A stretch of 64,000 nt of DNA from Natrinema gelatinilyticum (GTDB lineage: Archaea; Halobacteriota; Halobacteria; Halobacteriales; Natrialbaceae). The stretch is from assembly GCF_024266705.1 (NCBI RefSeq), contig NZ_CP100756.1, positions 1,984,001-2,048,000 on the forward strand, in the 5' to 3' direction. Numbering within the stretch: the first letter of the stretch is position 1; each line of letters begins with the position of its first letter. Made by a program: the position numbers and the translations under genes. Positions 1 through 64,000 of the stretch are shown piece by piece. The notes beneath the pieces are model-generated. The model had not been told where the DNA came from, ran no database searches, and worked only from the letters and a program-made list of their open reading frames with translations.

Positions 1-57
1 CGGCTTCGCCCTTCTAACCCGTGATATCAGCCGATTGGATCGCTATTCAACACGGCA
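1..57 (-). mobile_element. End of an IS5-family element cut by the window edge
   Basis: The first 57 bases are the exact reverse complement of positions 43226-43282, the left end of the IS5-family element described there. The element therefore continues to the left of the window in the opposite orientation, and its outermost base is position 57. If it makes the same 8-base duplication as the other copy, the copy of the target site on this side is 58-65. The element lies in the 3' end of the tnpB gene. Confidence 0.85.
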
Positions 58-1265
58 GCAGATACGGGAACTGTATCCACAGCGGTCGCAGTCTCCACAG
101 ACGTTGCTTCGGAGTGAACCACTCCTAGGTTCTCCAGACCACGCGACTGGATATTCAACGCCGCGTTCCAATCCCTCTCCAACTCGAACCCACACGACGG
201 GCAGGAATGTTCCCGAACCCACACCGGTTTCGCCGTCTCCACGCCACACGATGCACACTCTTTCGTCGTGCCATTCGGTTCGACTTCGATAACGTGACAC
301 TCGTTCTTCCGACCGTGATGTTTCAGAATCGTAATGAAGTTTCGCCAGCCGACTTCGGCCTTGTTCCGAGCGTTGCCACTGGCTTCGAGCATCGACTTCA
401 CGTTCAAATCCTCAACGAACACTGCCTCGTACTCGGTCGTGTAATAGTGTGCGAGCTTGTGTTTATAATCTCGCTTCTTGTTCGACATGCGAGCATGGAC
501 CGTCGCGACTCGCCGCCGTTGCGTCTCCCAGTTGTTCGACTCGTATTGCTTGCGAGAAAGAGCGTGTTGCTCACGTTCGAGGCGTTTTCGCTCGTCGGAG
601 AAGTCAAGACGTCCGACGGAGCGTCCGTCCGAATCCTGGACGAAGGTGAGAACGCCGAGGTCGATCCCAACCGTGTCTTCCGGCTCAATGTCCGCTGGGT
701 CTGGTTTCTCTGGCGTGTCGGTGCTGATGCAGAACGAGGCGTACCACGCTCCTGTGGGTTCTTTCTTCACCGTGACTTCCTTGATAGCATCGTGGTCGGG
801 AAGGTCGCGGTGAAGGCGGAGTGGGATTTCGATGGTTTCACCACGAACTTTTGTGAGTCGGAGTCTCGCTCGGTCTCGCGGGCCACTCTTCGTGTCGAGT
901 TCGAAGCCCGATTGCCGGTACGTGAAACTCCGATACTCACGCGGTGACTTCCAGTTCAACGAGCCAACATCGTAGCCCTTGGCTTTGAGTGTGCCAAGGT
1001 TGTTGATGTTGGTGCGGATACGCTCGACAGCTTTCTGCAAGACGGTGGAGTAGACCTGTTTGAGGTCAGTCCACTGTTGTTTGAGTTCTGGCAGTTCATC
1101 TCGGACGTGCCAGACACGCTGTCGAAGCGTCCCCTCGTCTTCTGGTATCTTGTTGAATTCGTGGAGGGCGTGGTTGTAGAGTTGTCGCACGGTGTCACGA
1201 GTCCAGTCGAGACTCTCCCGTTGGGTGGTGGTGGGAAAGAGACGGTATCGTGGACTGTACTCCAT
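27..1265 (-). CDS. tnpB: TnpB (IS1341-type, IS200/IS605 family), C-terminus replaced by IS5 sequence
   Basis: This 412-residue protein is a TnpB, the RNA-guided RuvC nuclease of IS200/IS605 elements. The RuvC residues are visible as D202 (GIDLGV), E285 (VEDL) and D365 (RDWNAALNI). A four-cysteine zinc finger (C337, C340, C355, C358) lies between the last two. No tnpA gene accompanies it, so it is of the IS1341 type. The last ten or so codons and the stop come from the end of an inserted IS5 element. The native C-terminus and the right end of the element, which encodes the omega-RNA in this family, have therefore been separated from the gene. The catalytic core is intact, so a protein could still be made, but its own guide RNA would probably be lost or disrupted. 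Confidence 0.9.
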   Translation of the reverse strand: MEYSPRYRLFPTTTQRESLDWTRDTVRQLYNHALHEFNKIPEDEGTLRQRVWHVRDELPELKQQWTDLKQVYSTVLQKAVERIRTNINNLGTLKAKGYDVGSLNWKSPREYRSFTYRQSGFELDTKSGPRDRARLRLTKVRGETIEIPLRLHRDLPDHDAIKEVTVKKEPTGAWYASFCISTDTPEKPDPADIEPEDTVGIDLGVLTFVQDSDGRSVGRLDFSDERKRLEREQHALSRKQYESNNWETQRRRVATVHARMSNKKRDYKHKLAHYYTTEYEAVFVEDLNVKSMLEASGNARNKAEVGWRNFITILKHHGRKNECHVIEVEPNGTTKECASCGVETAKPVWVREHSCPSCGFELERDWNAALNIQSRGLENLGVVHSEATSVETATAVDTVPVSAAVLNSDPIG

Positions 1266-1384
1266 GCGACTTGCTTTCGTCTATGGAGTGTAATTTATTA
1301 AGTGTTTGTGAGTAGGGGTGTGTGACGATCGTGCAGGTACTGTATCCCCGCCCTCCTCGCTCCCGTCGGTCGCTCCTCGAGGAC

Positions 1385-1422
1385 GGGTGCTTAGCACCCT
1401 CTCTTTCAGCTAAAAAATCGGT
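1385..1422 (-). terminator. Hairpin and T-run downstream of livF
   Basis: On the minus strand a run of six T (1417-1412) follows the livF stop, and a perfect 6+3+6 hairpin (1385-1399) lies just beyond. T-runs are the usual archaeal termination signal, so this could end the liv transcript. The hairpin may equally belong to the left end of the TnpB element, whose 5' side lies here. Confidence 0.4.
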
Positions 1423-1430
1423 AAGTCTTC

Positions 1431-2174
1431 CTAATCTCCCCCGGTCGATTGGCTCTCCTCGTCGATTGATCCGCCGCCGAGATAGAGTTCAGCCACCTCG
1501 TCGTCGTCGAGCAGGGCTTCGCCGGTGTCCTCGAAACGGTTCTCCCCCATTTCCAGCACGTAGCCCCGGTCGGCGCGGCTGAGCGCCTTGCGAGCGTTCT
1601 GTTCGACCATGAGGATGGCAGTCCCTGACTCGTTGATGGAGTCAATCTTGTCGAACACTTCATCAACGAGGTCAGGGGCGAGTCCTGCTGACGGTTCGTC
1701 AACGAGCAACAGTCCGGGGTCGACCATCAGCGCACGCCCCATTGCGAGCATCTGACGCTGTCCGCCAGAGAGGCTGTCGGCGCGTTGATTCTTACGCTTT
1801 TCGAGAATAGGGAACTGGTCGTACACCTCGTTCAAGGTCTCCTGGGGAACGTGGTCGAGGATGTACGCCCCCATTTCGAGGTTCTCCTTTACCGTGAGGT
1901 TCGGGAAGACGTTCTCGTTCTGCGGGACGTACGCCATCCCCTTGCGCGTAATTTCGTCGGGACGGTTGTCAGTGATGTTTTGCCCGTCGTACGTGACGGC
2001 GCCGTCCCAGCACGGGATAAGACCGAAAATAGCCTTCATCGCCGTGGATTTGCCGGCGCCGTTCGGCCCGATGATGCAGACGATTTCGTTCGAGTTGACG
2101 TCGATCGAGACGCCATGCAGTATCTCGGCGTCGCCATATCCGCTGACGATATCAGCGGCTTCGAGTAGTGTCAT
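1431..2174 (-). CDS. livF: ABC transporter ATPase, LivF type
   Basis: This is the second ATPase (247 residues, normal for the family) of a branched-chain amino acid or amide type ABC importer. Visible motifs are Walker A GPNGAGKS near residue 36, the signature LSGGQ near 139, Walker B LLLVDEP near 159 and the H-loop-position motif VEQN. It is the last gene of the minus-strand unit livH-livM-livG-livF, separated from livG by three bases. It acts at the inner membrane face together with LivG. Members of this family carry branched-chain amino acids, urea or short amides, and the sequence alone does not say which. Confidence 0.9.
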   Translation of the reverse strand: MTLLEAADIVSGYGDAEILHGVSIDVNSNEIVCIIGPNGAGKSTAMKAIFGLIPCWDGAVTYDGQNITDNRPDEITRKGMAYVPQNENVFPNLTVKENLEMGAYILDHVPQETLNEVYDQFPILEKRKNQRADSLSGGQRQMLAMGRALMVDPGLLLVDEPSAGLAPDLVDEVFDKIDSINESGTAILMVEQNARKALSRADRGYVLEMGENRFEDTGEALLDDDEVAELYLGGGSIDEESQSTGGD

Positions 2175-2177
2175 CCG

Positions 2178-3137
2178 TCAGCCCCCCAGGTACGCGTCGA
2201 TAACGCGTTTGTCTGACTGCACTTCGCTCGGTACCCCTTCCATTAATTTCTTGCCTTCGCTCATGACGATGATCGTGTCTGAAAGATTCATAATTACTTC
2301 CATGTCGTGTTCGACGATGAGAAACGTGTACCCGTCGGCCCTGAGGTCGCGGATACGTTCGAGGAGTTTCCGGGTCAGTGTTGGATTGACGCCGGCGACG
2401 GGTTCGTCGAGCAGGATGAGATCGGGCTCCATCATAAGTACGCGACCTAGCTCGACAAGTTTACGCTGTCCACCGCTCAAGTTCCCCGCCTCCTCGTTTG
2501 CGAGGTGATCGATTTCAAGGAACTCTAGCATCTGGTAGGCCTCTTGCTGGAGTTCTGCTTCCTCCTCAGCAACGGCTCCTTGTCTGAACCAGGCGTTCAG
2601 GAGGTTCTCGCCCGACTGTCCTTTCTTTGCAAGCATCATGTTCTCGAGGACGGTCATCCCCTTCAACTCGCGAGTAATCTGGAACGTCCGAACCAGTCCC
2701 TCGTTCGCCAATCGAAACGGGCGAGTATGGTAGTACCCGGCGGTCTCCTTGTATCGCTCCTGGCCGGCGTAGACGGCAGCACCGACACCGGCGCCGAGGA
2801 TGGTCGCACCGGCAAGCATCGGGGATGTCAGCCCGTAGTAGGCGGCAGCCGACAGGGCGAATCCACCGAACGTCGCCCCCGAAGCACCGTACCAGATGCC
2901 CTTCTCCTCGCGACTCGGGCGCATTATCTGTTGCGTGTCGGTGCCTCGGTACTTGATGGCGCCGCTGTCAGGTTCGTAGAACCCGCTGATAAGGTTGAAC
3001 GTCGTCGTCTTGCCGGCACCGTTCGGGCCGATGAGCCCGGTGACAGTTCCCTGGTCGACGCTGAACGATGCTCCGTCGACGGCGATGATGCCGCCGAACG
3101 ACTTGTATAGGTCCTCGACTTCTAGTAGTGAGGTCAT
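2178..3137 (-). CDS. livG: ABC transporter ATPase, LivG type, with a hydrophobic insert
   Basis: This ATPase has 319 residues, against about 255 in typical LivG. The core is complete: Walker A GPNGAGKT (37-44), the Q-loop in RTFQ (150-153), signature LSGGQ (220-224), Walker B ILLDEP with E245, and H277. Between Walker A and the Q-loop, residues about 74-138 form an insert rich in Gly and Ala. It contains two hydrophobic stretches (about 84-101 and 106-124) that look like a membrane hairpin. The start overlaps the livM stop (ATGA), so the two are translationally coupled. A hydrophobic hairpin inside an ABC nucleotide-binding domain is unusual. It may anchor the ATPase to the enlarged permeases. 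Confidence 0.9.
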   Translation of the reverse strand: MTSLLEVEDLYKSFGGIIAVDGASFSVDQGTVTGLIGPNGAGKTTTFNLISGFYEPDSGAIKYRGTDTQQIMRPSREEKGIWYGASGATFGGFALSAAAYYGLTSPMLAGATILGAGVGAAVYAGQERYKETAGYYHTRPFRLANEGLVRTFQITRELKGMTVLENMMLAKKGQSGENLLNAWFRQGAVAEEEAELQQEAYQMLEFLEIDHLANEEAGNLSGGQRKLVELGRVLMMEPDLILLDEPVAGVNPTLTRKLLERIRDLRADGYTFLIVEHDMEVIMNLSDTIIVMSEGKKLMEGVPSEVQSDKRVIDAYLGG

Positions 3138-4831
3138 TCTGAATCCACCTCGATTGTCCGGTGTTTCTCACCCCAGATGCCTTCGGGGCGATAGTATAGG
3201 ATGACGATGAGGAGCGCACCGATGATGACCAACCGAAGAGCCTGAATTGAGGATCCGGCAGCCGTCGGGAAGAACTCCGCAAGGTCGGACGTCATCCGAG
3301 AGAAGGCCCAGAAGATGACCGCCCCGAGAATCGCTCCTCGGTTGTTTGCTGTGCCGCCGATGATGACCATCAACAGGACGAAGAACGTTACATCGATGCG
3401 GAAGATGGACCACGTCAGCGACTGGAACTGGATAGCGGTGAGACCGCCCGCAAACCCTGCGATAGCGCTTCCGACGGCCATCCCCTGCACCTTGTAGGTG
3501 AATGTGTTCTTGCCGAGTGCTGTGGCGACGTCCTCGTCTTCACGGATGGCCTTCAGGACGCGGCCGAATGGCGAATTCACCGTCGTCTCCGAGAGATAGT
3601 ACATCAGGCCAAGCGACGTGAACACCATCACGAATAGGAAGCGGTCGTACTCGATGCCGATGCCGAGGTTCGGGTCGAACTGCAGCAGCCAGATTAGGTT
3701 CTGGAACGTGTTGAGGAACACCGTACTTACACCGCCGGACTGTATCGACGTGACGAGAGACACCACGAAATAGCGGACGAGGAACAGCCAGACAGCACCG
3801 ATGCCGACGATGGAGACCAGGTCAACGTTATCCGACCCGTAGTGGTTCCAGTTCCGACTGAGGTACACGAGTCCGTAGATGTACACCGCGAGGAACACAA
3901 CAGTCATGAGCATGCCGATGGCACTGGTCGTGTCGTTCTGGTTGTTTCCGAGGACGACGAGCGGGGCGAGGGTGGCGAAGAATAGTGTCGTCAACCCAAG
4001 CCCGTAGAGCGCGTCGAACGCGGTCGCCTTGGAAAAGTAGCGCCGAATACGGACATACGCGTACGCCCACGTGAATAATGAGAACGCACCGACGAACACG
4101 AGCGCGACCAATTCGTTGGATACGTCGGGTGTCACAAGCGTCACCACCGTCGCGATGCCGCCAACGAGGAGGCTGGCGACGAGTACATCGAATGTATTGA
4201 CATCCTCAGCGCCGGAGCGGGCGCGCCGGCCGAAGAGGTAGCCCACGCCGAGCGTGGTCAGTGCGAAAACGCCGTGAACGACTGCTTCTCGACCGCTGTC
4301 GACTGCCGTGATTTCTGACAGACGAGCGAGCGCGTATGTTGCAGCCATCCAGAATAGCACCACTAAGACGCCAAACACGATCGCGCTCCCCAGTGTATCA
4401 CCGGGAACCGGGAACAGACTGTTCAAGGGGCGCTCGAATCCGGCGAGCGCACGCGGTCCGTTGGCCAGCCAGCGCTCAGATCGGAACAGTTGCTGTACGA
4501 TAAACGCCATCCCGAGCAGCGTGATGGCGAGGTAATCCTCACGGAGACGGATTGCTGGAAGGGAGACGAGTGCTCCTATTGCCCCCGCGAACAACGATGC
4601 AAGAAGAATTGCGACGACCCACGGCAAACCGAGGCCGAGGATATATTGTTGTCCGGGCGACGATGGCGGCAACACCAACAGGGCGGTCATGTACCCGCCG
4701 AGCAGGTAGAACGCCACGTGCCCGATTTCGAGCAATCCGGTGTACCCGAACTTAATGTTCATCCCCACTGCGAGGATGCCGAAGATACCGACTGAGATGC
4801 CGAACGAAACGAGGCTTCCCGAAATCGCCAT
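3134..4831 (-). CDS. livM: ABC transporter permease, LivM type, enlarged
   Basis: This permease has 565 residues, while typical LivM has about 320-430. The N-terminal part (GMNIKFGYTGLLEIGH) and the C-terminal part (NSPFGRVLKAIREDE, then VIIGGTANNRGAILGA and YYRPEGIWG) are the usual conserved LivM segments. Between about residues 150 and 350 lies extra sequence with roughly five or six additional hydrophobic segments and short charged loops. The gene starts just after the livH stop and overlaps livG by four bases. It forms half of the membrane channel with LivH. The size difference is not a fusion with a recognisable domain; it looks like an inserted membrane module. Confidence 0.88.
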   Translation of the reverse strand: MAISGSLVSFGISVGIFGILAVGMNIKFGYTGLLEIGHVAFYLLGGYMTALLVLPPSSPGQQYILGLGLPWVVAILLASLFAGAIGALVSLPAIRLREDYLAITLLGMAFIVQQLFRSERWLANGPRALAGFERPLNSLFPVPGDTLGSAIVFGVLVVLFWMAATYALARLSEITAVDSGREAVVHGVFALTTLGVGYLFGRRARSGAEDVNTFDVLVASLLVGGIATVVTLVTPDVSNELVALVFVGAFSLFTWAYAYVRIRRYFSKATAFDALYGLGLTTLFFATLAPLVVLGNNQNDTTSAIGMLMTVVFLAVYIYGLVYLSRNWNHYGSDNVDLVSIVGIGAVWLFLVRYFVVSLVTSIQSGGVSTVFLNTFQNLIWLLQFDPNLGIGIEYDRFLFVMVFTSLGLMYYLSETTVNSPFGRVLKAIREDEDVATALGKNTFTYKVQGMAVGSAIAGFAGGLTAIQFQSLTWSIFRIDVTFFVLLMVIIGGTANNRGAILGAVIFWAFSRMTSDLAEFFPTAAGSSIQALRLVIIGALLIVILYYRPEGIWGEKHRTIEVDSE

Positions 4832-4833
4832 GG

Positions 4834-6300
4834 TTAGCTTCCCCCCACGATGCCTTCAGGCTTGACGAGCAGTACCATGAACAGGACGACGAACGCGATG
4901 GGGATGCGGTAGTTATTCCCGACCGGCAGAATCGTGAATCCGATGTCCATCGCTAGTCCGACGACAAAACTGCCAATGATGACGCCGTAGATGGAACGGA
5001 TTCCCCCGAGGATGACTCCTGCGAACATCGGCAACAACAGGAAAAAGCCGATGTTGACTTGCACGCGCGACAGCGTTAGACCGAGCAGGACGCCCGCGAT
5101 GCCCGCGAACACACCTGCGATAATCCACGTCGCCATCATCACGCGGTCGGTGTTGATACCGGTAACCTGTGCGAGGTTCAGATTACCCGATGACGCTCGC
5201 ATCGCGGTTCCGAGCTTCGTCTCCTGTAACAGGACATGAAGCGACGCCATCATCGCAAGCGCGATGAGGATGATGAGCATCTTCAACGGGAAGATGCGCA
5301 ATCGGGTCGCGTAGATGAAGCCGGCGGCGGTCTGGGGAACGGTTCGACTCCCGGCAAGCAGCCACCCGAAGACGGCCAGCGAGACGACGAACATGATGGC
5401 ACCCGTGAGCTTCGGGCCGATCGTTTGAGCTTCCGTGTAGTCGGCCATACGCTTGCGGTAGACGTACGCGGCGACCGTGAGACCAGTAACCAGTAGCAAC
5501 AGTACCACAACGAGCGGCCACGGATAGCCAAGGGTGAACACAGGTACGCTGTTGAGACCCTCCTGCGAGGTCGGTCCAGAATCACGGAACTGCAGGACGA
5601 GGCCCGACGCCGTGACATAGAAATCGAGGAACTTCGCGGCAGTCACGTATACTGTCGTCCCGAAGACATCCGAAACCGGAGGCAGCTCAAAGCTTCGCGA
5701 GCGTCCGCCGTAGATGGCTTGTGTTCCGAACCTGAGGATGAACGAGACGCCGAGCGAGACGATAAGCATCGTAGCGAGTTCGGCATCAGTCTCGCGGAAC
5801 TTCCGGTACACTATTTTCTCGGTCAGCGGCGCGATAACACCGACAAGGACGGCCGCCAGCAAAATCCCTGCCCAGATCGACGGGACGCCAAATGCGATGA
5901 CAGCCCCAACGACCACGGCCAGTAGGAGATGTACCACGAACGCGACGCTTGTAGGCGGTCGTCTCGGCCACCACGAACCGCGTAACGCATCTCGCCCGTC
6001 GAGGAGGTACAGTATCGCGAGTACTCCGAGTCCGCCCAGCAGAAATAGCGCGACGAACCCTCCGGAACTGACGGAACGCGCACCGGTCGTCCACTCCTGG
6101 AACAGCGGCACGGTGCCCGGTTTGTTCACGAACAGCGCGATGAACGCCCCGATCATGAGTAACTCACCGTGTGCAAAGTTAGGAACTTCTGCAATACTGT
6201 ACACCAGTGCTAACCCGATTGCACCCATCGCGATAATACTGCCTGTCACAATACCGGTCAGTACTGCGTTAGGTATGCCAGTAGTAGGTGGAACTACCAT
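4834..6300 (-). CDS. livH: ABC transporter permease, LivH type, enlarged
   Basis: With the start at 6300 the protein has 488 residues; typical LivH has about 290. The start is chosen because a strong ribosome binding site lies five bases upstream and because the conserved LivH beginning (TGSIIAMGAIGLALVYS, then FAHGELLM) follows at once. The open frame upstream to 6360 adds 20 unlikely residues. Extra hydrophobic segments occur after the first helices (about residues 70-130) and in the middle (about 230-330), before the conserved ALLQETKLGTAMRA-like region and the closing LVKPEGI. It is the first gene of the operon. No periplasmic binding protein gene is next to it in this window. Confidence 0.88.
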   Translation of the reverse strand: MVVPPTTGIPNAVLTGIVTGSIIAMGAIGLALVYSIAEVPNFAHGELLMIGAFIALFVNKPGTVPLFQEWTTGARSVSSGGFVALFLLGGLGVLAILYLLDGRDALRGSWWPRRPPTSVAFVVHLLLAVVVGAVIAFGVPSIWAGILLAAVLVGVIAPLTEKIVYRKFRETDAELATMLIVSLGVSFILRFGTQAIYGGRSRSFELPPVSDVFGTTVYVTAAKFLDFYVTASGLVLQFRDSGPTSQEGLNSVPVFTLGYPWPLVVVLLLLVTGLTVAAYVYRKRMADYTEAQTIGPKLTGAIMFVVSLAVFGWLLAGSRTVPQTAAGFIYATRLRIFPLKMLIILIALAMMASLHVLLQETKLGTAMRASSGNLNLAQVTGINTDRVMMATWIIAGVFAGIAGVLLGLTLSRVQVNIGFFLLLPMFAGVILGGIRSIYGVIIGSFVVGLAMDIGFTILPVGNNYRIPIAFVVLFMVLLVKPEGIVGGS

Positions 6301-6304
6301 ATCA

Positions 6305-6311
6305 CACCTCC
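6305..6311 (-). promoter_or_regulatory. Ribosome binding site of livH
   Basis: Read on the minus strand this is GGAGGTG, a near-perfect match to the 16S rRNA tail, ending four bases before the ATG at 6300. It decides the livH start against the longer frame. Confidence 0.75.
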
Positions 6312-6522
6312 TGCTTCCAGGGTTTTGTCGCAACAAATCATGACATTGAGTACCTTTCACAGTGTCTATTTGTGTGTTCCGGTTAAATTCAGCATTTTGA
6401 AATGTATTTTCTGTGAGTGGTTATTCATAACATTTAGCTAGTACTAAAAATTGAAGAGAGCAAAAGCACCGCGTTATGAAATTATATATTGATGACATTC
6501 TCCGATATATTCTGCTTCCGTA

Positions 6523-8040
6523 CTAACTTCGGTACTCCTCGAGACCAGGACTCGAGTGTACGGACAAATACGCCACATCATTTTCCCCACCAGAACCGGT
6601 CCATAGCTGCCCGACGTCTCGAGCATCACAGTGGGTCAACTGAAGCACCTCCACCGACTCTCCCTCACCAAGATCGACACCACCATTGATCTCACAGTGA
6701 TCAAGGACAATCCGATCCGGACTATCGCGAAGCCGTACCACCGAATCACACCCGGACTCGATGTAGCTCTCTCGAACCGTCACCGAACATCCATCCGCAG
6801 CCTCGAGGAACGCACGCGACTGCGTGTCGCCCTCATTTACGTAGCTCACCCCCTCAAGAACAAGATGGTCGCGCCAGGAGGAGACCGCAGCACCTCGAAT
6901 TGCCGTATCACAGCGCTCACGAATCGTACAGTCCGTGATCCGAGCGATCGCCGTGTCATCACCATCCTCCCCGACACTCGCCCGAATCGCCCATTGATCG
7001 GTTTCGTTGACGATCTCCGTGCCGATCATCGTAAACCGGCCGGCGTCACCCCACGTCCGGACGAGATCATTTCTCCCAGTCCGAGCAATCGCCTTCCCGC
7101 CGATAACCATCGCCCCGTCACCATCACTCGCGAGGAGCGTCCCGAACGCATCCCGTCCACCTCCAACACCTTCGGGATAGTGATCGTGTTTCAGGTCTAG
7201 ATCCCAGATAGATGTCGGCTCGATCGCCACATCACGAGCACCCAGCCGAATATTACATCGACCGCAGTTTTCCGCTCGAGGCGATAGTAATACGTTCACA
7301 CCGTCGGGGGAATTCCGAATGTAGAAACCGTTATCCCAATGTTCGGCCACGTGGCAATTGACCCAGAGCTGTGTCCCAACGTGAGGCGGGTCCGCAGCGA
7401 TCCCGATTGCGTGGCTGTGCTCGTCATCGCCAGTCCAGGTGTCGCCGTCCGGGAGACACACTCGTCGATGGATTCCAAGACCGTCCGGCGACGTGATACA
7501 GGCGAGATAGCTGTACTTGTCTCCGTGCTTGTTGTACCGATCGCGCCGACCGCGAAGGGAGACGTCCGAGACGTCCAGATGGTCGTCGACAAAGAACCGG
7601 CCAATGCCTGCATCGTGGCCGTCGAGGTCGATCTCGAGGTTCTCGAGGACACACGTAGAGATTCCGTTGCCCCAGCTCCCAACTCGGAGTGCCGCGTCGA
7701 CGTCGTCGTGATCGACACGGAGACGAACCCGATCTGACGACGTCGTCCTGACGATGAGGTCGACGTCACTTGGAGCGATGTCAATCTCGGATTGCAGTGA
7801 GTACACAGCGCCGTCGAGAACGATCGTCTCGTCCAGGTGCTCGAGGATGAACTCCCCGATATCGCCTCCGCTTCCATCACCGGGATAGCCGTGATCGCTG
7901 GCGATTACTGCCTCATCGGGACTGTGATCGATGTCTTCGAGGTCGCTAACTCGTTCCTCTAGGTCGTCGATTTGTCGAAACGTGCTACTTACCAGCCGAA
8001 TTGCATCGATGATATTCATGGCTGAATCGTTAGTCGACAT
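6523..8040 (-). CDS. Right-handed parallel beta-helix (pectate-lyase-like) protein
   Basis: The protein has about 505 residues. Residues 8-40 are predicted helical or coiled coil (LVSSTFRQIDDLEERVSDLED). The region after about residue 60 repeats short strands with turns, such as NLEIDL, NCHVAEH, TEIVNET, DCTIRE and SYIESG, the pattern of a right-handed beta-helix. The family includes polysaccharide lyases, phage tailspikes and glycan-binding surface proteins. There is no signal peptide, Tat motif or membrane segment, so it is either cytoplasmic or released by an unknown route. It lies alone between the liv operon and a CoA-transferase, behind an AT-rich spacer (6361-6522). Three in-frame ATGs compete near the start; 8040 is one of them. 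No catalytic residues could be assigned. Confidence 0.75.
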   Translation of the reverse strand: MSTNDSAMNIIDAIRLVSSTFRQIDDLEERVSDLEDIDHSPDEAVIASDHGYPGDGSGGDIGEFILEHLDETIVLDGAVYSLQSEIDIAPSDVDLIVRTTSSDRVRLRVDHDDVDAALRVGSWGNGISTCVLENLEIDLDGHDAGIGRFFVDDHLDVSDVSLRGRRDRYNKHGDKYSYLACITSPDGLGIHRRVCLPDGDTWTGDDEHSHAIGIAADPPHVGTQLWVNCHVAEHWDNGFYIRNSPDGVNVLLSPRAENCGRCNIRLGARDVAIEPTSIWDLDLKHDHYPEGVGGGRDAFGTLLASDGDGAMVIGGKAIARTGRNDLVRTWGDAGRFTMIGTEIVNETDQWAIRASVGEDGDDTAIARITDCTIRERCDTAIRGAAVSSWRDHLVLEGVSYVNEGDTQSRAFLEAADGCSVTVRESYIESGCDSVVRLRDSPDRIVLDHCEINGGVDLGEGESVEVLQLTHCDARDVGQLWTGSGGENDVAYLSVHSSPGLEEYRS

Positions 8041-8394
8041 ATTGAACAATGCCGACGTTGGAAAAAACGCTCGAGTCGTAACACGTATACAGTGTCAATA
8101 TCTGATTGTGGTCTGATTCCTGTCGAACATAATACCGTCGATAGTTTTACCAGCCGGTACGGATGATTGCGAGTTATGGAACAGTCATGGTGTCTCACTG
8201 CCTCTCGGCCAGATGACAGTTACGGATCTCGGTCTCGTGATATGTCTCCCCCCTTGCACGCGAACTCGAGCCGGCTGTCGACAGTCGCGCGTTTGCGAGC
8301 CGAAGCGACGAGACCGGTGCTCGAGACGGCCGCTCGAGAACCCGGAGCCAGCAATCGGCCGGTCGCGGTCGGTCTCACTCGGTGATCCAGAATC
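8041..8394. other. Intergenic region between divergent genes
   Basis: About 350 bases separate the beta-helix gene (minus) from the CoA-transferase gene (plus). The first 120 bases are AT-richer and should hold the beta-helix promoter. I see no convincing reading frame, RNA gene or repeat. Confidence 0.5.
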
Positions 8395-9615
8395 ATGGGA
8401 CACGACGATCGAATCTTGGACGGCATAACGGTTCTCGACCTCTCGACGTTCGTTACCGGCGGGTTTTGCTCCGCAATGCTCGCAAACCAGGGCGCGGAGG
8501 TCATCAAGATCGAGCAACCGGGATACGGGGATGCGATTCGTCACTCGGGACCGCCGTTCATCGACGGTGAATCGCCGTACTACTGGACGGTCAATTACGG
8601 CAAGCGAAGCCTCGAGCTCGATCTCAAGAATCCACGTGCCGTCGAGACGCTGTACGAACTCGCAGCGGACGCGGATATCTTCATCCAAAACTTCCGTCCG
8701 GGAACCGCCGAGCGTCTCGACGTCGATTACGAGTCGATCGCGGAACGGAACGAGGACATCATCTACCTCGCGGTTTCCGCGTTCGGACAGACCGGCCCCT
8801 GGCGGGAGCGGTCGGGATACGACCTGCTCATTCAGGGGATGAGCGGGATCATGAGCGTCACGGGCGAGCCCGACAGACAGCCGGTCAAGGTCGGGCTGCC
8901 GATGACGGATCTCATTACGGCGATGTGGGCCGCGTTCGGCGTCACGACGGCCCTCTACCGACGGGAATTGACTGGCGAGGGCGAGTACATCGATCTCGGA
9001 ATGCTCGAGTCGGCGCTGCCGTGGCTCACCAAACAGGCCGGGCAGGTGTTCGCCGGCAACAAACCGCGGCGTATGGCGACGAAAGATCCGGTGCTCGCGC
9101 CGTATCAGACGTTCGAGACCAAAGACGGTTATCTCAACATCTGCATTCTCAACGAGAAACTCTGGTGGGAACTCTGTGAGGTTCTCGACCGACCGGATCT
9201 GGCGGAACACGAGCACTTCGAAACGAACGCCGACCGCGTCGAACACATAGAAGAGCTAGAAACCGAAATCGAAGCCACGCTCGCGGAGAAGACGACCGAC
9301 GAGTGGATCGAGATCATCGCCGAGGAGGGCGGCGTCCCGGCGGGCCCCGTCTACGACGTCGAAGAGGCGCTCGACAATCCGCAGATCGATGCACGCGATG
9401 CGGTGACCGAGATCGACCACCCGGAACTCGGCTCCGTTCCCGTGATCGAACATCCGCTGAAGTTCGAGCACGCCGAGAGCGGATTCGACCTCCCACCGCC
9501 GCTGCTCGGGGAACACAACCGCACGGTGTTGCGGGAACTGGGATACTCGGACGCGGAACTCGACGAGCTCGAGGCGGTCGGCGTCTTCGGAACCGAATCC
9601 GACGCGGACGATTGA
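8395..9615 (+). CDS. Class III CoA-transferase (CaiB/BaiF family)
   Basis: The 406-residue product has the usual length and landmarks of family III CoA-transferases. It starts with ILDGITVLDLSTFVTGGF, followed by GAEVIKIEQPGYGD and FIQNFRPGTAERL. The segment GLPMTDLITAMWAAFG probably holds the nucleophilic Asp by comparison with formyl-CoA transferase. The C-terminal part contains the family feature GVPAGPVYDVEEAL. These enzymes move CoA between carboxylic acids such as formate/oxalate, carnitine, mesaconate or benzylsuccinate. Nothing next to the gene tells which acid is used here. A GC-rich hairpin follows the stop. Confidence 0.9.
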   Translation: MGHDDRILDGITVLDLSTFVTGGFCSAMLANQGAEVIKIEQPGYGDAIRHSGPPFIDGESPYYWTVNYGKRSLELDLKNPRAVETLYELAADADIFIQNFRPGTAERLDVDYESIAERNEDIIYLAVSAFGQTGPWRERSGYDLLIQGMSGIMSVTGEPDRQPVKVGLPMTDLITAMWAAFGVTTALYRRELTGEGEYIDLGMLESALPWLTKQAGQVFAGNKPRRMATKDPVLAPYQTFETKDGYLNICILNEKLWWELCEVLDRPDLAEHEHFETNADRVEHIEELETEIEATLAEKTTDEWIEIIAEEGGVPAGPVYDVEEALDNPQIDARDAVTEIDHPELGSVPVIEHPLKFEHAESGFDLPPPLLGEHNRTVLRELGYSDAELDELEAVGVFGTESDADD

Positions 9616-9621
9616 ACCCGA

Positions 9622-9649
9622 ACCGGCCAGGGCTCGAGTGCTGGCCGGT
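9622..9649 (+). terminator. Hairpin after the CoA-transferase gene
   Basis: A perfect 9-base stem (ACCGGCCAG paired with CTGGCCGGT) lies seven bases after the stop codon. No T-run follows, so termination is only a possibility. Confidence 0.35.
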
Positions 9650-10283
9650 GTGAGGCGGCTTGCGGTTCGCGGTGCGGTTGTCGGCTCGAGGTGCGGATTG
9701 CGGCTGACGGCGCGGTTTGGAACGTGAGGAGTGGGGGCGGAATAGCGACCGTGCGGGCGAACGTCTCGGTGTATCTTTCAATCCGAGCATATCGGCTCGA
9801 GAGGGCTTCGGGTGGTAGTTCCGGGGCGTATCGGCAGACATCCTGTCGACGGGCTCCGGTGGATCGCCCTTTGTTCTATTACGGAGTGTGTGTGTGTGTG
9901 TGGTTCTTTCAGCGGCCTCGCATTCTGTGAGGGCTTCGGACAGGATACCGACCTACACGGCCGCTCGAGTCGCGTGTCGGAGGAGCTTCCCGTGACGGTT
10001 GTCGGAGTAGGCGGGGATCGAACTGGTCCGAGTCCGTCAGGAGCGTATCGATATCGTCGTCAGAGACGGTGTCAGCGGTGTACTGCTCCTCGTCGCCGTA
10101 GTGTGCAGCGCCACCAGTAGATCCGATCGAGTTTGCTCGTTACCGTGATTGTACGAATCGTCGATACTGAGGTTCTTTCTCCCTCGTCGTCGGGTAGAGA
10201 CCTATGACCGATACGCCTTCGAAGGTACTCGATCCGATAGCTCCTAGTGGCCGTCAACCGTCGATGTACCGCCGGATATCACG
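9650..10283. other. Long non-coding stretch with a GT tract
   Basis: This stretch contains G/T-rich degenerate GCGGTT-like repeats (9658-9720), a 17-base alternating GT tract (9886-9902) and a possible gene remnant on the minus strand. No intact gene is convincing. Confidence 0.5.
9975..10138 (-). pseudogene. Possible gene remnant of unknown family
   Basis: On the minus strand an acidic reading frame is open here, containing YGDEEQYTADTVSDDDID and later DSDQFDPRLLRQ. The acidic composition is typical of haloarchaeal protein. There is no start codon: a stop lies immediately upstream. It could be the tail of a deleted gene. I do not recognise the family. Confidence 0.25.
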
Positions 10284-10886
10284 ATGAGCCGAGAGTTCGA
10301 CCAAGAGTGGTTCGTCGTCGACACCCGAACGAACGCCGTGGTCACGTGGGCCGTTACTGGAATGCTCGCCAGCACGGTAATTACGTCCCTCTTCACGGGT
10401 TTCTTGGGTGGGGTCGCGTTCGCGGCAGTCGCAACGGCGGTTGCGTTAGTCCCACCACTGGTTGCACGTTCGTGGACCCACACGCTCCCCTGGCCGCTCC
10501 TCGTCATCGCATCACTGCCGCTCGTAATCTTCCCGCTTCGACCAACGTTCTTCGGCCAGTTCTTCGTCGGTATCGGTATCGGAACGCTCGCGATGCTCGT
10601 CGTCAGCGCGCTCCAGCTCACGACGTCGCTTCGCATGACGCCTGCCTTCGCCGTGGTCTTCGTCTGTATCGTTACGCTTGCCGTCGCCGGATTCTGGGCG
10701 GTCGGCTCGGCGTTCTCTTTGGAATACCTCGGTGGCACGTTCGTCTCGACGAACGACGAACTCATGCTGATCTTCACCGTTGCACTCCTCGCTGGGCTCT
10801 TCTCGGGCCTCGTTTTCTGGCTGTACTTCAGGTGGCGGCGCCGAAACACACCTCAATCACCACCACAACGGGTGAAATCGACGTGA
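10284..10886 (+). CDS. Multi-pass membrane protein, unknown function
   Basis: The 200-residue protein has about five or six hydrophobic segments and a short charged C-terminal tail (FRWRRRNTPQ). The N-terminus, MSREFDQEWFVVDTRTN, is polar and presumably cytoplasmic. The stop overlaps the GTG start of the next gene (GTGA), so the two membrane proteins are likely made together. I see no transporter or enzyme motif. Confidence 0.7.
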   Translation: MSREFDQEWFVVDTRTNAVVTWAVTGMLASTVITSLFTGFLGGVAFAAVATAVALVPPLVARSWTHTLPWPLLVIASLPLVIFPLRPTFFGQFFVGIGIGTLAMLVVSALQLTTSLRMTPAFAVVFVCIVTLAVAGFWAVGSAFSLEYLGGTFVSTNDELMLIFTVALLAGLFSGLVFWLYFRWRRRNTPQSPPQRVKST

Positions 10887-11545
10887 CAGTCCGCGAGCGA
10901 TTGAGATTCACTACCGAGCGGGCCGCTCTGCTCGTCCGCGTTCTTCAACTCGTCATGTTCGCGATTCTCATAGCCGGGGTCTGGTATGGGAGGCCGGGCG
11001 TGGTCGTCAACGGGGGAGTCGCCTTGCTCGTCACGCAGCTTCCCGCACTCTTCGAACGCCGCTACGCGTTCACGATGAACGAGATGCTTGTCCTCTGGAT
11101 CACGCTCTCCATGTTTCTCCACGCGTTCGGAACGCTCCCGCTGCCCGGTCTCGACTTCTTGACGCCGTATAAGGCCGTCTGGTGGTGGGATCACGTGACC
11201 CATGCGTTCTCGTCCTCGCTCGTGGCCGCCGTCGGGTATGCCACCGCGCGAGCCCTGGATGTCCACACCGACGCCGTTAATTTTCCGCCGGCGTTCATGT
11301 TCGTGTACCTTCTCCTGTTCATGATGGCGTTCGGCGTCATCTGGGAACTTCTCGAGTTCTACATCGGCGTCGTCTCCCAGATACTCGGGATACCGGGAAT
11401 CCTTACGCAGTACGGGCTCGAAGACACCATCCTCGACCTCGCGTACGATACGGTCGGTGCCCTACTCGTCGCCACCATCGGATCCGCGTACCTCGCGGAT
11501 GTTTCGGATCAGTTAGCCGAGCGACTGAGTCCTCGAACTCCCTGA
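10883..11545 (+). CDS. DUF2238/YjdF-like membrane protein
   Basis: The product (220 residues from the GTG at 10883) has about six membrane segments. The central part, with WWDHVTHAFSSSLVA, then FVYLLLFMMAFGVIWELLEF and DTILDLAYDTVGALL, resembles the DUF2238 (YjdF) pattern of a conserved D..TH, an E in a helix and a D..D motif. The GTG start is chosen because the frame upstream lies inside the previous gene in another frame. It overlaps that gene by four bases. Function is unknown. Confidence 0.65.
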   Translation: MTVRERLRFTTERAALLVRVLQLVMFAILIAGVWYGRPGVVVNGGVALLVTQLPALFERRYAFTMNEMLVLWITLSMFLHAFGTLPLPGLDFLTPYKAVWWWDHVTHAFSSSLVAAVGYATARALDVHTDAVNFPPAFMFVYLLLFMMAFGVIWELLEFYIGVVSQILGIPGILTQYGLEDTILDLAYDTVGALLVATIGSAYLADVSDQLAERLSPRTP

Positions 11546-12098
11546 TCGTGACAGACTCCGCCTTTCGGCACCTTCGTCGGGATTCACTCGGAAACAGGAG
11601 GTGCGTACTCACTGAGCGGACCGAACGCTCTCGAGAGACGGCCGTGAAGGCGCTGGTAGGGTGCGACCGCGGCATCCACCTCTTGGACGCTACTCGAGCG
11701 TGTCGTCTTCGACATTCGACCGTGTCCTCCACCACTCGAGTGTTGAGAGCCGCAGTACCCGAGCCATCCGACGCTGATACTCACGACACATTCGAAAGAT
11801 TAACAGAACATGTGTCCGCATAGAACGGCGGGGTGATGCCCTGCCCCCGGCGGAATAAAATGGTGGACCGTAGCGGCCCTCACCGAAGGCTACTGGCGGA
11901 AGGCGCACGACGAACCGGCGCGGCCGAGGACACGGCCGCCGTCGGCGGCGTCCGAGCCGAAACCGGTAGCCGACAGGTGTCGGTCGCCGGACTGTCACAC
12001 AAGAAGCCCCCCGGGGCCACGCGGGACGCCGAGGCTCGGCAACAGGCACCGTGCTGAAGCCGCGTCGAAGAACTCTCGCGGATCCGTTTCGTCCGACA
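11546..12098. other. Non-coding stretch with a GC-rich, hairpin-rich core
   Basis: From about 11830 to 12050 the sequence is very GC-rich with several possible stems, for example GCCGCC/GGCGGC near 11938 and CCGACA/TGTCGG near 11970. The frames through it code for Arg/Pro-rich sequence unlike halophile protein. I looked for the conserved RNase P and SRP RNA motifs and did not find them. It may be an unrecognised structured RNA or simply spacer. Confidence 0.35.
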
Positions 12099-12359
12099 TT
12101 ACCCCGTTTTCGACTCGAGTGCGCTGGCGTCGAGTTCTTCGTTCACGTAGGCTTGGCCGTCGTCAGTGATGCCGTACAGACCTCGGGAAATCCGCTCGAG
12201 AAGCCCATATTTGGCGAGAACCGGGCATCTGTTACGCGCAAGACCGGCGCTCGGACAACCCAAATCCTCGATAGCCGTCGGAGTCAAATTCCCGTGCTCG
12301 CGAACGAGTTCGAGTATCTTGTCGTCAGACGGGACCATCCACTCGATATCCTGACGCAT
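12099..12359 (-). CDS. Winged-helix transcriptional regulator (phiH1 repressor-like)
   Basis: From the ATG at 12359 this is an 86-residue protein starting MRQDIEWMVPSDDKILELV. It continues with a winged-helix core (GNLTPTAIEDLG, then NRCPVLAKYGLLERISRGLYGITDDGQAYV). This layout, a short W-containing start, an N-x-T-P helix and a wing ending in YxIT-x-x-G, is that of the haloarchaeal phiH1-repressor-like family. In-frame ATGs at 12389 and 12446 would add residues not typical of the family. It stands alone beside the GC-rich stretch. The target is unknown. Confidence 0.75.
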   Translation of the reverse strand: MRQDIEWMVPSDDKILELVREHGNLTPTAIEDLGCPSAGLARNRCPVLAKYGLLERISRGLYGITDDGQAYVNEELDASALESKTG

Positions 12360-12583
12360 TTCGTTCACGAAATCGGAAGCAAGAGACATACGAGTGCTGA
12401 TTACGAGTGATTTCTTGCTAGTAGTACCTATATGATTGTCGTACACAATTATTTACTGGTTACTAGGTAGTAAGTTATAAGCGAAATCGGGACAAATCAA
12501 CTGTTGATCCGGCCCCCTAGCCACAGTGGCACAGCGTATCCTAGCACGCCGGAGTCGGGTCACCACCACAGAAGAGTCCGCCC

Positions 12584-12928
12584 ATGCAACCCGAACGTTC
12601 CGAACCTGAAGACGCTCGTTCACCCACCGATAGCCGTATCGACGCCCGACCCTGCGTCCGCGACGGCTCCGAAGACGACCGGCCGTCACCGACCTCCTCA
12701 CGCCGCGAAGCGGTACTCACAGACGGTGGGCGCAACCCCGGATCCATCGAGTCCTGCCTCGAGGAAATCGACAAACAGGTCGAAATCGTCCTCGAAACCG
12801 TCGACGAGCGGTGCCTCGAGGCGACTGCCAGGCGCGCCGTCGAGAGCTATCTCGAGACGATCCGATTCGAAATCGCGGCCGTGGACCATCTTATAGAGCA
12901 CGGCGCACCGTCCAGCGACGAGACCTGA
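12584..12928 (+). CDS. Small acidic protein, unknown
   Basis: The 114-residue frame has a disordered, Ser/Pro/Asp-rich first half. The second half is predicted helical (SCLEEIDKQVEIVLETVDE and VESYLETIRFEIAAVDHLI). The composition is that of a real haloarchaeal protein, unlike the competing frames. No domain was recognised. Confidence 0.5.
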   Translation: MQPERSEPEDARSPTDSRIDARPCVRDGSEDDRPSPTSSRREAVLTDGGRNPGSIESCLEEIDKQVEIVLETVDERCLEATARRAVESYLETIRFEIAAVDHLIEHGAPSSDET

Positions 12929-13120
12929 CCCGCGCGACGTACACGATCGGTCCTTTCCGATCGGAGAGAGCTGATTTGGCGTCCCACCCACCGTCGTCTT
13001 TCGCCGCCATCTGAGCCGCTCGTGGGTGAGAGTGAGAACGCTCGAGGCGACAGTGACCTACTCTGGCGGCCGCTCGAGACCGATGCAATCGGGAGAACAG
13101 ACGCCGACCGACGAATTCGG

Positions 13121-14752
13121 CTACCGGTCGGTCAGCAGGCGCCGCAGGATGTCACCGTAGGCGGGCCGGGTGATGATGACCCCGATGAACACCCCAAGGA
13201 TGGTGATGATGGCGAACCCGCGGAGGTCCCCAAGGCTCAACACGGCCAGCGGCGAGAGGGCGACGATCGTCGTCGCAGCGGCCCCGCCGATCACCCAGAA
13301 CGCTTTCCGGAACCGCGACTGGAAGACTCGAGCGGAGCTGACGTCGCCTTCGTCCATCACCTCGTCGGCGATGATCACGAGGTCGTCCACACCGGTCCCG
13401 ACGACCGCGATGAACCCGGCGACGTGGGAGAGATCTAGCGGCATGCGTATCAGCGCGGCGAACCCGAGCAGGATCACCACCTCCGACATCGCGGTGACGA
13501 TCATCGGCAGGGCGACGCGGGTGTCGGTATAGCGGGTGTATACGACGGCGCTGACGGTGACCACCGAAAGTAGCCCGATCAACAGTGAGTACTGCTTGAA
13601 CTGCTCGGCGTGGGACGGTTCGATCGAGTAGACCTGGCTCCCCTCGAAGTCGAGCGGTGCGCGCAGGCTGCCGGCCCGGAGGTTGACCGAGAGCGACTGG
13701 GCGTCCTGCTGGGTCTGTGCGCCCATGAAGAACGACGGGTCGTCGGCCCAACTGCCGCTTTGCATCGAACTGGCGAGGTTCGGACCCATGCTGTGGGCGT
13801 CGACGACCTCTCCGTCGACCACGGTCAGGAGACAGTACTGCTCACCTTCGTGGTCGAAGCTGATGCTGTCGCCGCCGCGAAGGCTGCACATACCGACTCC
13901 CTCTCCAGTGAAGCCGAGGTCGTTCATCCGCTGTTGGAACTGCGGTGCGGCCTCGTCTTTGACCTGGACGGGGACCTGATATCCGCTCATTCGCTCGTCT
14001 TGCTGTGGCGGATCGACGTTCGCAATGTCCTCTCCTGTCAGTACCGTCTCGTTGGTCTGGTTGGTCTGGTTGGTCTGATTGCCGCTTTCGTTCGGGTAGT
14101 AGGCGACGACTTCGACGACCCCGCGTTCGGAGAGCAGGGTTCGAAGCTCGTCGGATCCCATGTTCGGCACTTCGACGACGATGTAGTGCTCATCGTCCAC
14201 CGTCGAGGCCTCGTAGACCGTGCCGCCGGAGAGCCCCGCTGCGTTGATCTTGGTTTGGATCGTCTTGATCATCTGCTCGCGAGTCTGCTCGGTGACACCG
14301 TCTCGAATATCGTCCTCCGAGGCGTCGACGTTCGCCGCCTGCAACGCGGCCGCGAACTCGGCTTCGGTCACGTTCTCGGTGAACACCTCCGCGGTGACCG
14401 TTCCATCGTCCTGAACGTCGACGCTGGCGTCGGCCTGGTCGACGCCGAGCTCCTGGTACAGCGTCGTCTCGATTTCCTCGAGTCGCTCCTGATCGACCTC
14501 ACCGTTGTCGCCGACCGCATTCGGCGCAATGTCTTCGGCCGTCATTCCGGTGACCGGGACTCTGATTCTCGTCCCGCCGTCTAAGCTGAGGCCGAACTCG
14601 AGGTTGGTGGCGCCGTTTTCGACGCTGTCCTCGGCGAGGCTGTCGTCGGCCACGATGCCGCCGGGGACGAACAGCGCGACGACGGCGAAGCCGATGAACA
14701 GGACGAGCAGGAGGACCCGCCAGTTGGATTTGATCGCGCCGATCGGGCTCAT
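13121..14752 (-). CDS. secD: Protein export membrane protein SecD
   Basis: The protein has 543 residues and the usual SecD plan. One N-terminal membrane helix is followed by a large extracellular region (about 35-350) with the conserved LGLSLDGGTRIRVPVTG-like start. Five C-terminal helices follow, including VVGTGVDDLVIIADEVMDEG. A run of N-Q-T repeats (near residues 218-228) is an ornament in the outer domain. Its start overlaps the secF stop (ATGA). SecDF assists Sec-dependent export using the ion gradient. The order secF then secD is common in haloarchaea. Confidence 0.95.
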   Translation of the reverse strand: MSPIGAIKSNWRVLLLVLFIGFAVVALFVPGGIVADDSLAEDSVENGATNLEFGLSLDGGTRIRVPVTGMTAEDIAPNAVGDNGEVDQERLEEIETTLYQELGVDQADASVDVQDDGTVTAEVFTENVTEAEFAAALQAANVDASEDDIRDGVTEQTREQMIKTIQTKINAAGLSGGTVYEASTVDDEHYIVVEVPNMGSDELRTLLSERGVVEVVAYYPNESGNQTNQTNQTNETVLTGEDIANVDPPQQDERMSGYQVPVQVKDEAAPQFQQRMNDLGFTGEGVGMCSLRGGDSISFDHEGEQYCLLTVVDGEVVDAHSMGPNLASSMQSGSWADDPSFFMGAQTQQDAQSLSVNLRAGSLRAPLDFEGSQVYSIEPSHAEQFKQYSLLIGLLSVVTVSAVVYTRYTDTRVALPMIVTAMSEVVILLGFAALIRMPLDLSHVAGFIAVVGTGVDDLVIIADEVMDEGDVSSARVFQSRFRKAFWVIGGAAATTIVALSPLAVLSLGDLRGFAIITILGVFIGVIITRPAYGDILRRLLTDR

Positions 14753-15621
14753 GATCGGATCCCCTCGAACTTGTACCAGCGGAGTAAGCTCAGGTTCAGC
14801 ATGTAGGTGTTCATCAGGTCGGCCGCGAGGCCGACGAACAGGATGGTCCCGATCGACGACAGCAGGTCGATGCCGACCAGGGTCGCCGCGATGGCCATCA
14901 CGAGCATCGCGGCCATCGACGTCACGGTCATCGTGACGCCGGTGCGCATCGCGCGGTACGTGCTCTCGTAGAAGTCACCGCTGCGGCGCAGGATGTGGTT
15001 GTTCAGTAGGATGTCGGAGTCGACTGAGTACCCGACCAACATCAGGAGGCCGGCGACCGTCCCGAGAGAGAGCGGAATGCCGGCGAGCGACATGAACGCG
15101 AGCGGGATCACCAGGTCCGAAAACGCCGAGATGATGATCGCGATCGAGGGGACAAACGTCCGAAAGAGCAGAAACGCGACGGCGCTCATGCCGACGAACG
15201 CGACGACGAGTCCCAGCAGGGCCGTCCGCTGGCTCTGCTCACCGAAACTCGCGGACGTCGAGGAGACCGACTGGACGATTTCGCTGTTACCGTTCGGCTC
15301 GAGGTTCTCCTCGGCCTGTCCGGAAAGTGCCTGGGAGTCCGTCTCCGAGAATCGGACGATGTACTCGTTGCCTCCGGCCCCCGTTACCGATTCGGGTTGC
15401 TCGTCGAACGCCGCCGGAATCTGTCCTTCCGGTGTCGTCGTCTGGACGGTCAACTCCGTCCCGCCGGCGAAGTCCATTCCAAGCGGAACCGGCGTCCCGT
15501 ACATCAGAAACGAGCCGCTTAAGACGAGCAGTGCCACCGCGAGAACCGCGAGCGGAACCGCTGCGAGTTGGCGGTTACTGTACCGGGGATAATCGATCTC
15601 CGGTACGTCAAAATACGCCAT
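14749..15621 (-). CDS. secF: Protein export membrane protein SecF
   Basis: The protein has 290 residues with one N-terminal helix, an outer domain and five further helices. Conserved SecF elements are MDFAGGTELTVQTT and MLVGYSVDSDILLNNHILR, the latter holding the Asp pair used in proton or sodium coupling. It is the first gene of the two-gene operon and is translationally coupled to secD. Confidence 0.95.
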   Translation of the reverse strand: MAYFDVPEIDYPRYSNRQLAAVPLAVLAVALLVLSGSFLMYGTPVPLGMDFAGGTELTVQTTTPEGQIPAAFDEQPESVTGAGGNEYIVRFSETDSQALSGQAEENLEPNGNSEIVQSVSSTSASFGEQSQRTALLGLVVAFVGMSAVAFLLFRTFVPSIAIIISAFSDLVIPLAFMSLAGIPLSLGTVAGLLMLVGYSVDSDILLNNHILRRSGDFYESTYRAMRTGVTMTVTSMAAMLVMAIAATLVGIDLLSSIGTILFVGLAADLMNTYMLNLSLLRWYKFEGIRS

Positions 15622-15760
15622 ATAGTTACCATCAAGCAGTCCTCCGAAGTAAGTTTTCTCAATTCCGACAGCATCTCGCGTCCGGCACGCGACGATTCAC
15701 CCGCGAACGGATACCGATCGTGGCAGTAGTGACCGGAGTCTGGACGTGTCGCACTCGAGA

Positions 15761-16234
15761 TCAGTCCGGCAGATACCGAACGCTCACCACCCCGTCGTCC
15801 GCCGAGCGCCGAACTTCCACGCGAACCGCTTCGAGTCGGGCCGCTCGAGCGATCGTCTCCTCGTCTTCGAGGACGTCACGAGCCGCGGCTTCGACTTCTC
15901 CTTCGGGGACGCGAAACATGTGGATCTCACCGGTTCCGGCCCGTTCTTCCTTGACGAGGTCGCCGATCTCGGCCTCGGCCGCGAGGTCCGCGGCGTGACG
16001 GGTCGGCTCGAGGTCGCTGTCGACGAGGTCGATCGCTCGCCGTTCCGCGACGTCGATCACCTCCCAAGTGACCTCCAGGGGCGGCTCAGGTACGACCGTC
16101 GCCTCGAGAACGTCGTGGACCTCGAGGCCGGGGTTCGACGCGAGGGTGTGGACCTGTGCGGTGTCGACGTCGCGGACGACCGCCGACTCGGATTCGGCGT
16201 GCGTGACGACGAACGTGCCCGTCTTTTCGGTCAT
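15761..16234 (-). CDS. DUF5812-like haloarchaeal protein
   Basis: This 157-residue acidic protein is soluble, with a beta-rich start (TGTFVVTHAESESAVVRDVD) and a helical second half. It resembles a conserved haloarchaeal family that I believe is DUF5812. No catalytic motif is seen. It stands between secF and the divergent pgi gene; the pgi start lies 151 bases away. Confidence 0.7.
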   Translation of the reverse strand: MTEKTGTFVVTHAESESAVVRDVDTAQVHTLASNPGLEVHDVLEATVVPEPPLEVTWEVIDVAERRAIDLVDSDLEPTRHAADLAAEAEIGDLVKEERAGTGEIHMFRVPEGEVEAAARDVLEDEETIARAARLEAVRVEVRRSADDGVVSVRYLPD

Positions 16235-16385
16235 GCCTGGTCCTATGCGGGGGGGCGGTTTCCGGGTTTCGTCTTTCGACCGCCACCGGGGCCGAGTCGA
16301 GATCCGAACGCGAACGACTGTCGCTGCCTCGATAGTCCGAGCGCGTCACGGAACGACTTTATCGAAGGCGGTCCCGTCCTCCCGT

Positions 16386-17681
16386 ATGAACGTCGACATC
16401 GGTAACGCGCTCGCGTCCGTCGCGTCGCCGGGCGTCTCGAGGGAATCCCTCGAGCGACTGGACGAGCAGGTGGCGGTCGCCCACGAGCGCATCGAACGTG
16501 GGATGGCGAACGAAGAACACGGCTACGAAGCGTTGAATCTGCCGGAACGAACGGACCCGGACGAAATCCGGACGGCGATCGAACCGGTTGCCGATGTCGA
16601 GACGATGATCACCGTCGGCATCGGCGGGAGTTCGCTCGGCGCGGCGACGATCACGAACGCGCTCGAGTCGGAGACGGAAACGATCTATCTGGACAACGTC
16701 GACCCCGAGTGGGTCTCACGCAACCTCGAGCGCGTCCGCTTCGAGGACGCGGCGATCAACGTCGTGTCCCGATCGGGGACCACGGCGGAGACGCTGGCTA
16801 ACTTCCTGGTCGTGCGTGACGCGTTCGAGTCGGCCGGCGTCGACTGGACCGAGCGGACCATCGTCACGACGGGCGAATCGGGGCCGCTTCGCGACCTCGC
16901 GGACCGCCACGACTTGCCCTCGCTGAACGTTCCTGACGGCGTCCCGGGACGCTTCTCTGCGCTATCGGCCGTCGGCATGGTCGCCGCCGCAGTCTGCGGC
17001 CACGACCTCGAGGCGCTGGTCACGGGGGCGGCGGCCGAAGCGGAGACCCTCACGGAATCGCTGTTCGACTGCCCGGCGTACGCCTACGGCGCAACGACCT
17101 ACGCGCTGGACGGACGAGGGGCCGGCGTGAACGCCGTGATGCCGTACGCGGAGTCGCTCGAGACGTCCGCGGAGTGGTTCGCCCAGCTATGGGCTGAGAG
17201 CCTCGGGAAAGACGATCTCGGCCAGACGCCGGTGCGGGCGCTGGGGGTGACGGATCAGCACTCGCAATTGCAGCTGTATCGGGCCGGTCCACGGGACAAG
17301 CTCGTCACCTTCGTCACGCCGCGGGGCGGTGGCGACCGGCCGATCCCCGACACCGGCGTCGAGGAACTGGCCTATCTCGGCGATTCGACGCTGGGAACGC
17401 TTCTCGAGGCGGAGTTCGAGGCGACGGAGGCCAGCCTCGCAGCCGCCGGCCGGCCGAACGTCCGCGTCGAAATCGACCGGGTCGACGAGTACGAACTCGG
17501 CGGCCTGCTCTACGGCATGGAAGCAGCGTGCGTCCTCGCGGGCGAACTGTACGGCGTCAATACCTTCGAGCAACCGGCCGTCGAGTGGGCGAAAAAGGCG
17601 ACTCGTGGATTACTCGGTGGTGGTGAGTTCGCGGAAGCCGAAGCCGTCGCCGAGAAGACGGAACTCCGAATCGAACGGTAG
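16386..17681 (+). CDS. pgi: Glucose-6-phosphate isomerase
   Basis: From the ATG at 16386 the protein has 431 residues, the short form usual in haloarchaea. Visible family features are ITVGIGGSSLGAATI (sugar-phosphate binding), VVSRSGTTAETLANF, GRFSALSAVGMVAAAVCG and, near the end, EQPAVEWAKKATRG. It interconverts glucose 6-phosphate and fructose 6-phosphate, serving gluconeogenesis and glycan synthesis. The frame is open further upstream but overlaps the neighbouring gene and lacks family similarity. Confidence 0.95.
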   Translation: MNVDIGNALASVASPGVSRESLERLDEQVAVAHERIERGMANEEHGYEALNLPERTDPDEIRTAIEPVADVETMITVGIGGSSLGAATITNALESETETIYLDNVDPEWVSRNLERVRFEDAAINVVSRSGTTAETLANFLVVRDAFESAGVDWTERTIVTTGESGPLRDLADRHDLPSLNVPDGVPGRFSALSAVGMVAAAVCGHDLEALVTGAAAEAETLTESLFDCPAYAYGATTYALDGRGAGVNAVMPYAESLETSAEWFAQLWAESLGKDDLGQTPVRALGVTDQHSQLQLYRAGPRDKLVTFVTPRGGGDRPIPDTGVEELAYLGDSTLGTLLEAEFEATEASLAAAGRPNVRVEIDRVDEYELGGLLYGMEAACVLAGELYGVNTFEQPAVEWAKKATRGLLGGGEFAEAEAVAEKTELRIER

Positions 17682-17841
17682 TTCGCTCGCACGGTCATTC
17701 ACGGTGGCGGCGTCTGGCCGTCGTCTGATTGCTGTGATTTGCGGCGGGTCTGGGGACGATTGCCGTCGGTCCGGTAACTGGTCAGGACGGACTGCTGTCC
17801 GGTTGCGGTGGGCCTATGAGTCCTCGCACGAACACACCTAT

Positions 17842-18975
17842 ATGACTGAGACTGCACAGGCCGACGAGGCCGGACCGATCGCCTCCGACGTCGTTCCCGG
17901 GATCGGAACCACTCTCGCGGGGATCACGATGATCGCGATGCTCGTTCCCGTCCGCCGCGGTGTCGGCAATCCTGTCATCTGGGCGGGGGTTGCCTTCGCC
18001 GTCGCCGCCGTTCTCTCTTTTCTGGTTCGTCGTCACAGCGGCATCGAGCGCCGTATCGCCGCACCGATCGCCGCGGTCTCGAGCGTAGCCGTCGTCCTGC
18101 TCGCCGGCTACGCCCTGAACCAGGGTATCACGGCACACACCGCCGTACCGGCGATTCCGATATCGATACCGGTCGTCTTCATCGGCTTCGTCACGGCCGG
18201 ACTGACCGCCGGCATCAGCGTCGCGGACTACTACGGAATCGGAATCACCGGTCTCAGACGGCGGACCCAACTGACGCTTACCCTTTCGGTCGTCGGGCTC
18301 AGCGGACTCCTCGTCCCACAGATCGTGATGTTCGTCCTCGCAATCCCGGTTTATCCGTTCCTCGAAATGCTTTCCGAGATCGAACGGCTCGTCGCGACCC
18401 AGATCGTCAGTCAGCTCGGCGTGATCATCGGAACGGCTATCGTCGTCGTCGCGTTCCTTCGGACGACGGATCGTGATCTCTCGTTCATCGACCTTCGACG
18501 GCCGACGCTGCGTGAGGTCGCCTGGACCGTCGCCGGGCTGCTCGTCCTCTTCGGGACGCTCCAGGTCATCAGTATCCTCATGCAATCGACCGGCGTCGAG
18601 AGCGCAGAGCACGCGACGGCCCAGCGGGCCCAGGAGAGTCCCGAACTGCTGTTGATCCTGGTCCCGATCGCTATTCTCGTCATCGGCCCGTTCGAGGAAC
18701 TGCTCTACCGAAACGTGATCCAGAAATCGCTGTACGGAACGTTTTCACGGTTCGGTTCGGTGGCTGTTGCCAGCGTGATCTTCGCGGGGGTTCACGTGCT
18801 CGCGTACGCCACGGACGGCCTGGGCGCGGTGATCGCCAGTCTCGGTACTGTCTTCGGGCTCTCGATCGTTCTCGGGACGATCTACGAACGCACCGATAAC
18901 CTGCTCGTCCCGGCGCTGATCCACGGCCTGTACAACGCGGCCGTCTTCGCGAATCTCTATCTCATCTATCGGTGA
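17842..18975 (+). CDS. CPBP-family intramembrane metalloprotease
   Basis: The 377-residue protein has about nine or ten membrane segments. The three CPBP motifs are present in the C-terminal part: EELLYR, FAGVHVLA (FxxxH) and HGLYNA (HxxxN). The family covers Rce1-like prenyl proteases and related proteins of unknown substrate. The start is the ATG at 17842, preceded by a TAT-rich stretch. The neighbours do not suggest a substrate. Confidence 0.88.
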   Translation: MTETAQADEAGPIASDVVPGIGTTLAGITMIAMLVPVRRGVGNPVIWAGVAFAVAAVLSFLVRRHSGIERRIAAPIAAVSSVAVVLLAGYALNQGITAHTAVPAIPISIPVVFIGFVTAGLTAGISVADYYGIGITGLRRRTQLTLTLSVVGLSGLLVPQIVMFVLAIPVYPFLEMLSEIERLVATQIVSQLGVIIGTAIVVVAFLRTTDRDLSFIDLRRPTLREVAWTVAGLLVLFGTLQVISILMQSTGVESAEHATAQRAQESPELLLILVPIAILVIGPFEELLYRNVIQKSLYGTFSRFGSVAVASVIFAGVHVLAYATDGLGAVIASLGTVFGLSIVLGTIYERTDNLLVPALIHGLYNAAVFANLYLIYR

Positions 18976-18996
18976 GAACGAACCTGCGACGCCCCG

Positions 18997-19455
18997 TTAC
19001 GACGAGTTCTTTCGCGCCAGTTCCGACCCACAGATCGGACAGCGGTCTTTCTGTTCGTCGAACTCGCGGCCACAGCCCTGACACTGGAACGACCAGTGCC
19101 GCTGTTCATCGATACCCTCCCGGGCGATCACTTCGACGTCGACGTTCAACTTCTCCGCGACGTTTTGCATCGCGTAATCGTCCGTGACGAGGACGCCGTC
19201 GAGTTCGAAACTCGCCGCGACGAGGCGAACGTCAGTGTCGGAGAGGACGTCGAGGTCACCCGATTCGCGGGCCGCGCGCCGGACCTTTTCCGTCGTGTCC
19301 TCGTTGGGAATGTGAATGTGCATCCCGGAGCCCTCCATCGCGTCGTAGCGATAGGCGCTCTCGTCCTCGAGTTCGTCGCGGACGAGCGGGATAGTCGCAG
19401 TCTGTTCTGTCGTATGAAAGTCGTGGATAAAAGCCGAGGAGTCGAGAACGTACAT
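18997..19455 (-). CDS. nob1: Endoribonuclease Nob1
   Basis: The 152-residue protein joins a PIN domain (MYVLDSSAFIHDF at the start, SDTDVRLVAASFELD in the middle, VTDDYAMQNVA after it) to a C-terminal zinc ribbon with CxxC twice (CQGCG and CPICG). This is archaeal Nob1, which makes the mature 3' end of 16S rRNA. The acidic PIN residues D5, D74 and D92 (approximate numbers) are present. The gene follows a PRC-barrel gene with a four-base gap and lies divergent from aIF5B, a translation-related neighbourhood. Confidence 0.93.
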   Translation of the reverse strand: MYVLDSSAFIHDFHTTEQTATIPLVRDELEDESAYRYDAMEGSGMHIHIPNEDTTEKVRRAARESGDLDVLSDTDVRLVAASFELDGVLVTDDYAMQNVAEKLNVDVEVIAREGIDEQRHWSFQCQGCGREFDEQKDRCPICGSELARKNSS

Positions 19456-19459
19456 ACCG

Positions 19460-19705
19460 TTAGCGCTGGACGACGATGTAGTCTTTCACCGCTTGGACGC
19501 GGTTGACGGGGACGAGAAAGCGGTCGGCGTCGTTGAGCTCGAAGTCGACGGCGCGACGCGAAATCGCTTCGTCGGGTTCGATGACGAGGTCGTTGAGCGC
19601 GCCCGATTTGAGGTCCATCGTGATGTTGTAGAGCAATCCGAGCTCGGTTCCGTCCGATCCCATGACGGACTTCCCCGAGAGATTCTCAGCGAGTATATCG
19701 CTCAT
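19460..19705 (-). CDS. PRC-barrel domain protein
   Basis: This 81-residue protein is essentially one PRC-barrel domain (GKSVMGSDGTELGLLYNI, then LVIEPDE and FLVPVNRVQAVKDYIVV). In bacteria such domains occur in RimM, which helps 30S maturation. Lying directly upstream of nob1, this small archaeal form may have a similar ribosomal role. That is inference from position. Confidence 0.85.
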   Translation of the reverse strand: MSDILAENLSGKSVMGSDGTELGLLYNITMDLKSGALNDLVIEPDEAISRRAVDFELNDADRFLVPVNRVQAVKDYIVVQR

Positions 19706-19975
19706 GCTATCCCGTACTTACTAATCGGTATTAAAAACCATGGAGTGTGTGCGAAACGGTGCCGTAATCCCGTCTCCATCGGCACGTGAGCCCTCGTACC
19801 GCTCGAATCGTTGCGAATTCGAAGTGGACGCCTCCGGGTCACGCGTCTCTCGTGGCCGTCTCGAACTGGAGCACGTCCGACCACAGCGCACCCACGGCGT
19901 TCGGAACGGGAATGACGATGGGTTTAACTACGGCGCTACGGACGATTTAGGTAAGACCTTCTCGGGTGGTTCATC

Positions 19976-21775
19976 ATGTCGGACACGAACACACGCGACC
20001 CTACATCCCTCAGAACGCCGATCGTTGCCGTCCTCGGACACGTCGATCACGGTAAGACAAGTCTCCTCGACAAAATCCGCGGTTCGGCGGTTATCGAGGG
20101 CGAAGCAGGCGCGATCACCCAGCACATCGGCGCGACTGCCGTCCCGCTGGACATCATCTCCTCGATCGCGGGCGACCTCGTCGATCCCGACGATTTCGAT
20201 CTCCCCGGCCTCCTCTTTATCGACACGCCCGGCCACCACTCCTTTACCACGCTTCGGTCCCGCGGAGGTGCGTTGGCCGACATCGCCATCCTCGTGGTCG
20301 ACGTCAACGACGGCTTCCAGCCCCAGACGCTCGAGGCCCTCGACATCCTTCGGCGCTCGCAGACGCCGTTTATCGTCGCAGCCAACAAGATCGACACCGT
20401 CCCCGGCTGGAACGCGACGGAGGACGCCCCGATAACCGCCACCTACGAATCTCAGTCGGATCGCGTGCGCCAGCGCTTAGACGAGAGCCTCTACGAGATC
20501 ATCGGCAACCTCTCGGACGAAGGCTTCTCCGCGGATCTGTACTGGCGGGTACAGAACTTCCAGCGAAACGTCGGCGTCGTCCCCGTGTCGGCGATGACCG
20601 GCGAAGGGGTCCCCGACCTCCTGACGGTCATGATGGGCCTCTCCCAGCGCTACATGAAAGAGGAGATGGAGATCGACGTCACCGGTCCCGGCGTGGGGAC
20701 CGTCCTCGAGGTCAAAGAGGAGAAAGGCTTCGGGACGACGATCGATACGGTGCTATACGACGGGACGATCAGGGCGGACGACACGATCGTCGTCGGGGGA
20801 ATGAACGAGCCGATCGTGACCGACGTCCGCGCGCTGCTCCAGCCGCGTCCGCTCGCCGAAATCCGCACCGAAAGCCGCTTCGAGAAAGTCGACGAGGTTT
20901 CGGCCGCGGCCGGGATCAAGGTCGCTGCCCCCGAACTCGCAAATGCGATGGCCGGCGCTCCAGTCCGAGTCGTCCGCGACCGTGACGTCGACGACGTCAT
21001 CGACGAGGTCCAGGCCGAGCTCGCGGATATCGCCGTCGATACCGCCGAGGAGGGCGTCGTCGTCAAAGCCGACACGCTGGGCAGTCTCGAGGCGATGGCC
21101 GACGCGCTCGGCGATGCGGAGGTCCCGATCGTCCGCGCCGAAGTCGGCGACGTCGCACCCCGGGACGTCTCGGTCGCCTCGACGGCCGACGATTCGAAAC
21201 AGAAGGTCATTCTCGGATTCAACGTGGACGTCCTCGACGATGCAGACGACCGCGCAGATATCGAGGACGTGACGATATTCACCGACGAGGTCATCTATCA
21301 GCTGATCGATGAATACGAAGATTACGTCGAGGGGATCGAACAGGCTCAGCAGGACACCATCCTCGAGAACATCACCCGGCCCGCTCGATTCCGCATCCTG
21401 CCGGACCACACCTTCCGCCAGAACGATCCGGCAGTCGTCGGGGTCGAGGTAAATTCGGGGACGATCAAGAACAACACGGCCGTCGTCAAATTCGAGGGCA
21501 ACGAACCCGAGCGAGTCGGCCAGATCAAGGGGATTCAAGAGCAGGGTGAAGACGTCGACGAGGCCCGCGCAGGCAACCGCGTGTCCGTCGCCATCGACGG
21601 CCCGACCGTCGGCCGCCAGATCGAGGAAGACGACGAACTCTGGGCCGAAATCCCCGAGAAACACGCGAAGATCCTCGAGCAGGAACTCGCGAGCGAAATT
21701 CCGGGCGACGAACTCGAGGCGCTGAACATGTACCTCGACAATCAGCGTAGTCGCGATCCGTTCTGGGGAAAGTGA
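19976..21775 (+). CDS. infB: Translation initiation factor aIF5B
   Basis: The 599-residue protein begins with a GTPase domain: G1 GHVDHGKTS, DTPGHHSF for G3 and NKID for G4. It continues with the beta-barrel and helical domains of IF2/eIF5B (VLEVKEEKGFGTTIDTVLYDG, then VVKADTLGSLEAMADAL). It promotes ribosomal subunit joining. There is no intein. The gene is transcribed away from the PRC-barrel/nob1 pair and shares a 270-base regulatory gap with them. Confidence 0.96.
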   Translation: MSDTNTRDPTSLRTPIVAVLGHVDHGKTSLLDKIRGSAVIEGEAGAITQHIGATAVPLDIISSIAGDLVDPDDFDLPGLLFIDTPGHHSFTTLRSRGGALADIAILVVDVNDGFQPQTLEALDILRRSQTPFIVAANKIDTVPGWNATEDAPITATYESQSDRVRQRLDESLYEIIGNLSDEGFSADLYWRVQNFQRNVGVVPVSAMTGEGVPDLLTVMMGLSQRYMKEEMEIDVTGPGVGTVLEVKEEKGFGTTIDTVLYDGTIRADDTIVVGGMNEPIVTDVRALLQPRPLAEIRTESRFEKVDEVSAAAGIKVAAPELANAMAGAPVRVVRDRDVDDVIDEVQAELADIAVDTAEEGVVVKADTLGSLEAMADALGDAEVPIVRAEVGDVAPRDVSVASTADDSKQKVILGFNVDVLDDADDRADIEDVTIFTDEVIYQLIDEYEDYVEGIEQAQQDTILENITRPARFRILPDHTFRQNDPAVVGVEVNSGTIKNNTAVVKFEGNEPERVGQIKGIQEQGEDVDEARAGNRVSVAIDGPTVGRQIEEDDELWAEIPEKHAKILEQELASEIPGDELEALNMYLDNQRSRDPFWGK

Positions 21776-22153
21776 CGGTGTGTCTGCGGTAGTCGTTCTC
21801 GCCGAATACCCCGTGCAGTCGAATTGCGCCCACTGATACGGACTACTGTAAGTCATTGCCGGTGCAACCGCGACAGTCCTGCGGGTGCACCGGTACATCG
21901 TTACAGCAGACCGTATGACGCCGCGTGTTCCTCTCACTGAGCGGAGTTCGGACCCAGGCCCACCCCTCGTTGCTGACGAGTTCGGCGTCGACCCGGTTTG
22001 GGCGTGTGATCGATGGTGAGTAGCGTTCAACCGACACGGGCACTCCCGCTGACGTGAAGCGGACGGACCCTCGCCAGCTTCGTCCGAGGTGAGACGACGA
22101 CCCACGCAACTGCGGGTGTAAGCATTACGCCGCTGTTCGTCGTAGATCAGCCC
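21776..22153. other. Gap after infB with a strong stem-loop
   Basis: Apart from the stem-loop at 21859-21893, I find no reading frame with halophile protein composition and no tRNA in this gap. Confidence 0.5.
21859..21893. ncRNA. Two-part stem-loop downstream of infB
   Basis: CCGGTGCA (21859-21866) pairs with TGCACCGG (21886-21893). Inside it CCGC pairs with GCGG, leaving one bulged base on each side and a nine-base loop. It begins 84 bases after the infB stop. It could be a 3' untranslated structure, a terminator part or a small RNA; the sequence does not decide. Confidence 0.35.
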
Positions 22154-22507
22154 ATGCTCGTAGCGTTCCGTCAGTACAAACACGAGGAGGTCCAGTTCGA
22201 CGATAATCGGACGACCGGCGAGTCGCAGACGGAAGACACTGTGAACCCGGATTCGGAGGAGTATTTCGGCGTGGACATGGATGACATGGACGTGGAAACG
22301 TGGGAGACGATCGAGTACGAAGGTGATCCGATCCAGCGCCGCATCGTCACGATTGACGGTGTCACCGCTGTTTCTGTCCCACAGGACGCGGGCGGCGAGG
22401 GCGATCCCGATCTCCCCGGACGGACGCTCCAGTTCCGTCTGGGCGGCGGCACAGAGCGCGTCGACCAGGCCGAAATCGTCGAAGTTCAGGACGACGACCC
22501 TCATTGA
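22154..22507 (+). CDS. Small acidic protein, unknown
   Basis: This 117-residue frame is very rich in Asp and Glu, as expected for a halophile protein. A middle region reads like a small beta-domain (PIQRRIVTIDGVTAVSVPQ, then TLQFRLGGGTERVDQAEIVEV). The stop codon sits at the edge of the MITE-like element, so the last few codons may have been changed by that insertion. Family not recognised. Confidence 0.55.
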   Translation: MLVAFRQYKHEEVQFDDNRTTGESQTEDTVNPDSEEYFGVDMDDMDVETWETIEYEGDPIQRRIVTIDGVTAVSVPQDAGGEGDPDLPGRTLQFRLGGGTERVDQAEIVEVQDDDPH

Positions 22508-22866
22508 CATCCTCCTCGCCGTGAACGACGAGAATTCCTTACGCGTGGCATCGAACCCGCTGATTCGAGCCACCGAAGGCAACTTCCCAACCGCGGTGGT
22601 CGGTCCCGGTTTGTGCGTGATACGTCGGGCCTCGAAGAGGCGTGGTATGCTTGGGTATCCGCTTGCACCGCACAGGCCGTGCCATCGACCCGACTCGAAC
22701 TCGCGTTCGAGTCTCGCGTCGGGTAGGCTCGCGTTTTTGATGACGGGGGAACGCCAAACCACCCCCACTTTTCCCGAGCGAGTCAACCCAGAAAACGACG
22801 CCAGTGGAGCTAAATCTTGGTGTTTGCGTCGTCGAATAACGCGATTCACGCCCCCCGTTCACGGCG
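22508..22866. mobile_element. MITE-like element with inverted ends
   Basis: An 11-base inverted repeat, CGCCGTGAACG (22517-22527) and CGTTCACGGCG (22856-22866), brackets about 340 bases that code for nothing convincing. The left edge (TTGACATCCTCCTCGCC) resembles ends I associate with haloarchaeal TnpB elements. Inside, a large hairpin is formed around CTCGAACTCGCGTTCGAG (about 22692-22709). I read it as a TnpB-element derivative without its gene. The exact limits are uncertain. Confidence 0.5.
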
Positions 22867-23052
22867 GGATTCTCTCGCTGTTAAAAGGTAGTCGGCATCC
22901 GTCGGGTGGAATCGGACGGATTTCCGAGTGGCCGCCGGTGGCGGCGACCCGCTGTTTTGCGGGGCTCGCGATGCAAAGCAGGGGGGTGACAACCTGTATC
23001 GGGGACAGTGCGCTCCCGAAATCGTTTTCAATCGGTCGCGCGCACACTCGGT

Positions 23053-24732
23053 ATGCCGACGGAATCGGACACTCATTATGACCCCTCGCTGGGGAACAAA
23101 TTCATCTTCGTCACCGGCGGCGTCATGTCGGGACTCGGCAAGGGGATCACAGCCGCGAGCACCGGCCGACTCCTGAAAAACGCCGGGTTCGACGTCACTG
23201 CGGTGAAAATTGACCCGTACCTGAACGTCGACGCCGGGACGATGAATCCCTACCAGCACGGGGAAGTCTACGTCCTCGAGGACGGTGGCGAGGTCGACCT
23301 CGACCTGGGGAACTACGAGCGGTTCCTCGACATCGACATGACCTCAGACCACAACATCACGACGGGGAAGACGTACCAGCACGTCATCGAGAAGGAACGA
23401 GCCGGCGACTACCTCGGGAAGACGGTCCAGATTATCCCCCACATCACCGACGATATCAAGCGCCGGATCCGCGAAGCCGCCGAAGGCACCGACGTCTGTA
23501 TCATCGAAGTTGGCGGTACTGTCGGCGACATCGAGGGGATGCCCTACCTCGAGGCGCTGCGCCAGTTCGCCCACGAGGAACCCGCGGAGAACGTCCTCTT
23601 TACGCACGTCACGCTGGTTCCGTACTCGAAGAACGGCGAGCAGAAGACGAAGCCAACCCAGCACTCGGTCAAGGAAGTCCGCTCCATCGGGCTCCAGCCG
23701 GACGTCATCGTGGGCCGGTGCGACGACCGCCTCGACCGACAGACGAAAGAGAAGATCGCGCTGTTCTGTGACATCCCCACCGAGGCGGTGTTCTCGAACC
23801 CCGACGTCGACGACGTCTATCAGGTGCCGTTGATGGTCGAAGAGGAAGGACTCGACCAGTACGTCCTGGAACACTTCGGTCTCGCGGACGATGCGTTGCC
23901 CGAGGGCGAGCGGACGAACGACTGGCGCGAAATCGTTACGACCGACAAGACCGGCACGGTCGACATCGCGCTAGTCGGCAAGTACGATCTCGAGGACGCG
24001 TACATGTCGATCCACGAGTCGCTGAAACACGCCGGTTTCGAGGTCGGCATCGACGTCGACGTCCACTGGGTGGCAGCCGACGACCTGAGCAACGGTCACG
24101 ACGGCCAGCTCGAGAGTGTCGACGGGATCATCGTCCCCGGTGGGTTCGGCATGCGGGGCTCCGAGGGCAAGATCGAAGCGGTCCGGTACGCCCGCGAAAA
24201 CGACATTCCCTTCCTCGGGCTCTGTCTGGGCTTTCAGATGGCTGTCGTCGAGTACGCCCGGAACGTGTTGGGCCTCGACGGCGCTCACTCGGCCGAAATG
24301 GACGAGGACACGCCCCATCCCGTCATCGATATCCTGCCCGAGCAATACGAGGTCGACGACATGGGCGGGACGATGCGACTCGGTGAACACACGACGGTCA
24401 TCGAACCTCAGACGCTGGCCTACGACCTCTACGGCGATACGTCCTGCTCCGAGCGACATCGCCACCGCTTCGAGGTCAACCCAGGGTACTTCGACCGGTT
24501 CGAAGACGAGCCGCTGGTGTTCTCGGGTACCGCCGGCAATCGGATGGAGATTCTCGAACTTGAGACGCATCCGTTCTTCCTCGGGACGCAGTTCCATCCC
24601 GAGTACACGTCACGACCCGGCCAACCGAGCCCACCGTTCCTCGGACTGGTCGAAGCGGTCCTTGAGCACTCCGGCGCCCACAGCGCTACCGACGGCACCG
24701 ACGCGGACACAGAAACGGAGGTAACTCACTGA
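23053..24732 (+). CDS. pyrG: CTP synthase
   Basis: The 559-residue enzyme makes CTP from UTP, ATP and glutamine. The N-terminal synthase domain starts [16 protein letters not shown], the canonical ATP loop. The C-terminal glutaminase domain has the nucleophile Cys in [12 protein letters not shown] and the His-Glu pair in QFHPEY. The start is the ATG at 23053, followed by an extra [12 protein letters not shown]-type leader common in haloarchaea. The stop and the guaAb start share bases (TGATG), so translation is coupled. Confidence 0.96.
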
Positions 24733-25649
24733 TGGTAGACACAGACACGTTCGTTCCCGACGCAGTGGCAGAAATCGACGAAGAAATCGGCGACGCCAAC
24801 GCCGTCATCGCTCTGTCGGGTGGCGTCGACTCTTCTGTCGCCGCCGCCCTGGCGTACGAGGCAATCGGCGACCGCCTGACCCCGGTTTACGTCGACACCG
24901 GGCTGATGCGGAAAGGCGAGACTGATCAGATCCGAGAGACGTTCGACTACATGGAGTCGCTTCGAGTCGTCGACGCGAAAGACCGCTTTCTCGAGGCCCT
25001 GTCGGGCGTCACCGATCCCGAGGAGAAACGCGAGATCATCGGCGAGCAGTTCATCCGCGAGTTCGAGCGCGAGGCTACGGACGCGAACGCAGATTACCTC
25101 GTCCAGGGGACGATCTACCCGGACCGGATCGAGAGCGAAGGCGGGATCAAGTCCCACCACAACGTCGGCGGGTTGCCCGAGGTCGTGGATTTCGAGGGTA
25201 TCGTCGAACCGGTGCGGGACCTCTACAAGGACGAAGTGCGCGAGGTTGCGCGCCATCTCGGACTCGACGAACTCGTCGCAGAGCGAATGCCGTTCCCGGG
25301 CCCGGGGCTGGCAGTGCGGGTCATCGGAGAGGTCACGGAGGAGAAACTCGAGGTTGCCCGCCACGCCTGTCACGTCGTCGAAGCGGAACTCGAGGAGTAC
25401 GATCCGTGGCAAGCCCTCGCGGCCGTCATCGGCAAAGCGACGGGCGTCAAAGGCGACAACCGGGTTCACGGCTGGGTCGTCTCCGTGCGCTCTGTCGACT
25501 CCCGCGACGGAATGACGGCTCGGGCTCAGGAAATCGACTGGGAGACGCTCCAGCGCATACAGTCACGGATCACGGGCACGAACGAGAACGTCGCCCGCGT
25601 CGTCTATGACGTGACCCACAAACCGCCCGCGACTATCGAGTACGAATGA
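24732..25649 (+). CDS. guaAb: GMP synthase, ATP-pyrophosphatase subunit
   Basis: The 305-residue protein has the PP-loop [12 protein letters not shown] and the C-terminal dimerisation domain with [17 protein letters not shown]. It adenylates XMP and completes GMP with ammonia. The glutaminase half is absent; in archaea it is a separate small subunit, not found in this window. It follows pyrG with overlap, putting two glutamine-dependent nucleotide steps in one transcript. Confidence 0.95.
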
Positions 25650-25978
25650 GCTCGGTCACGACCGCAATCGTCGCCGGTCCCGACGAGAACGGCATCGCAG
25701 CGGCACTCGAGACCGAAGGCGTCGACGTAACCCGCCTCGACGGCGTCATCTCGCGCCCGCAACTCGAGGAGGCTGGGATCGTCGCCGCCGATCTGTACGT
25801 GCTGACCGATATCGGGCAGGCGACGACGATCCCGATCGTCTGCGACCTGAACGACGACGTCCGAACCGTCGTCTACGCCCACAGGACGGTCCCCGAGTTC
25901 GTCAAAGGCCAACTCGATCTGGCGATCGACCCTCAGCTCATGGACGCGAGCGTCGTCGCCGACGAACTCGTCGACTGA
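25646..25978 (+). CDS. DUF7126-like protein of the pyrG-guaAb operon
   Basis: The 110-residue protein has the alternating strand-helix pattern of a Rossmann or TrkA-N-like fold ([18 protein letters not shown], then [21 protein letters not shown]). It overlaps guaAb by four bases. Databases sometimes label it CTP synthetase because of its neighbour, but it has no synthase motif. A nucleotide- or cofactor-sensing role in this operon is only a guess. Confidence 0.7.
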
Positions 25979-26716
25979 CGCGCTCGAGCGGTCGGCCGAC
26001 GGTCACGAGTGAGCGGCCGAAGTCCCGATACGGTTTCTACGATTCCAGTTCCGTGACCTGCTCGATCATTCAGACACTATAACCGGCGTATGAACAGTCT
26101 CGAGGCCGGTTTCGGTGGACTGAATTCATATTAAATTCGGCGGAATTCGGTGTAAGATCGGTATACCATCACCGCCGTTCAAGTAGCAGTCTCAGGTAGC
26201 GTCGGACGGAGGTCGACGGGCAGACCCCACCAATGGCACCCACCACCTGTACCCGCGACTTCCAGCAACCCCACCACAGCACCCTTCCCCCACTACTGCC
26301 AACCGATTCTCAGTGACGCGGGCTTCCCCCACCGGCTCGCGTCACACCCTGCAATTCTGGCAATCGGGACGCGGTGATTACGCCGCGTCCCGGGGATGGA
26401 CCGCTCGGGGATCGTACTTCCTTTCCGTGAGTCCTACGACATCGCCAGTAGCGATGGTACACCCGTCTCGTCCTGATCGAGTTCTCGGACCCGAGCCAGA
26501 CACGACACGGACGTTCATCGAGTCGCACGATACTCGCGTGGATCGAGTTCGGGACCGGCCGTAAACAGAGGTACGCGGCCGGTTCCGTCCGAACGCAGCG
26601 TCGATGCGGGTACTCGAGCGAAGCGGGCTGTCTCGTCGACGCGTCGATGCCGTCGCGAAGGGAGTGCCTAACGGACTGCTGCTCCCCGGGCCTCGCGTGT
26701 CAGCGTGCGGAGCGCC
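25979..26716. other. 738-base gap without a recognised gene
   Basis: The stretch includes an AT-rich zone (26125-26165) and a C-rich zone (26215-26300). The open frames in it have Arg/Ser-rich translations and look spurious. I see no tRNA, repeat pair or IS end. Confidence 0.45.
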
Positions 26717-27304
26717 TCACGCTTCTCCGTCGGCTGCTCCCTCGTCGTTCTCTGCGCCGGCCTCGACGTGTTCGTCCTCGCGGCTCCGGTCGTCCGCCCG
26801 TGCGAGCTCCACTATTGTCTCTGCCTCGGAGATGACAATTTCCTCGAGCGCGAGGGCGGCCGTTTCGGCGGTGCCCGGTAGACAAAAGATTGGGGTCTCC
26901 TCGGCGATGCCGGCGAGCGTTCGGACGGCGACGACTCGCGTCCCAATCCGATCGTATACCAGTGTGGTGACCAGTTCGCTGAAGGCGGTCAGCTCTTTCT
27001 CGAGAAGCGGCCCGACGGCCTCGAGTGTGTCGTCGTCGGGTTCGACGCTCGTCCCGCCGGCAGTGATGACGACCTCCGCGTCCATGCGGTCGACGAGCCG
27101 CGAGACGATCGACTGTACCTGGTCGTAGTCCGAGTTGACGTGTTCTCGCACGGTGATCTCTGCCCCCGCACCCTCGATCCCGTCGATGATCGCCGTTCCC
27201 GCCGGGTCGTCCTCGAGGCTTCGATCGGACGAGATGGTGACGACGGCGACGCGGAGCGGTTCCGCTGTAGGCCCGTAACTATCGTCCACGTCCGGTTCGC
27301 TCAT
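26717..27304 (-). CDS. moaB: MoaB-type molybdopterin biosynthesis protein
   Basis: From the ATG at 27304 the protein has 195 residues. It has the MPT-binding fold of MoaB/MogA: LRVAVVTISSDRSLEDDPAG near the start and VITAGGTSVEPDDDTLEAV in the middle. It takes part in adenylation of molybdopterin before metal insertion. The C-terminal 30 residues are a disordered Glu/Asp/Ala tail. The upstream part of the frame lacks family similarity, so the internal start is chosen. Confidence 0.88.
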   Translation of the reverse strand: MSEPDVDDSYGPTAEPLRVAVVTISSDRSLEDDPAGTAIIDGIEGAGAEITVREHVNSDYDQVQSIVSRLVDRMDAEVVITAGGTSVEPDDDTLEAVGPLLEKELTAFSELVTTLVYDRIGTRVVAVRTLAGIAEETPIFCLPGTAETAALALEEIVISEAETIVELARADDRSREDEHVEAGAENDEGAADGEA

Positions 27305-27407
27305 AGGCCATGTTCGAGGGCCGGCGAATAAAACCTCTGGCCGAAAAAGAGACATTGCAGGGGGATTGCCGAAGTGTTATACACCGTGTTTCCGTTGCCC
27401 ACCGTAC

Positions 27408-28433
27408 ATGCTGGCAGTCAAAGTTACCGAACACGGCGACACGGACGTCCTCGAGTACGGTGAAGTTCCCGATCCCGAAGTCGGACGGGACGACGTACTG
27501 GTCGACGTCAAGGCGGCAGCGCTCAACCACCTCGACATCTGGACCCGACGGGGAATGCCGGGGCTGAACCTCGAGATGCCACACATTCCGGGAAGTGATG
27601 GAGCGGGAATCGTCGAGGAAGTCGGCGAGGACGTCACTCGATTCGAGGAAGGTGACCGCGTCGCGCTCTCGGCCGGTGTCGGCGACCTGCGGATGGACGA
27701 TCCGACGCTCGATCCGCGCTTTCACATCATCGGCGAGCACGTTCCCGGTATCCACGCAGAGTACGCCGCGATATCCGAGGATAATCTGATTCCGGTCCCT
27801 GAGGACGTCGACTGGGAAGTCGCGGGCTCGAGCTGTCTGGTCTTCCAGACTGCCTGGCGAATGCTGATCGAACGAGCAGACCTCGAGGCCGGTGAATCAG
27901 TCCTCGTCCTCGGCGCGAGCGGTGGGGTCGGCCACGCCGCCCTCCAGATCGCCGATCACGCGGGTGCGGAGGTGTACGCGACCGGCAGTTCCGAGGAGAA
28001 ACTCGACTACGCCCGCGAGCACGGTGCAGATCACGTCTGTAACTACGAAACGGAGAATTTTGCGGACTGGGTCCGCTCCGAGACGGGCGGGCGCGGCGTC
28101 GACGTCGTCGTCGAACACGTCGGTGCGCCCACCTGGCAGGACTCGCTCGCGAGCCTCACCAAGGGGGGCCGACTCGTCACCTGCGGCGGTACCGGCGGCG
28201 GCAACCCGGAGACCGACATCCCGCGCATCTTCTGGAATCAACTCGAGATCATCGGCTCGACGATGGCCACGCCCGACCAGGTCGACGACGTAATGAACCT
28301 CGTCTGGGACGGCACCTTCGAGCCGGCGATCCGCGAGGAATTGCCGATGAGCGAATCCCAGCGCGCCCACGAGATCATCGAGAATCGCGAAGGGTTCGGC
28401 AAGGTCGTCGTGCGTCCGGACAGCGAATTGTAA
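27408..28433 (+). CDS. Zinc-type alcohol dehydrogenase/quinone oxidoreductase family protein
   Basis: The 341-residue protein is a medium-chain dehydrogenase/reductase. The start (MLAVKVTEHGDTDVLEYGEVP), the GroES-like domain (HIPGSDGAGIVEEVG) and the NAD(P)-binding motif VLVLGASGGVGHAALQIA are clear. The structural-zinc cysteines are missing: the segment after AGVGD has none. This makes it closer to quinone oxidoreductase/crotonyl-type members than to classical alcohol dehydrogenases. The substrate cannot be named. The start at 27408 matches the family. Confidence 0.88.
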   Translation: MLAVKVTEHGDTDVLEYGEVPDPEVGRDDVLVDVKAAALNHLDIWTRRGMPGLNLEMPHIPGSDGAGIVEEVGEDVTRFEEGDRVALSAGVGDLRMDDPTLDPRFHIIGEHVPGIHAEYAAISEDNLIPVPEDVDWEVAGSSCLVFQTAWRMLIERADLEAGESVLVLGASGGVGHAALQIADHAGAEVYATGSSEEKLDYAREHGADHVCNYETENFADWVRSETGGRGVDVVVEHVGAPTWQDSLASLTKGGRLVTCGGTGGGNPETDIPRIFWNQLEIIGSTMATPDQVDDVMNLVWDGTFEPAIREELPMSESQRAHEIIENREGFGKVVVRPDSEL

Positions 28434-28538
28434 CGGGTTGGCACGCTCGAGCGGCGCTGTCTGCGACCGGTCGACTCGCCGATTTCGTTTGGCTGTGGAA
28501 TCGTGAGGGCTTTCACTGGGCAGACGAAACGGTCGCTC

Positions 28539-28859
28539 GTGAGTTCGAGCGACGACGGCGGCTACGTCCACGACCCTGCGGCGTTCGACGGCGGCGCGGA
28601 CGACGAAGGGCAACTCGAGACGTCGGGCGACCGCGACCCAGGGAGTGGATCGCCCCACCCCGACGCGGCCGATCGCAGGTTCGACTGGCGCGGCTGGTTG
28701 CTCGTCGCCGTCATCGTTTTCGCGTTTCTCGTCGCTCCGACCGCCATCTTTCTGGTCCCACCCGGTGCCGAAGGCTATCGCTTCGCGCTGTTGATCCTGC
28801 CGCTTGCGCCCGCCGTCGTACTCGCGATTACGGCCGTTTGGGCGACGACGCGACCGTGA
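28539..28859 (+). CDS. Small two-helix membrane protein
   Basis: From the GTG at 28539 the protein has 106 residues. A disordered acidic N-terminal half (DGGYVHDPAAFDGGADDEG) is followed by two hydrophobic helices (WLLVAVIVFAFLVAPTAIFL and LLILPLAPAVVLAITAVWA). An ATG at 28503 is an alternative start. It reads like a conserved haloarchaeal membrane protein, but no function is known. Confidence 0.65.
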   Translation: MSSSDDGGYVHDPAAFDGGADDEGQLETSGDRDPGSGSPHPDAADRRFDWRGWLLVAVIVFAFLVAPTAIFLVPPGAEGYRFALLILPLAPAVVLAITAVWATTRP

Positions 28860-28951
28860 CGACCGTGAAAACGGATCACGGTAGTTGACTCGGGTGGCTG
28901 ACTAATCACACGAAAAGACGACTGACGATCCATCAATCGACGACCGGCGAA

Positions 28952-29269
28952 CTACGCTTGCGCTTTGCGGACGTCCTCGAGCCGATCGAGGACGACCGAT
29001 CCGTCGCTGACGTCCCGGTCCGGCGTCTCCTCACGGTCGACGTACGCGGTCACTGCGTCGTAGAGGCGATCGGCCTGTGCGCCGGTGAATCGATCCGTGT
29101 CGCTGTCGGTCTCGACGGTTTCGAGTATCTCGAGAACCCACTCCGGCGGGGTTTCGTCGTCGTCGAGCGCGTCGTCGAGGCGGTTCGATACGACGTAGTG
29201 GACGACCCATCGTTCGTCTCTAGAGAGCGTGACTTCGTACGTTTCGGTTTTCGGTGGTGAGGAGCTCAT
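28952..29269 (-). CDS. Small acidic haloarchaeal protein
   Basis: From the ATG at 29269 the product has 105 residues. It has a short beta start (KTETYEVTLSRDERWVVHYVVSN) and helical remainder. The composition is clearly coding. It may belong to one of the Halobacteria-only DUF families (possibly DUF7853); this is not certain. An ATG at 29302 is less likely because the extra residues are not acidic. Confidence 0.65.
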   Translation of the reverse strand: MSSSPPKTETYEVTLSRDERWVVHYVVSNRLDDALDDDETPPEWVLEILETVETDSDTDRFTGAQADRLYDAVTAYVDREETPDRDVSDGSVVLDRLEDVRKAQA

Positions 29270-29501
29270 TTCGTCACACGGACCTGTTTCGTCGGTCCTC
29301 AAACAACGCTACGAACAGCGGTGTAATAAGCCTTGTTACCGTATGGCATAGTCGCGGACGAGACCCGACGGTATTCGTCAGACGGAGGGCTCACTCGAGT
29401 GCTCGAGGACGCCTCGTCCGTCACCACAGATAGAGAGGTAGTCGCACGATCAAAAGCTTCTAACAGAATCGCATCCAGAATTTAGATAGGAGCAGACGCC
29501 G

Positions 29502-30557
29502 ATGGACTTTGCGACATTACCAGAGAAGATCGCGACCGGCCGTCTTGGGGTCGCACTTTCGCGATTCCTTCCAGCGACGCCCATCTGGGAGCGCGAGTGG
29601 GACGTCTGTTGTGTACTCGACGGCTGCCGCCTCGATCTCATGCGCGAGGTCGCGGCTGCGGGCCACGACGCGCTTCCCGAACCCGAGCGGGTCGGCTCTC
29701 TCTGGTCGGTCGGCTCGCAGTCCGCCGAGTGGATGGACCGGACCTTCAGCCCGGCGTACCGCGAGGTAATGTCACGGACCGCGTACGTGACCGGTAACCC
29801 GTTTTCGTCACAGCCATGTGAGCACCTCCTCGTCACCTCCGACGACGTCCTTCCCCTGACGAGCGACGATTTCGCTGTCTTTCACGAGGCCTGGCGGGAC
29901 GACTGGGTCGACGACGACATCTCGACGATTCCCCCGGAATCGCTGACCGACGCTGTAATCGCAATCTGGCGCGAGCGCGAGGAACTGAACGTCGACCGCA
30001 TCATCGTCCACTACATGCAACCGCACGCGCCCTTCCGATCGCGAGCGGAGTGGTTCTTCGGTTCGGCCGATATCGAACACTGGGGGCAGTTCACCGACGG
30101 TGACGGCGACCAGGACGACCTCGATCTCGCCGACCTCTCGCCGGAGGAACGCGAGGCGCTGGAGGCCATCGCCGAGGCCGAGGCCGAAGCCGAGGACGAT
30201 GGCAATTCGATGAACGACCCCTGGCTACGCCTACGCGACGGCGACCTCTCGTTCGACGCGGTCTGGGGCGCCTATCGGGACAACCTCGAGTGGGTCCTCG
30301 ACGACGTCTCTCGACTGCTCGCGAACTGCGACGGGACCGTCGCGATGACCAGCGATCACGGGAACGGGCTCGGCGAGTTTGGCGTCTGGTCGCACCCGCC
30401 GGGGGCGCCGATCCCCGCGCTCCGGCGGGTTCCCTGGGTGGTCAGGGAGGGACGGAACCGGGACACCTGCGATCCGGCCCTTCCCAACGCGATTCGCGAG
30501 GAACGGACGACGACCGACGACGTCGGGTCGCGCCTCGAGGCGCTGGGGTACCGGTGA
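29502..30557 (+). CDS. Alkaline phosphatase-superfamily (sulfatase-like) protein
   Basis: The 351-residue protein has a sulfatase-like layout. Near the start is EWDVCCVLDGCRLDLM, where D40 and the following C sit at the usual nucleophile position. In the middle is RIIVHYMQPHAPF and near the end AMTSDHGNGLGEFG, the metal-binding DHG motif. An acidic loop with repeated EAEAEAE (about 227-235) is an insert. Such proteins occur in haloarchaeal glycosylation and surface-polymer clusters. The next gene, a methyltransferase, overlaps it by one base. Confidence 0.8.
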   Translation: MDFATLPEKIATGRLGVALSRFLPATPIWEREWDVCCVLDGCRLDLMREVAAAGHDALPEPERVGSLWSVGSQSAEWMDRTFSPAYREVMSRTAYVTGNPFSSQPCEHLLVTSDDVLPLTSDDFAVFHEAWRDDWVDDDISTIPPESLTDAVIAIWREREELNVDRIIVHYMQPHAPFRSRAEWFFGSADIEHWGQFTDGDGDQDDLDLADLSPEEREALEAIAEAEAEAEDDGNSMNDPWLRLRDGDLSFDAVWGAYRDNLEWVLDDVSRLLANCDGTVAMTSDHGNGLGEFGVWSHPPGAPIPALRRVPWVVREGRNRDTCDPALPNAIREERTTTDDVGSRLEALGYR

Positions 30558-31282
30558 TGGGACTCGGGTCCGTTCGGGACGCAATCTACGCGCTCCGGAA
30601 GGCTCGACTGGGACTCGAGCGCCGCCGCCTCGATTACGGTCGAGAGACCCGCGAACGCGCCGACCGGCTGTCGGAGATTCTTCCGGCTACGGCCGCCGAA
30701 CTCCGGGCGTTCGAACGCGAGTACGAGTCCCTCGAGTGGTTTCACGACACCTACGCGGATCGCGTCGTCGAAATTCACGAGGCCGGCGTCGCCACCGACA
30801 CCACCCACTGGCGAGACGGCGTCACCGTCTACGTCGTCTGTCGCGCACTGGGGGTCGAGACCGCCGTCGAAACGGGCGTCCTCTTTGGCTCGTTCGACGC
30901 CCACATCCTCGCCGCGATAGTCGAGAACGGCGGCGGAACGCTTCACTCGGTGGACCTGCCCGGCGGCCCGCCGGGCCCGTTCGAGTACGGCCACCTGATC
31001 CCCGACCGGTGTCGCGACCGCTGGCACCTCCACCGCGGCGATGCACGCGAGGTAGTACCCGATCTGCTCGAGCGCGTCGGCCCCGTCGACCTGTTCCTCC
31101 ACGATTCGGACCACCGGTTGCCGCACATGCGCTTCGAGTACGAGACCGCGCTGGACCACCTCGAGGCGGGCGGCGTACTCGCGAGCCACGACGTCCGGCT
31201 CTCCGCGCTGTTCGATCGGTTTTCGGACACCAACGGGCTCGAGTCGTGCGTCGTCTGTGATACGGGTATCGCGCGGTTGTGA
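30557..31282 (+). CDS. SAM-dependent methyltransferase (class I)
   Basis: The 241-residue protein has a Rossmann-type core of the O-methyltransferase/cephalosporin hydroxylase style: VETAVETGVLFGSFDAHIL at the cofactor loop, TLHSVDLPGGPPG at the second strand and DLFLHDSDHRLPHM with an acidic metal-like pair. It starts inside the stop codon of the sulfatase-like gene (TGATG), so both are one transcript. A role in methylating a surface glycan is inferred from this pairing. Confidence 0.78.
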   Translation: MGLGSVRDAIYALRKARLGLERRRLDYGRETRERADRLSEILPATAAELRAFEREYESLEWFHDTYADRVVEIHEAGVATDTTHWRDGVTVYVVCRALGVETAVETGVLFGSFDAHILAAIVENGGGTLHSVDLPGGPPGPFEYGHLIPDRCRDRWHLHRGDAREVVPDLLERVGPVDLFLHDSDHRLPHMRFEYETALDHLEAGGVLASHDVRLSALFDRFSDTNGLESCVVCDTGIARL

Positions 31283-31427
31283 GCCGGATGCCGTGGCCGT
31301 GGAACGGTCACGGTACGGGAGTCCGATACAGACATCGGCCAGGAAGGCGGTAGAGACACGTCACAGACTGTCGAACTCATCAGATCCTGAGATAGGCTAT
31401 TTACCGCGGATTGGGATATAATAGTGT

Positions 31428-31616
31428 ATGGAGCCACAGGCCGAACGAGTCTGTCATATTCTCATCGGCATTTCGTTAGTTCTGCTGACGATTGGCATCG
31501 GATACGATTTCATCGTCGGCACGCAACTGGCAGATTTCCTGGTGATAATCGGGGGACTCTTCCTCGGGTGGGTGGCGTTTCTCTACTGTCTGGGCAACGC
31601 AACGTTTTGGGGGTAA
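31428..31616 (+). CDS. Very small membrane protein
   Basis: The 62-residue frame consists almost wholly of two hydrophobic helices (ILIGISLVLLTIGIGYDFIV and FLVIIGGLFLGWVAFLYCLG) behind a charged start, MEPQAERVC. A T/A-rich sequence (31391-31425) precedes it and could hold the promoter. Function unknown. Confidence 0.5.
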   Translation: MEPQAERVCHILIGISLVLLTIGIGYDFIVGTQLADFLVIIGGLFLGWVAFLYCLGNATFWG

Positions 31617-31967
31617 TGCAGTCGTGTCTCCGGCCATTCGACCGTCCGACGGCGGACTCGAGAGTCACGATGGTCGATGCTCGAGCGTGCGAGAGGAAGT
31701 CAGGGACGAACCGAAGAAACACGCAGGATCTTTGCTCTGGGGGCCTTCTGTTCCTCCCTGTGAGATGGGGAATTCTATCACCGATACGCAATTACGTCTT
31801 TTCGAGTCATCCGTTGTTCCGTGCGATCACCGGCTTCTCAGACGCTCGTACTACAACAGCGGCTGAAATCCGCAAAATCAGTACACGGTTGAAGCCACGC
31901 GAACGGCAAACGGCCCCGTCCAACCGATCACAGTTGGTGTCCCGGCAGCAACTATGCCACCGATGAT
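31617..31967. other. Gap without a recognised feature
   Basis: This roughly 350-base stretch is slightly AT-richer than its surroundings. No frame, repeat or RNA structure in it convinces me. Confidence 0.4.
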
Positions 31968-32225
31968 CTATCCTTCACCCTCGGATTGGTAGGGTTCACC
32001 GACTGAGTGCCGAGGGAGGAAGTTCATTACTTCCGTTTCCAAATCATCCGCGGATACAAATCTGTCATCGCTGGTTTGACTGATGATCTCCCCGAGATTT
32101 TCCGTTCCCTCGGCGAGTATCAACGTTATGTCCTCGGTCTGTGAAATGGCTTCGTCACGGCTAATGGGGTATTCAAACTCCGAGAGTACTGAATCGAGCT
32201 GATCGAGTTTGACTTCGGAGGCCAT
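31968..32225 (-). CDS. DUF5789-like small protein
   Basis: From the ATG at 32225 this is an 85-residue acidic protein beginning MASEVKLDQLDSVLSEFEYP and ending in VGEPYQSEGEG, a tail shared by a haloarchaeal small-protein family that I place near DUF5789. The core reads as two strands and helices (DITLILAEGTENLGEII). A related fold may be encoded at 54765. Function unknown. Confidence 0.7.
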   Translation of the reverse strand: MASEVKLDQLDSVLSEFEYPISRDEAISQTEDITLILAEGTENLGEIISQTSDDRFVSADDLETEVMNFLPRHSVGEPYQSEGEG

Positions 32226-32506
32226 AATTCGAACCCCACCGTCCAAAGTGATAAAGGCACGTTCACTTCTTCCCAGAAAATCCAGATGCATATCGTATCA
32301 CACCGTCGGAATCCCTCGAGAAACCGAAGGATGGCTGGCCCGCGTGTCACGTACTGACCAGGAACAAATATTCGCGCTTCAGCGCGGGGAGACGCGTCGT
32401 CGATGTTTGCTCCGACTCGTCGGTATCGCTCAGAAATGTACCGGGTACCCATCGCAGTTCCATTCCCGGCTTCCCCGGCTATGTGGACGTATCCGTCAGG
32501 AGTGGG

Positions 32507-33562
32507 TCAGTCGAATACCGCCTCGAGAAACAGCTCCCCCGCCGGCGACAACCCCGACAATGCATCCGCGGCCAGCACCGCCGCGGCGCCGGTCCACGTC
32601 GGGCGTTTGCCCGGCCAGAACTCCCCGTCCTCGAACTGATAGCCGGTCCAGAAGACACCGTCATCGTCAGTCCACTGAAAGAGCCACTCGTAGATCTCTC
32701 GAGCCCGCTTCGTCCGGCCGACCGCGGCCAGCGAGATGACCAGCTCACAGGACTCGGCGACGGTCACCCAGGGCTCGTCGTCCACGCAACGACACCCTCG
32801 CCCCTCCTCTACGAATCGATCCGTCCCGGCCTCGAGTCGCTGGCGGGCCACGTCGTCGGTCAGCACACCACAGAGGACGGGATAGAACCAGTCCATCGCG
32901 TACCGCGACTTGCTCTCCCAGGTGCGGTCGAACCGGTCGGGACGCGAGCGAATCGCCTCCCCGAGCCGGGTGCGGGCCTCGAGCCATCGATCTCGGTCGT
33001 CCGAATTACCGAGTTCATCTGCGATCGCAGCACCGCACGCGAGGCTCTTGTAAATCGAGGCACAACCGGAGACGAGCGCGTCCTCGTATACCGCGCCGTC
33101 CGCCCCGACGGTCCAGTAAATCTCGCCCGTGGCGGCCTGCTGGCGGCACGCGAATGCGAGGGCGTTACGAACCGTCGGCCAGAGTTCCTCGAGAAACGAT
33201 CGGTCGCCGGTACAGCAGTAGTGGTGCCAGGCACCGACGGCGACGTAGGCGCTTCGGTGGGTCTCCTTGCGCGGTTCGTCGCTGGCGTGTGACCCGTCGC
33301 CGTCCTTCGAGTCGCCGTAGGTCGCCCACAGTGCCCCGTCGACGTGCTGTGCGTCGGCCACCCAGCGGTACGCACGGCGGGCGGCTTCGTTTCGGCCGGC
33401 GACGGACAGCCCCATCGCGCTCTCGACGTGATCCCAGGGATCGGCCGGCCCGTCGGGATACCAGAGAATGAGTCCGTCCGATCGCTGGACCCGTTCGATG
33501 TAGTCCACCGCGGACTCGAGGTCCCACGCGGTCAGCGTTTGCCGACCGGTCACGTCGCTCAC
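32507..33562 (-). CDS. Alpha/alpha-barrel glycosidase- or prenyltransferase-like protein
   Basis: From the GTG at 33562 the product has 351 residues. Repeated helix pairs with DGLILWYPDG, DPWDHVESAMGL, HYCCTGDRSFLEELW and DDGVFWTGYQFEDGEFW have the pattern of a six-hairpin (alpha/alpha) toroid. Relatives are labelled glycoside hydrolase, prenyltransferase or, misleadingly, ABC permease; there are no membrane helices here. It overlaps the upstream methyltransferase by four bases and is last in the GT4-methyltransferase-toroid unit. It probably acts on a glycan. Confidence 0.75.
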   Translation of the reverse strand: MSDVTGRQTLTAWDLESAVDYIERVQRSDGLILWYPDGPADPWDHVESAMGLSVAGRNEAARRAYRWVADAQHVDGALWATYGDSKDGDGSHASDEPRKETHRSAYVAVGAWHHYCCTGDRSFLEELWPTVRNALAFACRQQAATGEIYWTVGADGAVYEDALVSGCASIYKSLACGAAIADELGNSDDRDRWLEARTRLGEAIRSRPDRFDRTWESKSRYAMDWFYPVLCGVLTDDVARQRLEAGTDRFVEEGRGCRCVDDEPWVTVAESCELVISLAAVGRTKRAREIYEWLFQWTDDDGVFWTGYQFEDGEFWPGKRPTWTGAAAVLAADALSGLSPAGELFLEAVFD

Positions 33563-34281
33563 AGTCGACCCTCCAGTCGGAAGTAATAGACGACGCTCTT
33601 GCCGACGAGTGGATCGAGCGCTCGTTCGAGCAACCGGACAGGCCGGGGTGACTTCAGGACGTCCCACTCGAGGAAGCGGTCGTAGATCCGGAGCGGAAGT
33701 GGCGGATCGCCGCGCTGGTCGCGGTCCCACCAGAGACACTTCAGCCACCAGTAGGGGGCGTGCAGCGCGTGGGCGAAGTGACCGTCAACCCTGCGGAAGC
33801 CGCGCCGTTCGATCGCAGCGCGCAGTTCTGCCCGGTCGAAGATGCGGACGTGGCCCCCCTCCACCTGATGATACTCGTCCGAGAGCGCCCAGCAGACGCG
33901 CTCGGGGCCGGCTCTCGGCACGCTCACCGCGAGCGTGCCGTCCGGCGCACAGACCCGCTGCAGTTCGTCGATCGCCACCTCGTAGTCGGGGAGGTGCTCT
34001 AAAACCTCGGTACAGAGCACGACGTCGAAGGCCCCGTCTTCGAACGGCAGCCGAAGCGCATCGCCAGCACAGAACGTGACCGGGACGTCGGTCGCCCCGG
34101 CGATGTACTCGTCGTAATCGTCGGCGGCGGCCGCCAGATTGTCCGGCCCGAGATCTAGCCCAACCACTTCGGCGACGTTCTCGAGGGCGGCGGCGTGGAC
34201 GTGTCGGCCCTCGCCACAGCCGACGTCGAGGACCCGGGTTTCGGGGGTCAGCGTGAGCCGGTCGAAATCGATCGTCTCCAT
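33559..34281 (-). CDS. Class I SAM-dependent methyltransferase
   Basis: From the ATG at 34281 the protein has 240 residues. Motif I is VLDVGCGEGRHVHAAA, followed by VVGLDLG, then DALRLPFEDGAFDVVLCTEVLEHLP (motifs for SAM binding). The C-terminal half has Trp/Tyr-rich segments (APYWWLKCLWWDRDQ) that may contact membrane or substrate. It starts one base after the stop of the glycosyltransferase. A glycan or lipid-linked substrate is inferred from the neighbours. Confidence 0.85.
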   Translation of the reverse strand: METIDFDRLTLTPETRVLDVGCGEGRHVHAAALENVAEVVGLDLGPDNLAAAADDYDEYIAGATDVPVTFCAGDALRLPFEDGAFDVVLCTEVLEHLPDYEVAIDELQRVCAPDGTLAVSVPRAGPERVCWALSDEYHQVEGGHVRIFDRAELRAAIERRGFRRVDGHFAHALHAPYWWLKCLWWDRDQRGDPPLPLRIYDRFLEWDVLKSPRPVRLLERALDPLVGKSVVYYFRLEGRL

Positions 34282-34282
34282 C

Positions 34283-35653
34283 TCAGGCCCCCTGACCCTG
34301 TGTTTCGATGGCGGTGTGATACGTTCGTACGGTTTCGCGGGCGGCCCGCTCCCAGTCGAACTCCTCGACGATGCGGCGTCGCCCTCGCTCGCCAAGGCGC
34401 CGACGGCGCGCGCCGTCCCCGAGCAACTCGCGGATGGCGTCTGCGAGCGCCGCTGGATCTTCCGGCTCGACGAGGACGCCGGCGTCGCCGACCACCTCGG
34501 GGAGACCGCCGCCGGTGGTCGCGACGACTGGGACGCCACAGGCCAGCGCCTCGCCAGCGGGGAGGCCGAAGCCTTCGTACAGGGAGGGGACGACCGCCAC
34601 GTCGGCGGTCCCATAGAGGTCGACCATTCGATCGTAGCTGATCTCGCTGTGCGTTTCTATCGCGTCTCCGATCCCCAGTTCCGAGACCAGTCGATCGCAG
34701 TCGCCGCCGTCGTCGAACTCGCCGACGACGACGAGTTCGGCGTCGACGTCACCGCGAACGTCCGCAAACGCCTCGAGCAGGTAGCGCGCGCCTTTCAGCG
34801 GCACGTCGGCGCTGACGGTCGTCATCACGCGCGGCCGGTCGCGCGGCCTGTCCCGGGGTTCGAACAGGTCGGTATCGATACCGTTGTGGACGACTCGAAT
34901 CGCGTCCGGATCGGCACCGAAGTCCGCGACGGTGTGCCGCCTGGCGGACTCCGAGACGGTCAGGACGTGGGGCAAATCCTGTACGACGTCGCGTTGCATC
35001 TCGAGAAACCGGTACCACCGACGGATCAGCAGGCGCTCTTTCCAATCGTCGGCCGCAGCGAGTGCGGCGTCTTGGTCGACGGTGATCGGATGGTGGACGG
35101 TCGCGACGACCGGGTGGCCCCGCTCGCGAAGCGTGTGGAGTCCGTGACAGAGCGACTGGTTGTCGTGGACGACGTCGTAGTCGGGTTGGTGATCCTCGAA
35201 GTAGTCGACGACGCGGCGGCCAAACGCGTATGGGTCCGGAAAGCCGCCGGTGAGGGCGCTCAGCCACTCGTAGAGCGCGAGCGGGTCGCGAAGATACGAC
35301 AGTTCGAATTGTCCGAGTCGGTCGAGTTCGTCGACGACGTTCTCGCCGGGTAGTCGGATCAGTCCGACGTCGTTGTCGAGATCAGGGTACGGTTTCCCCG
35401 ATATCACGTCGACGGAATGGCCGAGTTCGGTCAACGCTCGGCTGAGATACTTCACGTAGACACCCTGTCCCCCCGAGTACGGGTTCGACCGATAGCTCAG
35501 CAAACAGACGTTGAGTGGCTCGTCGGCGGACTCGCCCGCCTCGAGCGACAGCTCCGACTCCGCTGGCGCCCCCGCAGCGGTCGACCCCACTGCCGACACG
35601 GACGAGGTGATACTACTCCCCCGAAGAAGACGTCTGAACGTACCAGTGACCAT
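34283..35653 (-). CDS. Glycosyltransferase family 4
   Basis: The 456-residue protein is a GT-B enzyme. The N-terminal domain has NPYSGGQGVYVKYLSRALTELGH, the acceptor-side glycine motif. The C-terminal domain has VPSLYEGFGLPAGEALACG, the retaining E-x7-E motif, and ends in helices around WERAARETVRTYH. The first 45 residues are a Ser/Ala-rich extension. It heads the three-gene unit with a methyltransferase and an alpha/alpha-toroid protein. The unit probably adds or trims a surface sugar. Confidence 0.9.
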   Translation of the reverse strand: MVTGTFRRLLRGSSITSSVSAVGSTAAGAPAESELSLEAGESADEPLNVCLLSYRSNPYSGGQGVYVKYLSRALTELGHSVDVISGKPYPDLDNDVGLIRLPGENVVDELDRLGQFELSYLRDPLALYEWLSALTGGFPDPYAFGRRVVDYFEDHQPDYDVVHDNQSLCHGLHTLRERGHPVVATVHHPITVDQDAALAAADDWKERLLIRRWYRFLEMQRDVVQDLPHVLTVSESARRHTVADFGADPDAIRVVHNGIDTDLFEPRDRPRDRPRVMTTVSADVPLKGARYLLEAFADVRGDVDAELVVVGEFDDGGDCDRLVSELGIGDAIETHSEISYDRMVDLYGTADVAVVPSLYEGFGLPAGEALACGVPVVATTGGGLPEVVGDAGVLVEPEDPAALADAIRELLGDGARRRRLGERGRRRIVEEFDWERAARETVRTYHTAIETQGQGA

Positions 35654-35907
35654 CGCAGTTTATCCTGCATGTATGGTCACTCCCTCATAAACCTCTCGCT
35701 CGTGTACTGTTTCTTGACAATGTCCCATCCAGAGATGTGACTCCTCGTGCGCCGGGTGGCGAAGCGAGAACCGTCCATCCGTGCCCTCGAGCGGTCAGTA
35801 TCCCTCGGCTCGCAGCTCCCTCGTCTCGCGGCCGCCGGCGCGAATCCGGTTGGCGTGCCGGCTGGTCCGCGGGCCTGCTCGCCAGTCGACACGTTCTGCC
35901 CCGGTCG

Positions 35908-36468
35908 CTACTCGGTGTCCCGACGCATGGCAATCTCGAACCACGGGCAGAGCCGAAGCTGGCGGTACCATTCCGGGTGCGCGTCGAGTCGATCGTACGG
36001 GACCCACATCAGCCCTGCGACCTCCGTTTCGTCGGGCTCGAGACTCCGATCGGACAGCGTTAGCTTGAGGACGGCACAGACCTCGTGTTCGACGCCCTCG
36101 TTTTCGAAGTAGCGCTTGTACTCGAAGCGGTCGGTCAACCGCAGGTCGTCGTACTGATCGGGCGTGATCCCGAGTTCCTCCTCGAGTCGCTCGCGGGTCG
36201 CCTCCTCTTGACTCTGCCCCTCGACGGGGTGGGACGCGACGGTGCCGTCCCAGAAGGTCCCCCAGAGACGCTTGTCGGGCGCGCGCTGGGCGAGTAAGAT
36301 GTTTCCCTCGCCATCGAAGACGAGCGAGGTGAACGCGCGGTGGCGAATCCCGTCGCCGGTGTGGGCTTCGAGCCGATTGACGAGGTCGAGTTCGGTATCG
36401 TCGGCGTCGACGGCGATCACGTCCTGTCTCGCGTTCTCGTGTTCTATGTCCTCCTGGGGTGTACTCAT
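35908..36468 (-). CDS. idi: Type I isopentenyl-diphosphate isomerase homologue lacking the catalytic Cys
   Basis: From the ATG at 36468 the protein has 186 residues and aligns along the type I isomerase fold (Nudix superfamily). The metal ligands of the E. coli enzyme have counterparts: H36 (AHTGDG), H43 (RHRAF), H80 (SHP), E127 and E129 (VEHEVC). The catalytic cysteine, in the NSVCGHP motif of the bacterial enzyme, is replaced by alanine (GTVASHP, A78). It may use another acid, or be a Nudix-type hydrolase. Its genes on both sides are unrelated. The frame upstream to 36666 is not similar to the family. Confidence 0.75.
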   Translation of the reverse strand: MSTPQEDIEHENARQDVIAVDADDTELDLVNRLEAHTGDGIRHRAFTSLVFDGEGNILLAQRAPDKRLWGTFWDGTVASHPVEGQSQEEATRERLEEELGITPDQYDDLRLTDRFEYKRYFENEGVEHEVCAVLKLTLSDRSLEPDETEVAGLMWVPYDRLDAHPEWYRQLRLCPWFEIAMRRDTE

Positions 36469-36709
36469 ATCCAGACAATCACATTGCCTCTTGAAACCAG
36501 TATCGTCTCGTCTCGACCGTTTCGAATCGAAATCACGGAGATTTCCGCGTTCGTTCGTATCGTCCCGTCGAAAGAACGGACGGTGTCGGACCCGATCGTC
36601 GATTCGATCCGTCTGCCCCTGGAACCGTCCGTGGCTGTGATCGACGCCCGTCTCGAGCGACGACATTCACGCGGTCTCGGCACAGCGGATGCAATCTGAC
36701 GCCCGGCGG

Positions 36710-37657
36710 CTACAGCAATCCGTCGTCCGGATCGGGTTGATAGCCCTCCCCGACGGCGGTCCTGAGCGTCCGCGGATTCGTCTCGACCGTCAGGGATTCG
36801 GTTTCGAGCATCTCCCCGTCGAGACTGTACTCGACGGAGTCCCGCCTGCTCTCGATCACGAGCGACGGCGTTCGCCGGCGAACGATGTGGTCGCTATCGC
36901 GTCCGAACAGTTTCTGCATGGCTGCACCACCGAGCAGGTTCAACGCCGCGGCATCCTCGACGATCGTCACCTCGAGCAGGCCGTCCTCCACGTCGGCCTG
37001 CGCCGTTCGCGCGCCCGTGAACCGTCGACAATTCCCGATGAGGACGAACATGGCCCGTCCTTCCCACGCCCGGGTCCGTTCCCCGTTCGGCCCTTGTTCC
37101 GTCTCGACCCGGAGCGGGAGCGAGTCGAACGAGCCCATCGTCTTGAGCGTGTTCTTGACGTACGCGAGAACGCCCAGGTTCGCCTTACTCTCCGGGGTCG
37201 TGTTACTGCTCGCCTCGGCGGTGATGCCGCCGACGCAGGAGTTGAGGAAGATCCGGTCGTTCGCAATTCCGACATCGATCGACCGCCGTCTCCCCTCCTC
37301 CATCACCGAAAACGCGTGTTCGATCCCCTGGACGCCGATGTTCGTCGCAAAGTTGTTTCCCGTTCCCGCCGGGACCACGGCGAAGGTCGTCGTTTCGAGT
37401 GCATCCGCGGCCGCGAGTCCGTTGACCACGGCGTTTACCGTGCCGTCGCCGCCGACTGCGGCGACGAGGTCCGCGGTGGGGGCGACGTCGCGAGCGATTC
37501 TGTTTGCGTCACCGCCTTCCTCGGTTTTTCGAATCCTGAACCCGTGTTCGGTCCCTAATGCGACGACGTCGTCGACGTGGTCCTCGCTACCACTCACGGG
37601 ATTGAGGACGATCACGCGGTCGTCACTCTGACCGTCTGTCGACCCCTCCGATTGCAT
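36710..37657 (-). CDS. Diacylglycerol/lipid kinase family protein
   Basis: From the ATG at 37657 the protein has 315 residues. It begins with RVIVLNPVSGS, has the nucleotide loop AAVGGDGTVNAVVNG, then VVPAGTGNNFATNIG. The C-terminal half is the beta-sandwich of DagK/YegS proteins (DGLLEVTIVEDAA, SLDGEMLETESL). Such enzymes phosphorylate diacylglycerol, sphingoid bases or, in archaea, isoprenoid lipids. Substrate is undecided. The gene lies head to head with the PHP-domain gene, sharing a short promoter gap. Confidence 0.88.
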   Translation of the reverse strand: MQSEGSTDGQSDDRVIVLNPVSGSEDHVDDVVALGTEHGFRIRKTEEGGDANRIARDVAPTADLVAAVGGDGTVNAVVNGLAAADALETTTFAVVPAGTGNNFATNIGVQGIEHAFSVMEEGRRRSIDVGIANDRIFLNSCVGGITAEASSNTTPESKANLGVLAYVKNTLKTMGSFDSLPLRVETEQGPNGERTRAWEGRAMFVLIGNCRRFTGARTAQADVEDGLLEVTIVEDAAALNLLGGAAMQKLFGRDSDHIVRRRTPSLVIESRRDSVEYSLDGEMLETESLTVETNPRTLRTAVGEGYQPDPDDGLL

Positions 37658-37711
37658 GGCATGGGAAACGCCGGCCGAGGACAAAAGAGTCTGGCCGGCG
37701 TATGCGTTTCT

Positions 37712-38419
37712 GTGTATCGCGTCGACCTCCATACACACACGCGATTCTTCCACGGACACCGAGCGATCGGCGATCGGTTCGACCCCGTCGGCGTCCGCCT
37801 GCTCACAGAGATGGCCGACCGGCGCAGTCTCGACGGGGTCGTGACGACCAATCACGATTACTACACGGCGTTCGACCCGTCTCCGGACGTCGAAACGTTG
37901 CCCGGGATCGAGATCACGACGGACCGCGGCCACGTTCTCGTGGTCGGGCCCGACCCGCCCGCGGCGACGAAGCCTGGTGCCCTCTCTCCCCGCGAGGCGG
38001 TCGCGCTAGCACACGACCGCGGCTGTGCTGCCATCGTCGCGCACCCGTTTCGAAACAGCTCGGTCCGGGAACTCGATGACGTCCCGTTCGACGCGATCGA
38101 GGTCAACGGCAAACACCCCCGATCGAGACCGCTCGTCGAGGAACTGGCGGAAGACCGCGACCTGCCGCTCGTCGGCGGCAGTGACGCGCACTATCCGTTC
38201 GAGGTGGGGCGAGCGTATACCGTCATCGAGGCCGATCGGCTCACGCCCGAGGGGATCGTCGACGCGATCCGCGACGGTCGCGTGAGTGCGCGCGTCCACC
38301 GATCGTGGTACGATCGGTTGCTACGCAAAGGCTACCGGACCATCCACGACCGCAAGCGGGTCATCGACGCGCTCGAGCGGCCGACGCCCGGCGTCGGACG
38401 GCCACCGGGCGAGGACTGA
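37712..38419 (+). CDS. PHP-domain phosphoesterase
   Basis: From the GTG at 37712 the protein has 235 residues. The PHP metal motifs are clear: YRVDLHTHTRFFHG at the start, VTTNHDYY, PGIEITTDRGHVLV, AIVAHPF and GGSDAHYP. It is a metal-dependent phosphoesterase of unknown substrate, similar to the archaeal RNase/nucleotide PHP proteins. GTG is the only usable start close to the first motif. It is divergent from the lipid kinase gene. Confidence 0.88.
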   Translation: MYRVDLHTHTRFFHGHRAIGDRFDPVGVRLLTEMADRRSLDGVVTTNHDYYTAFDPSPDVETLPGIEITTDRGHVLVVGPDPPAATKPGALSPREAVALAHDRGCAAIVAHPFRNSSVRELDDVPFDAIEVNGKHPRSRPLVEELAEDRDLPLVGGSDAHYPFEVGRAYTVIEADRLTPEGIVDAIRDGRVSARVHRSWYDRLLRKGYRTIHDRKRVIDALERPTPGVGRPPGED

Positions 38420-38489
38420 CGACCCGCAGCCGAGTTCGTTCGCCGCTCCTGATCGGGAGCGGTCGTCTTCACGATGCTCGATGAACTTG

Positions 38490-38981
38490 TCAAAGAAACC
38501 GTTCATCGGCTTGTTTCGATCGGATTGTTGACTTCGGTGCGTCGAGCCAGCCCGTGTCTGCATCACTCGGAACATCGAAGTCGGGGACGAACGGTTTGAT
38601 ATCCAGTAACGGCGTCTGATCGATGACGTCGATTCCCCGAACAGTTACTTTGTGATCTGTGACGGAATCGATCTCGACAACAGAGAGTCCGATCGGATTT
38701 GGACGCTGCGGTGCCCGCGTGGCGAAAACACCTCGTTTTTCGTCGTCGAGAAACGGCTCAACCTGCAAGGAAGCAGTGTCAGCAGATGCGTGAAAATGAT
38801 ACAGCAAGATACAGTGAGAAAACCCGTTCAGATCCTGCAACCCATCCGCGTATAACTCATATACCTCGACGATCCCGACTACGGCATCTGTCCCAACCGG
38901 TTGGATCGGCATTCCGTCCGGCGATTCGAACGGCGTCCGAATCACTCCAATCGACTCGTACTCGAACTGGTCTTCAGGCAC
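38490..38981 (-). CDS. trmO: tRNA N6-methyltransferase TrmO (TsaA/YaeB family)
   Basis: The 163-residue protein has the TrmO signature RAPQRPNPIGLSVVEI and the beta-barrel start YESIGVIRTPFE, followed by EVYELYADGLQDLNGFSHCILLYHFH. The enzyme methylates threonylcarbamoyladenosine at position 37 of tRNA-Thr, using SAM. The length is usual for the archaeal form. It stands alone. Confidence 0.9.
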   Translation of the reverse strand: MPEDQFEYESIGVIRTPFESPDGMPIQPVGTDAVVGIVEVYELYADGLQDLNGFSHCILLYHFHASADTASLQVEPFLDDEKRGVFATRAPQRPNPIGLSVVEIDSVTDHKVTVRGIDVIDQTPLLDIKPFVPDFDVPSDADTGWLDAPKSTIRSKQADERFL

Positions 38982-39241
38982 GTCTCTCGTTTGGTCTTCG
39001 AGTGAGAAATCAGTGTCGTGACAGGCTCGGCCCCTTCCGTCCCGAATCGGTGCTCCCTCATTGAGTGAAAATCTGATGGGGTGAGGTGTCCCTTAAGAAT
39101 CCGCCTCCGTTTTGTGCCGAATTGGTCGAGGACGCATTCGATCTACGGTTCGCGACAGCGGTTCGAGGATAGCGGCTCTTTGAGACCAATATTCGGTACG
39201 TATTCGCGGAGGAGCGACCGCCAGTGTACGGAACCGACCGG

Positions 39242-39730
39242 TCAGTCGTTACCGTCTGGGAAGCAGTTGAACTCGATGGTAACGAAGTCGATAGTTTCGC
39301 CATCCGTGTTCACTGCGACGACCCGATACCGACCGTGGAACGGTCGGTGGCCGAGCGATTGCTCGTACAGGAGCTGTCCCTCGTTTACGCCTACTTTGTT
39401 CGCCATCAGTTCGGCGTCCTCCGCCGCAACTGGAATCGTGTACGCCAGCGCGCCGGACGCGTCGTACACGTCAAGGCTGTCGATATCCTTTTCTCGGACG
39501 TCGTCGACGGACAGTGGAACCGCGAGCCTCACGTTGTCGTCTTCGACCGTCCCGCGAGCGCCATTGTTGAGAACGTCCCCGTCGCCGTGAGCAAGGGCGT
39601 TCGTATGACAATCGACCGTGTCGAAACTACCGACCGTGTTGGAGCCACTCGATGCCGATCCGCTACAGCCGGCCATTCCGGCGACGGCCGCACTGCCGAC
39701 GATGGCCAGCAATCCTCGTCTCGAAGACAT
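39242..39730 (-). CDS. Predicted lipoprotein, Tat-type signal
   Basis: The 162-residue protein begins SSRRGLLAIVGSAAVAGMAGC, a twin-arginine stretch, a hydrophobic core and the lipobox AGMAGC. This is the usual arrangement for a haloarchaeal lipid-anchored surface protein. The mature part is acidic and beta-rich, with no recognised domain (VRLAVPLSVDDVREKDID, RVVAVNTDGETIDFV). It stands alone with an AT-rich upstream region. Confidence 0.8.
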   Translation of the reverse strand: MSSRRGLLAIVGSAAVAGMAGCSGSASSGSNTVGSFDTVDCHTNALAHGDGDVLNNGARGTVEDDNVRLAVPLSVDDVREKDIDSLDVYDASGALAYTIPVAAEDAELMANKVGVNEGQLLYEQSLGHRPFHGRYRVVAVNTDGETIDFVTIEFNCFPDGND

Positions 39731-39957
39731 ACAGTAAACTTCTAATTTGACAGGAAATATATTTCGGTTCCGCTAACTCGGAATACTTGATTTGTGTAGC
39801 GACTGCGGCGCGAGAGACACGCTCGCTATGCAGCAAGCACACCGCTACGTATCGGTATTCTCGGGGTGCATTCGCCGATCACGTTCCAGGAACGGAGAAC
39901 GCGGCGAGGAACATCCCGATGGGCAGAGTTTAATCCGTTCGTCCGGAGATTCCGGAT

Positions 39958-41235
39958 ATGCCGGTCCGCCGAGTTCGTGACGCGGTCGACGCTGTCCCGA
40001 AGCAGACGGCGCTGGTCGTCGGGCTAATCAGCGGCTCGCAGTTCGCTAATCACGCGTTTCTCGTCCTCCTCCCACCCATCCTCCCGCTCCTCTCTTCGGA
40101 CCTCGGCGTCTCCATCGCGATGTTAGGAGTGGCTCTCGGCGCGCAGGCGCTGGTCAACACCGCGTTCCAACTTCCGTTCGGATATCTGGGGGACCACTAC
40201 GACCGGACGATCGCACTCGCGCTCTCGTCAGTGTTGGGCGCGGCTGGCGCCATCGTCACGGCGCTCGCAACCAATTTCCCCGAACTCCTCGTCGGTCAGG
40301 TCGTCCTCGGCATCGGCGTCGCTGGCCATCACCCCGCCCACTATCCACTGCTATCTGATGCGACGACGGAGGACACGCGCGGCCGCGCGTTTGCTGTATA
40401 CAACTTCGGCGGTAGCCTCGGGTTCGCGACGCCGCCAGTATTCATCACGGCGATCATCTCGATTCCGGGGTTAACGTGGCGCCACGCCATCGGCACGCTG
40501 GGCCTGATCGGCCTCGTGTACGCGGTAGTCATCACGGCCGTCTTCGCTTGGCGTGTCGACGACGATATCTCTGCCCCGAACGTCGAGCCGTCGGCGGCCG
40601 AGGACCCACTGACCGATCGAATCCGTTCAGAGCTTCGGACGCTCGTCTCCGAACCGGGTATCCTCGCGGTGGCGGTCCTCGCGCTATTCGCGTCGACCGC
40701 CAACTGGGGTGTGACCTCCTACGCCGTCGTGTTCCTGACGGACGTGTACGGCCTGTCGCTGGGTCTCGCGAACCTGACGCTGACGGGTCTGTTCGTCGTG
40801 GGGGCGGGCGCAATCCTTGCCGGCGGATATCTCACCGACCGGTTCGGCGGTGGCCGGGTCCTCATCGTCAGTTTCCTCGGCTTCACGGCTCTGGTAGGCC
40901 TCATCGCAGCACGCCTCGTCCCCGCAACGGTCGCAGTCGGGTTGTTCCTCGTGCTGGGCGCCGTGCGGAGCATGGCCGGCCCCGCTCGAGACGAACTGAC
41001 CGAACGGCTCGCCGCCCGAGGGACCGTCGCGAAGAGCTTCGCCATCGTTACCATCGGTATCATGCTGGGAAGCACGATCGCGCCACCGGCCTTCGGCTAC
41101 ATCATCCAGTGGATCGGCGTCGAGGCGGCGTTCGTCGCTGTGGCTGGCGTCGGCCTCGCGTCGACTGTCGTCACGCTGTTCGTCGTCGCCGAGTTCGCCG
41201 ACGCTCGACGGGGGACGTCGGCGGCCGGAGACTGA
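39958..41235 (+). CDS. MFS transporter
   Basis: The 425-residue protein has about 12 membrane helices and the loop between helices 2 and 3 with PFGYLGDHYDRTIAL, an MFS motif A variant. A central cytoplasmic loop (AEDPLTDRIRSELRTLVSE) divides the halves. The second half repeats the motif as AGGYLTDRFGGGRVL. Such transporters exchange small solutes or drugs; nothing close by indicates which. Confidence 0.9.
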   Translation: MPVRRVRDAVDAVPKQTALVVGLISGSQFANHAFLVLLPPILPLLSSDLGVSIAMLGVALGAQALVNTAFQLPFGYLGDHYDRTIALALSSVLGAAGAIVTALATNFPELLVGQVVLGIGVAGHHPAHYPLLSDATTEDTRGRAFAVYNFGGSLGFATPPVFITAIISIPGLTWRHAIGTLGLIGLVYAVVITAVFAWRVDDDISAPNVEPSAAEDPLTDRIRSELRTLVSEPGILAVAVLALFASTANWGVTSYAVVFLTDVYGLSLGLANLTLTGLFVVGAGAILAGGYLTDRFGGGRVLIVSFLGFTALVGLIAARLVPATVAVGLFLVLGAVRSMAGPARDELTERLAARGTVAKSFAIVTIGIMLGSTIAPPAFGYIIQWIGVEAAFVAVAGVGLASTVVTLFVVAEFADARRGTSAAGD

Positions 41236-41454
41236 TCGGGACGTTCGGAGCGAGACAGAGAGCAGGTACGTTGTGACGGCGAATACAGGGACACCAATAC
41301 CCGCAGTCCCGAAGAAACGGCGGTAACAACTGTCGTTGAGAGGGGGATAGACGAACGGACGGGGTGCTGTGAACTCCGTTTATAGATAGTTCCATTCCCG
41401 AGTTGAATAGCGTTTCAAGACACCGGACCGCAACAGTCGGACCGGGCCCGAACG

Positions 41455-41828
41455 ATGGACGTGACAAACGCCGCCGAAAAGACCGAGTGGGACCATCCAG
41501 CTCAGGTGACGAGGACACCGCTCTCAGAGAGTGTCGAGAGCGTGTTCGACGGGAATACCGTCCGCTCGGCCGAAGTCACGTTTCGATCGGGCGAACGAAC
41601 CACGTTCCACACTCACGGCGGCATACAGGTGCTGTCCGTCACCGAGGGGGTGGGAATCGTGGCGACGCGTGACGAAGAGCACGAGGTATCGCAAGGTGAT
41701 CTGATCGTCTTTCCTCCGGCGAAGAACACTGGCACGGGACCGAAGAAGACGCGACGGCTCCGTTCAGCCACGTCTCTTTCCTCGCAGAATCGGGAGCCGG
41801 TCAGCTGACGGTTCTCGAGTCTCCGTGA
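41455..41828 (+). pseudogene. Cupin-domain protein with a one-base frameshift
   Basis: The first 87 codons read as a single-domain cupin: SAEVTFRSGERTTFHTHGGIQVLSVTEG with the metal histidines of motif 1, and VSQGDLIVFPP before motif 2. At about 41716-41719 the frame slips. In the zero frame the tail becomes a basic nonsense sequence (AKNTGTGPKKTRR). In the -1 frame it reads GEEHWHGTEEDATAPFSHVS, the expected cupin motif 2, ending at 41828. One missing G in CCGGGC explains it. Either the gene is broken or this is a sequence error. Confidence 0.85.
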
Positions 41829-41986
41829 GCCCGGAACGTAGGCGTTCGACTGAAACGGGGGAGTCGCCAGCGACCGAGACGCGCCACCTGTTCAGCAGTA
41901 GCTAAGCGTTCTATTCGGCTACTGTCACGACCTGAGTGCTGAGTACTGGGGGTGAGTTCATCAAACAGGCCCGTCAGAAAACTCAC

Positions 41987-42394
41987 TCATCTATCCGGCG
42001 GTGACTGCACGCAGAAGCCGTTCCCCTGGGGGTCGCGCATGACCGTCCAGGTCTCGGTGTACGGTCCAGTCGTTTCGGTATTGGTCTCGACGACTGATGC
42101 CCCGAGTTCTGTGAGCCGTTCGACCTCGCCCTCACGGTCGCCAGCATTGAGGTCGAGGTGGATCGGGATGTGGTCTGGCGACGAGCGGGGCATTTTCTTG
42201 AAATATAGTCGGGGACCGTGGCCCTCTGGGTCGATGGCCGCCGCGGCCGCGTTGACGTCCCCGTCTTCGGCCTCGATAGCCTCGAGCAGTCCTGGCGGGG
42301 CCTCCTGGATTTCGTAGCCCACTGCTGCCGCCCAGAACTCGGCAAGGCGTCCAGGGTCGTCACAGGCAAAGGTGATGTTGGTGAGCGTTGCCAT
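41987..42394 (-). CDS. VOC-family (glyoxalase-like) protein
   Basis: The 135-residue protein has two beta-alpha-beta-beta-beta halves. The first starts LTNITFACDDPGRLAEFWAAAVGY; the second contains VPIHLDL-type and WTVMRDPQGNGFCVQ segments, the common layout of VOC dioxygenase/glyoxalase relatives of small size. Metal ligands cannot be assigned with certainty. Substrate unknown. Confidence 0.85.
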   Translation of the reverse strand: MATLTNITFACDDPGRLAEFWAAAVGYEIQEAPPGLLEAIEAEDGDVNAAAAAIDPEGHGPRLYFKKMPRSSPDHIPIHLDLNAGDREGEVERLTELGASVVETNTETTGPYTETWTVMRDPQGNGFCVQSPPDR

Positions 42395-42906
42395 GGTCTA
42401 TAGTCGGTGTTCACCTCGATAACTGTTCACCGCGGACGATTTCTTTTGAGAGTAGTGCTGATAGAAGACACTGTCAGATACGCGTCCTGTATGTAGCACG
42501 AATCTATCACAACTACAGTTACCTGACAGAGGTGTCAACGTCAGGTCGACACAGCTCCCTCCTGGCTGTTTCGGGAACCGATTCCGAGACTGAATATCTC
42601 GAGCGTGTTATCACAAAGCCGCCACAATCGAGGCCAGCACGTTCTCTTCCAGAGTACTAACAATAGATATAAGTATCGACAATTCGAATCGAAGACTGGA
42701 AGTCAATCTCCAGTATAGGGGACGTCATCGAAACGTCCCGGGTGATAGGAGCACCCGAGACTCGGCTTCCGCCCCACGGAAGGAACGGTTGCCATGATTC
42801 CGTTGATTCTACCGGGATATAAACGTCCCGCACGGCAGTCGAATCGCCAGCCACGACCGGCCTCGAGTCCGGTGTCGAACCCAAACCGAATCGTGAGGGT
42901 CGGTCG
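42395..42906. other. Gap upstream of the small Cys-rich protein
   Basis: About 510 bases contain no convincing gene. A TATA-like GATATAAAC (about 42816-42824) lies some 85 bases before the next gene and could be its promoter. A second AT-rich tract (42660-42690) is also present. Confidence 0.4.
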
Positions 42907-43107
42907 ATGAGTAGCGACCCCACAACGGATGATCGCGCGGCGAGTGGTCGCGACGGAGGCGACGACTCGTCGTCGGTGCTCCTCGAGTGTCCGACCTGTT
43001 ACGATCCGGTCCTGTTCGCCATCGTCACGGGCCGTCAGAGTGGCACCGTCGAACCTTGCGGCTGTGGCGTGCCGCCGGACCTGTTCGACCGCATACGGGA
43101 GGAGTAG
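42907..43107 (+). CDS. Small Cys-containing (zinc-ribbon-like) protein
   Basis: The 66-residue frame has a disordered acidic start and a short core with VLLECPTCYDPV and then VEPCGCG. Two CxxC/CxC pairs about 20 residues apart suggest a small zinc-binding ribbon. Many haloarchaea encode such 50-70 residue zinc proteins. It ends just before the toxin remnant. Confidence 0.6.
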   Translation: MSSDPTTDDRAASGRDGGDDSSSVLLECPTCYDPVLFAIVTGRQSGTVEPCGCGVPPDLFDRIREE

Positions 43108-43217
43108 GCGGGCCGGGGCTCGAGCGGCTTGCGCACGCCCCCACGTCTCGACCGCTTCGTCAGTCGTCGGCGGTGTAGGCCCCGCTTCGATGTTCGATTC
43201 GGTGTACCTCGAGGACA

Positions 43218-43225
43218 GAAGTATC
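43218..43225. repeat. Target duplication, left copy (IS5-type)
   Basis: GAAGTATC occurs directly before the IS end here and directly after the other end (45549-45556). An 8-base duplication fits IS5-family (ISH1-type) insertion. Confidence 0.9.
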
Positions 43226-43995
43226 TGCCGTGTTGAATAGCGATCCAATCGGCTGATATCACGGGTTAGAAGGGCGAAGCCGAGGAAATCGATTCTGACC
43301 TATGGAAGTCGATCTCCTCGACTTCGTTGAGCAGTGTCGGCACCTAGCCAAACAAGCGTTGGGGAAGCACGCGGGCGAGCCCGCCAGCGGCGGGTTCGCC
43401 CGCTGGGTGCACGTCGTTCTGCACTGTTTCCGGCTCGAAGACGGCCACAGCTACCGTGAAACGCCGAATCGGCTGAAGTACATGACCGAGATTCGTGATG
43501 TGCTCGGCTTAGACCGAGACGATCTTCCTGAGTTCACCACGATCTACAAATCGTTCGACCGTCTCAAAATGTGGGTGTGGCGGCCGTTGCTGCGCGTTTC
43601 AGCGCAGCAACACCCGCAGTCTGGTCACGCAGCTCTCGACAGTACGTTCTTCGACCGCCGCTCAGCCTCCTCGTACTACCGCCAGCGGTCTGGAAGTGAC
43701 GTGCAGACGCTGAAAGTGACGACATTAACCGATGTAGACTCACTCGCTGTTCTCGACGTGCATATCTCAACACGGTGGAAACACGATACGAAGACTGGGC
43801 CGCAGGTCGTCCGCCGGAACGCGGACGACCTGCTGTCCGTCTCGGCTGACAAAGCCTTCCACAACTGGCACACCAAGTACGAATTCTATGCGCTCGGTGT
43901 CGAACCGCTCATCTTACAACGTGGATCGAGACCACTCACGGTAGGACATAACGCGCTCATCCGGGCAAAAGGCTACTCACAGTGCTGGATGGCCG

Positions 43996-44000
43996 AAACT
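43996..44000. repeat. Target duplication, left copy (ISH3)
   Basis: AAACT directly before ISH3 repeats at 45389-45393 directly after it. Five bases is the usual ISH3-family duplication. Confidence 0.9.
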
Positions 44001-45388
44001 CAGTACTTCACAAAGCCGTTAATTGAGAAGTCCGCTTGCTGAGTTGTGTCCAAGCAAGCAAAGCAAGCGGACGGTTCAATCCACGAGGACCAGCTCCTTA
44101 ACTTCCTCGTCAACTCCATTGACGAGGAAGTCGATCTTGACCTCGGCAAGAATGCTGAGGTCGACGCAGAAGACATCTACGAGGTCCTCGTCGGCGCATG
44201 CGCCGACGGGACCTCGGTCTCCAAACTCTGTGAGAACAGCGCAGACTCGCCCCACGAAAACACGGTTCTGTACCACCTCCGCGAGAAATTCGAGCTCAAG
44301 TCGGTTGAACGAGCCGGGAACGCGCTCCTTCAGAAGAACGTGCTTGAGGTCCTTCCTGAGCAGGTGGAGGTCGTCGCCGACCTCCACCTGCGGCCCTACT
44401 ATGGTGATGAAAACGACACAGACGGTCTCTATCACTCGGAAGCGAAACGTGGAACCACTGCGTTCCATGCCTATGCCACTCTCTACGCGCGTGTACAGAA
44501 CAAGCGCTATACGCTGGCGGTGCGTCGTCTCACCGACGGCGACACCGCCAGCAGCGTCCTTGCTGAGTTTCTCGGGATTCTCGACGGCCTTGACCTCAGC
44601 GTCAAGGCCGTCTATCTTGACCGTGAATTTTACGATAGCAAGTGTCTCACGCTGCTTCAGGCGCACAACCACGCCTACGTGATGCCGATCATCCGTTGGG
44701 GACAGACGATCAAGCAGGAACTCTCGGAAGGTTGGAGCCGCGTCATCCAGCATGATCTGACGGCGAAACTCGACGGTCACAGCTGGACCGTCGAGTTTCC
44801 CGTCTACATCGACTGTTCCTACCAAAACGGGCGGTACGACGAACATGGGGTGGCGCGTCACGGCTACGCCGCTGACGCGCCGTTTATCGACTCACCACGC
44901 GACGCCCGATACCACTACGCGAAACGCTTCGCTATCGAGGCGACGTACCGGCTCTCCGAGCAAAGCATTGCAACGACGACAACGCAAAATCCGGTGGTTC
45001 GGCTGTTGTACGTCGTGGTGAGTCTGCTGTTACAGAACGTTTGGCGGTACTTGCACTGGGAATATGTGGCGACGCCCCGCCGTGGCGGGCGTCGCCTCTG
45101 GTCCTGGTCTTTCAAGGAGTTCATCAAGATGGTGTGCCGGGCAGCATGGACGGCCCTCGCGGTGCGTCGGGCCGTCCCTGCAAATCGGCCACCGGACGAT
45201 CGGTTCCACCGCTAACGCTCGACCGAGCCAGCCTCTCTGCGAGTGGCAACGCCGTCGCGTCGGCGGCTGACCGCCGCCGACAGCGACGACTCTGTTCAAT
45301 CTTCGGTCAGAACTACCGTTAATCACTACCGATCAGGACAAAACTGCGGCTTCAGCCTGAGTGAGCAGGGACGCTTTGTGAGGTACTG
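44001..45388 (+). mobile_element. ISH3-family insertion sequence
   Basis: The 1388-base element has imperfect terminal inverted repeats, CAGTACTTCACAAAGC on the left and, inverted on the right, CAGTACCTCACAAAGC. It is flanked by the duplication AAACT. The length is that expected of ISH3. One intact transposase gene fills it. It entered the IS5-family transposase gene after that element had settled in the toxin gene. Confidence 0.92.
44046..45215 (+). CDS. ISH3-family transposase
   Basis: The 389-residue protein starts at a GTG (MSKQAKQADGS when initiated). DDE-type landmarks are VVADLHLRPYYG, VKAVYLDREFYDSKCL and, near the end, AIEATYRLSEQSIATTTTQNP, the typical ISH3 C-terminal motif. A cluster of aromatic and basic residues (WRYLHWEYVATPRRGGRR) follows. 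The frame is intact, so the element may still move. Confidence 0.93.
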   Translation: MSKQAKQADGSIHEDQLLNFLVNSIDEEVDLDLGKNAEVDAEDIYEVLVGACADGTSVSKLCENSADSPHENTVLYHLREKFELKSVERAGNALLQKNVLEVLPEQVEVVADLHLRPYYGDENDTDGLYHSEAKRGTTAFHAYATLYARVQNKRYTLAVRRLTDGDTASSVLAEFLGILDGLDLSVKAVYLDREFYDSKCLTLLQAHNHAYVMPIIRWGQTIKQELSEGWSRVIQHDLTAKLDGHSWTVEFPVYIDCSYQNGRYDEHGVARHGYAADAPFIDSPRDARYHYAKRFAIEATYRLSEQSIATTTTQNPVVRLLYVVVSLLLQNVWRYLHWEYVATPRRGGRRLWSWSFKEFIKMVCRAAWTALAVRRAVPANRPPDDRFHR

Positions 45389-45548
45389 AAACTTCCTACT
45401 CAACGACGAAGCGCTCGCTCGGCGACGCCGTGCGAGCGCTGGGCTGGTATCGACAGTTTCGTGAGATCGTCCTCATGTTCGCCATCGCCAATATAGAACC
45501 GCTCTGTGAGCCACTCTAACTATGATTCAGTAGCTATTCAACACGGCA

Positions 45549-45556
45549 GAAGTATC
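45549..45556. repeat. Target duplication, right copy (IS5-type)
   Basis: This is the second copy of GAAGTATC, matching 43218-43225 and marking the right boundary of the IS5-family element. Confidence 0.9.
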
Positions 45557-45764
45557 GTCGCTGAGGATACACGCGAGGCGATACTGTCCGATTCGAAGTT
45601 TTGAGAAGGGACCGCCGGTCAGCGACTCGAGAGAGTCGTCCGGATCACGCCGTTCTGCGTCCACGACTTCGTCGAGTTTCGAGACGATGCGGTCCTGGAC
45701 GTGCGGATCGAGTCCATCGAATTGATCGGCGGCACGGTGCGTGAATTTCCAGGTCCAGTCCCCG

Positions 45765-45914
45765 TCACTCGTCAGCCTCGTCCCGATTCATCATCTCGAT
45801 AACGTCATCTCGCGAAACTAACCTCCGAAGAACTCGAGTCGAGCGCGTTCGTATTTCCTCGCTATCATTGTCACTAGTAGCACACTTTCTGATTATTCTC
45901 CCGTCGCCGACTCT
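45765..45914 (-). pseudogene. Antitoxin remnant upstream of the split toxin
   Basis: On the minus strand a short acidic/basic frame ends SRDDVIEMMNRDEADE and its stop overlaps the first codons of the RelE-type toxin, the usual antitoxin-toxin arrangement. Upstream it is open only to a TAG at 45917, and no ATG, GTG or TTG lies in frame. It appears to have lost its start. The family could not be named. Confidence 0.5.
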
Positions 45915-45992
45915 CTATCATTGCTTCTCGAGGGTAGCGGTTTCTCTGTATCGAGCAAGAATGCGGGTTCGGACGCGGGTCCGGGAGTCGAT

Positions 45993-46406
45993 CTAGCCGA
46001 GTTCCTCGTCCAGGATCAGCCGCGTCTTCGTGCTCACGACCTCGTCCTGGTCGCGGGCTTTCGTGATGAGATCGTTGACCCCGCGCGTGTCCGCGGCGTC
46101 GACGACGAGGACGATGTCCTGTTCGCCCGAGACCATCCAGACGAAGTCGACCTCCTCCCACTCGGCCATCCGTTCCGAGACCTCTTTCGTGTCGACGTCG
46201 ACCGCGACACCAATCTCGAGCATCGCCTGGACGTTCCCCGTTCGGGTCGAGATGGTAAAGCGCTCGATGACGTCTTCGTCCATCATGCGCTCGACGCGGT
46301 TGCGGACGGTCCCTTCGCTCGTCCCGACTACGCTTGCGATCTCTGTGTACGGCGTCCGGGCGTCCCGCCGGAGAACATCGAGGATCTGTCGGTCCAGGTC
46401 GTCCAT
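45993..46406 (-). CDS. Lrp/AsnC-family transcriptional regulator
   Basis: The 137-residue protein has the N-terminal winged helix (MDDLDRQILDVLRRDARTPYTEIASVVGTSEGTVRNRVERM) and the C-terminal RAM ligand-binding fold (VAVDVDTKEVSERMAE, then FVWMVSGEQDIVLVVDAADTRGV). Such regulators respond to amino acids. The gene is divergent from carA, and the 102-base gap between them contains a palindrome that could be the binding site for this protein. Auto-regulation and carA control are therefore likely but inferred. Confidence 0.92.
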   Translation of the reverse strand: MDDLDRQILDVLRRDARTPYTEIASVVGTSEGTVRNRVERMMDEDVIERFTISTRTGNVQAMLEIGVAVDVDTKEVSERMAEWEEVDFVWMVSGEQDIVLVVDAADTRGVNDLITKARDQDEVVSTKTRLILDEELG

Positions 46407-46442
46407 GGGGATGCGTACCTACGTGTGACGTGCACTTACCGA

Positions 46443-46457
46443 TTACGAAAATCGTAA
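46443..46457. promoter_or_regulatory. Palindromic operator candidate between lrp and carA
   Basis: TTACGA-AAA-TCGTAA is a perfect 6+3+6 inverted repeat, 36 bases upstream of the Lrp-type gene's start. A further TCGTAA half-site (46504-46509) overlaps the carA start codon. Size and AT-rich centre suit an Lrp/AsnC binding site. Confidence 0.55.
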
Positions 46458-46508
46458 CTGAGCTTCGAAGACAACACTTATGATGGTCCAAACGATACGT
46501 AGTTCGTA

Positions 46509-47588
46509 ATGACGGAAGCCTACGTCGCACTGGAAGGCGGCCATGTACTCGAGGGTCGTGGTCGTGCGTCGGGAACGGCTCGTGGGGAACTCGTCTTCAC
46601 AACAGCGTATTCGGGCTACGAGGAAAGTCTGACGGATCCCTCCTACGAGGAGCAGATCCTGACCTTTTCGTACCCGCTGATCGGTAACTACGGCGTCCGC
46701 GAGGAACGATTCGAGGACGATCGCGTTCACCCGCGTGCCGTCCTCGCGAAGGAACTCACGGATGACGTCGCCGAGTGGCTCGAAGGCGAGGGCGTTCCGG
46801 CCGTCGACCACCTCGACACTCGCGAGGTCGTCACGGACATCCGCGACGGCGGTGCGATGAAGTGCGGGATCGCCGTCGGCGAGGATGTCACGGAGGAGGA
46901 CGCGCTGGCCGAACTCGAACAGTGCAAGGCGATGAGCGACCACACTGACATCGGCGCGCAGGTCAGCGTCGACGAACCGACCGTCCACGGCGCGGACAAC
47001 GACGGCGAGACGGTGGCCCTGATCGACTGCGGCGCGAAGGGCTCGATCGTCGACTCGCTGCTCGAGCGCGAGGCGACCGTTCACGTCCTGCCCTACGACG
47101 CGTCCGTTGCGGACGTCGAGGCCGTCGACCCGGGCGTGCTGTTCATCTCGAACGGCCCCGGCGACCCGGTCAACTTCGAGGAAGCGATCGAACTCGTCGA
47201 GGCGTTCGTCGAGGACACGCCCGTCGCCGGCATCTGTCTCGGCCAGCAGATCGTCGCCGAGGCGCTCGGCGGATCCACGGAGAAGATGACGTTCGGCCAC
47301 CGCGGCGTCAACCAGCCCGTCCTTGATCTCGAGTCCAAGCAGGTCGTCATGACCACCCAGAACCACGGCTACACCGTCGCCGACCCCGGCGACCACCTCG
47401 AAGTCACCCAGATCAACGTCAACGACGACACGCCCGAAGGGATCGACGGCATCGAATACGACGTCATTACCCGCCAGTATCACCCCGAAGCGAACCCTGG
47501 CCCCGAAGACACCCTCGACTTCTTCGACGACGTTCTCGCCATGGCTTCCGGCCGAGAAAACGCTCGAGCGGTCCCCGCCGACGACTGA
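46509..47588 (+). CDS. carA: Carbamoyl-phosphate synthase small subunit
   Basis: The 359-residue protein has the N-terminal CarA domain (YVALEGGHVLEGRGRASGTARGE, FTTAYSGYEESLTDPSY) and a class I glutaminase domain with nucleophile Cys in AGICLGQQIVAEAL and His-Glu in QYHPEANPGPEDT. It supplies ammonia for carbamoyl phosphate in arginine and pyrimidine synthesis. The large subunit is not adjacent. The start codon overlaps a palindromic half-site, suggesting a short leader. Confidence 0.95.
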   Translation: MTEAYVALEGGHVLEGRGRASGTARGELVFTTAYSGYEESLTDPSYEEQILTFSYPLIGNYGVREERFEDDRVHPRAVLAKELTDDVAEWLEGEGVPAVDHLDTREVVTDIRDGGAMKCGIAVGEDVTEEDALAELEQCKAMSDHTDIGAQVSVDEPTVHGADNDGETVALIDCGAKGSIVDSLLEREATVHVLPYDASVADVEAVDPGVLFISNGPGDPVNFEEAIELVEAFVEDTPVAGICLGQQIVAEALGGSTEKMTFGHRGVNQPVLDLESKQVVMTTQNHGYTVADPGDHLEVTQINVNDDTPEGIDGIEYDVITRQYHPEANPGPEDTLDFFDDVLAMASGRENARAVPADD

Positions 47589-47880
47589 TCGTCGGCGCTC
47601 GACTGCGGAGTCTCGATTTCTTCTGCGAGTCGCCGTTGGCGGAGTCCATCGTCCGTCTTTAGGTCACTGTTGGCGGAGTCCATTTTCTGCGCCACGCGCC
47701 TGTCGGAATCGTCCACCCATTCCTCGAGCAGGCGGGACACGCAGAATTGGCTGCTCGAGGAGTGTCGGTCGCGCCTTGAACGATATCAATTCTCGATTGC
47801 TGGGAACGCGGGACACCCGTTATATGCGCGCCACGACTAGCACCGAATACGTCCACCGACAGGACGACCACGAGCTACCG

Positions 47881-48408
47881 ATGACTGAAACGCGCCAGAA
47901 GATCAGAGCGCACGTCGGTTCGAACGCCGGCGTCCACTTCAACGAACTCGTCAGAAGATCCGACTTCGCACCGGGGCAGATTCAGTATCACGTCCGGCGG
48001 CTACTCGAGGAGGACCGCCTCGTCCGCGAGGAGTTCTACGGCCGGACCCACTACTACCCGCCGGAGTACGACGAGTGGGAGCGGGCCGCACTGGCGCTGT
48101 TCCGCCGGGAAACCGCCCGCGAAATCGTCGTCTACCTGATCGAACACGAGCAGGCCGCACCAGCCGACGTCGCGGATGCGATCGGGATCGCTCGCAGTAC
48201 GCTCGAGTACCACCTCGACCGGCTGGTCGACCACGACATCGTCGAGAAGCGCTACGCCGAGCGAAACCGCGTCGTCCTCGAACTCGCCACTCCCGAAGCG
48301 ACGGGCCGACTCCTGACGACGGTGACGCCGACCGTTCCCGACCGGCTCGTCGATCGGTTTTCCCGACTCGTCGACGACCTACTCGCGGGCACGCCCGACT
48401 CCACGTAG
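47881..48408 (+). CDS. Double winged-helix transcriptional regulator
   Basis: From the ATG at 47881 the protein has 175 residues. Two winged-helix domains are visible: one around AHVGSNAGVHFNELVRRSDFAPGQIQYHVRRLLEEDRL, the other around PADVADAIGIARSTLEYHLDRLVDHDIVEKRY. This tandem layout is common among haloarchaeal MarR/ArsR-like regulators. The longer frame from 47776 or 47824 is possible, but a TATA-like stretch at about 47818-47825 argues for the internal start. The target is unknown. Confidence 0.8.
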   Translation: MTETRQKIRAHVGSNAGVHFNELVRRSDFAPGQIQYHVRRLLEEDRLVREEFYGRTHYYPPEYDEWERAALALFRRETAREIVVYLIEHEQAAPADVADAIGIARSTLEYHLDRLVDHDIVEKRYAERNRVVLELATPEATGRLLTTVTPTVPDRLVDRFSRLVDDLLAGTPDST

Positions 48409-48501
48409 CCGACGCTCGACCGGTCTTCGGACCGCAGTTCGCCGATCGCACGACCACGATCGATCCGTTCTCTCCGGCGCAATTCGTCGGCCCGCGTTCC
48501 G

Positions 48502-49521
48502 TCACCGCATACCCGGAACATCCTCGAGTTCGTTGTAGTGGTTGCTCATCACGTTCAGCGTCGCGATCAGCGCGCCGAGGACGACGGGGCCGTAGAACAG
48601 ACCCATGATGCCGAACGCGTAGACGCCGCCGAGGACGCCGAGAATGATGACGGCGGGGTTCAGGTCGGCGTAGCGATCGACGAGAATCGGTCGCAGGTAA
48701 TCGTCCGAGAGGCCGACGACGACCGTGCTGTAGGCGAACAGCGCCACGGCGAGAAACGGCTCGCCCGTCGTAAAGAGGAAGATAACGGCCGGTCCCCAGA
48801 CCAGAAACGAGCCGACCAGCGGAATCAACGAGAGGATGATCATAATCACCGTCCAGAACGCGGCGTTCGGCACGCCGGTCGCGACCAACCCCAGACCGGC
48901 GATGGTCCCCTGAATAATCGCGATCAGGACGTGACCCGCGAGGACGGCCCACATGACCGCATCTAGTTCCCGGTAGAAATCGTTCTGGGCCTCGTCCGGC
49001 AGCGGCGTCAGATCCCGAATCCAGGAAAGCAGCGCGCTCCCGTCTTTGAGCAGGTAGTAGAGCAAAAAGATTGCAACCCCGAGCCCGATCACGGTGTGGG
49101 TGAGCACGCTGAACCAGGCGGTCGACTGTTCGAGGAGAATCCCGCCGACCCCCTGTGCCGACTCGGCGAGCGTAGCCGTCAGGTCGACGCTCATACCCGT
49201 TCGCGCCTCGATGAACCGTTCCAGTTCGGCGGTCTGGATCGCGTCCGCGTCAGCATTCTCGATGAGTCGCCGGGCGTCACTCGCGACTGCCGCGACGATG
49301 ACGATCAACGGAACGACGACGCCGGCGACGGCGAGCAAGACGAGTGCGAGCGCGGCGATCGGAGGCGAGGCTCGCCGCTCGAGGCGCTCTTGGACCGGAT
49401 AGAGGACGTACGCGACGAGGATGGCGCCGAGGATGTACTGACCGAACGGGAGGACGAGAAGCAGCGAGAGATACGCGAAGATCCCGACGAGGACGAGGAG
49501 AAATCCCTTGCTGAGATTCAC
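48502..49521 (-). CDS. AI-2E/UPF0118-family membrane protein
   Basis: The 339-residue protein has about eight membrane helices. Conserved family segments are PLVGSFLVWGPAVIFLF, near two thirds, and PVVLGALIATLNVMSNHY near the end. Members export AI-2, sodium or other solutes, and the archaeal ones are uncharacterised. The gene is convergent with the winged-helix regulator and divergent from the DUF547 gene. Confidence 0.88.
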   Translation of the reverse strand: MNLSKGFLLVLVGIFAYLSLLLVLPFGQYILGAILVAYVLYPVQERLERRASPPIAALALVLLAVAGVVVPLIVIVAAVASDARRLIENADADAIQTAELERFIEARTGMSVDLTATLAESAQGVGGILLEQSTAWFSVLTHTVIGLGVAIFLLYYLLKDGSALLSWIRDLTPLPDEAQNDFYRELDAVMWAVLAGHVLIAIIQGTIAGLGLVATGVPNAAFWTVIMIILSLIPLVGSFLVWGPAVIFLFTTGEPFLAVALFAYSTVVVGLSDDYLRPILVDRYADLNPAVIILGVLGGVYAFGIMGLFYGPVVLGALIATLNVMSNHYNELEDVPGMR

Positions 49522-49638
49522 ACCGATAATTTTGACGCTCGAGGGAATAAAACCACTCCTTAAACCTATCTGTCTGTTGGATTGTCGTCAGAAGCCGTCA
49601 CACGGCTTCAAGGGCTTGGTTAGTGAACTCCTATTCGA

Positions 49639-50376
49639 ATGTCGACTCAGCTCGATCCCCTTTCGCTCTCGGCCGATCTCCTCTATACCGTCAAGACCGA
49701 GGGCGACGCCGATCCGCTGCGGGAGCGCCTCGCCGCCCTCGAGCGGTCACAGCTAAAGCGGGCGATCGACAATCGCGAGGGAAAACTCGCGTTCTGGCTC
49801 AACTGCTACAACGCGTACGCCCAGCTCATTCTGGAAGACGAGGAGACCGAGCTGCACGAAGGCGGACTGCTCGATCGCTGGAAGTTCTTCGTCCGCGATC
49901 GGGTCCCCATCAGCGGGGTCTGGCTGAGTCTCAACGACATCGAACACGGGCTGCTCCGAAGTTCGAAACACCCGTGGGGATTCGGCTACCTCCCGCGGCT
50001 GTTCCCCTCCTCGTTCGAACGGGAGTTCCGCCTCGAGGAGTGTGATCCCAGGGTACACTTCGCACTGAGTCACGGCGCCGAACACTGCCCGCCGATCGCA
50101 GTCTACTCGCCGCGTGACGTCGACGAAGAACTCGACATCGCCATCGAGTGGTTTTTAGAAGAGAACGTCACCTACGACGTCGAAGAAAACGTCGCGACGG
50201 TCCCGCGGCGCTTCTGGCAGTACCGTGGCGACTTCGGCGGTGCCCGCGGCATCGTCGCGTTCCTTCGGGAGTACAACGCTGTCCCGACCGACACGACACC
50301 CTCGCTCGAGTACGAGCGGGTCGACCGATCCGCAGACCTCGACGTGGACATGGACGGCGACGATATTCGGCCCTAG
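49639..50376 (+). CDS. DUF547 domain protein
   Basis: The 245-residue protein carries the DUF547 landmarks LAFWLNCYNAYAQLIL, ISGVWLSLNDIEHGLLRS and HFALSHGAEHCPPIAVYSPRDVDEEL, followed by a helix with the FWQYRGDFGGARGIVAFLREY segment. Eukaryotic and bacterial relatives contain the domain with thiol-peptidase-like conserved Cys and His; the C and H above match. Activity unknown. Confidence 0.85.
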   Translation: MSTQLDPLSLSADLLYTVKTEGDADPLRERLAALERSQLKRAIDNREGKLAFWLNCYNAYAQLILEDEETELHEGGLLDRWKFFVRDRVPISGVWLSLNDIEHGLLRSSKHPWGFGYLPRLFPSSFEREFRLEECDPRVHFALSHGAEHCPPIAVYSPRDVDEELDIAIEWFLEENVTYDVEENVATVPRRFWQYRGDFGGARGIVAFLREYNAVPTDTTPSLEYERVDRSADLDVDMDGDDIRP

Positions 50377-50496
50377 TTCGTCTCGCGGCGGGCCGCGGTT
50401 CCGGTTCGCAGCCGAATCGTTCGGGCCCAGAGCCGCGCCATTTCAGTTCTCTCGGTTGCACGATCCCGATGGCTCGGCTTCGTGGTCGCCGGAATC

Positions 50497-51102
50497 TCAG
50501 TCACGTCGCTCTATCGTCGCCGTCGACGCGCTTCGGATCACGCTCCGTGCGGCCCGCTCGGCGTTCGATCGCGACACGTATCCCTCGCCGCTGTCGGCGA
50601 CGATGTTTCCGTTCCAGTGGACGAGCCGCCAGCGCCACTCACCCGCGTTGTCCTCGTAGACCTCGAAGCGGCTGGTCCGCCCGGCTTCGCTCGTCCGGTC
50701 TGTCTCTCCGGCGTCGGATTGCTCCACCGCCGCCGTCTCGGCCGTCACGTCGATGACGGTCGGCTCGTCGGCTTCCGCCGTCTCATCAGTTGCATCTCGG
50801 TCGGCAATCTGGATGCTCGAGCCCTCGACGTCGTCCCACTCCAGGTCGAGTTCCAGTTTGGCGAGCGATGGCGTTGCGGTCGGGTCACGCGCTGCGCCGA
50901 CCGCGACCGTGACTCGCTGCGGGAGTATAATGCTGGCAACCCGGTCGTCGCTGTCCAGGCGAACGGGCCGTCCGTCCTCGAATGCGGTCGCTAACTCGCG
51001 GAGGTCGGCGGCGAATTCTTCGCGATCGTACGCGCACTCGAGGTCGAACCAGTCCGCGCCCGACTTTCCCCCTCTGTCCCTGTCGTCCGGTGCATCGACC
51101 AT
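50497..51102 (-). CDS. Amphi-Trp domain + DUF1508-type protein
   Basis: From the ATG at 51102 the protein has 201 residues in three parts. The N-terminal amphi-Trp-like part (FDLECAYDREEFAADLRELATAFEDG) is followed by an acidic linker (DETAEADEPTVIDVTAETAA). The C-terminal part, SRFEVYEDNAGEWRWRLVHWNGNIVADSGEGY, is a DUF1508/YegP-like fold. The combination joins two small domains that often occur apart in haloarchaea. No enzymatic role is visible. Confidence 0.75.
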   Translation of the reverse strand: MVDAPDDRDRGGKSGADWFDLECAYDREEFAADLRELATAFEDGRPVRLDSDDRVASIILPQRVTVAVGAARDPTATPSLAKLELDLEWDDVEGSSIQIADRDATDETAEADEPTVIDVTAETAAVEQSDAGETDRTSEAGRTSRFEVYEDNAGEWRWRLVHWNGNIVADSGEGYVSRSNAERAARSVIRSASTATIERRD

Positions 51103-51212
51103 GCCGAAACTACGGGAGCCGCGGGCTTGTAGTTCCTGCCCTGTTCCCGGAAACTGCCGCCGAATTCGCGCGACCGCTCGAGCGCGGGCGGTGGGCTCTC
51201 GATCGGCACGCG

Positions 51213-52157
51213 ATGGACCGTCGACAGCCGATCGCCGGCGGGCGGCCCATCGGCGCACGATGGGTCCCGGTCCCGCCTCGGGATGTGGTCGATCGAACCA
51301 TCGGGGTAGTCGGAGCGTTTTTGCCGCAGCGCTGCCTTCGCTCGCCCGTGACTTCCCGCGACTGGCGTGCCGACCGGGCGTTCGTCTTCGACCGCGACGC
51401 GTTCACCTGCCGACACTGCGGCACCGTCGGCGAGGACGAGCCGACGAGCCTCCGGTCCTATCCGGTCGGCGACATCTCTCTCGAGGGCGATGTCCACGAG
51501 AGTGCGCTCGTGACGGTCTGTTGCGCCTGTTTTACCGTACTCGAACCCTCGCCGTCGACGGAAACGGTCGCCGGAGGAGACCTGTTCGACTTCGTCCGCG
51601 ACACCACGCGCGTCCAGGGCGGAACGATCTCCGACGTCGCCGACTTCGCATCGGTCGCGACGTCGCTTCCCGACTCGCTCGAGTCCGCCGTCGACGACGA
51701 GACGGACGTGGACCTCGATGCCTCGGTCGCGAAGTACCGCCGCGCCCGTCGAGACGTCGTGCTCGCACTCGACCTCGTCGACGCCCGCCTCGAGCGCCTC
51801 GCCGCCTCCGAGACCGCCGTGGATTCCGACGTTCGGCCCGCACTCGCTGCGTTTTCCGAAACTGCGGCGCAGCTGCAGCGAACCCTCCGCGAGGTCGTCG
51901 CGTCGAGCGAAACCGTCGCGACCGGGCTCGACCGCTGTCACGGGTGTTTCGCCTCCCTCGAGCGGAGCGAGGACGAGACCTGCCCGAACTGTGGACTCGT
52001 CGTTCACCAGACGGTCGACTGGGAGCACGACGACGGAACCGTCGCCTTCGACCGACTCTTCGCGACGATCAACGAGACGCTTCAGGGGGCGTCCCAGACG
52101 ACCGAGACGCTGACCGACCGGACGATGACGCTGGCCGAGCAGTTGGTCGACACGTAA
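51213..52157 (+). CDS. HNH-like zinc-binding protein
   Basis: From the ATG at 51213 the protein has 314 residues. The N-terminal half contains FVFDRDAFTCRHCG, then VTVCCACF about 40 residues later, the four cysteines of an HNH-type zinc finger. The usual catalytic His-His pair between them is replaced by LRSYPVGDISLEGDVHE, so nuclease activity is doubtful. The middle is helical. A second zinc pair, CHGCF and CPNCG, stands near the C-terminus. The start could lie further upstream. Confidence 0.65.
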   Translation: MDRRQPIAGGRPIGARWVPVPPRDVVDRTIGVVGAFLPQRCLRSPVTSRDWRADRAFVFDRDAFTCRHCGTVGEDEPTSLRSYPVGDISLEGDVHESALVTVCCACFTVLEPSPSTETVAGGDLFDFVRDTTRVQGGTISDVADFASVATSLPDSLESAVDDETDVDLDASVAKYRRARRDVVLALDLVDARLERLAASETAVDSDVRPALAAFSETAAQLQRTLREVVASSETVATGLDRCHGCFASLERSEDETCPNCGLVVHQTVDWEHDDGTVAFDRLFATINETLQGASQTTETLTDRTMTLAEQLVDT

Positions 52158-52462
52158 CGACAGCTGCGACGACGAGTGTCTCGACGGTCATCGCTCGAAA
52201 CGGAGCGTCGGTGGTCGCGTGGCTCAGCGGAGCCACGATCCGTGGCGTCGCCGACTGACGATGCCGGTTCCACAGAGCGAGACCAGAGAGCGTACAATCA
52301 CATGTGGCGGCCTGCCACAACCGCCCCGATTTCCGCCAGACAAGCACCAAAGAGGACCGCACAGACCGGAGTACCCGCCCTGAGGTGGGGTACCTTCGGG
52401 GCTTCAACACCGAGTTGAAATCCCCACCGGAGGCATCCTCCCCCTTCAGGGGTGGAAAGAGG
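52158..52462. other. Gap with hairpin cluster between convergent genes
   Basis: The gap separates the HNH-like gene (plus) from udp (minus). The first 220 bases show nothing. The remainder holds the hairpins listed separately. Confidence 0.5.
52385..52452. repeat. Strong hairpins, TnpB-element-end-like
   Basis: GTGGGG (52385-52390) pairs with CCCCAC (52422-52427), enclosing TTCAAC/GTTGAA. A second hairpin, CCCC-TTCA-GGGG, occupies 52441-52452. The combination resembles right ends of haloarchaeal TnpB elements (structured omega-RNA region), now without the gene. It may serve as terminator for the two convergent genes. Confidence 0.45.
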
Positions 52463-53239
52463 TCAAAGGCCCGTCGCAGCCTCAAGTGCGATATCGATCG
52501 CCCGGCCGACGTTGTTCTTCGCCTTGTCGGGGAGTTCGTCGTCCTCGGTGTCGGTTCCCTTCTGGGTGCCTTCGACGAGATTGCCGTCGACGGTACAGAT
52601 CGCACCGGCGCGCAGCCCCCGCCGGCGAGCGAGCGTGAAGACGGCTGCGGCTTCCATCTCGACCGCCAGCAGGCCGGCGGCTTCCCAGTCGTCGACGGCC
52701 GCATCGGTTTCGGCGTAGTACGCGTCGTCGGAGGCGATGGGGCCGACGTGAACGTCTTCGTCTCCGCCCACGGTTTCACCGTTTGCGCTGTTCGCGGCCC
52801 ACTGGGCCGCGTGTTCCTCCGCCGAGTCGACTAGCGCCGACAGCACCTCGTAGTCTGGAACTGCGGGATACTCGACGGCCTCGTACCGCTTCGAGGTCCC
52901 CTCGTTCTTCGCAGCTCCGGTCGCCACGATCATATCGCCGATTTCGAGTGCCGACTGGAGCGCACCGGTCGTCCCGACACGGACGAACGTCTCGACGCCG
53001 ACGTTGGCCATCTCTTCGATGGCGATGGCGGCGGAGGGACAGCCGATCCCGGTCGAGCAGATCGTCAGATCACGGTCCTCGTAGGTGGCGTTGACGACCT
53101 TGTACTCGCGATTGCGAGCGATCGTCTCCGATTCGTCGCAGTGGTCTGCGATGCGATCGACCCGGCCCGGATCGCCCGGGATAAGTGCGATGTCCGTCAG
53201 TTCGCCGTCGTCGACCAGCAGATGTGGCTGCGTCGCCAT
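52463..53239 (-). CDS. udp: Nucleoside (uridine) phosphorylase
   Basis: The 258-residue protein is a type I nucleoside phosphorylase: IALIPGDPGRVDRIADHCDE at the phosphate-binding start, ICSTGIGCPSAAIAIEE, RVGTTGALQ and VEMEAAAVFTLARRRGL with the ribose-binding Met-Glu. It splits nucleosides with phosphate to the base and ribose 1-phosphate. With the PfkB kinase nearby and the R15P isomerase further on, it could feed the haloarchaeal pentose bisphosphate route. The label uridine phosphorylase is a family call; guanosine is also possible. Confidence 0.88.
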   Translation of the reverse strand: MATQPHLLVDDGELTDIALIPGDPGRVDRIADHCDESETIARNREYKVVNATYEDRDLTICSTGIGCPSAAIAIEEMANVGVETFVRVGTTGALQSALEIGDMIVATGAAKNEGTSKRYEAVEYPAVPDYEVLSALVDSAEEHAAQWAANSANGETVGGDEDVHVGPIASDDAYYAETDAAVDDWEAAGLLAVEMEAAAVFTLARRRGLRAGAICTVDGNLVEGTQKGTDTEDDELPDKAKNNVGRAIDIALEAATGL

Positions 53240-53340
53240 ACTGACGCGTTCCGTGGGCGGTGAGAAAAAAGGTTCGAGGAAGGGTCGAGACGCATTGGCT
53301 CTCTCGACGCCACACCCCGTTCCCTGTGTTCGACCGGCGA

Positions 53341-53643
53341 CTATCCGCTCGAACGCACTTCGATGCGGTCGGGTCTGATAGTGACAACCGCGTCTTCAAT
53401 CTCGAATTCGACGGTTCCCGTCGCTCGGGACTCGCCACGATTCGTCTCCGCGAAGAGGTCGTCGAGTGCCTCTGGATCGATGTAATCGTATAGCTGCGTG
53501 CTAGCTGCAGTGACGTCGTCACCGTAATACTGAGCCAGCGCCATCGCAGTGGCGATACTCGGCGGTTCGTCCGCACGTCGCTCGTACTGGATGCGACGTC
53601 CGAAGCCACATCCGTTTGACTCATTTACCCTTCCTTCCGTCAT
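53341..53643 (-). CDS. HalOD1 output-domain protein
   Basis: The 100-residue protein has the HalOD1 pattern: PPSIATAMALAQYYGDD, then LYDYIDPEALDDLF and GTVEFEIEDAVVTIRPDRIEV. The domain occurs in haloarchaea as an output domain of signalling proteins or as small stand-alone proteins. Function unknown. Confidence 0.8.
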   Translation of the reverse strand: MTEGRVNESNGCGFGRRIQYERRADEPPSIATAMALAQYYGDDVTAASTQLYDYIDPEALDDLFAETNRGESRATGTVEFEIEDAVVTIRPDRIEVRSSG

Positions 53644-53783
53644 GTCTCTCAGTCACAGGATCGTGACTGTCTATTCGTCTGGGCAACGGCGCCGCCCATA
53701 TAACTACCGTCAGACGACACCCGATGAGAACCGCACGACTGCGAGACGGCGACGTCACGAACCGGGTCGTCGATCGGCCCCGA

Positions 53784-54671
53784 TCACGATCGACATCCAA
53801 GGACCGTTTCGACCGCAGTCGACGTCGGTGCACTCCGCGCGCCATTCTGGCTCGCGGTAAGCGCGCCACAGGCGTTCCCGTACGCGAGAGCGCGGTCGAT
53901 ATCGCCATCCCCGAGCCACCTCGTGAGGAATCCCGCGGCGAAGGCGTCACCCGCACCGGCCGTGTCGACCGGGTCGACGTCGAATCCCGGATGAACGACG
54001 GCGCCGTCCGGTGCGTACGCTTCCGCCCCGTCGGCACCGCAGGTGACGACGACGATCCGACCGTCGCCCGGCTCGTCGAGTCGGTCGGGCCCGAGCAACG
54101 CCGTCGCCTCTCGATCGGTCACGAAGACGATGTCGGCGAGCGCGAGCGCCTCGTCGAAATCTCGGTCGGCGACTCGACGGCCCGGATCGAAACTGACGGA
54201 CAGGTCGGCTTCGCCGGCGATCCGTGCGATCGCAGCGGCGGTGTCGGGGCGCTGTCCCGTGAGATGCACGTGGTCCGCCGCTCGGATTCGAGCCGACTCG
54301 AGGTCGTCCGGTGTGACGGCCTCGTTGACGCCGTCGGTCCCGAGGATCGCGACTTCGCCAATCTCGTCGACGAGCAGGTACTTCACGGCCGTGTCGGCCC
54401 CCTCGACGACGCGTACGCCGGCCAGGGAGACGCCCGCGGCCTCGAGTTCGTGACGGGCGAGCAGTCCGTTGTCGTCGTCGCCGACGCTGCCGATCAGCCC
54501 GGCGTCGACGCCGAGGCTGGCGAGCGCGGTGGCGACGTTGGCGGCGCTCCCGCCGCCGGATTGGCGCTGCGAGCGAATCGAGGCCTCGCCGTCGGGCTCG
54601 GGGAGTCTGTCGACGCGAAGGGTCACGTCCCAGTTGATGTGCCCGGCCGTGAGTACCGTCACCGAATCCAT
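53784..54671 (-). CDS. PfkB-family sugar kinase
   Basis: The 295-residue kinase has both PfkB signatures: GGGSAANVATALASLG near the start and DTAGAGDAFAAGFL near the end, where the Asp is catalytic. The second part of the fold holds VDEIGEVAILG and VSFDPGRR. It lies near udp (about 540 bases). In halophiles, ribose-1-phosphate kinase of the pentose bisphosphate route belongs to this family, so that is a plausible role. Ribokinase is the alternative. Confidence 0.85.
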   Translation of the reverse strand: MDSVTVLTAGHINWDVTLRVDRLPEPDGEASIRSQRQSGGGSAANVATALASLGVDAGLIGSVGDDDNGLLARHELEAAGVSLAGVRVVEGADTAVKYLLVDEIGEVAILGTDGVNEAVTPDDLESARIRAADHVHLTGQRPDTAAAIARIAGEADLSVSFDPGRRVADRDFDEALALADIVFVTDREATALLGPDRLDEPGDGRIVVVTCGADGAEAYAPDGAVVHPGFDVDPVDTAGAGDAFAAGFLTRWLGDGDIDRALAYGNACGALTASQNGARSAPTSTAVETVLGCRS

Positions 54672-54764
54672 TCGACGATATCGGGAGGACGGTGTCGGCC
54701 GGCAAAAATCTAGTGACGGGCGGTGGTGGTCGTTCCCGTACGGCCGCGGCCCGCCGGGGTATGA

Positions 54765-55094
54765 TCAAAACGATTCGGTCGGTCCCTCGGTCCGTTCTCC
54801 GAGCGCCGGCGGCGTACGGTCGCTGTAGCCTTTCCGTCCGATGGCGCCTTCGGCGACGTTGCCGAAGATGGCGATACGAGCTTCAGTCGCGGAGTCGAAC
54901 TGTTCTTCGTACACGAGGTCCAGCACCTCCTCGAGCGTCTGTTCGCCGTTCTGGAACTGGAGGACTTCGCTGCCGTATGCCTCGACCAGTTCCTCGCACG
55001 TCGCCGGATACTCGTGTTGCTCGAGCTGCTGAGCGAGCGGACCGAATTCGACCCCGAGTTCTCTGGTTCGGTGGCTCTCGGTATGGACGGTCAT
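54765..55094 (-). CDS. DUF5789-like small protein
   Basis: The 109-residue protein is helical and acidic: LAQQLEQHEYPATCEELVEAYG and EQTLEEVLDLVYEEQFDS, then the conserved end GAIGRKGYSDRTPPALGE. This ending recurs in a haloarchaeal family I place near DUF5789. It is upstream of, and convergent with, nothing else. The gene lies just before the transposon region. Confidence 0.7.
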   Translation of the reverse strand: MTVHTESHRTRELGVEFGPLAQQLEQHEYPATCEELVEAYGSEVLQFQNGEQTLEEVLDLVYEEQFDSATEARIAIFGNVAEGAIGRKGYSDRTPPALGERTEGPTESF

Positions 55095-55486
55095 CGTAGC
55101 ATTTGTACATCATCGACCATTATAAACTTCGTGCGTGATTCAACGATTTGTTCGACCGATGAATTTCCGATCCAGTGAGACGTGACTCCGACGCGGTATC
55201 TGTGCCGGGTGTGGTCCCTTCCCGTCTTGAGGGGTCAGACGGCGTCCGACTCTCCCGCAGTCCGTCTCGGAGGACTGCCGGTCGCTCGCTCATCGCGACG
55301 ATCCGTGGGCGGTCCATTGCAATTTTAGCTGTAATTGAGGGCGCTAAGCCCCCTTCTGCTCACGGCAACGCCGTTCGCATGGTCAGCGGGACCGACGGTC
55401 CCGCGCTATCCTCAGCGAGCGCCGAAGGCGCGAGCAGGGAGGGGATACAGCGCCCGCACGTCTTGTTTTCGTGTGAATCGGCACCC

Positions 55487-55527
55487 TTATTATCCCTTCG
55501 GCCGAAGGTGAGAATAAGATGCTCACC
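55487..55527. repeat. Two overlapping, competing hairpins
   Basis: Stem one is TTATT...AATAA (55487-55491/55513-55517) closed over the perfect palindrome CCTTCGGCCGAAGG (55495-55508). Stem two is GGTGAG/CTCACC (55507-55512/55522-55527). They share bases 55507-55517, so only one can form at a time. They lie in the TnpB remnant. Confidence 0.5.
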
Positions 55528-55657
55528 ACGTTTCCGGCGGTGTTCAAACGCGACAACAAGCGTGCATCGTCGGTTGTGGCCGAGTGTCCAACCGGTAGGA
55601 GCGGGACACTCCGAACAACCTGTAAAGGGAAGCCGCCTGCGGAGTCTGGAACCGTCC

Positions 55658-56835
55658 GCAGAACGCCGTAATGAGTGACGGAAGTTATGGGCATAGACTG
55701 AGACGGGCGAGTAATGGGAGGAGACCGGCGAGGCGATCTTGTTCGTCATCTAAGTGAGCAGGAGTTGGATCGTCTGCTGGACGAAGCAGACGATCCAAAG
55801 ATCATCAAGCGACTCACCTTTGTCAAACGTCTCTACAAGGGAGCAACGTACGAGGAAGCAGCCGACGACGTTGGCAAATCTGCGTCGACTGGAAGTCGCT
55901 GGGCGCGTCGATGGAACGATGGCGGACTTGGTCAGTTGACACCGAACTTCGGGGGCGGAAGGCCCCCGAAGCTCGGTGACGAGGAACAAGAGCGTCTGTT
56001 AGAACTTCTCCGGGAGGGGCAACCCTGGAAAGCACAGGAAGTTCATCAGCTCTTGGACGAAGAGTTCGGTGTAGAGTACCATCCGGATTATCTCGGTCGA
56101 TTCCTCCGGAATCTCGGACTGTCCTACGCTAAACCACGTCCAAAGCGCCCCTCTCGGCCAGAAAACGCAGATGAAATCCTCGAAGAACGCGTCGCAGACG
56201 CGTTCGACGAGGAGACAGAGACGGCACATAACAAGCGTCCTGATGATGAGGACGAAGGATGGGTCCTCGACGACGATATTTGCACGGATGGGGGAACTGT
56301 CGTCGGTTTTTGTGATGCTTCGCATCCACAACCATACGACAATTCGCATCGACTGTGGTACGTTGATGATCCGACACTGGAACGACCGCTGGTGAAGCTT
56401 GACGAACCAGCGGTCGGATGCTATACGCTCAACGGCAAAAGTGTCCTGACGTTCCCTGAAGATCAATCGAAAGAGAACATCTGTGCGCTCTTGGAGCAAG
56501 TCCGCGAGCAGAATCCGGGAACGCGGATTCTGCTCGTCTTGGATAACTTCTCGTCTCACATCTGTGAACACACGCGCAAACGCGCACATCAACTCGGTAT
56601 TGATCTCGTCTTTCTTCCGGTCGGCTCACCGCATCTCAACCCGATTGAACAGGTTTGGAAAGTACTCAAACGCACTGCCTCGCCAATCGTGGTGGCGAGC
56701 GAGAGCGCGTTCCGAACTCTCGCTCGCCGTCTCTTCGACACCCTTACCGATCGACTCGGATTTGCTAAGTCCTGGATCGATCAATTCCTCAGTCCATATT
56801 TGCAAAAGTTATCTTGATCATTAATGGCGTTCTGC
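55658..56835 (+). mobile_element. IS630-family element
   Basis: A short inverted repeat, GCAGAACGCC (55658-55667) and GGCGTTCTGC (56826-56835), brackets the transposase gene, giving about 1.18 kb, a usual IS630 length. The expected TA duplication is not visible at these limits, so the true ends may be a few bases away or altered. Confidence 0.6.
55714..56817 (+). CDS. IS630-family transposase
   Basis: The 367-residue protein has an N-terminal helix-turn-helix part (ATYEEAADDVGKSASTGSRWARRW and PPKLGDEEQERLLELL) and a DDE domain with VVGFCDASHPQPYD, LLVLDNFSSHICEHT and the closing Glu in SPHLNPIEQVWKVLKR. The frame is complete, so the element may be active. A non-halophile-like neutral composition compared with its neighbours is normal for IS. 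Confidence 0.93.
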   Translation: MGGDRRGDLVRHLSEQELDRLLDEADDPKIIKRLTFVKRLYKGATYEEAADDVGKSASTGSRWARRWNDGGLGQLTPNFGGGRPPKLGDEEQERLLELLREGQPWKAQEVHQLLDEEFGVEYHPDYLGRFLRNLGLSYAKPRPKRPSRPENADEILEERVADAFDEETETAHNKRPDDEDEGWVLDDDICTDGGTVVGFCDASHPQPYDNSHRLWYVDDPTLERPLVKLDEPAVGCYTLNGKSVLTFPEDQSKENICALLEQVREQNPGTRILLVLDNFSSHICEHTRKRAHQLGIDLVFLPVGSPHLNPIEQVWKVLKRTASPIVVASESAFRTLARRLFDTLTDRLGFAKSWIDQFLSPYLQKLS

Positions 56836-57009
56836 CGGGCCGCACGAGACGCGGAGCGTCTTGTGGACGCTGTGGGATCTGTTCCTGCACGTTCCGACAC
56901 AGAAACAGGACGCTCCGTCCGCACCAAGCGAGGGCCGGGGAGGCCCGAGCGCGGTCGGGCGGAATAGTTCACCACGAACTTTTTGTATGCCGTGTGGAGT
57001 ATGGGCGAT

Positions 57010-57552
57010 ATGGCCAGCAACGGTGGCGAGGAGGGCTCACCGACGGATTCGAACGCGGGAGTCGATCCGTCGGAACGGCGACCCGATCCGGGAGACACCG
57101 GTTTCGAACACTCGGTCGATTCGGACACGAACGACGGTGTCGTCTCGTCGACCGTCGAGGACGCAAGCAAATACGGGCTATCGCTGACGCTGATCGGCGG
57201 CCTCCTGCTCGCACTGGGGTACTACGGATACGTCGCAGTGACCGGCCCGCAGGCGCTCGGCCAGGCAATCCCCGGACCGTTCTATTTGCTCGCGTTCGCG
57301 CTCCTGTTCGTCCTCGAGTTGTTTCGGAGCCGCAAGCGCGGGGCGATGGCGCTGGTTCGGGCGACCGCCCTGGCGCTTTTCTACGGCGGCCTCACCGCGT
57401 TCGCGATCGAGGGCAGCGTCTACCTCTGGTACAATCCCGACGCGGCACTCGACGGGTTCGTCGGGATCACCGTGCTGGCCGTGTCGCTGATCGTCGCGGG
57501 GCTGGCGTACTTTCTCTATCTCGCCGTACTCGAATCGTATACGTCCGGCTAG
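57010..57552 (+). CDS. Four-helix membrane protein, unknown
   Basis: From the ATG at 57010 the protein has 180 residues. A 55-residue acidic disordered start (GVDPSERRPDPGDTGFEHSV) precedes four hydrophobic helices (LTLIGGLLLALGYYGYVAV, FYLLAFALLFVLEL, ATALALFYGGLTAFAI and ITVLAVSLIVAGLAYFLYLA). A TATA-like region precedes it. ATGs at 56983 and 57001 are alternatives. Function unknown. Confidence 0.75.
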   Translation: MASNGGEEGSPTDSNAGVDPSERRPDPGDTGFEHSVDSDTNDGVVSSTVEDASKYGLSLTLIGGLLLALGYYGYVAVTGPQALGQAIPGPFYLLAFALLFVLELFRSRKRGAMALVRATALALFYGGLTAFAIEGSVYLWYNPDAALDGFVGITVLAVSLIVAGLAYFLYLAVLESYTSG

Positions 57553-57826
57553 TGAACACGGCTCGTCGTTCGAGGGCGATCCCGATCCGGAGTCGAAGGG
57601 CTTCTCTCGGGTCACTCTTCGCCTGTGTCCGCTGCGGAAGAGGTCTGCTAGCAGAGACAGAGGGAGCGTATCGCTCGTCAGAAGTCGCCGATACTGACAC
57701 AGGTGGGGACGCTCTGCGCACATCGTCTCGACACGATTCCGAGTTGGACGGCGTCTCAGCGCGATTCGCACCGCGATCACTTCAGACGGATGGACCTGAA
57801 CGAGTCCAGAGCGATGGACATCTCGT

Positions 57827-58174
57827 TCAGTCGATCCACCCGTCCGGGAGTTCGTCGGCGTGGTCGTGCATTAGTTCAAGTAGTGGCTCGATTTCCTCGA
57901 ATCGCGGCCCCTTCCGGATAACGTTCTCGTTTCGATTCCGCTCGATGAGATCGGCTGCTTCGAGTTTCGGCAGGTGGGCATGATCGATTGCGATTTTTCG
58001 ATCTTTCTCCTCCCCATTCTCGGTCGAAATATCGACGGCCCTCTGCGCGTCGTAGCCCTGCGGGTTGTGTTCCAGCAGTGCGATCAGCAATCGGCGACGA
58101 TATTTGTCCGCTAGAACGTCGAGAGCACCGTCCAGCGATAAATTGTCCGGTGGTGGGGTCGTCTCCTCTCCCAT
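57827..58174 (-). CDS. DUF7344-like winged-helix protein
   Basis: The 115-residue protein has the haloarchaeal HTH layout: SLDGALDVLADKYRRRLLIALLEH, then IDHAHLPKLEAADLIERN, a wing, and a C-terminal helix (EEIEPLLELMHDHADELP). It resembles the DUF7344 group of small wHTH regulators. Target unknown. Confidence 0.75.
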   Translation of the reverse strand: MGEETTPPPDNLSLDGALDVLADKYRRRLLIALLEHNPQGYDAQRAVDISTENGEEKDRKIAIDHAHLPKLEAADLIERNRNENVIRKGPRFEEIEPLLELMHDHADELPDGWID

Positions 58175-58225
58175 GGCGTAGGAGTACTGGTGGTGAGAGA
58201 TGTATTTTGGGCGTTCGTATGCACT

Positions 58226-58530
58226 CTTTTTATCTGTAGTTGACGGCGCTCAGACCCTTCTGCTCACGGCGACGCCGTTCACATGGCCGGTGGAACCTTC
58301 GGTCCCACGCTGTCCTCAGCGAGCGTCATCAGAACGCAAGAGTGATCGGGGTTTGGTTTGAATACTCGTTTCGGAAGCGTACGCTCGAGTTGCCGGATTC
58401 GAATAGCGTACCGACGCAGCCACGATTCAGAAGTGACGCAGACCACTCACGCGTTCTGATTGGCAGTCAGAAAACTCCGTTTTCGGACGACGCCCGGAGG
58501 CCCAAGCACGGTAGGTCGAGGTAGTTCACT
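58226..58530. mobile_element. Short TnpB-type remnant, MITE-like
   Basis: This roughly 305-base block matches both arms of the remnant at 55325-56972 but has no room for a gene. It begins TTTTTATCTGTAGTTGACGG and ends near GTAGTTCAC. It looks like an internally deleted, non-autonomous copy that TnpB-type machinery elsewhere might have moved. Confidence 0.5.
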
Positions 58531-58578
58531 ATTGCGGCACATATGAAAATTTATTGACTATTTCCGTTCGTACGTGGC

Positions 58579-59226
58579 CTAGACCTCCGCCATGACCGTG
58601 TCGGTGAGAATAGCGTGAAGACCTCGACTCAATCGTCGCGAAAACGACTGCCGAGTGATACCGACGACGTCGGCCAACTCAGTGAGGTTCGTCTTCGATG
58701 GCACGTCGAAATACCCTTCGGCGAAGGCCAGTTCGACTGCTTCGCGTTGTTTGTCCGTTAGTCCATATGGATCGCTGTTCGATCCGTGTGGGTTCCAGAC
58801 GGCCTTGACGGTGCTTCGAATTCCGTTTTCGATCAGCACCTCTCGGAACGCCGAGAGGTTATCATGGTCGGGTCCTCGCAGTCGAAATTGCCACTCGTCG
58901 GACGTCCCGACCGCTTTCTCGACCACGAGATCGTGCGTTCTAAGCGCGCGAATAAACCCGTCGAGATCGGTCGCCCATGTGACTCGGTAGAGGTACTTCT
59001 TCGGTCCATCTTTGAGCCGCTCCAACTGACCTACTCGCTCGTCGCTTCGGACGGCGTCCTCGAACGACGCGGGGTCTGCGGTTGCAACCCAGAAGTACGG
59101 CACGAACATATCGCCCGTCGGAACGAACTGCGTGAGTTCGATTTGCACGTCCGGCCCGTCCTGGAGAATCTGACCGAACTCGAGGTGCTCGCTCGGGATC
59201 GACAACCGAGTCGTGACGATACTCAC
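58579..59226 (-). CDS. HTH-10 (bacterio-opsin-activator-like) regulator
   Basis: The 215-residue protein has the two-part Bat-like layout. The N-terminal domain is beta-rich (VQIELTQFVPTGDMFVPYFWV). The C-terminal HTH-10 domain reads YGLTDKQREAVELAFAEGYFDVPSKTNLTELADVVGITRQSFSRRLSRG. It is a transcription regulator of the family named after the bacterio-opsin activator. The neighbours do not reveal the regulon. Confidence 0.88.
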   Translation of the reverse strand: MSIVTTRLSIPSEHLEFGQILQDGPDVQIELTQFVPTGDMFVPYFWVATADPASFEDAVRSDERVGQLERLKDGPKKYLYRVTWATDLDGFIRALRTHDLVVEKAVGTSDEWQFRLRGPDHDNLSAFREVLIENGIRSTVKAVWNPHGSNSDPYGLTDKQREAVELAFAEGYFDVPSKTNLTELADVVGITRQSFSRRLSRGLHAILTDTVMAEV

Positions 59227-59628
59227 TGCGGTACCCCACTCGGTTGACGGTCCGAGTAACGACGCGATCGTGAGACCGCCCGACGCGTTTTCGTCGTTCG
59301 CTCGGCGCTTGGTGCAGAATGGCTGTCGTGTGATTTCATGGCTGAACCGTCAACTTTTCAACGCTATGGCCGTGTGATGTGTTCCGCCTAGCCGCCACAC
59401 GAAGAGAACGGGGCGTGTCGAACGACCGCGGTGCCCGATTCAAGTGACCCCTTTGGAATCAGGGTCGAACACAGAGTGCGTCGGCGTGATCACGTCGCGC
59501 AAATTGACGGCACCGATACGCAAAAAGGATCGCATTGGTCGGATCGAGTACGTCTTCCGATGAGCGACAGGCCGTTTACGTACTGCTGACCCAAAGTCGA
59601 AACCGTATCTACGACGCTCTCGAGGCGG
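59227..59628. other. Gap with no clear feature
   Basis: About 400 bases. A reading frame near 59545-59640 (ERQAVYVLLTQSRNRIYDALE) looks protein-like but overlaps the end of the DUF63 gene and has no clear start. It may be a remnant. Confidence 0.35.
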
Positions 59629-60450
59629 TCAGGCCACGGCGAACAACAGCGTGTTGTGAACGGCCGGTCCGAGACCGACTGCGGCGACCAGTGCGAGGAC
59701 GGTCCGCGCCTGCTGGGGTTGTTCGTCGACGTATTCCCGGAATAATCCGAGGATGACCAGCGCGAGGGCGACTTTGACGAGGACGAACAGCCAGCCGGCA
59801 CCGATGTACTCGGCGGTGGGCAGCGATCCACCGGCCTCGAGGATCACCAGTGAGAGCGGGACGTCCTCGCCGGCCCCGAGGACGTCGTAGCCAATCGCGG
59901 TCGTGACGCCGTCCAGCGTGTGTGAAAAGACTACGAGCGCCCCGGTCGCGCCCGTAGTCGCGGCCACGTCGGTAAACCAGAGACTCAGCGCGACCCAGGC
60001 GACGGCTGCGACGATGCCGGCGACGACGACGCTGATGACCGACCAGAACGGTTCGAAGGTTCCCGCCTCGACACTGCGAACGATGGCGAACATCGTGAAG
60101 ACAGTAAAAAACGCGGTACCGGTGATCCCGACGAATCGGTGAACCGCCGGCTGGCGGCCGCCGACGTGGAGAAAGATCGCGCCGAGCCAGACGGTCCCTG
60201 CGACGACCGCCGTCACTGCGTAGACCATCGGCGCGCTGAACAGGGGTGCGATACTCGCCGGAAACGCGTCCAGCTTGTACAGAACGTGGAGACTCGAGCC
60301 GAACATCATCCACGGCGCGAACGCCAGAACCGTCTGATCGGTCACCGGTGGCTCGATCGTCCACAGGAGCGCGATGACGCTTCCGAGAATCACGACAGTA
60401 GGAACCAGCAGGTACCACGGCGGGACGACGAACCCCTCGGGTAATACCAT
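59629..60450 (-). CDS. DUF63 membrane protein
   Basis: The 273-residue protein has about eight hydrophobic helices. Family features include FAPWMMFGSSLHVLYKL, VFSHTLDGVTTAIGYDVLG and FVLVKVALALVILGLFREYVD. DUF63 is archaeal and of unknown function. A conserved Asp-Gly pair in a membrane helix suggests ion or lipid handling; that is guesswork. Confidence 0.88.
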   Translation of the reverse strand: MVLPEGFVVPPWYLLVPTVVILGSVIALLWTIEPPVTDQTVLAFAPWMMFGSSLHVLYKLDAFPASIAPLFSAPMVYAVTAVVAGTVWLGAIFLHVGGRQPAVHRFVGITGTAFFTVFTMFAIVRSVEAGTFEPFWSVISVVVAGIVAAVAWVALSLWFTDVAATTGATGALVVFSHTLDGVTTAIGYDVLGAGEDVPLSLVILEAGGSLPTAEYIGAGWLFVLVKVALALVILGLFREYVDEQPQQARTVLALVAAVGLGPAVHNTLLFAVA

Positions 60451-60599
60451 AGAGTGCAGTAGGATAGACCAGTGACTAACACTTTCCGATTATCGAAGTA
60501 ATCAGTCACAAGATACGTAATCTGACGAAATTTCGTGACCACGGTGCGGACGACGTACCGGTGATACCCGGCTCTTTTCGGTCTCGTACCCCGTTTTCG

Positions 60600-61706
60600 T
60601 CAGACTTCCCACGGTTCGCCTGTCGTCTCGCCGAACAACTCCCGCATGAGTGTCACGATGCTCTCCGGTGGGAACTGACCGTGTTCGGTAACGATCGCGT
60701 CGACGTATCGCGGCGGCGTAACGTCGAAAGCGGGATTCTCAACCATCAGATCGGCATCGGGCTCGATCTGTTCGTCTGCCTCGAGCGGACGGTCGTCGAC
60801 GTTGGCGTTCACGCCGGTCTCCGATCGATCGCCGTCCTCACCGACCCCCGCCGTCGTGGCACGTCCCGTCTCGTTCTCCGTCTCGATCCCGACGCTGCCC
60901 GTGATCGCGCCCCGCTCGGCGTCCGAGAGGACCTCCGTTTCGTCGCGCATCTCTATCTCTACGCTGTGACCCGTCATCGTGTCGGGGTGAAGTTTGATCG
61001 TCTGGGCCGCGACCATCACTGGCACGCTCCGTTCGCGGGCGTTGACCGCCAGTCCGCTCGTTCCGATCTTGTTGATCACGCTGCCGTCCGCCACGATGCT
61101 GTCGGCTCCGACGAGCACGTGATCCGCGTCGTCAAGATATCGGCGTGCAGCGTTGTCGACGATCAGCGTTACCGGAACGCCCCACGCTCGTAATTGACGC
61201 GCCGTGATGTGGCCCTGCTTTCGAGGTCTGGTCTCCTTGACGATTGCCTCGAGGGCCTTTCCGTCCTCGAGCGCCGCCTCGATACACGCGAGGGCGTCCG
61301 TCGAGTGACAGTGGGTCAGGACGGTGTCGCCGTCTCGCAGCCGGTTCGCGCCGACCTCGCCGAGCGTGTCCTGGGCCTGCTCTAGATCACGCTGGAACGC
61401 CTCGGCGCGGGCGATCGTCGAGGCCCGGAGTTCCGTGACGGTCTCGCCGTCCGTCCCTCGAAGCACGTACCGGAGGGCGTTCGGCAAACTGACCGCGGTC
61501 GGACGCGTTTCGTAGAGCGTCCTCGCGGCGGCTCGAAGTTGGCTCCGGAACGTATCCGGCCGGTCGGCTGCGGCGTGTTCGGCCTGGGCGGCCAGCGCCG
61601 CAGCGGCCGCGTCAGCGATCGACGCAGCGCCGCGAATCCGCATGGCAGCGATGTCGTCGGCGGTGGATTCGACGGCCGAAACGACGCCCGATTCGGCGTC
61701 AGCCAT
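60600..61706 (-). CDS. Ribose-1,5-bisphosphate isomerase (eIF2B-like)
   Basis: The 368-residue protein belongs to the eIF2B/R15P isomerase family. It has MRIRGAASIADAAAAALAAQA, TVLTHCHSTDAL and LVGADSIVADGSVINKIGT, where the Cys and Asp are the catalytic pair, and it ends PRYVDAIVTEHGQFPPES. An acidic, low-complexity insert (about residues 250-312) is longer than in thermophile enzymes. It turns ribose 1,5-bisphosphate into ribulose 1,5-bisphosphate. It is divergent from deoC and probably works with udp and the PfkB kinase. Confidence 0.88.
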   Translation of the reverse strand: MADAESGVVSAVESTADDIAAMRIRGAASIADAAAAALAAQAEHAAADRPDTFRSQLRAAARTLYETRPTAVSLPNALRYVLRGTDGETVTELRASTIARAEAFQRDLEQAQDTLGEVGANRLRDGDTVLTHCHSTDALACIEAALEDGKALEAIVKETRPRKQGHITARQLRAWGVPVTLIVDNAARRYLDDADHVLVGADSIVADGSVINKIGTSGLAVNARERSVPVMVAAQTIKLHPDTMTGHSVEIEMRDETEVLSDAERGAITGSVGIETENETGRATTAGVGEDGDRSETGVNANVDDRPLEADEQIEPDADLMVENPAFDVTPPRYVDAIVTEHGQFPPESIVTLMRELFGETTGEPWEV

Positions 61707-61777
61707 GCGCGAAGGTTACACACCACCGGTAAAAAGTGAACGGGCGATTTTTGCCCGTTCGGTGAGTCGGCCGAGAT

Positions 61778-62413
61778 ATGGATCGCAGCGAACTCGCCTC
61801 TCTAATCGATCACACCGTCCTCGGGCCCGCGACGACGCCGGTCGACGTTCGGGACGTCCTCGATGCGGCCCGACAGCATGGGATGAACGCCTGTATTCCG
61901 CCGTACGCAGTCGAGGAGGCGGCCACGTACGCGCCGGACGTGACCCTCGCGACCGTCGTCGGCTTTCCACACGGGCAGAATACGAGCGAGACGAAACGCC
62001 GCGAGGGTGTGACCGCCTGGCAGGCAGGCGCCGACGAACTCGATGTCGTGATCAACATCGGCCGCCTGCGGGCGGGCGCGGACGACACCGTCAGAACCGA
62101 ACTCGAGGAACTGGTCGCGGCGGTACCGATTCCGGTCAAGGTGATCGTCGAGACCGCACTGCTGACGGACGCGGAGAAACGCCGCGCCTGCGAAGCCGCC
62201 GCGGCCGCCGACGCGGCGATGGTCAAAACGTCGACGGGGTTCGAAGCGGGCGGTGCGACGGTCGACGACGTCGAGCTCATGAGCGAATACCTCCCGGTCA
62301 AGGCGAGCGGCGGCATCGGTAGCTACGACGAGGCCATAGCCATGCTCGAGGCCGGTGCCGAACGGATCGGCGCGTCGAGCGGGGTGGCAATCCTCGAGGG
62401 AGCGCCCGAGTAG
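61778..62413 (+). CDS. deoC: Deoxyribose-phosphate aldolase
   Basis: The 211-residue TIM-barrel enzyme splits deoxyribose 5-phosphate to glyceraldehyde 3-phosphate and acetaldehyde. Visible features are [12 protein letters not shown] at the start, [21 protein letters not shown] and MVKTSTGF, where the Lys forms the Schiff base, then [10 protein letters not shown] and GASSG. It lies divergent from the R15P isomerase gene, 71 bases away, linking two steps of nucleoside-sugar breakdown. Confidence 0.95.
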
Positions 62414-62467
62414 CCTGCGCAACGACAAATGTTTTGGTCGATCCAGAATCATTGATTACTAGGATCA

Positions 62468-63952
62468 ATGCTCGAGGGAATGCGAGCGCGGATACATGCG
62501 CTCGCGAGACGGCTTCGGCGGCTTGAGCGACGGGAGCTCGACGCGTTCTTGCGGTGGATCGAGCACACGGGAAACCTTCTGCATATTTCGGTGCTGGTAT
62601 TCGTCCCGCTTTTGATCGCGACGGTGACGTGGCTCGCGAACGTGACCGCGGTAATCTCGTTCCTGCTGTTTCCGCCGCTTGCCGCCGGGACGTACACCCT
62701 CTTTTCCGACCCCGAAGGCAAGTACGCAACGCCCTGGAAATTCGTCGGCGGCATGACCGTCGGCGCCTGCTGTGGCTGGCTCGCCCTCGCGCTGACGACC
62801 GCGGTCGGGCTGAACGGCGGCGGGATCAGTGCGTCCGGGGCCGCGCTCAGTGTGCTTTTCACCGGCGCCTGCACGTGGGCGCTGGATCTGGAGGAACCAG
62901 GGGCGTTTTCGACCGCACTGCTCGTCCTCGTCACCGGGAACGCGCAGTTCGCGTACGTCCTCGGGATCGTCGTCTCGAGTTCGTTCGTCGCGGTTTCGTT
63001 CGTCGTCTGGCGGGCTCGCTTCTACGAGCAGCGTGCCAAGTACCTCTACGGGACGACCGGCGGGGACGATCACGTCCTCGTTCCGATGGAAAACGGCGAC
63101 GAGACGGTCGCCCGCTTCGCCGCGTCAATCGCGAGCGCACACGAAGCCGGAAAGGTCGTCCTCTTCGACGTCGTCGACGAGGCGGCGGCCGAGCGAGGTG
63201 CCGGCGAACAGACGGCGAATGACGAAGGCGATCGATCCGCCGCGAACCTCGAGACCAGCACGGGCACGGGCGCCGAGGCCGACGGCGGAGCCACGGCAAC
63301 TGCCGCGGAACGCGCGGCCAGCGACGTCGGGAATAGCCTCGAGTCCTTCGCGGCTGACCTCGAAGCTGCCTACGGTATCCCGTGTGAGGTCGTCGTCGCG
63401 GCGGACGGCGGCTTATCGGCGGGAATCGTCCTCGAGACCGCGCGCCGACAGAACTGCGACCTCATTGTCACGCCGTACGCCGAGGACGATCGCGGTGCCC
63501 TCTCGTCGTTTATCAGGGGGCTGTTCGACAGCGAAATCGACGTGATCGCGTTCCGCTCGAACGAGGGCCGCCGGCGGTGGCAACACAGTCTCGTGGCCGC
63601 CCGCGGTGCTGGTGACACCGCGCGTGCGATGCTGGACTTCGCGATCCGGGTGACGGAGACCGGCCGCACGATCAGCGTCTGTACCTGTATCGACAACGAA
63701 TCGCAACGGCGCACAGCCGAGAGCACGCTGGCGGATCTCGTCGATGCGTTCTCGGGCCGCTTCGAAACCCACGTCGCCAATGCGGCGGTCCAGACCTACC
63801 TCTCGCGGATCGCACCCCGGTACGACGTGCTCTTCGTCGGCTCGAGTACCGACCGGTCGGCCGCCTCGCGGTTCGTCTCGCCGCCGACGTTCAGAAAACT
63901 TCGCGACCTCGAGTCCGATGTCGCGATCGTCCACCGTGGTCGCCATCGCTAG
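62468..63952 (+). CDS. HPP-family membrane protein with Usp-like domains
   Basis: The 494-residue protein begins with a helical HPP-type membrane domain of four or five segments (VLVFVPLLIATVTWLANVTA, FLLFPPLAAGTYTLFSDPEG, GGMTVGACCGWLALAL). Two Usp-like Rossmann domains follow, one with VLVPMENGDETVARFAASIA and a long acidic insert, the other with HSLVAARGAGDTARAMLDFAI. Similar combinations occur in haloarchaeal nitrate or stress proteins. Substrate unknown. Confidence 0.85.
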   Translation: MLEGMRARIHALARRLRRLERRELDAFLRWIEHTGNLLHISVLVFVPLLIATVTWLANVTAVISFLLFPPLAAGTYTLFSDPEGKYATPWKFVGGMTVGACCGWLALALTTAVGLNGGGISASGAALSVLFTGACTWALDLEEPGAFSTALLVLVTGNAQFAYVLGIVVSSSFVAVSFVVWRARFYEQRAKYLYGTTGGDDHVLVPMENGDETVARFAASIASAHEAGKVVLFDVVDEAAAERGAGEQTANDEGDRSAANLETSTGTGAEADGGATATAAERAASDVGNSLESFAADLEAAYGIPCEVVVAADGGLSAGIVLETARRQNCDLIVTPYAEDDRGALSSFIRGLFDSEIDVIAFRSNEGRRRWQHSLVAARGAGDTARAMLDFAIRVTETGRTISVCTCIDNESQRRTAESTLADLVDAFSGRFETHVANAAVQTYLSRIAPRYDVLFVGSSTDRSAASRFVSPPTFRKLRDLESDVAIVHRGRHR

Positions 63953-64000
63953 GCCGCAGTCTGCGGCGAGACGAACTGTGGTCACTCGCTCTCGAGAATT

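Follow-up and report, generated by a model that had tools for sequence, protein, structure and literature searches.

In ABC importers, the ATPase subunits are regarded as soluble proteins that meet their permeases through coupling helices. MJ1267 (PDB 1gaj/1g6h), a LivG-type branched-chain amino acid ABC ATPase, is the best fold match of the protein described here and has the fold and all ATPase motifs in common with it. The LivG/MJ1267 system also shares with our locus the BCA_ABC_TP_C motif, the LivHMGF operon and a Peripla_BP_6 binding protein. MJ1267 has no insert, whereas the LivG described here does. In the open-access literature, from which most subscription journals are absent, we found no cryo-EM structure of LivFGHM and no earlier description of an insert-bearing LivG.

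A second reference point is LptB, the homologous ATPase of the LPS exporter, which locates the permease-contact groove. LptB residues L72 and H73 flank this groove, and a photo-crosslinker placed at either yields several UV-dependent crosslinks, in contrast to D64 and R77, which face the cytoplasm and yield none (PMC5082905); the portion of that text relied on here does not name the crosslinked partners. LptB differs from our protein in being an exporter subunit that works with other permeases and in having no insert.

The locus lies in a window of 64,000 nucleotides, the whole stretch of Natrinema gelatinilyticum DNA that was analysed. Judged by sequence, it encodes a LivG-type ABC transporter with an unusual insert, probably of the amino-acid type by class. 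The LivG-type importer itself is known; what appears to be new is a conserved, predicted two-helix hairpin inserted into the LivG-type ATPase of one halobacterial lineage.

Gene and catalytic core

The livG-type gene (2178..3137, minus strand) is an open reading frame of 319 codons. Profile searches place PF00005 in it with 103 bits and the C-terminal BCA_ABC_TP_C family (PF12399) with 31.7 bits, above the curated cut-off of 25.5. The NCBIfam LivG equivalog NF008449 is its best family, in a match that is split around the insert and scores 234 bits against a curated cut-off of 362, and for this reason we file the protein as LivG-type and not as a certified LivG equivalog.

The sequence-only reading had held that all catalytic motifs are intact, and this was borne out. 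Walker A (GPNGAGKT, residues 37-44; 3006..3029), the Q-loop Gln153 (2679..2681), the ABC signature LSGGQ (residues 220-224; 2466..2480), Walker B (LILLDE, residues 240-245; 2403..2420) and the H-loop His277 (2307..2309) are all present on the minus strand. In an alignment of 18 insert-bearing LivG orthologues, Walker A, Gln153, the signature and His277 are invariant, as are L242, L243, D244 and E245 of Walker B.

Extent, conservation and distribution of the insert

Alignment against 25 halobacterial LivGs that have no insert, together with the gap in MJ1267, puts the insert at residues 70-138 (2724..2930, minus strand). MJ1267 (1g6h, 257 aa) aligns with residues 4-67 and 136-318 only. The spacing from Walker A to the RTFQ motif is 113 here and usually 46 in bacterial LivGs among the matches listed, which came from a contig scan with full-length alignment and the generic motifs IGPNGAGK and DEPVAGVN and are mostly insert-free, not a census. 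The roughly 65 additional residues first noticed at 74-138, between Walker A and the Q-loop, are thus real and slightly more numerous (about 69, at about 70-138).

The insert is less conserved than the rest of the protein, with a mean pairwise identity of 44% among insert-bearing LivGs against 73% for the core. A W/Gly/Ala/Tyr pattern runs through the halobacterial inserts. The 18-sequence alignment has M72, P74, E78, W82, G102, G119 and Y123 as invariant positions, with conservation of at least 90% at A85, G91 and G115. Over 12 pairs, dN/dS is 0-0.28 for the insert and 0.04-0.20 for the core; since the insert values are well below 1, purifying selection acts on the insert, as a rule less strongly than on the core. 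With the insert as query, Pfam and PDB gave no credible match, and viral contigs scanned with the insert region gave no match.

A full-length insert-bearing match is present in 36 of 391 sampled halobacterial genomes, this one included, at 58-86% identity (the query itself aside) and E < 1e-117. The next best halobacterial matches cover only residues ~138-319. The insert is therefore not a peculiarity of one genome, and its spread, the purifying selection and the invariant residues together agree with the expectation that it would be conserved. No other listed genome of the same genus has an insert-bearing LivG, and the nearest relative of our protein, at 86% identity, belongs to another family (genome G277). 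This patchy spread, with the nearest relative in a different family, suggests horizontal transfer of the insert-bearing LivG. A phylum sample searched with the insert gave matches in 9 of 393 genomes, all of them Halobacteria.

In a tree built with the insert columns removed, the usual insert-free halobacterial LivGs form their own group (99/93), apart from the insert-bearing proteins. The fork with the latter has weak support (89/47) and includes two actinobacterial rows as well. On this tree a single origin of the insert-bearing LivG within Halobacteria is likely, though not proven.

Charge, hydrophobicity and predicted fold

Residues 80-126 form a run of 47 residues free of D, E, K and R. 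Such runs reach 22-50 residues in the insert-bearing orthologues (44-50 in 31 of the 36), against 13-22 in insert-free LivGs and 11-20 in LivFs. On hydrophobicity scales that serve for comparison only, GES is 1.61 for residues 81-99 and 1.71 for residues 107-125; Kyte-Doolittle over 19 residues is 0.98 and 1.54 for the two stretches, and 0.9-1.5 in the halobacterial examples shown, below the usual 1.6; and the summed Hessa scale has a median of 4.3 for insert segments against 1.25 for the permease helices of the operon. Two TM-like segments (GES at least 1.0, on the same comparative footing) occur in 31 of 36 insert-bearing LivGs, while 23 of 25 insert-free ones have none. The two Gly/Ala-rich stretches described from the sequence are therefore there, but their hydrophobicity is only moderate. 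For Gly/Ala-rich helices of such marginal hydrophobicity, insertion into the membrane is plausible and no more than that.

AlphaFold2 models the core with confidence and the insert as a helical hairpin with pLDDT ~58-64 (helices assigned by DSSP), from an alignment that lacked other insert-bearing sequences, so that the model of the insert draws in essence on a single sequence. Predicted helix 1 spans residues 76-100 (2838..2912, minus strand; hydrophobic part ~81-103). Predicted helix 2 spans residues 106-145 (2703..2822, minus strand; hydrophobic part ~106-125); beyond the hydrophobic part it continues as a polar stalk that joins the native helix preceding the Q-loop. A disordered loop would have spoken against the original idea; two helices predicted at a pLDDT of ~60 instead lend modest support to the hairpin. 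A helical-moment test found no significant periodicity of small residues in the insert (p 0.58 and 0.77), and positive-inside flanks were not clear, as the C-terminal stalk has a mean net charge of +1.3, yet 27% of core windows reach +1.

Insertion site and inserts in other bacteria

With the LptB numbering verified against E. coli b3201, the insert falls between LptB S68 and P71, directly before L72 and H73, in an alignment made by eye that sets LptB D-I-S-L-L-P against the D-I-T-G-x-P of insert-free halobacterial LivGs. The register is uncertain by a few residues, since automatic alignment places the LptB gap slightly later. By homology to LptB, the insert site would adjoin the permease-contact groove, as the residues that directly follow it include the crosslinking L72 and H73 (PMC5082905). 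The earlier suggestion that this position faces the permeases gains support from the comparison.

Other bacteria also carry inserts at this position. In a Microthrixaceae MAG (G703), the LivG at L136:1822-3123 (plus strand) has a Walker A-to-RTFQ spacing of 168 and about 120 extra residues at the site of the halobacterial insert. These comprise four hydrophobic segments with Kyte-Doolittle values of 1.3-2.4 on the same comparative scale. AlphaFold2 predicts helices at 80-108, 114-134, 143-164 and 170-194, parts of them at low confidence. It lies beside LivF, an ordinary-length LivM and a LivH that is truncated where the contig ends. Two genomes of the same actinobacterial family encode LivGs with a four-TM insert at 94% and 42% identity in frames of 445-446 aa (G1017, L195, frame from 2707, minus strand; G1012, L194, frame from 3728, plus strand). 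Frame and motifs are intact in all three proteins, and the class and phylum samples gave no further four-TM LivG insert beyond these three genomes of one family.

The actinobacterial proteins thus resemble the halobacterial LivG in their intact ATPase motifs and in an insert of hydrophobic helices at this position, and differ in the size of the insert, in its four more strongly hydrophobic helices and in the ordinary length of LivM. Homology between the two inserts was considered and rejected, as an hhalign comparison was not significant (P 0.033; score 15.6 against 13.2 for the reversed control). Shorter inserts of 24-37 residues that are not TM-like occupy the same loop at L105, L119, L120, L121, L123, L132, L134, L135 and L141, with a spacing of 70-83. 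In Leclercia, Pseudomonas, Competibacter, Clostridia and Spirochaetales, LivG has an insert of 24-30 aa at the same loop as the halobacterial LivG, but these inserts contain many polar and charged residues and are not TM-like. The site is an insertion hotspot able to hold membrane helices. A four-TM insert at this very site means that the position can carry such helices, and it strengthens the membrane reading of the halobacterial hairpin.

Operon and permeases

LivG is adjoined in the operon by LivF, LivM and LivH, all on the minus strand. The LivF-type ATPase (1431..2174, 247 aa) has no insert and matches NF008626 best. The LivM-type permease (3134..4831, 565 aa) and the LivH-type permease (4834..6300, 488 aa from an internal ATG, MVVPPT...) both belong to PF02653, with 14 and 13 predicted TM segments against 8 and 9 in short relatives. 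Aligned with the short LivM of L068 and L070, LivM has extra material at residues 129-181 and 191-392 (3656..4447, minus strand); LivH, aligned with its short relatives, has it at residues 57-131, 209-248 and 263-330 (5311-6132). These extra segments amount to about 255 residues in LivM and about 183 in LivH, and bring added predicted TM helices.

The Peripla_BP_6 binding protein of the operon lies just outside the window, at L199:5532-6806, immediately to its left in the genome (C1), and is 85% identical to that of G277. A TnpB-like ORF, seen by eye at window positions 27-1265, and a DDE_Tnp_1 transposase gene at L199:7161-7985 both lie between LivF and the binding-protein gene, which for this reason stands apart from the transporter genes here.

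Long permeases accompany the insert in 34 of the 36 insert-bearing operons (LivM 558-673 aa, LivH 469-489 aa). The remaining two are contiguous operons (L068:7096-10726 in genome G208; L070:1570-5203 in genome G249) that combine an insert-bearing LivG with minimal permeases (LivM 322 and 321 aa, LivH 298 aa). The expectation that the insert always occurs with long permeases therefore fails, and the ordinary-length LivM beside the four-TM LivG of L136 counts against it as well. Since the insert persists beside minimal permeases in L068 and L070, a long permease is not needed for it; because the other 34 operons are related, co-occurrence is weak evidence for contact. As proof of packing, we set it aside.

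Discussion

The LivG described here is probably a functional ABC ATPase that has acquired, on the side facing the permeases, a Gly/Ala-rich hairpin of two helices. We put at about 0.6 the probability that this hairpin is embedded in the membrane or the permease, where it would anchor LivG and tune coupling. The hairpin form is a structure prediction; membrane embedding, permease contact and an effect on coupling are inferred. Residues 70-80 and 126-138 would serve as short polar stalks, and residues ~81-103 and ~104-125 would form two uncharged helices of about 20 residues with a tight turn between them. Rising out of the coupling-helix groove, the hairpin would embed in, or pack tightly on, the membrane part of LivM/LivH. 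It may thereby anchor the ATPase to its own permease, and may make the coupling of ATP hydrolysis to transport more rigid or adjust it.

The main rival to a membrane- or permease-embedded hairpin is a peripheral helical arm that stays outside the bilayer, packs against LivF or the cytoplasmic face of the permeases and adds protein-protein contact where ATPase and permease meet. The marginal hydrophobicity of the Gly/Ala-rich helices would suit such an arm, as would the charged or polar residue within the second stretch in L068 and L070 and a site at the coupling groove, as placed by comparison with LptB (PMC5082905). We consider it rather unlikely all the same, as an exposed surface would very rarely run for 44-50 residues without a charge in proteins whose core net charge averages -19, and hydropathy clearly marks the bacterial insert at this site as transmembrane.

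Improbable, in our estimate, is a regulatory or sensing module that gates the ATPase in response to, for example, membrane state, salt or substrate, and does not act as a mechanical anchor. A place beside the coupling groove is well suited to altering coupling, and the insert-bearing proteins form a paralogous lineage separate from the usual halobacterial LivG, but the Pfam and PDB searches recognised no ligand-binding or regulatory family in the insert, which also shows no conserved metal or nucleotide motif. We give very little credence to the idea that a permissive loop simply tolerates an insertion of neutral effect on function. The faster evolution of the insert and the variety of 24-37-residue inserts at this site in other bacteria would fit neutrality; purifying selection, invariant residues and the retention of the insert by all members of the halobacterial lineage that were sampled argue against it.

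Taken with the bacterial proteins, an embedded hairpin would point to a broader pattern, for which we see roughly even odds: membrane-spanning helices would have been gained at the coupling-groove loop of LivG-type ATPases at least twice independently, as two helices in Halobacteria and as four in the Microthrixaceae-type family. The ATPase would then be integral to the transmembrane domain, and the motor of the importer anchored by its own insert. A hairpin beside the contact site and a separate four-TM version in bacteria offer a natural test of coupling by a membrane-embedded motor, and the short-permease operons L068 and L070 are a ready comparison with the long-permease ones. If the membrane-helix reading is true, these Halobacteria would possess an importer whose motor is anchored in the membrane through its own insert.

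Follow-up and report, generated by a model that had tools for sequence, protein, structure and literature searches.

An alanine-type homologue of isopentenyl diphosphate isomerase in haloarchaea, with a candidate relocated cysteine

Introduction

Isopentenyl diphosphate (IPP) isomerase primes the synthesis of isoprenoid chains, and the membranes of archaea are made of isoprenoids. As the mechanism of the type I enzyme (IDI1) is taught, a Cys/Glu pair acts on opposite faces of the substrate. The catalytic Cys is essential in the bacterial enzyme, in which the other active-site residues of the Escherichia coli protein (Idi) likewise have assigned roles, and both the E. coli C67A and the yeast Cys139 mutants are inactive though the Glu is kept, that of E. 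coli despite the presence of Cys118. A description of the active pocket of the yeast enzyme lists His-93, His-104, Cys-139, Glu-205 and Glu-207, with Cys-139 and Glu-207 protonating and deprotonating IPP and with Lys-89, Arg-123 and Lys-127 binding the phosphates (PMC5925831, which cites work by Street et al. 1994 on Cys139 and Glu207). Archaeal IDI1 genes have been held most likely to reflect transfer from bacteria (PMC3533463), and HVO_2506, IdiA, has been named as the isomerase of Haloferax volcanii in a passage that gives no assay (PMC13358004, 2026). A search of open-access papers, with subscription papers mostly outside its scope, found no report of the Ala substitution and no activity measurement on a type I enzyme from haloarchaea.

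The protein described here belongs to a natural type I family that lacks the Cys. This family occurs in 289 of the 292 haloarchaeal genomes surveyed, and 207 of them have no other recognisable isomerase. Annotation by overall similarity, as with idiA of Haloferax volcanii, hides the changed active site. Either a catalytic residue now sits at another place in the conserved fold, or a single acid/base of the protein is enough for the reaction.

The gene and its product

The window, the whole 64,000-nucleotide stretch of DNA that was analysed, encodes on its minus strand, at positions 35908-36468, an isopentenyl diphosphate isomerase homologue of 186 aa, designated P0001. Translation of this interval shows the coordinates given in the initial annotation, which named no strand, to be correct. 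The reading frame sits inside a 252-aa ORF, and a start at 36468 agrees with homologues, which align from residue 1. P0001 matches both family models of the type I isomerase, TIGR02150 with E = 1e-26 and NF002995 with E = 6.7e-33, and in each case scores below the curated cut-off (93.7 bits against 105.8, and 113.9 bits against 127).

Alignment to E. coli Idi by phmmer is gapless to residue 98 and pairs H36, H43, A78, H80 and E98 with residues 25, 32, 67, 69 and 87, and a multiple alignment pairs Y117, E127, E129, C174 and W176 with residues 104, 114, 116, 159 and 161. By these alignments all five IDI1 metal ligands are present, as had been claimed from the sequence alone: H36 (E. coli His25; codon at 36361-36363, minus strand as are all codons given here), H43 (His32; 36340-36342), H80 (His69; 36229-36231), E127 (Glu114; 36088-36090) and E129 (Glu116; 36082-36084), the last of which is also the presumed proton-transfer residue from its role in IDI1. 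The accompanying claim of Ala in place of the catalytic Cys also holds: within the motif W73-D74-G75-T76-V77-A78-S79-H80-P81 it is A78 (codon GCG, 36235-36237) that aligns to E. coli Cys67. The other IDI1 active-site residues Glu87, Tyr104 and Trp161 are kept as E98, Y117 and W176 (codon at 35941-35943) and are identical across all rows compared. P0001 thus has in common with the type I enzyme of E. coli the fold, the three His and two Glu ligands, Glu87, Tyr104, Glu116, Trp161 and the phosphate-binding Lys/Arg positions, and differs from it in the Ala for the catalytic Cys, in an Asp-Gly for the Thr-Asn just before, in a Cys for the Ser/Thr ahead of the Trp, and in its scores under the curated cut-offs. 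P0001 should work like IDI1, yet it fails both cut-offs and a defining feature of the family, the catalytic Cys; the rest of its predicted active site is isomerase-like.

The closest sequence match to P0001 in the PDB is 1ow2/1q54, an E. coli Idi chain that carries Ala at position 67, a laboratory variant of the Cys enzyme that is inactive. It has Ala at the same site as P0001 but Ser, not Cys, at position 159, as in the E. coli rows. The predicted model of P0001 has a mean pLDDT of 83.2, falling to about 70 in the blocks covering residues 161-180. E. coli and human IDI occupy ranks 1 to 12 in a Foldseek search with this model, and residues 15-186 superimpose on residues 4-173 of 1hx3 with Z 17.1 and rmsd 2.9 over 166 aligned residues, which places the whole chain in the IDI1 fold.

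Occurrence in the haloarchaea and comparison with bacteria

A homologue of P0001 was found at E<=0.001 in 289 of the 292 genomes of the class, and an exact DNA pattern for W-D-G-T-V-A-x-H-P occurred in 289 genomes, the same ones; the reversed control pattern had no match in class genomes among the matches listed. Both homologue and pattern are missing from G021, G218 and G286. The occurrence of the WDGTVA motif is far beyond chance, and, judged from these sequences, the exchange of Cys for Ala at position 78 is universal in the class sample (289 of 289 homologue-bearing genomes). The initial annotation had proposed an alignment of haloarchaeal relatives; it had noted neither that the Ala extends to the class as a whole nor that C174 is invariant. 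A sequencing error or a local pseudogene is ruled out by the identity of the motif in 289 of 292 genomes.

All 181 homologue loci compared (31 + 40 + 80 + 30, several being the same gene fetched twice) contain WDGTVASHP, and they yield 156 distinct proteins. The filter that defined this collection required W, HP and WDGTVA, so that W73-A78, H80 and P81 are constant by construction, and further required H-x-A and E-x-E, which touch H43, E127 and E129 in part, but not the Cys positions; it dropped none of the 181 loci. The set of 40 was itself retrieved mostly by pattern coordinates, so that what tests the Ala independently is the agreement between the homologue search and the DNA pattern. The set of 80 was drawn from 423 relatives found, and its carriers include Natrinema, Haloterrigena, Natronorubrum, Halorussus, Halorhabdus, Haladaptatus and Halobaculum. 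In a sample of 246 genomes from the phylum, 42 are hit by the haloarchaeal profile at E<=1e-8, and every one belongs to the order of the source organism or is closer; 204 have no match, and the 20 listed among these are G021 and 19 genomes from elsewhere in the phylum. Two scans of viral contigs found no relatives.

At the level of residues the comparison was with bacteria only, represented by 25 Idi1 genes hand-picked from two overlapping lists of 92 and 116 records. Ten residues, H36, H43, K66, H80, R94, E98, Y117, E127, E129 and W176, equivalent to E. coli H25, H32, K55, H69, R83, E87, Y104, E114, E116 and W161, are identical in the 156 haloarchaeal and 25 bacterial rows, and W73 and R62 each differ in one bacterial row. 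Around the altered site the haloarchaeal proteins have Ala at position 78 against Cys in 25 of 25 bacteria, Gly at position 75 against Asn in 25 of 25, and at position 74 an acidic residue specific to the class, D74 (codon at 36247-36249; E. coli Thr63), against Thr in 11, Ser in 7 and Ala in 7. Divergent Idi1 genes of the Cys type were seen on E. coli plasmids (L082, L206), immediately behind a gene that is annotated 'class 1 isoprenoid biosynthesis enzyme'.

Sources of DMAPP

Whether P0001 is the isomerase of its organism can be approached from what else the genome encodes. A mevalonate kinase (262 bits) is encoded in the source genome (completeness 99.99%, contamination 5.73%), together with three polyprenyl synthases, so that DMAPP is needed. 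The P0001 gene is its single type I family match at E<=1, which disposes of a second type I isomerase with the usual Cys. The initial annotation had also suggested looking elsewhere in the genome for a type II isomerase, an FMN enzyme of an unrelated family (TIGR02151) presumed to catalyse the same reaction as P0001. That search found none over the TIGR02151 cut-off of 281, the top matches reaching 28 and 22 bits, and P0001 itself has no match to the model at E<=1. These two matches, considered as diverged type II enzymes, proved to be an FMN-dependent protein of the L-lactate oxidase/dehydrogenase type (260 bits, under the cut-off of that model) and an IMP dehydrogenase (592 bits, over its cut-off). 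IspH would yield DMAPP directly, and it was found in none of the 292 class genomes at E<=1e-10, which rules out DMAPP by way of the MEP pathway.

Across the class a type II isomerase scores over the cut-off in 85 of 292 genomes, with G041, where the match is weak and partial (74.9 bits), counted as without. By subtraction, 82 genomes have both proteins, 207 the Ala protein alone, 3 the type II enzyme alone, and none has neither. In 207 of 292 genomes, the source genome included, the Ala protein is therefore the only source of DMAPP among the three known families searched, and on these grounds it most likely functions as an isomerase. The type II enzyme is patchy within genera (12 of 17 genomes in the genus of the source organism, 2 of 4 in g18 and 1 of 4 in g19) while the Ala protein does not vary, a distribution to be expected if that protein is enough by itself. 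Type II is present in each of the three genomes that lack the Ala protein, a pattern with a chance of 0.024 if the two were independent; it is suggestive only, two of the three sharing a family and one being only 89% complete. Two matches to P0001 were seen only in G239 and G185; the second in G239 is L221, taken up below, and the family model gives a single match in G185. The control genome of Haloferax volcanii has a type I match and is not among the control genomes listed for type II at 1e-20. Type II genes reach three copies per genome (G214) and are often missing from close relatives.

From this distribution and the residues retained, we consider it likely that P0001 is a working IPP:DMAPP isomerase, metal-dependent, with the Nudix fold and built on type I lines, that lacks the canonical catalytic Cys, and it is probably the only isomerase of the source haloarchaeon.

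Comparison with Nudix hydrolases

The competing view is that P0001 is not an isomerase but a Nudix-type hydrolase, acting for example on IPP to give isopentenyl phosphate in opposition to isopentenyl phosphate kinase, and that an enzyme of unrecognised type isomerises IPP in the 207 genomes. Plant NUDX1 and NUDX3 do act on IPP, and several features of P0001 lend themselves to such a reading. Its scores under both curated isomerase cut-offs count against an isomerase. So does its phylogeny: in a midpoint-rooted FastTree tree of 21 haloarchaeal proteins (a subset) and 25 bacterial ones the haloarchaeal sequences make up a single clade (support 0.54) whose stem is very long, about 2 substitutions per site, as a change of function might leave it. 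Nor does the fold separate isomerase from hydrolase, since YfcD, a putative Nudix hydrolase that shares the Nudix fold, aligns to the P0001 model with Z 16.8, less than 1 Z unit from the 17.1 of IDI.

The second match in G239, the haloarchaeal protein L221 (G239:C11:86639-86914 with flanks), is instructive on both sides of this question. At its Cys67 site this Idi-like Nudix protein reads VDTSAAGHY, and it has D74, A78 and H80 in common with P0001; because both A78 and D74 recur in this hydrolase-like protein, the hydrolase alternative keeps some probability. L221 differs from P0001 at H36 (V), Y117 (V), E127 (N), C131 (Q), C174 (I) and W176 (a gap), so that among the missing residues are Y117, E127 and W176, isomerase residues that P0001 keeps. 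P0001 scores 34 bits against L221; with three bacterial isomerases its scores are 63 to 83 bits. The two proteins part most clearly at the Nudix hydrolase box, given as GX5EX7REUXEEXGU (PMC5389931). L221 has it intact, as GES followed by RELREELG, whereas in P0001 it is broken, with S79, Q85, E93 and R94 standing for G, E, R and E and with E97, E98 and G100 kept. The R-E pair is reversed in the P0001 box, and at position 94 all 156 haloarchaeal and all 25 bacterial rows carry Arg. A hydrolase would, moreover, leave the 207 genomes without a DMAPP source, and on balance we regard this alternative as improbable. The initial annotation had offered two readings, that some other residue serves as the acid or that the protein carries out another Nudix-type reaction; the first is favoured here, and the second is disfavoured since the hydrolase box is broken as it is in isomerases. 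As a separate observation, L221 reaches 66 bits with NF002995, an isomerase model whose cut-off is 127, and a loose annotation could call it an isomerase.

Replacement of the catalytic cysteine

If P0001 is an isomerase, much of its chemistry can be modelled on that of IDI1. The metal would be held by H36, H43, H80, E127 and E129, the diphosphate would be bound through Mg2+ and R32, R62, K66 and R94, and a tertiary carbocation at C3 would lie near W176, with E129 and Y117 on one face. The role of the second proton-transfer group, played by Cys67 in E. coli, has then to be filled in some other way, and two Cys residues come into consideration. Only the columns of C131 and C174 are always Cys in the haloarchaeal proteins (156 of 156 each), the next Cys column reaching 32 of 156, and 107 of the 156 proteins have exactly two Cys when counted from about residue 9 to the end, the N-terminus excluded.

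C174 (codon TGC, 35947-35949) occupies the position of E. coli Ser159, which is Ser in 15 and Thr in 10 of the 25 bacteria. In the predicted model the last helix spans residues 175-185, which puts C174 at its N-cap, two residues before W176, and at a helix N-cap the pKa of a thiol is expected to be lowered. The invariance of C174 is in itself weak evidence, given that it is one of 12 positions (nearly) invariant in the haloarchaea and never so occupied in bacteria (70 haloarchaeal and 17 bacterial rows), and that one alignment of 45 close rows shows no variation at 79 of 186 positions; the poverty of these proteins in Cys is what makes C174 stand out among the class-specific changes. One plausible explanation, which we advance tentatively as possible rather than probable, is that in the haloarchaeal class the acid/base role of the thiol has moved from the Cys67 site to C174, beside the active-site Trp, with the type I fold kept. 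Were this so, an entire archaeal class would run an obligatory C5 isomerisation without the canonical catalytic Cys, its thiol having moved within the fold.

The main mechanistic rival to relocation to C174 is that E129 acts alone. If C174 were out of reach of the substrate, E129, the counterpart of E. coli Glu116, would both protonate C4 and deprotonate C2 with the help of Y117 and the metal or a bound water, in a suprafacial reaction that uses no thiol and a single protein acid/base. Such a mechanism requires no assumption about the orientation of C174, and it fits with the inability of A78 to transfer protons and with the invariance of E129, Y117, E127 and W176 in all rows. It leaves unexplained, however, two invariant Cys in proteins mostly without any other, as well as the change from Ser/Thr to Cys at position 174, and it sits poorly with the inactivity of the E. 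coli C67A and yeast Cys139 mutants, in which the Glu is retained. We think this mechanism unlikely, though by no means negligible.

The thiol might instead come from C131 (codon at 36076-36078), at the position of E. coli Cys118. A strand is predicted for residues 125-138, along which E127, E129 and C131 would by alternation lie on one face, and C131 is as constant as C174 in the haloarchaea. Cys is also found there, however, in 9 of the 25 bacterial enzymes, E. coli included, that keep the normal catalytic Cys, and E. coli C67A is inactive in spite of Cys118; C131 as the sole replacement is accordingly improbable in our estimation. Relocation to C174 is the reading we prefer among the mechanisms considered here.

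Genomic neighbourhood

The genes around P0001 are not informative about its function. A regulator of the Lrp/AsnC family, absent from the window, is encoded close to the isomerase gene in 46 of the 61 loci compared (for example L076:3364-3774). Within the window the neighbours include a gene for a GT4 glycosyltransferase and, directly upstream of the isomerase gene at 36713-37732 on the minus strand, a gene for a lipid kinase of the YegS/diacylglycerol-kinase (DAGK) type, and 20 of the 61 loci, the window among them, have an ORF related to this one close to the isomerase gene.
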